This document shows positions 1 through 11,508 of a stretch of DNA of 11,508 nucleotides, piece after piece. Positions within the stretch are counted from its first letter, which is position 1, and each line of letters starts with the position of its first letter. The DNA comes from Candidatus Desantisbacteria bacterium CG1_02_38_46. GTDB taxonomy: Bacteria > Desantisbacteria > UBA1551 > UBA1559. A program made the position numbers and the translations under genes. The stretch lies in contig MNUO01000053.1 of the NCBI GenBank assembly GCA_001871015.1, positions 1 through 11,508 on the forward strand. Direction: 5' to 3'. Below the pieces are notes generated by a model. The model had not been told where the DNA came from. It did not search any database and saw only the letters and a program-made list of their open reading frames with translations.

Positions 1-143
1 ATGCATTTTTCAGGTATATGACGTTGTAGCAACCATTTCAATTTTAGTTTTTTGCAAAATTTGTGAATTAGAAACAATCCGCCAAAGCGGGTTATATCCT
101 TTTCTCCGAAGGAAATTTGAAAATTTTGAATACCTTTGCCCAT
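1..143 (-). CDS. Transposase, N-terminal fragment (runs off the window)
   Basis: An open frame of 47 codons from ATG at 143 to the left edge, without a stop. It starts MGKGIQNFQISF and contains an ITRFGGLFLIHKF segment followed by a Leu/Lys-rich helix. A pattern of the form (I/L)T-x-[FY]-GGL-hydrophobic near residue 20 is typical of the N-terminus of DDE transposases of the IS1380/IS4 kind. An AGGG about 9 bases upstream could be its ribosome binding site, and a consensus-like promoter lies 56 bases upstream. The catalytic DDE residues would be outside the window, so activity cannot be judged. A second minus-strand frame overlapping this one begins inside the promoter -10 box and is not credible. 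Confidence 0.6.
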   Translation of the reverse strand, partial: MGKGIQNFQISFGEKDITRFGGLFLIHKFCKKLKLKWLLQRHIPEKC

Positions 144-198
144 AGTACAGAACCCTAACTAAAAGTGAAGTTTGTGCACTAAAAGATTTTATATACAT

Positions 199-226
199 AT
201 TATACACTTTTTCGTCGGAAAGTCAA
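199..226 (-). promoter_or_regulatory. Sigma-70-type promoter for the transposase
   Basis: On the minus strand TTGACT (226-221) and a perfect TATAAT (204-199) are separated by 16 bases. It lies inside the insertion sequence, about 45 bases from its end, and points into the transposase. No other gene could use it in this orientation. Confidence 0.7.
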
Positions 227-257
227 GTATTTTTAATTGTCAAAGAGCCTGTTTTCA

Positions 258-271
258 CGCATTTTTCAGGT
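258..271 (-). repeat. IS terminal sequence, with an internal copy at 3-15
   Basis: The minus-strand sequence ACCTGAAAAATGC at 271-259 marks the element end. It recurs exactly (13 bases) at 15-3 inside the transposase frame, in the same orientation. The outer copy is presumably part of the terminal inverted repeat. The inner copy may be an extra transposase binding site or coincidence. Confidence 0.5.
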
Positions 272-466
272 TAAGGCAGTAACAACACCACTTAACTCAG
301 GCATCATTACATTTAAAAGTATTAAATCAGGATGGTTCTCCTTAGCCTTATTCAGGGCTTCAAGTCCATTTGAGGCAGTGATTATCTCATATCCATTTAC
401 TTCAAGTCTGCTTTTTATCATCTGTACAAAATCAACATCGTCATCAACTAATAAAATCCTTGACAT
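266..466 (-). pseudogene. Response regulator receiver, truncated by the IS and lacking the phospho-Asp
   Basis: The first 60-odd residues of a CheY-like receiver: MSRILLVDDD has the acidic pocket (D8-D10), and DLILLNVMMPELSG is the beta-3 segment. Residue 52, normally the phosphorylated Asp, is Asn (codon AAT). Homology ends at 271, where the insertion sequence begins, and a TGA inside the element (268-266) terminates the frame at 66 residues, about half a receiver. A strong AAGGAGG lies just before ATG 466 and overlaps the stop of the preceding receiver, so it was translated as the last gene of the signalling operon. The missing half, and any output domain, should lie beyond the insertion to the left. 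Confidence 0.85.
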
Positions 467-475
467 TTCTCCTCC

Positions 476-841
476 TTAAATTTTTAAACTTTCTTCAATT
501 GTTTCTCTCAATTCCTCAAATTGAAATGGTTTTTTAAAATAAGCAAATACTTTATATTCTTCTGCAATCCTGCGGGTTTCTTCAGAAGGAAAAGCAGTAA
601 TAATAATTACAGGAAGTTGAGGATTTTCTTCTCTTAAAATCTTAAGTATATCAATGCCATCCATCTCAGGTATGAAGATATCTAAAAGAACTAAATCTGG
701 TTTCTCGAGAGAAATTTTTTTCAGTGCTTCATGACCATCAGAGGCATTTATTACAGCATATCCTTCAGATTCAAGTCTTGATTGAAGCATCTTTAATATT
801 TCAGGATTGTCATCTACAATTAATATCTTTGCCAGGTTCAC
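476..841 (-). CDS. Single-domain response regulator (CheY-like receiver)
   Basis: A complete receiver of 121 residues and nothing else. Acidic pocket D10-D11, phospho-acceptor D54 (DLVLLDIFIPEMDG), switch Thr T82 (VIIITAF) and conserved K104 (KKPF) are all present, so it should accept phosphate. It starts at GTG 841, inside the last 32 bases of the kinase gene, so translation is probably coupled to the kinase. Without an output domain it probably acts by protein-protein contact or as a phosphorelay intermediate. The adjacent kinase at 810-2672 is its natural partner (inferred from position). The following receiver at 266-466 is a related, broken copy: both share the SRLE-x-x-GY-x-[VI]-I-x-AS-[DN]-G pattern. 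Confidence 0.93.
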   Translation of the reverse strand: MNLAKILIVDDNPEILKMLQSRLESEGYAVINASDGHEALKKISLEKPDLVLLDIFIPEMDGIDILKILREENPQLPVIIITAFPSEETRRIAEEYKVFAYFKKPFQFEELRETIEESLKI

Positions 842-2672
842 ACCTCTGGATTAATTCTTTTACAGTAATTCCATCAGAAGGATATGTAGCAATTTTCAGT
901 TCAAAAGATATTTTAGTTTCTAATGCAATTTTTATCCTTTTTCCTATAGATAAAGCTCCATTTTTATCAGTGAATGCTAAAATTGCAATGGCGCCTTTAT
1001 ATTTAAACATAGAATCTGCTGGCTTGCGCAAAATTTCTTCAATAGTCTTCTCTAACTGGATTAAAATCTGGGAAGGGAAATTATTTTTTATCTGGACCAT
1101 AATCAGGGAGAGGTCAGTTTTTTCATCTTTTGCATACTCAATTCCATCAGAAAGACATTCAAGAAAATAGCCTTCCTCATTATAAATCGGAATTGTAAAT
1201 GTAAGCTTACTTCCACAGGATAAAGGACTATGCAGGCTTTCTGCCCAGATTTTACCCTTGTGTATATCTATAATCTCTTTTGCAATTGGAAGGCCTAATC
1301 CCAATCCACTTTCCTTTGGTAAATGACTATAAGAAAAACGCTGGAATCGATCAAAAATTCCTGAGATATACTCTTGAGGAATTCCTGCACCTGTATCTAA
1401 AACACTTACCTCTATCTCATCCTTTTTTGCATGAGCAAAAATTTTCACCCAACCTTCTTTTGTAAACTTGAGGCTATTATCAATAAGATTTGTGAGTACC
1501 TGAGTGATTTTCTCAGGGTCAATATATACTGAAGGTAAATCTAAAGGTATCTCATCTCTAATTTCAAGACTTTTTTCTCGGGCTCGCTCGTGAAAGGAAA
1601 AAACAACATCTTTTATTAATGGTGGAATATCTGTCAACCTTCTCCTCACCTTTACCTTCCCTGACTCAATCCTGGAAAGGTCAAGAAGATTCTCAATTAA
1701 ATAGGACAGGCGATCTATATTCTTTGATACAATTGAAAGAAAATCACTCTGCTCAGGATTAATCTCCCCTTTTATTCCCTCTAGGACCTGGGAAATTCCT
1801 TCCTTTGCTATGCTTAAAGGAGTTCGCAATTCATGGGAAACATTTGAGATAAAAACAGATTTTACTTTGCTCAATCTATCTAATTCTCTATTTGCATTTT
1901 CTAAATCTGCAAGCAGTTTCTTCAGTTCACGCATATCCCTTGCAACACCAATTATACCTGTAGGATTATTTCCTTCGTCAAGAAGTAAAGAACCAGAGAA
2001 AGACATTGGAATCTTTGTTCCATCTTTTGCAATATAAAACATATCCTGGTTACGGACTGTTCCATTTTCTAAGATGGGCTTAACATTTTTGAAAAAACTA
2101 AATTTTTCTTCAGAAATAATAGATTCTATTGACTTACCAAGTAATTCTTTTTTCTCATAGCCAAGCAAATTTAGAAGAGCATTGTTGACTGTTTTTATCA
2201 TGGTTTCTGAATCTATTACAAACAGTGTATCAGCCATATTATTGATGATGCGGTCAGTATATCCCTTTTGTCTAGCTAATTCCTTAGAGGCATATTCAAG
2301 TTGTGTTGTGACAGTCTGAAGTGCAAGAGATTCATTTTCTATCCTTTGCACAATTGAATTCAAGGACACTGCAAGAGTTTCAACTTCATCTCCTGATTCT
2401 CTCAACTCTATTGACTCAACTTTTTCACCACTTGCTAACTTTTGTGTTTGTAGAGATATAATCTCAATATTTTTCCCGATTTTCATTAAGAGCAATACCC
2501 CAAAAATAGAAAGAATTAAAACCAGAAGAAAAATTAGAAAAAGATTTTCTACAGTGGTGATATTGTAAGGAAAGATATATTTTGCTATGATATATCCGGA
2601 TACAAGCAAAGGAATGATGGTGAGTAAGGCATAAATAATCACAACTTTACGGGATATTTTTTCTTGCTTCAT
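810..2672 (-). CDS. Membrane PAS sensor histidine kinase with degenerate GGDEF-like tail
   Basis: 620 residues. Two transmembrane helices (about 10-31 and 43-64) enclose only about a dozen residues outside the membrane, so a conventional extracellular sensor domain is absent. A HAMP-like linker (65-120), a PAS domain (135-250, ending GVARDMR), and the HisKA dimerisation domain with phospho-acceptor H280 (NVSHELRTPLS) follow. The ATPase domain has N399 (NLIDNS), D427TGAG and GLGLG at 456-460, so all kinase motifs are intact. Residues 500-610 resemble a GGDEF fold (IATYPSDGITVKELI matches the usual end of that domain), but the signature is replaced by FKYKGAIAI, so cyclase activity is unlikely. 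It overlaps the PAS gene by ATGA and the receiver by 32 bases. It probably phosphorylates the receiver at 476-841. Confidence 0.93.
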   Translation of the reverse strand: MKQEKISRKVVIIYALLTIIPLLVSGYIIAKYIFPYNITTVENLFLIFLLVLILSIFGVLLLMKIGKNIEIISLQTQKLASGEKVESIELRESGDEVETLAVSLNSIVQRIENESLALQTVTTQLEYASKELARQKGYTDRIINNMADTLFVIDSETMIKTVNNALLNLLGYEKKELLGKSIESIISEEKFSFFKNVKPILENGTVRNQDMFYIAKDGTKIPMSFSGSLLLDEGNNPTGIIGVARDMRELKKLLADLENANRELDRLSKVKSVFISNVSHELRTPLSIAKEGISQVLEGIKGEINPEQSDFLSIVSKNIDRLSYLIENLLDLSRIESGKVKVRRRLTDIPPLIKDVVFSFHERAREKSLEIRDEIPLDLPSVYIDPEKITQVLTNLIDNSLKFTKEGWVKIFAHAKKDEIEVSVLDTGAGIPQEYISGIFDRFQRFSYSHLPKESGLGLGLPIAKEIIDIHKGKIWAESLHSPLSCGSKLTFTIPIYNEEGYFLECLSDGIEYAKDEKTDLSLIMVQIKNNFPSQILIQLEKTIEEILRKPADSMFKYKGAIAILAFTDKNGALSIGKRIKIALETKISFELKIATYPSDGITVKELIQRCEPGKDINCR

Positions 2673-4099
2673 ATTCGATTCTCCAGTTCTTGTTCTAATT
2701 TTTTGATTTTCTCTTTCAATTCCACCATTTTTAGCTCTCGTCCAACTGCTAATCTGGAAAATTTTCCCAGTTCCTCTACTTTTTCTTCCAATTCCTTAGT
2801 TCTCCCGTTCACCCTTTGCTCTAAGGTTTTCGCCCATTCCTTAAGCTGTGCCTCAGATTTTTTCAGCTCATCAATGAGATGTGTTGTTAGTCGCATGTCT
2901 CTAGCTATACCGACAATACCTACTAACTTTCCTTCTTTATCCTTCATCACTGAGCCAGAGAAACTTACTGGAATATTTTCACCTGTTTTTGTCCGACAGG
3001 TAATATCATAATTCCGGATAGAACCTTCCTCAATTAACTTCTTTAATCTCGTGCCTTTAAATATGGAGATTTCTTCTGTAAAGATAGTCGCAACTGGCTT
3101 GCCAATCAGTTCGTTCTCTTTGTATCCTAATAGTTCTACTGTCGCGGGATTAATCGTTCTTATCTTTGCATCAGGGTCTACTACGATTAAAGTATCAATC
3201 ATTGATTTAATGATATTGTCGGTGTAATCCCTAGCCGCCACCACTTCATCCTCTGCGCGCTTGAGTTTGGTGATGTCTCGAAGGGTCGCAATAATATTTC
3301 TGGAATTGCCATCAGCATCTTTGATTAGTGAGTAGGCGATGCTCATCGCGAGTTTCTTACCATCTTTTGTGCGCAGTACTGTTTCGACCGGTTCTACATT
3401 GCCCGTTTCTATTAACTCTCCCAGGGGTTTCATAAATTTTTCAATATCTTCAAGTTCATCAAAACTTTTCCCAATTCTTTCTTCGGGTTTCCAGCCGAAC
3501 GTTTTTGTGAATGCTGGGTTAACATTGACTATCACTCCATTGAGGTTTAACACAATGAGTGAGTCAGGCATTCCATCAATAATGGCTTTAGTTTCTGCTG
3601 CTGCTGCAAGTTCCTTCTCCTTTTCCTGCAAACGCTTGAGCTCGGTGATGTCTTCATGTATATTCACTATAATTTCTAAATTACCTTTATCATCAAAAAC
3701 AGGAAAATGGGTAGCACCAAGACAAATAGGATTATCCGGAGCTTCTGGACTAACATCGTGTGGATTATACCATATTGCAGGAATCTTTATAGACTCTCCT
3801 TTTTTAAGTTTTTCTAATAGCTCGGGGAATTTTTTCTTAAGTAATGGATCGTTAAAAAAAGACCATTCTGGAGGTGGAGTTGCCCCAAAAAGCTTTTGGA
3901 ACGCTTTGTTTGCTCTAATATGATGTCCTTCTGCATCACATATTTGGACACTATAGGGATTTAATTCAATTATATTATCCAGGACTTTTCTATCTTCCTC
4001 AAGTTCTTTGCTATACTTCTCCAATTCCTCAGCTCTAGCATTCTCTGCTGGCTTGAATTCACTTTTTTCTTTTATTTCCTCATTCTTCTTCTTAACCAT
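2669..4099 (-). CDS. Triple-PAS sensor protein without a kinase domain
   Basis: 476 residues, soluble, highly charged at the N-terminus. PAS1 spans about 35-155 (ends NIHEDITELKRL), PAS2 about 168-282 (ends ATLRDITKLKRAE), and PAS3 about 292-405 (VPVSFSGS-like core, ends VGIARDMR). A long coiled coil (405-476) ends the protein and carries an AVGREL-x-M-x-ELK segment often found at the end of PAS proteins. There is no HisKA, ATPase or output domain, so it must signal through a partner. The kinase gene overlaps it by ATGA and its PAS domain resembles PAS3, so it is the obvious partner. ATG 4099 is chosen because GAGGG lies 5 bases upstream. An in-frame ATG at 4114 has no good ribosome binding site. 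Confidence 0.88.
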   Translation of the reverse strand: MVKKKNEEIKEKSEFKPAENARAEELEKYSKELEEDRKVLDNIIELNPYSVQICDAEGHHIRANKAFQKLFGATPPPEWSFFNDPLLKKKFPELLEKLKKGESIKIPAIWYNPHDVSPEAPDNPICLGATHFPVFDDKGNLEIIVNIHEDITELKRLQEKEKELAAAAETKAIIDGMPDSLIVLNLNGVIVNVNPAFTKTFGWKPEERIGKSFDELEDIEKFMKPLGELIETGNVEPVETVLRTKDGKKLAMSIAYSLIKDADGNSRNIIATLRDITKLKRAEDEVVAARDYTDNIIKSMIDTLIVVDPDAKIRTINPATVELLGYKENELIGKPVATIFTEEISIFKGTRLKKLIEEGSIRNYDITCRTKTGENIPVSFSGSVMKDKEGKLVGIVGIARDMRLTTHLIDELKKSEAQLKEWAKTLEQRVNGRTKELEEKVEELGKFSRLAVGRELKMVELKEKIKKLEQELENRI

Positions 4100-4103
4100 T
4101 ATT

Positions 4104-4490
4104 TTATCCCTCATAGACTTGTTCTTTCGATGCTATTTGTTTGCCAAGTTTTGGAATGATGCCTAAGGGTGTGGCAATCTTATTGATTTCGACCCAGGTG
4201 CCCTTGGTTATTTTCATCTTGCCCGTAGCCATTAAGACCATACCGAAGGCTTTACCCGTCATAAGATTGAAGTAATCTTTTTTAGATATTTCAAATTGAA
4301 AATCTGGATTCTCCAATTTTTTCTCAGAGAAGCTCATTTCACCTTTATCGACCGAGAAGGTAAAGGCTTGATCTTCTCCATTTTTACAAAGCATGACAAT
4401 GGTAACTACTGTATTCTTTATCTTCTCCTTTAATTTCTCGTCCCGATTAGCAAGTTCCACCGCCTTTTTGGTTAATTCAATAATATTCAT
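4104..4490 (-). CDS. SCP2-type lipid/sterol-carrier domain protein
   Basis: A 128-residue single-domain protein. After an N-terminal helix come a beta-rich stretch, then NPDFQFEISKKDYFNLMTGK, AFGMVLMATGKMKITKG and a closing hydrophobic helix ending PLGIIPKLGK. This is the layout of the SCP2 fold, in which the 'G-K-[MI]-x-[IV]-x-G' strand lines a tunnel for fatty acyl or sterol-like ligands. Ligand and function are unknown. It is the first gene of the leftward signalling operon and its stop overlaps or abuts the PAS gene start, so a role in binding the lipid or hydrophobic signal sensed by that system is plausible but inferred. AAAGGAG about 13 bases upstream belongs to the repeat at 4499-4550. 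I see no convincing promoter for this operon. Confidence 0.82.
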   Translation of the reverse strand: MNIIELTKKAVELANRDEKLKEKIKNTVVTIVMLCKNGEDQAFTFSVDKGEMSFSEKKLENPDFQFEISKKDYFNLMTGKAFGMVLMATGKMKITKGTWVEINKIATPLGIIPKLGKQIASKEQVYEG

Positions 4491-4498
4491 AGCAAGAA

Positions 4499-4550
4499 TT
4501 TAGCTCCTTTTTAAGGTCGAACGCGGTTGCACTTGGGTGGTGAGCCGTAA
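4499..4550 (-). repeat. Orphan GIY-YIG gene 3' end, copy A
   Basis: On the minus strand this encodes YGSPPKCNRVRP followed by TAA, the same ending as the intact GIY-YIG protein (YGVPPRCNRVRP). It is a direct repeat of 5389-5440, with 47 of 52 bases identical. All five differences fall at third codon positions and are synonymous in this frame. Homology stops at the codon for Y, so there is no upstream gene. The repeat runs 15 bases past the stop and supplies the Shine-Dalgarno sequence of the SCP2 gene. Confidence 0.85.
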
Positions 4551-4560
4551 GGAAAAATAA

Positions 4561-4578
4561 AAAAATCCGAAAAATCCG
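4561..4578. repeat. 9-bp tandem repeat
   Basis: AAAAATCCG occurs twice in immediate succession, between the GIY-YIG tail copy A and the DUF5678 promoter. It may be a junction scar or an operator. Nothing else supports a function. Confidence 0.5.
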
Positions 4579-4587
4579 CAATTTTGT

Positions 4588-4616
4588 TTGACAAACCTTG
4601 TTATTTGTGGTATAAT
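4588..4616 (+). promoter_or_regulatory. Perfect-consensus sigma-70 promoter for DUF5678/retropepsin
   Basis: TTGACA at 4588-4593 and TATAAT at 4611-4616 with a 17-base spacer match the bacterial consensus exactly. Transcription would start near 4623, about 30 bases before ATG 4654 and 18 before the GGAGGTG ribosome binding site. Confidence 0.88.
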
Positions 4617-4653
4617 AAAACATGAGGAAATCATTGTTATGGAGGTGAACATT

Positions 4654-4887
4654 ATGACTAAACCAAGAAAGAAATCTAAGAGAATCAGCAATGCCGAATG
4701 GATACGACGCCACCTTGGAGAGTTAGTAGATAAACATGTAGGGAAATATGCCATCGTTGCCAACGGAGAGGTCTTTATTGGACAGGATCCCGTAGTCCTT
4801 GAAGAAGAAGCGATTAGGAAACATCCTGGAGCAAAACTTACTGGGCTTCCCATACCCAGACGGGAGGATTTCCAATGCGCCCTCTGA
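4654..4887 (+). CDS. DUF5678-like small protein
   Basis: 77 residues. After a basic N-terminus (MTKPRKKSKR), the core has a Trp (NAEWIRRHLGELVDKHVGKY), then AIVANGEVFIGQD and an alpha-helical end. This W-x(n)-L-x(2)-[KH]-x-GK-[WY]-x(2)-[IV]-x-[ND]-G pattern is the one I associate with DUF5678, a small domain of unknown function often found just before a retropepsin-like gene. That is the case here: the stop overlaps the protease start by 13 bases. ATG 4654 is chosen because GGAGGTG (4641-4647) lies 6 bases upstream. Longer in-frame starts would lie within the promoter. It may be a partner or substrate of the protease (inference). Confidence 0.8.
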   Translation: MTKPRKKSKRISNAEWIRRHLGELVDKHVGKYAIVANGEVFIGQDPVVLEEEAIRKHPGAKLTGLPIPRREDFQCAL

Positions 4888-5279
4888 CCTTTCCCTATAT
4901 TTCCTTGCACGGCAAGCATCCTCTTCCCATTATCCCTCTGGAACTCAAAGGACCACTGGGATGGAAAGAAACGATGGCCTATGTCGATTCGGGAGCGAGC
5001 TTCAGTATATTTTCTATAAATGAAGCACATCGGCTTGGTATCGACTATATAACCGGTAAGGAATTCATGATTACTGTTGGCGATGGAAGTTCCATTCCTG
5101 TATATCTTCATAGACTCTCTGCAAAAATTTCTCGTGTGTCGTTTAAAGCTACTATAGGATTCTCTCCCCGCTTGGGCGTAGGGTTTAACCTCCTGGGGCG
5201 CAAGGATGTATTTGAGCGGTTCGATGTAACCTTCAGTGATAGCCGCCGTATTGTAATCTTCTCGCCACTTGCTAAATAA
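4875..5279 (+). CDS. Retropepsin-like aspartyl protease domain protein
   Basis: 134 residues. The catalytic motif is AYVDSGASFSIF, with D38-S39-G40-A41 corresponding to the D-[ST]-G-[AS] of retropepsins. The second half has FNLLGRKDVFERF, matching the 'hydrophobic-hydrophobic-G-R-x-x-[FL]' segment that packs against the active site, and ends VTFSDSRRIVIF. One D-S-G per chain means activity would need a dimer, as in retroviral proteases. No signal peptide or membrane segment is seen, so a cytoplasmic location is expected. Start ATG 4875 has GGGAGG (4862-4867) 7 bases upstream and lies inside the DUF5678 gene, so the two are co-translated. Bacterial members are mostly uncharacterised and the substrate is unknown. 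Confidence 0.82.
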   Translation: MRPLTFPYISLHGKHPLPIIPLELKGPLGWKETMAYVDSGASFSIFSINEAHRLGIDYITGKEFMITVGDGSSIPVYLHRLSAKISRVSFKATIGFSPRLGVGFNLLGRKDVFERFDVTFSDSRRIVIFSPLAK

Positions 5280-5388
5280 CCCATCTTTTACTTCTTCGCT
5301 CTGTATCATTCCTCTTTTTCTCTTTAACTCCTTTTATTTTCTCTGTGGCTTCGTATTTTTTGGGCTGGCCTAATTTTCAGAAAGAGAG
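5280..5388. other. Spacer after the retropepsin gene
   Basis: No credible gene is seen. On the minus strand it carries a purine-rich stretch (AAAATAAAAGGAG, AGAGAAAAAGAGG) resembling low-complexity intergenic repeats. No clear terminator for the retropepsin gene is visible. Confidence 0.4.
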
Positions 5389-5466
5389 TTTAGCTCCTTT
5401 TTAAGGTCGAACGCGATTACATTTGGGCGGTGAACCGTAAGTGTCCATAAATAATTGGTACAATTT
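5389..5466 (-). pseudogene. Orphan GIY-YIG gene 3' end, copy B (longest remnant)
   Basis: On the minus strand it encodes KLYQLFMDTY then GSPPKCNRVRP and TAA, aligning without gaps to the last 21 residues of the intact GIY-YIG protein (17 of the last 20 identical). DNA identity with that gene includes an 18-base perfect run at the 5' end (AAATAATTGGTACAATTT on the + strand). Homology begins abruptly at 5466, immediately beyond the HEPN terminator-like hairpin. There is no start codon or upstream domain, so this is a remnant and not a gene. Confidence 0.85.
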
Positions 5467-5486
5467 AAAAAAGCAATCCTTTTGCT
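5467..5486 (-). terminator. Possible weak terminator after HEPN
   Basis: On the minus strand AGCAA and TTGCT form a 5-bp stem with a 5-base loop, followed by a run of T. It lies 7 bases after the HEPN stop. The stem has only two G-C pairs, so it would be weak. Confidence 0.35.
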
Positions 5487-5492
5487 ATTTTG

Positions 5493-5933
5493 TTAAAACT
5501 TTTTGTTTTTTAAAAGATTTTCTACTAATTTAATGGCTTCTTCTGCGGCTTGAATACTTTTTTGCGCACCTTGTTTTGAAAATTTACTTTTATAATCTGC
5601 CATTTCCCGAAGATCTAGAGCCTGGATAAAATTATCATAATATCCTTGTGGAAGTAATCCTTTATCAACATAAAAAGCCTTAATGGCAAAGACAAGTTGA
5701 ATATGGCTTTTCTCTCGGTACTTTTTCTTATAAAGAAGTGCTCTTGAAGCGTGAAATATAGCATAGTAGGCCTGGCTGGTTGCCCATTTAAATCTTTTTC
5801 TTGCTAATGTTTCTTTAGCGTCACGTAAATCTTCTTTGGCTGTCATCAACTCTTTAAAGCTAATCTTAGGACCATCAGAAAAAGGAATAATTCTTCTCTT
5901 CTCAATTGCTTCCTGGATATTATATTTCTCCAT
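5493..5933 (-). CDS. HEPN domain protein, putative toxin of a MNT-HEPN pair
   Basis: 146 residues, all alpha-helical by composition. The core WATSQAYYAIFHASRALLY and the C-terminal ALDLREMADYKSKF are the usual marks of the HEPN family, whose active members cut RNA as dimers. The usual R-x(4-6)-H catalytic spacing is not obvious: the nearest candidates are R73-EKS-H77 and R109-EMADY. Nuclease activity is therefore uncertain and it could be an inactive or scaffold member. The start overlaps the end of the nucleotidyltransferase gene by 14 bases, with GAGGGGAAAG upstream. In such pairs the nucleotidyltransferase neutralises the HEPN protein, in some cases by AMP addition to it. Confidence 0.85.
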   Translation of the reverse strand: MEKYNIQEAIEKRRIIPFSDGPKISFKELMTAKEDLRDAKETLARKRFKWATSQAYYAIFHASRALLYKKKYREKSHIQLVFAIKAFYVDKGLLPQGYYDNFIQALDLREMADYKSKFSKQGAQKSIQAAEEAIKLVENLLKNKKF

Positions 5934-6486
5934 AACTCGGCTTTCCCCTCCAGAGAGTTATTCCCTTTTTTACCTGTCTATGAAATACACTGTCTTCTTT
6001 TTTTGATGAAGCAAATTCTAAAGGATCCTGGATAATAACCTGATATCTCACATCAATGGTTTCATACTTGCCGATAATCCTTCTTAATTCTTTTTTATAT
6101 TCTGTACGAATAAATAAATCTATGTCACTTTTCTCATCATTAGAGCCATCTGCGCGACTCCCAAAAAGTATAACTTCATAACAATATTTCTGAATTTCTT
6201 TGACCAATTTTTGAAGACCAAGCAAGTTCTCAAATATTTTGAATTGTTTTAAGATAAAGTTATCGGTGTTAAGTTTATATAGGAATAGATTTCCTTTTCT
6301 TTCTCTGGATAAGATATCCAATTTTAAAAGTAACCTTAATATTTGGTTAGTTGCGCCCTTGCTGCACTTAGTCATTTTGGATACCTCATTGGCACAAAAT
6401 ACTATTCCCGGATGGTTTGAGAAAAAGGAAAGTATCTTCAAGGGTGCTTGGTGATATAGGTATTTTTTAATTTTTTGGTCGTTCAT
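5920..6486 (-). CDS. MNT nucleotidyltransferase with N-terminal winged helix, putative antitoxin
   Basis: 188 residues. The first 70 or so form a winged-helix DNA-binding domain (VFCANEVSKMTKCSKGATNQILRLL is the recognition region; LYKL the wing). The nucleotidyltransferase fold follows, with GSRADG at 109-114 and metal-binding D121-I-D123 (EKSDIDLFI), i.e. the G-S-x(10)-D-x-D motif. Fusion of a DNA-binding domain with MNT suggests autoregulation of the pair. ATG 6486 is chosen because AAAGGGG is 7-8 bases upstream; the ATG at 6507 lies in the -10 box of the promoter and cannot be transcribed. The HEPN gene overlaps its end by 14 bases. It lies directly after the GIY-YIG gene and between two copies of the GIY-YIG tail. 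Confidence 0.88.
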   Translation of the reverse strand: MNDQKIKKYLYHQAPLKILSFFSNHPGIVFCANEVSKMTKCSKGATNQILRLLLKLDILSRERKGNLFLYKLNTDNFILKQFKIFENLLGLQKLVKEIQKYCYEVILFGSRADGSNDEKSDIDLFIRTEYKKELRRIIGKYETIDVRYQVIIQDPLEFASSKKEDSVFHRQVKKGITLWRGKPSYGEI

Positions 6487-6505
6487 TATATTATCCCCTT
6501 TGTTC

Positions 6506-6534
6506 ATTATAGTGAAAAATTAAGTTAATGTCAA
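6506..6534 (-). promoter_or_regulatory. Perfect-consensus promoter of the MNT-HEPN operon
   Basis: On the minus strand TTGACA (6534-6529) and TATAAT (6511-6506) with a 17-base spacer. The -35 box contains the TGA stop of the GIY-YIG gene (6533-6531). Transcription would start near 6499, a few bases before the AAAGGGG ribosome binding site. Confidence 0.87.
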
Positions 6535-6596
6535 GGTCTTACCCGGTTGCATCTGGGTGGAACGCCGTATGTATCCACAAATAATTGGTACAATTT
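6531..6596 (-). repeat. GIY-YIG gene 3' end, copy C (inside the intact gene)
   Basis: The last 22 codons of the intact gene, the counterpart of the orphan tails at 4499-4550 and 5389-5466. It resembles copy B over its length. Similarity ends within or just after the stop codon, where the MNT-HEPN promoter begins. Confidence 0.8.
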
Positions 6597-7376
6597 CCTT
6601 TCTTCCTCCCGCCATCTCTGGGGAACAAGAATATATCGAAAAAGACAACCATATTTTTCTAAGAAAGTCTTTATATGACTATTTTTACTGTTTTGTCCGA
6701 GATGCTCTTTTAATCTCTTTTTAAGATTCCTGGCGCTGCCGAGATAAATCACCGAAGTTTTGCATTGGGGATATTCCAGTTCTTCTCCTTTCAGGCGAAA
6801 CTCATAGATGCCTGGACTTGCCGGCGCATTTCTAAGAACCTCCTCCAGGATAAAGGGATAAAGCATGGAAAAATTTGCTGATAAAGGGGGGTATTTATAC
6901 CCGGAGAGCCTCCTCTGTGAAGAAGGAATTCCCATATCCTTGCGATAAATACCAATTGAGTGCCTGGAAAGTTTAATCCCGTATTCACTCTCTAATTTAG
7001 CCTTTATAAGGAAATTTACAATGGGGACAGTCCCATGAATTGCACCACTACAGGCAGAGTAAACTCTGCCACTACAAAGATAATATGCATTGAAACCTGC
7101 ACAGGTGTATCTAATGGAGAAACCTTCGCTATTGCGTTCTATTTTAGCGATTACCCGAGAAGGCTCCATGATTAGCGAAGAGTCTATTTGGCAATCTGCC
7201 TCTCTCTGAGATAGAAATCTTTTGGTGATGACCCCCTTTCTTAATAATTTTTCAAAGAGCGGTGACGCTTCTACATTTTCAATGAATCCCTTGTATTTTA
7301 CCAGAGGCAACTGGAGAAAATCAGCAAAGATGATGCGGCCAATAAGTTTTGCATGCTCTATATCCCACGATTTCAA
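6531..7376 (-). CDS. GIY-YIG nuclease-domain protein with sigma-54-like N-terminal half
   Basis: 281 residues from TTG 7376. The C-terminal domain (about 185-281) is GIY-YIG: PGIYEF, VIYLGSARNLKKRLKEH (R221 as candidate catalytic Arg), an EEER cluster (257-260) for the metal-binding Glu, and the closing P-x-x-N (N277). The N-terminal half looks like parts of sigma-54: FADFLQLPLVKYKGFIENVE then SPLFEKL recalls its activator-interacting region, and SRHSIGIYRKDMGIPSSQRR (137-156) matches the RpoN-box helix. Residues of about 100-119 come from palindromic repeats (7021-7075). The role is unknown; a DNA-binding nuclease is the simplest reading. The start has a weak ribosome binding site, and a frameshifted upstream extension is possible. 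Confidence 0.78.
   Translation of the reverse strand: MKSWDIEHAKLIGRIIFADFLQLPLVKYKGFIENVEASPLFEKLLRKGVITKRFLSQREADCQIDSSLIMEPSRVIAKIERNSEGFSIRYTCAGFNAYYLCSGRVYSACSGAIHGTVPIVNFLIKAKLESEYGIKLSRHSIGIYRKDMGIPSSQRRLSGYKYPPLSANFSMLYPFILEEVLRNAPASPGIYEFRLKGEELEYPQCKTSVIYLGSARNLKKRLKEHLGQNSKNSHIKTFLEKYGCLFRYILVPQRWREEERKLYQLFVDTYGVPPRCNRVRP
7021..7036. repeat. Palindrome within the GIY-YIG gene
   Basis: GGGACaGTCCC (7024-7034) is flanked by ATGGG/CCCAT. It encodes GTVP in the linker just before the RpoN-box-like helix, and lies 16 bases from a second palindrome. This 'GGGGACAGTCCC' wording is typical of dispersed palindromic repeats in uncultured bacteria (recollection, not a search). Confidence 0.55.
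7053..7075 (-). repeat. Palindromic repeat inside the GIY-YIG gene (copy 1)
   Basis: GGCAGAGT, AA, ACTCTGCC form a perfect 8-bp stem with a 2-base loop (7053-7070), flanked by near-repeated ACTACA on both sides. Read on the minus strand it begins GTAGTGGCAG and resembles the repeat at 11485-11506 (18 of 22 bases). It stays in frame and encodes part of LCSGRVYSACSG. Confidence 0.75.
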
Positions 7377-7378
7377 GA

Positions 7379-7414
7379 TTATTTGAGTTCTTTCTTAATA
7401 TCAATAGATTCCAT
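7379..7414 (-). other. Leader ORF or frameshifted N-terminus of the GIY-YIG gene
   Basis: ATG GAA ... AAA TAA encodes MESIDIKKELK and stops 2 bases before the TTG start of the GIY-YIG gene, in another frame. One extra A in the AAA run before the stop would join it to give a continuous helix-like KKELKIILKSWDIE. It may be a translated leader, a recent frameshift or a sequencing error. The predicted transcript start is about 5 bases upstream of this ATG. Confidence 0.4.
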
Positions 7415-7425
7415 TTTTCCCATAT

Positions 7426-7454
7426 AATATACCATAAATATTGAGATTTGTCAA
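7426..7454 (-). promoter_or_regulatory. Promoter of the GIY-YIG gene
   Basis: On the minus strand TTGACA (7454-7449) and TATATT (7431-7426) are 17 bases apart, with transcription starting near 7419. It is divergent from the promoter at 7482-7509, with 27 bases between the two -35 boxes. Confidence 0.78.
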
Positions 7455-7481
7455 GATATACTCTGCAATAGAGGTTTTCCT

Positions 7482-7509
7482 TTGACTTTTTTATAAAAAG
7501 TAATATAAT
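7482..7509 (+). promoter_or_regulatory. Promoter of the transglutaminase/ABC operon
   Basis: TTGACT (7482-7487) and a perfect TATAAT (7504-7509) are separated by 16 bases. The start would be near 7516, leaving a very short leader that barely includes the GGTGAGG ribosome binding site (7516-7522) before ATG 7530. Confidence 0.75.
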
Positions 7510-7529
7510 TGTATTGGTGAGGAAAAAGA

Positions 7530-9071
7530 ATGAAGAAGGTTATACATATTGGTGTTATTACATTCTGGGTGATAATGATGTCTCTTTTGATATTGAGAAA
7601 CTTACCGCGCAAAGGAAAGGATGAAATCCGTTTGACAAAAATTTCCATGGATGAGGAAAAAATGGAAAGGGATAACTGGATGGGAATTTACCTGAAGGAT
7701 AAGAAGATAGGATATTCTCATTTTGTCGTCACAAAAGAAAAAATGAAAAATGAGGATGTCTATCAGGTAGTTGACGAAACTTTCATGAAATTGAAATTTG
7801 GCGAACAGACCTATGATGCATTTATCACTGGAAAAGCCCTTCTAAAAAAAGACCTGACACCTATATCTTTCTCTATGGATATATTTACAAATGTATATAA
7901 GGTAGCTATTTCAGGTGAAATTAAAGGCAATAAAATTAATGTTGAAATTCTTTCAGGTGGTTCAACCTTTAAAAAAACTTTCCCGTTCACTAAATCTACT
8001 CATTTGCCAATGTTACTCAATATAATATTGCCAAAACAGAAACTTGAAATTGGCAAACCCTACAGACTGACACTTTTTGATCCTGAAATATTGGCAGGAG
8101 ACCAGTATATAATAATAATCCTGAAAAAAAAGGAGAAAATTGGAAATGAAGATGTGATGCTCATAGAAAAAGAGTATAAAGGTATGAAGACAACATCCTG
8201 GATAAATATGAAAGGTGAAACAATAAAAGAAGAAGATGAGTTTGGAATGAAGATTCTTAGAGAGCCAAAGGAAATTGCCCTCGCAAAAGGTAAGATTGAA
8301 CCCTGTGAAATTGTTAAAATGTCCTCCATCCCGTCAAATATGTTTATACCCGCTGCGCGAAAACTTTCATATTTGAAGGTGAGAATGAGGGGCTTGAGAG
8401 ATTTTCTTATTCCTGATACCCTGAGGCAAAAAGCAAAAAAAGAAAACGGAGAAGTCATAGTGGAGATAGCGAGTGCACAGAGGCAAGAAGTGGCAAAGTG
8501 GCAAAGTATCCCGCCTGCACCAGAGCTTCGGCGGGCAGGCGCCGAGTCAGAAAGCGAAAAATACAGGCAGTATCTGTTGCCCGGCCCATTTATTCAATCC
8601 AACGATGAGAAAATTGTTAATATGGCAGTAGAAATTACACAGGATGAAACCCAGCCCTGGAAAAAGGCAAAAAAATTAAATCAGTGGGTCTTTAATAATA
8701 TTGAAAAAATACCAACTTTTTCAATTCCCTCTGCTTTAAGTGTTCTGAAAGAAAAAAAGGGAGATTGCAATGAACATGCGGTACTCCTTGTTGCGCTGGC
8801 CCGTGCATGTAAAATTCCATCGAGAATAACTGTGGGATTGGCATATCTTCCTCCTTCAGGCATTACTCTTCCGGATGACAAAGGTAGTTTCTTCTACCAT
8901 GCGTGGGCAGAGGTCTACATATCAGAAGAATGGAGAGAACTTGACCCAACATTCGGTCAGGATATAGTGGATGCAACTCACATTAAACTCCTGGATGGGG
9001 ATATGGATAAACAAGTAGAAATTTTAAGGGTAATAGGCAAACTAAAAATAAAAGTTGAGGATTTTAAGTGA
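7530..9071 (+). CDS. Membrane-anchored transglutaminase-like protein
   Basis: 513 residues. A single N-terminal hydrophobic helix (about 5-23) without a clear cleavage site suggests an anchor with the rest outside the cytoplasm. A beta-rich region (about 45-300) precedes a transglutaminase-like core: catalytic C413 in KGDCNEHAVLL, H457 in FFYHAWAEVY and D472 in ELDPTFGQ, the full Cys-His-Asp triad. In bacteria this fold usually acts as a peptidase or cross-linker, and its substrate here is unknown. Residues about 327-337 are encoded by a GC-rich palindrome preceded by an 8-bp tandem repeat, just before the catalytic domain. The stop overlaps the ABC ATPase start (GTGA), so this protein probably works with the transporter, for example on an exported peptide (inference). 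Confidence 0.88.
   Translation: MKKVIHIGVITFWVIMMSLLILRNLPRKGKDEIRLTKISMDEEKMERDNWMGIYLKDKKIGYSHFVVTKEKMKNEDVYQVVDETFMKLKFGEQTYDAFITGKALLKKDLTPISFSMDIFTNVYKVAISGEIKGNKINVEILSGGSTFKKTFPFTKSTHLPMLLNIILPKQKLEIGKPYRLTLFDPEILAGDQYIIIILKKKEKIGNEDVMLIEKEYKGMKTTSWINMKGETIKEEDEFGMKILREPKEIALAKGKIEPCEIVKMSSIPSNMFIPAARKLSYLKVRMRGLRDFLIPDTLRQKAKKENGEVIVEIASAQRQEVAKWQSIPPAPELRRAGAESESEKYRQYLLPGPFIQSNDEKIVNMAVEITQDETQPWKKAKKLNQWVFNNIEKIPTFSIPSALSVLKEKKGDCNEHAVLLVALARACKIPSRITVGLAYLPPSGITLPDDKGSFFYHAWAEVYISEEWRELDPTFGQDIVDATHIKLLDGDMDKQVEILRVIGKLKIKVEDFK
8491..8506. repeat. 8-bp tandem repeat in the transglutaminase gene
   Basis: TGGCAAAG occurs twice in a row, four bases before the palindrome at 8510. The reading frame stays open across it. 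It may be a slip that accompanied insertion of the palindrome. Confidence 0.5.
8510..8540. repeat. GC-rich palindromic repeat inside the transglutaminase gene
   Basis: CCCGCC (8510-8515) pairs with GGCGGG (8530-8535), or GCCTGC (8513-8518) with GCAGGC (8535-8540), so two hairpins compete. It is GC-rich inside an AT-rich gene, and encodes PPAPELRRAGA between the N-terminal region and the catalytic domain. It looks like a dispersed palindromic repeat inserted in frame. Confidence 0.7.
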
Positions 9072-9811
9072 TAAAAACTATAAATTTAACCAAAAAATTT
9101 GATAAAATCATTGCGGTCAATAATCTGAACTTAGAAATAAATCAGGGTGAGATATTTGGCTTTCTGGGACCAAATGGTGCTGGCAAAACTACTACTATTA
9201 AACTCCTCACCGGGTTATTGACACCAACAAGCGGGGATGGATTTATAGATGGATATAGCATCCGGGGAAATCCCATCAAGGTAAAAGAAGTTATTGGCTA
9301 TATCCCTGACCAGCCATATCTCTATCCAAAATTAACCGGGGAGGAGTTTTTACAATTCGTCGCACAGTTATATGGGATTGAAAATTCCAACCCTGCGATT
9401 ATAGAGTTGCTTGAAACTTTCAAACTTGTTCCTTATAAGGATAATTTAATTGAAAGTTATTCGCATGGAATGTGCCAAAAATTAGTGATTGCTTCCTGCC
9501 TTTTACACAACCCAAAGGTTATATTCGTGGATGAACCAATGGTCGGGCTTGACCCTAAAAGTATAAGGCTTGTAAAGGATATTTTCCGCAAAAATTCAAA
9601 ACGCGGAGTAACAATTTTTATGTCCACCCATACCCTTGACCTTGCCCAGGATTTATGTACTCGTATGGGAATTATAAATGAAGGAAGGCTGATTGCTCTT
9701 GGAACAATGGATGAATTGCGCAAAACTACTAAAGGTGAAGAGTTAGAAGATGTATTCCTGCAGTTAACAAAGGAGGTGTCAGGTCTTGACAAATCAGGAC
9801 TAAAGTCCTGA
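9068..9811 (+). CDS. ABC transporter ATP-binding protein
   Basis: 247 residues, a single nucleotide-binding domain of the ABC-2 exporter kind. Walker A is GPNGAGKT (34-41), Q-loop Q82, the signature is SYSHGM (130-135, replacing LSGGQ), Walker B VIFVDE (151-156) with DP at 162-163, and the H-loop His is H188 (STHT). A YSHGM-type signature is common in this subgroup. It starts at GTG 9068, overlapping the transglutaminase stop, with TGAGGA upstream. The last 11 residues (VSGLDKSGLKS) and the stop itself are encoded by the palindromic element at 9777-9832, so the original end of the protein has probably been replaced. It powers the permease at 9839-11485. Confidence 0.95.
   Translation: MIKTINLTKKFDKIIAVNNLNLEINQGEIFGFLGPNGAGKTTTIKLLTGLLTPTSGDGFIDGYSIRGNPIKVKEVIGYIPDQPYLYPKLTGEEFLQFVAQLYGIENSNPAIIELLETFKLVPYKDNLIESYSHGMCQKLVIASCLLHNPKVIFVDEPMVGLDPKSIRLVKDIFRKNSKRGVTIFMSTHTLDLAQDLCTRMGIINEGRLIALGTMDELRKTTKGEELEDVFLQLTKEVSGLDKSGLKS
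9769..9776 (+). promoter_or_regulatory. Strong Shine-Dalgarno sequence separated from the permease start
   Basis: AAAGGAGG, near-perfect complementarity to 16S rRNA, lies about 62 bases before ATG 9839. No start in the right frame follows at normal distance. If the 13-bp hairpin at 9777-9832 folds out, the sequence comes within about 6 bases of ATG 9839. Confidence 0.65.
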
Positions 9812-9832
9812 GTTACATATCAAGACCTGACA
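9777..9832. repeat. Nested palindromic element between ABC ATPase and permease
   Basis: The outer arms TGTCAGGTCTTGA (9777-9789) and TCAAGACCTGACA (9820-9832) are perfectly complementary (13 bp). Inside, TCAGGACT, AA, AGTCCTGA (9794-9811) form a perfect 8-bp stem with a 2-base loop and contain the ATPase stop codon. The 8+2+8 form matches the repeat at 7053-7070. Confidence 0.8.
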
Positions 9833-9851
9833 TCATTGATGACATCATTGA
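9828..9851. repeat. 12-bp tandem repeat at the permease start
   Basis: TGACATCATTGA occurs twice without a gap (9828-9839, 9840-9851), overlapping the right arm of the palindromic element. It provides the TTG/ATG start candidates at 9836 and 9839 and repeats them before ATG 9854. It may be a duplication left by the insertion. Confidence 0.65.
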
Positions 9852-11485
9852 AGATGAAACAGACATTAATTCTGATTGGTATTTTTTTAAAAGAGGCAAA
9901 AAACGTTTTAACGCGGGCCACCCGAGAAAATCAATTAAAAGTCTATCTATTTTCTATTCTCGGTGGTGGCTTTATGGTAGGAATATACTTCCTGTTTCAC
10001 AGAATATTGTTTAAACTAAATTCCTTTGAGATTGTTGGTCCAATCCTCATGGAAAAATTGCTATTTCTGATATTCCTTACATTTTTTATAATGCTTATTT
10101 TTTCCAACATAATCACCAGCCTCTCTACATTTTATCTCTCCAACGACCTCGTATTGCTATTCTCAAATCCAGTTCAATTGAGTTCTATTTTTTCTTCCAA
10201 GTTCATTGCCACGGTATTTCAAAGTTCATGGACTATAGTATTTTTTGGATTGCCAATATTTCTTGCATACGGTATAGTTATGAAAAGTCCCTGGTATTTC
10301 TACCCCTCAATTCCTTTCCTGCTTATTCCTTTCCTTGTCATTCCTGCGGGTATTGGTATTATGATTATTATGGTATTAGTCCGGATTTATCCAGTAAAAA
10401 GAATAAAAGAAATAACTTTTTTCCTCACCATTGCATTCGCTGCAGTTCTGGTCATATATTTTCGCTCTTTACAACCTGAAAGACTTGTAAATCCCGAAGG
10501 ATTTTCTCTGTTAGGCGACTATCTAACATTCCTCAGGGGACCATCCTCACCCTATTTACCCAGTTACTGGGTCTGTGTTGTTTTTCTAAATACCATTAAA
10601 CAAAATCCCTCAGAGATATTTTTCTATTTCCTCGTCCTTTTGAGTAATGCTGCTATGTTATACATTTTTGCCAGTTGGGTTGGAGAAAAAATTTATTATA
10701 TAAGCTGGGCTAAATCTCAGAGCAAAGTAAGCGGAAAGCCTGTCAAGTTTTCACGCCTAGAGAGAATAATTGGAACACACCCGCTTCGCGGGTACCCGTT
10801 ATTCAAAGCATTCCTGCTCAGGGATATCAAACTCTTCTGGCGTGATGTAACCCAGTGGTCCCAGGTCATCCTCTTTTTTGCCATAGGTGTAATTTATATA
10901 TTTAACCTTAAATCTTTCAGGATTCAGACAGCATCAACTTTTTTGATTTCGTTTATCAATTTAGGATTCACAGGTTTTGTGATTGCCGCCACAGGAATTC
11001 GTTTTTCCTTTCCTGCAATCTCTCTGGAAGGAAAGGCATTCTGGCTGGTAAAATCTTCACCCTGTCCGATGAAGTCGTTTTTGAATGAAAAATTCTGGAC
11101 TAGTTTCATCCCTTTATTAGGGTTAGGTGAAATACTGATTATTATTTCCAATATCCTGCTCAAGGTTACGCCTGTAATGTTCATTACAGGAATTGTAGCT
11201 ACATTCCTTATGGCTTTAAGTCTGACAAGTCTTGCAGTAGGAATGGGTGCGATTTACCCTTACTTTAAAGCGGACAATCCTGCAGAATTAGGCATGACAT
11301 ATGGAGGAATACTCTATATGATTTTTGGGTTGGCTTATGTGGGAGCAATGATTCTTTTGTTTGAATTAAGCTTTGGTAGCGGGATTTATATTTCCATAAT
11401 AGGAGTATTCTTGCTAAACTTCTTCGCTACTTACCTCCCACTGAAAAACGGATTAAAATCCCTCCAGCAATATGAATGGAAATAG
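9839..11485 (+). CDS. ABC-2-type transporter permease
   Basis: 548 residues, very hydrophobic, with about a dozen membrane segments in two halves (roughly 35-220 and 330-545) joined by a hydrophilic stretch (about 285-335) that contains RLERIIGTHPLRGYP. The single long chain suggests a fused, pseudo-dimeric exporter. Substrate unknown. It follows the ATPase at a short distance and is surely its partner. Candidate starts are TTG 9836, ATG 9839 and ATG 9854, none with a local Shine-Dalgarno sequence; ATG 9839 is chosen because hairpin folding would place AAAGGAGG at proper distance. The gene ends at TAG 11485, next to a palindromic repeat. Confidence 0.87.
   Translation: MTSLKMKQTLILIGIFLKEAKNVLTRATRENQLKVYLFSILGGGFMVGIYFLFHRILFKLNSFEIVGPILMEKLLFLIFLTFFIMLIFSNIITSLSTFYLSNDLVLLFSNPVQLSSIFSSKFIATVFQSSWTIVFFGLPIFLAYGIVMKSPWYFYPSIPFLLIPFLVIPAGIGIMIIMVLVRIYPVKRIKEITFFLTIAFAAVLVIYFRSLQPERLVNPEGFSLLGDYLTFLRGPSSPYLPSYWVCVVFLNTIKQNPSEIFFYFLVLLSNAAMLYIFASWVGEKIYYISWAKSQSKVSGKPVKFSRLERIIGTHPLRGYPLFKAFLLRDIKLFWRDVTQWSQVILFFAIGVIYIFNLKSFRIQTASTFLISFINLGFTGFVIAATGIRFSFPAISLEGKAFWLVKSSPCPMKSFLNEKFWTSFIPLLGLGEILIIISNILLKVTPVMFITGIVATFLMALSLTSLAVGMGAIYPYFKADNPAELGMTYGGILYMIFGLAYVGAMILLFELSFGSGIYISIIGVFLLNFFATYLPLKNGLKSLQQYEWK
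10779..10798. repeat. Palindrome inside the permease gene
   Basis: ACCCGC, TTC, GCGGGT form a perfect 6-bp hairpin (10779-10793), overlapping CGGGTACCCG (10789-10798), a perfect palindrome. It encodes HPLRGYP in the cytoplasmic stretch between the two halves. It is GC-rich against an AT-rich gene. Confidence 0.5.
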
Positions 11486-11506
11486 TAGTGGCAGGGATTG
11501 CCCTGC
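11485..11506 (+). repeat. Palindromic repeat after the permease (copy 2)
   Basis: GCAGGG, ATTG, CCCTGC (11491-11506) form a 6-bp stem. With the leading GTAGTG, it matches the minus strand of 7053-7075. The repeat sits against the permease stop and may act as a transcript-end hairpin; the window ends 2 bases later. Confidence 0.65.
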
Positions 11507-11508
11507 TT

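Follow-up and report, generated by a model that had tools for sequence, protein, structure and literature searches.

How the 3' end of one gene came to stand three times on one strand of a contig is the question raised by the window, a stretch of 11,508 bases of a Candidatus Desantisbacteria genome that was analysed as a whole. The gene encodes a GIY-YIG nuclease, and only one of its three ends still has a body. A sequence-only reading took the ends for the borders of two accessory modules and likened these to elements that insert at the 3' end of a gene, each bringing a substitute tail, in the manner of islands at tRNA genes. The explanation preferred here, which is given an even chance, is that they are the 3' ends of three diverged copies of the nuclease gene and relics of repeated arrivals and losses. 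The three ends are as follows.

6531–6596, minus strand: tail A, the last codons of copy A with the stop included (repeat scan, degenerate pattern, BLASTN)
5401–5466, minus strand: tail B, an orphan of 21 codons and a stop (repeat scan, BLASTN)
4511–4549, minus strand: tail C, an orphan of 12 codons and a stop (repeat scan, degenerate pattern, BLASTN)

An 84-base family with members at 4481, 5371 and 6501 is at the top of the repeat scan. Searched with a degenerate pattern of the tail that tolerates as many as three mismatches, the 1.73-Mb genome has exactly three sites. All of them are on one strand of this contig, and the reversed control pattern has none. A BLASTN search of the genome with copy B finds copy C (E 2e-16) and copy A (E 1e-8), and nothing above noise beyond these two. 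Chance similarity is ruled out by these three lines of evidence together. The search of the same genome for further tails, which the sequence-only reading had asked for, therefore confirms the three same-strand copies and places all of them at this locus. Tail A has the conserved motif Gly-x-Pro-Pro-x-Cys-Asn-Arg, the tail is covered by the conserved columns G271, P274 and N277 (alignment A4), and the tails carry the Asn motif of the GIY-YIG core.

Read along the minus strand, the nuclease gene with tail A is followed by the MNT and HEPN genes and tail B, then by the protease pair, which is encoded on the other strand, and after it by tail C, the SCP2 gene, the PAS protein, the PAS histidine kinase and response regulators. 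Both modules are thus bordered by tails as had been described, MNT-HEPN between A and B and the retropepsin pair between B and C.

6506–6534, minus strand: sigma-70-type promoter, a perfect TTGACA-17-TATAAT, overlapping the copy A stop codon and upstream of MNT-HEPN
5920–6507, minus strand: MNT nucleotidyltransferase gene, its product extended by an extra N-terminal part (Pfam Polbeta and NTP_transf_2; PADLOC PDC-M05A, E 4e-18)
5493–5933, minus strand: HEPN gene (Pfam HEPN, E 1e-14; PADLOC PDC-M05B, E 0.002)
4875–5279, plus strand: retropepsin-like aspartyl protease gene (Pfam Asp_protease_2, above cut-off)
4654–4887, plus strand: small gene, possibly DUF5678 (Pfam E 0.08, below cut-off)
4588–4616, plus strand: sigma-70-type promoter for the protease pair, a perfect TTGACA-17-TATAAT, 38 bases from tail C
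4104–4490, minus strand: SCP2-domain gene following tail C (Pfam SCP2)
2669–4114, minus strand: PAS sensor protein gene overlapping the SCP2 gene (Pfam PAS families)
810–2672, minus strand: PAS histidine kinase gene (Pfam HATPase_c, HisKA and PAS)

Pfam bears out the earlier MNT-HEPN and retropepsin labels, while the DUF5678 label is weak at its sub-cut-off score. The nucleotidyltransferase and HEPN genes have the same adjacent order as the MNT-HEPN pairs known as type VII toxin-antitoxin systems and as the candidate defence pair PDC-M05, both parts of which match. The nucleotidyltransferase differs from that of type VII MntA-HepT in its extra N-terminal part and in its MntA equivalog score of 27 bits, where the cut-off is 60. 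The 26 bases between the HEPN end and tail B contain a weak hairpin and a T run, as read from the sequence, although the scan that found the promoters has no such entry. Perfect consensus promoters number 9 in a 333-kb sample of the genome, about one per 37 kb. A derivation of the protease-pair promoter from the nuclease promoter was considered and rejected, the 6 differences in 30 being within the range of the genome's own consensus promoters.

Insertion of the modules as integrative elements would account for their position exactly between tails, and for the promoter inside the copy A stop codon with which the MNT-HEPN module opens. The 18 bases at the start of tail B, identical to copy A, also lie where the core of an attachment site would be expected. 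However, the start of C has no comparable core, the longest exact A-C match being 8 bases, and the modules are opposite in orientation and differ in kind and in G+C (0.32 and 0.43). Nothing suggests that they arrived as one element, because their orientation and G+C differ. No integrase or recombinase is present among the window genes, on which point the sequence-only reading was correct.

The way in which the tails have diverged also counts against insertion. A copied attachment site would at first be identical, and its later drift would be blind to codons. Direct repeats alike at both ends, as in an island, are not seen here, since the tail copies differ by 13–31% over their 39 shared bases. 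The longest exact matches are 18 bases for A-B and 27 for B-C. Tail A differs from B and C in two amino acids, and in 9 of 39 bases from C and 12 of 39 from B. Tails B and C both encode YGSPPKCNRVRP; over 13 codons they have five differences, all in third positions and all synonymous, with no amino-acid change. In simulation, five random neutral changes would spare the peptide with P 0.0007–0.003, according to transition bias. Because the differences are synonymous only, an argument that rests on five of them, B and C most likely diverged as parts of working genes, and such coding constraint is not expected of integrative elements.

The match between B and C continues past the stop codon.

5371–5402, minus strand: post-stop segment of B, with AAAAGGAGCTAAA identical to C, followed by a faint trace of the SCP2 start (12 of 18 bases matching)
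4500–4512, minus strand: AAAAGGAGCTAAA after tail C, identical to the B copy and likely the ribosome-binding site of the SCP2 gene

The 13 bases directly after the stop are identical in both, and AAAAGGAGCTAAA is likely to be a ribosome-binding site because of its place before SCP2 and its sequence. The 12 of 18 matching bases that follow, up to the SCP2 start codon, have a chance probability of about 0.002. Downstream of B the SCP2 homology fades within about 33 bases, beyond which it is not significant against dinucleotide shuffles. Judging from this shared sequence, tail B should therefore be seen as what remains of a junction similar to the one at C, rather than as a gene end only. The orphans were correctly described as ending in stop codons, but for B and C the term tail covers only part of what is repeated. 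An inserted element would not be expected to include sequence belonging to the SCP2 junction. Integration with a copied tail is accordingly considered unlikely, given the divergence of the tails, the synonymous-only changes, the ribosome-binding site carried by B and the lack of an integrase. Recombination between related family members, which had been offered as another agent, fits better.

If the nuclease-SCP2 junction had simply been duplicated in tandem in this lineage, with later deletions and the capture of two unrelated cassettes, the nuclease itself would have played no part. Strand and order are the same in each copy, tail and SCP2 start region are both repeated in B, and deletions could have occurred by way of the many dispersed repeats in the genome. 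Two deletions would be needed, each of them sparing 12–21 codons, and the early fading of SCP2 homology after B is also unfavourable, so that this course of events is held to be improbable, if slightly less so than insertion. It is far less probable still that contigs with related tails were wrongly joined. The genome is a fragmented draft of 133 contigs, the window end is a contig end, and the 27 exact bases common to B and C could mislead a short-k assembler; two independent false joins at one gene end would nevertheless be required, the exact A-B match is only 18 bases, and the spacing of the MNT-HEPN promoter over the copy A stop codon is intact.

The gene that ends in tail A contains the sole nuclease body remaining in the genome.

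6531–7376, minus strand: GIY-YIG gene, copy A, 281 amino acids, internally shortened, with an RpoN-box/sigma-54-like remnant and a GIY-YIG nuclease domain
7044–7085, strand not assigned: dispersed genomic repeat, replacing about 169 middle-region residues inside copy A

Pfam GIY_YIG_2 and GIY-YIG both match above cut-off, and the core residues Y191, Y211, R221, E259 and N277 are invariant (alignment A4), which places copy A in the GIY-YIG superfamily. The gene had been described as intact, but only residues 3–90 and 124–281 align with the Aquificota homologue (L025), of which about 169 residues are missing. The reading frame stays open across the inserted repeat. Sigma54_DBD scores below cut-off (E 0.011) because the middle of the protein is deleted.

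The CACTACAGGCAGAGTAAACTCTGCCACTAC-centred repeat is found in the window at 7044–7085 and about 11485–11508, and has 73 matches in the genome, some of them in tandem arrays. A separate palindromic repeat-like insert, CCGCCTGC...GCGGGCAGG, lies in frame within a transglutaminase-like gene at 8500–8560.

Copy A belongs to a sparse, mobile-looking family in which a sigma-54 DNA-binding domain precedes the GIY-YIG domain (Pfam and alignments). Sigma54_DBD is above cut-off in five relatives (E 1.2e-13 to 4e-7), and in the Aquificota homologue of 411 amino acids it scores E 1.5e-10. Besides the window, matches were found in 6 of 386 diverse genomes, the weakest of them (G151) without the sigma-54 part. 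Within one further phylum 6 of 245 genomes matched, one of these being already counted among the 386. Two genomes of the window's own phylum were covered, and the second of them lacks the gene. An empty site, sought via the SCP2 gene in the 386 genomes, gave one weak homologue only. A scan of genome contigs with poor patterns returned the Aquificota locus only. A phage origin was rejected, since none of 50,697 phage records matched and viral contigs gave short GIY-YIG matches only.

Free-standing homing genes are judged by their location in or next to a recurring target gene, and this family shows such a location: 12 of the 13 homologous loci outside the window are within or directly before a PAS sensor gene. 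At nine loci the nuclease gene sits between upstream and downstream pieces of what appears to be a single PAS gene, and in several of these start and stop codons overlap. In Aquificota and in two betaproteobacterial plasmids it immediately precedes the PAS gene. The Aquificota homologue, the closest at 44% identity, abuts its PAS gene stop-to-start. When the pieces of one split locus were rejoined they gave a full-length, sub-threshold PAS match (E 0.004), which neither piece gives alone; the rejoined pieces of a second locus gave no PAS match. It is therefore likely, though short of proof, that the nuclease splits one PAS gene at these loci. Several of the homologous genes outside the window are frameshifted, as is expected of genes that arrive and then decay.

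The PAS genes at family loci contain pure runs of 6 to 13 GAA codons at two fixed places in the PAS domain, in G+C-rich hosts too. The family loci within or before PAS genes with such (GAA)6–13 runs are listed by locus.

L025: 9416–11833
L026: 4413–6477
L027: 4299–6470
L066: 4314–5278
L067: 9268–10232
L068: 7587–9192
L069: 6624–8586
L125: 6070–9987
L126: 5001–6249
L127: 3841–5120
L128: 98–1374

Eight of the split loci have a tract that follows the nuclease gene, and in these it starts about 66–84 bases past the stop codon of that gene. When 241 genomes were searched with a pattern for one of the two positions, 3 matched, all of them family carriers at those very loci; since the pattern was built from the same loci, only its absence from the other 238 genomes is informative. 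As an independent check, of five loci added afterwards through the protein model only, four have a pure tract of at least six codons. No such tract occurs in the PAS genes of the window, nor at the Arcobacter locus. The literature searched does not mention this association of the family with PAS sensor genes and GAA tracts, which merits separate study. The same literature gave nothing relevant on a fusion of sigma-54 and GIY-YIG parts or on GIY-YIG with PAS genes, and the terms sigma-54 and PAS are absent from a 2006 GIY-YIG survey.

In light of the family, we infer an order of events for three nuclease genes at this locus. Tail C would mark where one copy formerly adjoined the SCP2-PAS-kinase operon. 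As the closest homologue abuts a PAS gene, it is plausible that the old state was a nuclease gene that ended at C, immediately upstream of SCP2-PAS. Tail B would be the end of a second copy, trailed by the same ribosome-binding site, and A that of the only copy still having a body. The copies may have reached one spot by recombination via the shared downstream flank, with DNA from diverged relatives or from duplication. Their 5' parts would have been lost by aborted copying or by deletion, and the 3' ends beside the ribosome-binding site kept. Aborted homing-type copying via flank homology could leave a 3' end and flank alone, and later deletion would give the same picture where the ribosome-binding site must stay. 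Since tail C adjoins the SCP2 ribosome-binding site, it is to be expected that the body there was lost and the tail retained. Two promoter-bearing cassettes would afterwards have settled in the gaps. Counting against this explanation, no nuclease body is detectable upstream of B or C, where similarity is not significant against dinucleotide shuffles, and the other homologous loci examined have no orphan tail. The keeping of three ends with the loss of two bodies is a coincidence unless aborted copying was involved.

The free-standing homing endonuclease genes of T4-type phages include seg and mob, and mobE in nrdA of phage Aeh1 (PMC2988022). The family resembles them in that the nuclease gene is in or beside a host gene, with start and stop codons overlapping those of its neighbours; the host gene is split in some cases, decay is frequent, and flanks are co-converted in the T4-type genes. 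Unlike these, the family is found in bacterial chromosomes and plasmids, has a sigma-54-type DNA-binding part where T4-type genes have NUMOD parts, and has PAS sensor genes with (GAA)n tracts beside it as hosts; its putative homing role is read here from gene context. With genomic islands that insert at the 3' end of a gene and repair its frame, the window shares the placing of cargo between copies of a gene end; it differs from them in lacking an integrase, in the divergence of the copies and its coding type, and in the duplication of the downstream ribosome-binding site.

A broader proposal, regarded as doubtful, is that the family may be an undescribed class of homing-type elements in PAS genes which leave or expand GAA tracts, and that serial aborted arrivals left the 3' ends in the window and opened the spot for defence and protease cassettes. 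If true, this would make the family a further class of selfish nuclease gene, one with bacterial sensor kinases as its targets and with a tie to triplet-repeat tracts inside sensor domains. Sensor-gene splitting and change of a glutamate tract would then offer a way, open to testing, for selfish DNA to remodel signalling, and gene-end relics from repeated arrival and decay could pass for integration sites. By itself the tail pattern is of local interest; the association with sensor genes and (GAA)n is the more surprising result.

Other repeats were seen at these and further loci. An AAGC tetranucleotide repeat directly after the nuclease gene (L026, about 5546–5570; L027, about 5542–5562) differs in copy number between the plasmids. 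From its position it could alter the frame in which an EAL gene is read from an upstream ATG, and it is possibly a phase-variation switch. Genome G068 has another pure GAA tract (L073, 1241–2020), whose opposite strand encodes a run of leucines within a membrane segment; no PAS gene is near.

Follow-up and report, generated by a model that had tools for sequence, protein, structure and literature searches.

Phage Aeh1 offers a described case of a nuclease gene that interrupts a host gene: its nrdA is split by mobE, a free-standing homing gene that encodes an HNH nuclease. Modular GIY-YIG homing endonucleases of the I-TevI, I-BmoI and Seg type are a second point of reference, and a third is RpoN (sigma-54), for which the -24/-12 consensus is TGGCACG-N4-TTGCW. 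A survey of the GIY-YIG superfamily (PMC1564403) records fusions to other domains, with no mention of sigma or RpoN. Our literature search found no paper joining these elements, and a nuclease family with a sigma-54 DNA-reading part is apparently undescribed.

Here we analyzed a window, meaning the whole stretch of 11,508 nucleotides, in which an initial annotation had described an ORF that fuses sigma-54-like sequences to a GIY-YIG nuclease domain. On balance, we favor the view that the family to which this ORF belongs consists of site-specific, probably homing-type GIY-YIG nucleases with sigma-54-derived recognition that are aimed at PAS genes, and that triplet tracts in these genes are likely products of cutting. 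The features of the window that bear on this view are as follows.

6531-7376, minus strand: ORF with a TTG start, encoding an internally deleted sigma-54-DBD/GIY-YIG protein of 281 aa
7092-7376, minus strand: N-terminal part, residues 1-95, by homology to the family N-terminus and to the N-terminus of reduced RpoN-like proteins
7044-7085, minus strand: seam, a dispersed palindromic repeat with its core GGCAGAGTTTACTCTGCC at 7053-7070, at the site of about 130 missing residues that include the helix-turn-helix
6909-6998, minus strand: RpoN box, residues 127-156 (Pfam PF04552 profile positions 130-158 of 160)
6534-6839, minus strand: GIY-YIG nuclease domain with conserved catalytic-type residues (Pfam and family alignment)
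5371-5469, minus strand: remnant, the 3' end of a second gene copy, by sequence match to the nuclease gene
4481-4564, minus strand: remnant, the 3' end of a third gene copy, by sequence match to the nuclease gene
2669-4114, minus strand: PAS-domain protein with an unexpanded type-A PAS site (IFTEE) and without a -24/-12-like element
810-2672, minus strand: PAS histidine kinase with an unexpanded type-A PAS site (IISEE)

A nuclease family with a sigma-54 DNA-binding domain

The minus strand at 6531-7376 translates as the initial annotation had quoted, and its assignment of the C-terminal half to GIY-YIG is confirmed above the Pfam cut-off (PF20815, E=2e-6; PF01541, E=7e-5). Based on the window protein alone, the match to PF04552 is below the cut-off (E=0.011) and covers only residues 127-156, which correspond to the RpoN box. 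The signal is not due to chance, since the 411-aa protein of L061 (the same gene as L002), the closest relative of full length, contains a full Sigma54_DBD PF04552 domain (E=1.5e-10, residues 193-287) followed by GIY-YIG, and PF04552 matches 13 of 14 family members. PF01541 matches the same number. Members were aligned over the GIY domain (A3) and then over their full length (A6, 14 members). The GIY-YIG core is intact, with catalytic-type residues (Y, Y, R, E, N) invariant in 14/14, the window copy included.

The 14-member profile matches solved RpoN chains in the PDB (E=1.6e-18) as well as UvrC GIY-YIG domains (E=1e-3). Judged by these profiles, the DNA-binding domain of the family is homologous to that of RpoN. 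The structure predicted for L061 (mean pLDDT 66) superposes on sigma-54 over residues 5-290 with a Z of 12.9, and its C-terminus matches T4 Endonuclease II and UvrC (2wsh, 1yd6) with modest Z of 6.9 and 6.0. No match to the sigma-54 core-binding domain PF04963 was found in any of the 14 members at E<=0.1, and none of the 14 has a Pfam match to region I (PF00309).

The initial annotation had recognized two sigma-54-like parts in the window protein. The RpoN box stands, and the likeness of the N-terminal segment (FLQLPLVKYKGFIENVE..SPLFEKL) to region I is not upheld by profile comparison: with hhalign the segment scores a non-significant 1-5% against canonical RpoN region I. In the structure model the segment superposes on region I with low confidence (pLDDT ~58). 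Against the reduced RpoN-like proteins its hhalign probability is 94.7%. These proteins (L032-L042, in G028 and related genomes) are ~370-400 aa long and sometimes occur twice per genome; the sigma-54 DNA-binding domain is the sole domain recognized in them, with no match to the core-binding domain.

Relatives of the nuclease occur in MAGs labelled Aquificota, Anaerolineae, Stahlbacteria, Bacteroidetes, Hydrogenedentota and Desulfobacteraceae, in Aliarcobacter, and on plasmids of Sulfuricystis, Diaphorobacter and Arcobacter, where they are annotated merely as 'GIY-YIG nuclease family protein'. One member, L071, keeps the helix-turn-helix and has no RpoN box.

PAS sensor genes, the element and the triplet tract

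The position of the gene is consistent. In 20/20 PAS-linked loci from several phyla it is found within a PAS sensor gene (histidine kinases, EAL proteins) or directly ahead of one. Most loci have a PAS domain split by the nuclease gene at one fixed place; in four of the 20 (L061, L062 and two beta-proteobacterial plasmids) the gene immediately precedes the PAS ORF. The upstream PAS half ends '..NKAFQDIVKKYSxKLNYTEQELTEIIIEQVKNRIxxxDYTEIRISKK-stop' and is followed by the nuclease gene, the start of which often overlaps this stop (ATGA), a tight translational coupling. The downstream half reads '(M)..EELILQFDxARIFLA-EEEEEEE-ARIVVSLKDITERK' and often has its own start behind GGAGG. Nuclease copies are frameshifted in L064, L065, L066, L068/L118 and L072, which may mean that a homing-type gene is decaying or that some of the copies contain assembly errors. 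The search for a closely related empty allele, with the split PAS uninterrupted, found none, and the best homologue of this kind is 34% identical. Two diverged Arcobacteraceae members (L070 and L084) adjoin a methyl-accepting chemotaxis gene, with no GAA tract nearby. On a contig classed as viral (L193), the nuclease occurs with a split PAS sensor gene; phage origin was considered and rejected, as none of 50,697 phage records matched.

In-frame runs of GAA codons, which encode poly-E tracts, are present in every PAS-linked locus; they are six to thirteen units long, the exception being L152, where the tract is GAA GCA (GAA)4. The tracts are located at position A ('LIGQPVSxIFA[E]n') or position B ('ARIFLA[E]nARIVV') of the PAS genes. 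In GC-rich loci, where GAA and GAG are mixed elsewhere, tracts of GAA only are expected by chance at 2e-2 to 4e-5 per tract. A -24/-12-like element, [T/A][G/A]G-N10-GCA, abuts each tract in one register. Examples are the Sulfuricystis site (TGGCATCCGCCTTGCG followed directly by (GAA)7), the L064 site (TAGTATCATTTTTGCA followed directly by (GAA)7) and the L062 site (TGGCACTATTTTTGAA, the last GAA of which is the first repeat).

Elements were scored against the sigma-54 consensus given above. In the first set, 21/21 tract-abutting 16-mers fall in the top 0.5% of positions in their own locus. Across 26 distinct sites G3, T12, T13 and G14 are invariant. Codon wobble positions are fixed in the -12 element (T in 26/26, A in 25/26) whereas those in the spacer vary, which points to constraint on the DNA rather than on the protein. 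Tract length is 7 versus 8 in two plasmids that are 86% identical there, and L061 has tracts of 10 and 7 in different PAS domains of one gene. On a separate contig of G407, PAS sites have (GCA)5(GAA)2, (GAA)12 and (GCA)2(GAA)2, and the 18 kb examined there hold no nuclease gene. Within G407:C197 (L186, 11639-14190), (GCA)5(GAA)2 stands where the 84% identical query has GCA(GAA)9 in a paralogue, so that the triplet unit itself differs.

The association of element, tract and nuclease was evaluated in several ways. Once the rule had been stated, profile searches brought up four new carriers (L151, L152, L153 and L154), all of which conform to it. At the type-A PAS position, the median element score is 6.3 in non-carriers versus 12.55 in carriers (p=6e-6), and non-carriers have no tract at the homologous position. 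When viral contigs were scanned blind for G-N10-GCA(GAA)6, nine matches were obtained, and the sole PAS match (L193) has the nuclease directly upstream. Across 60 genomes, (GAA)7 was found in 4/5 carriers versus 4/55 others (p=7e-4), and none of the translatable tracts in the others is in a PAS domain. GAA runs as a general genome feature were rejected, given that 52/60 genomes are without (GAA)7 and the translatable non-carrier tracts lie outside PAS domains. Duplication of a cassette (element plus tract) between PAS positions was likewise rejected: the flanks are unlike each other beyond the element.

The sites also vary with the protein. S-R-R RpoN boxes pair with a TGGCA -24 sequence, S-V/I/L-R-TICNCRK boxes with (A/T)AG and the SVRTICNYRNS box with TGGAAA, and L071, without an RpoN box, has CAG and CCG. 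A Met in the helix-turn-helix pairs with TTTGAA and an Arg with TTGC. Within one and the same locus the two PAS positions, which are mutually non-homologous, have the same -24 type. This covariation is partly confounded, because sites and proteins are in cis and share descent. The initial annotation had proposed that a nuclease with borrowed sigma-54 parts could target -24/-12 sequences. For the family, the homology of the DNA-binding domain and the linked elements that track RpoN-box type strongly support this idea; it probably does not hold for the window copy, which is without the helix-turn-helix, and it does not extend to promoters, as the linked sites are in PAS coding sequence.

Readings of the nuclease, the tracts and the window copy

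In the mechanism that we favor, the sigma-54-derived module of intact members (helix-turn-helix and RpoN box) would read the -24/-12-like element within PAS coding sequence, at a place where a triplet tract of GAA, or sometimes GCA, directly adjoins it, and cutting by the GIY-YIG domain would take place at or near the element. The in-frame tracts would then most simply be products of cutting and repair at nuclease sites, and the gene would be mobile in the manner of homing genes, with PAS sensor genes as its hosts. Based on sequence, we consider binding of the element by intact members quite probable and cleavage by them probable; the homing lifestyle and the proposed origin of the tracts seem evenly poised. 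The spread over phyla and plasmids, the fixed insertion point and the frameshifted copies favor a homing-type mobile gene, with plasmid members, frameshifted copies and the 3'-end remnants in the window as signs of mobility. Several observations weigh against this reading: sites remain intact in carriers, both in cis and in trans, whereas insertion would destroy a classical homing target; the split PAS has no close empty allele among the homologues found; and the two Arcobacteraceae members have no tract nearby. It should also be noted that a sigma-54-like mode of binding would place the C-terminal nuclease at the -24 end of the element, distant from the tract.

There is room for a role in diversification, since operons have more than one intact site, some sites are in trans and tract lengths differ. 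Here the element-bound protein would cut or nick the adjacent tract so that repeat number changes faster, to the benefit of the host, and the poly-glutamate loop of the PAS sensor would be altered in length, tuning sensing, with GAA/GCA repeats in several phyla. The presence of several tracts per operon, the variation in tract length between close homologues (7 vs 8) and within one gene (10 and 7 in L061), the expansion of GCA units too and the tight coupling of the nuclease to the sensor halves are all consistent with it. However, poly-E may be tolerated rather than useful, and many nuclease copies are frameshifted, which is odd for a maintained beneficial system. We regard diversification as rather unlikely; if it were the true function, the system would be new in kind.

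The window copy requires separate consideration. Relative to the 411-aa protein of L061 it is missing ~130 residues, including the helix-turn-helix; L002 aligns to both of its ends, and the perfect palindrome GGCAGAGTTTACTCTGCC at the seam belongs to a repeat with 86 matches in the host genome (G000). The missing residues and the repeat at the seam indicate an internal-deletion derivative with its frame still open. By these sequence comparisons the window ORF is a decayed family member in which an internal deletion, marked by the palindromic repeat at its seam, removed the recognition domain, and it probably no longer targets DNA. That it is instead a functional shortened variant, targeted by the RpoN box alone, is unlikely: the frame is open across the repeat, the nuclease residues are intact and partial modules exist (L071 has the helix-turn-helix without the RpoN box), but the helix-turn-helix is absent, the seam is a dispersed repeat, the linked PAS genes have neither element nor tract, and two further 3' remnants point to decay. 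Besides 7044-7085 the repeat occurs 85 more times in G000, and it often forms short tandem arrays, as in C18 and C37. This palindromic repeat also gives rise to a fortuitous likeness between 'YLCSGRVYS' in the window protein and 'YLSSGDVRH' in L061.

Both 3'-end remnants are downstream of the ORF, and no further ones occur elsewhere in G000. Between the ORF and the remnants are a HEPN/nucleotidyltransferase pair and then small ORFs. The pair (MNT-like, 5493-6507, minus strand), between the ORF and a 3'-end remnant, is likely a toxin-antitoxin system. Small ORFs make up another stretch, from one remnant to the other, and the whole arrangement looks as though repeated 3' ends had served as entry points for modules; at 4588-5279 (plus strand) a 99-aa protein overlaps an ORF for a retropepsin-like aspartyl protease (PF13650, E=3e-5). 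The PAS genes in the window show no element and no tract. In G000 (assembly 87.8% complete) we found no match to the sigma-54 DNA-binding domain and no above-cut-off match to the core-binding domain. With no RpoN detected, the suggested competition with sigma-54 is unlikely in this organism.

For the family as a whole, a DNA-binding regulator that controls sensor expression from -24/-12-like sites in its own operon, with an auxiliary nuclease and protein-selected poly-E, would fit the conserved operon linkage with sensor genes and the conserved binding-type sites but is very unlikely, given that catalytic-type residues are invariant in 14/14, that GAA purity and fixed wobble are DNA-level features not given by a protein-level explanation, and that one paralogue has GCA instead of GAA.

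Comparison with known systems

In this family the DNA-recognition module of a transcription factor would serve to direct a nuclease, and the likely target sites can be read in genomes and track the recognition residues. The nuclease is linked to triplet-repeat tracts in signalling genes, and both a homing lifestyle and repeat-based sensor variation are directly testable.

The reduced RpoN-like proteins (L032-L042) share a homologous N-terminus and the sigma-54 DNA-binding domain with the family, but have no nuclease domain and no (GAA)7 in the genomes tested. With RpoN itself the family shares the helix-turn-helix and RpoN box, the same fold as judged by the predicted model, and -24/-12-like elements of about the same spacing. 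Unlike RpoN, it has no detectable core-binding domain, a nuclease is added and the elements are in coding sequence. In the window copy, the RpoN box alone remains of the sigma-54 DNA-binding domain.

As with mobE of Aeh1, the nuclease gene divides one host gene into two parts that are each translated on their own, although in this case that gene encodes a bacterial PAS sensor and in 4/20 loci the nuclease gene is before the PAS gene, not inside it. The I-TevI, I-BmoI and Seg type likewise combines a GIY-YIG catalytic domain with a separate DNA-recognition module, is encoded inside conserved host genes and has a patchy spread with decayed copies. In contrast to that type, the family described here has a C-terminal nuclease and a sigma-54-derived recognition module, no apparent intron or intein, intact target-like elements in its carriers and a triplet tract at the element.
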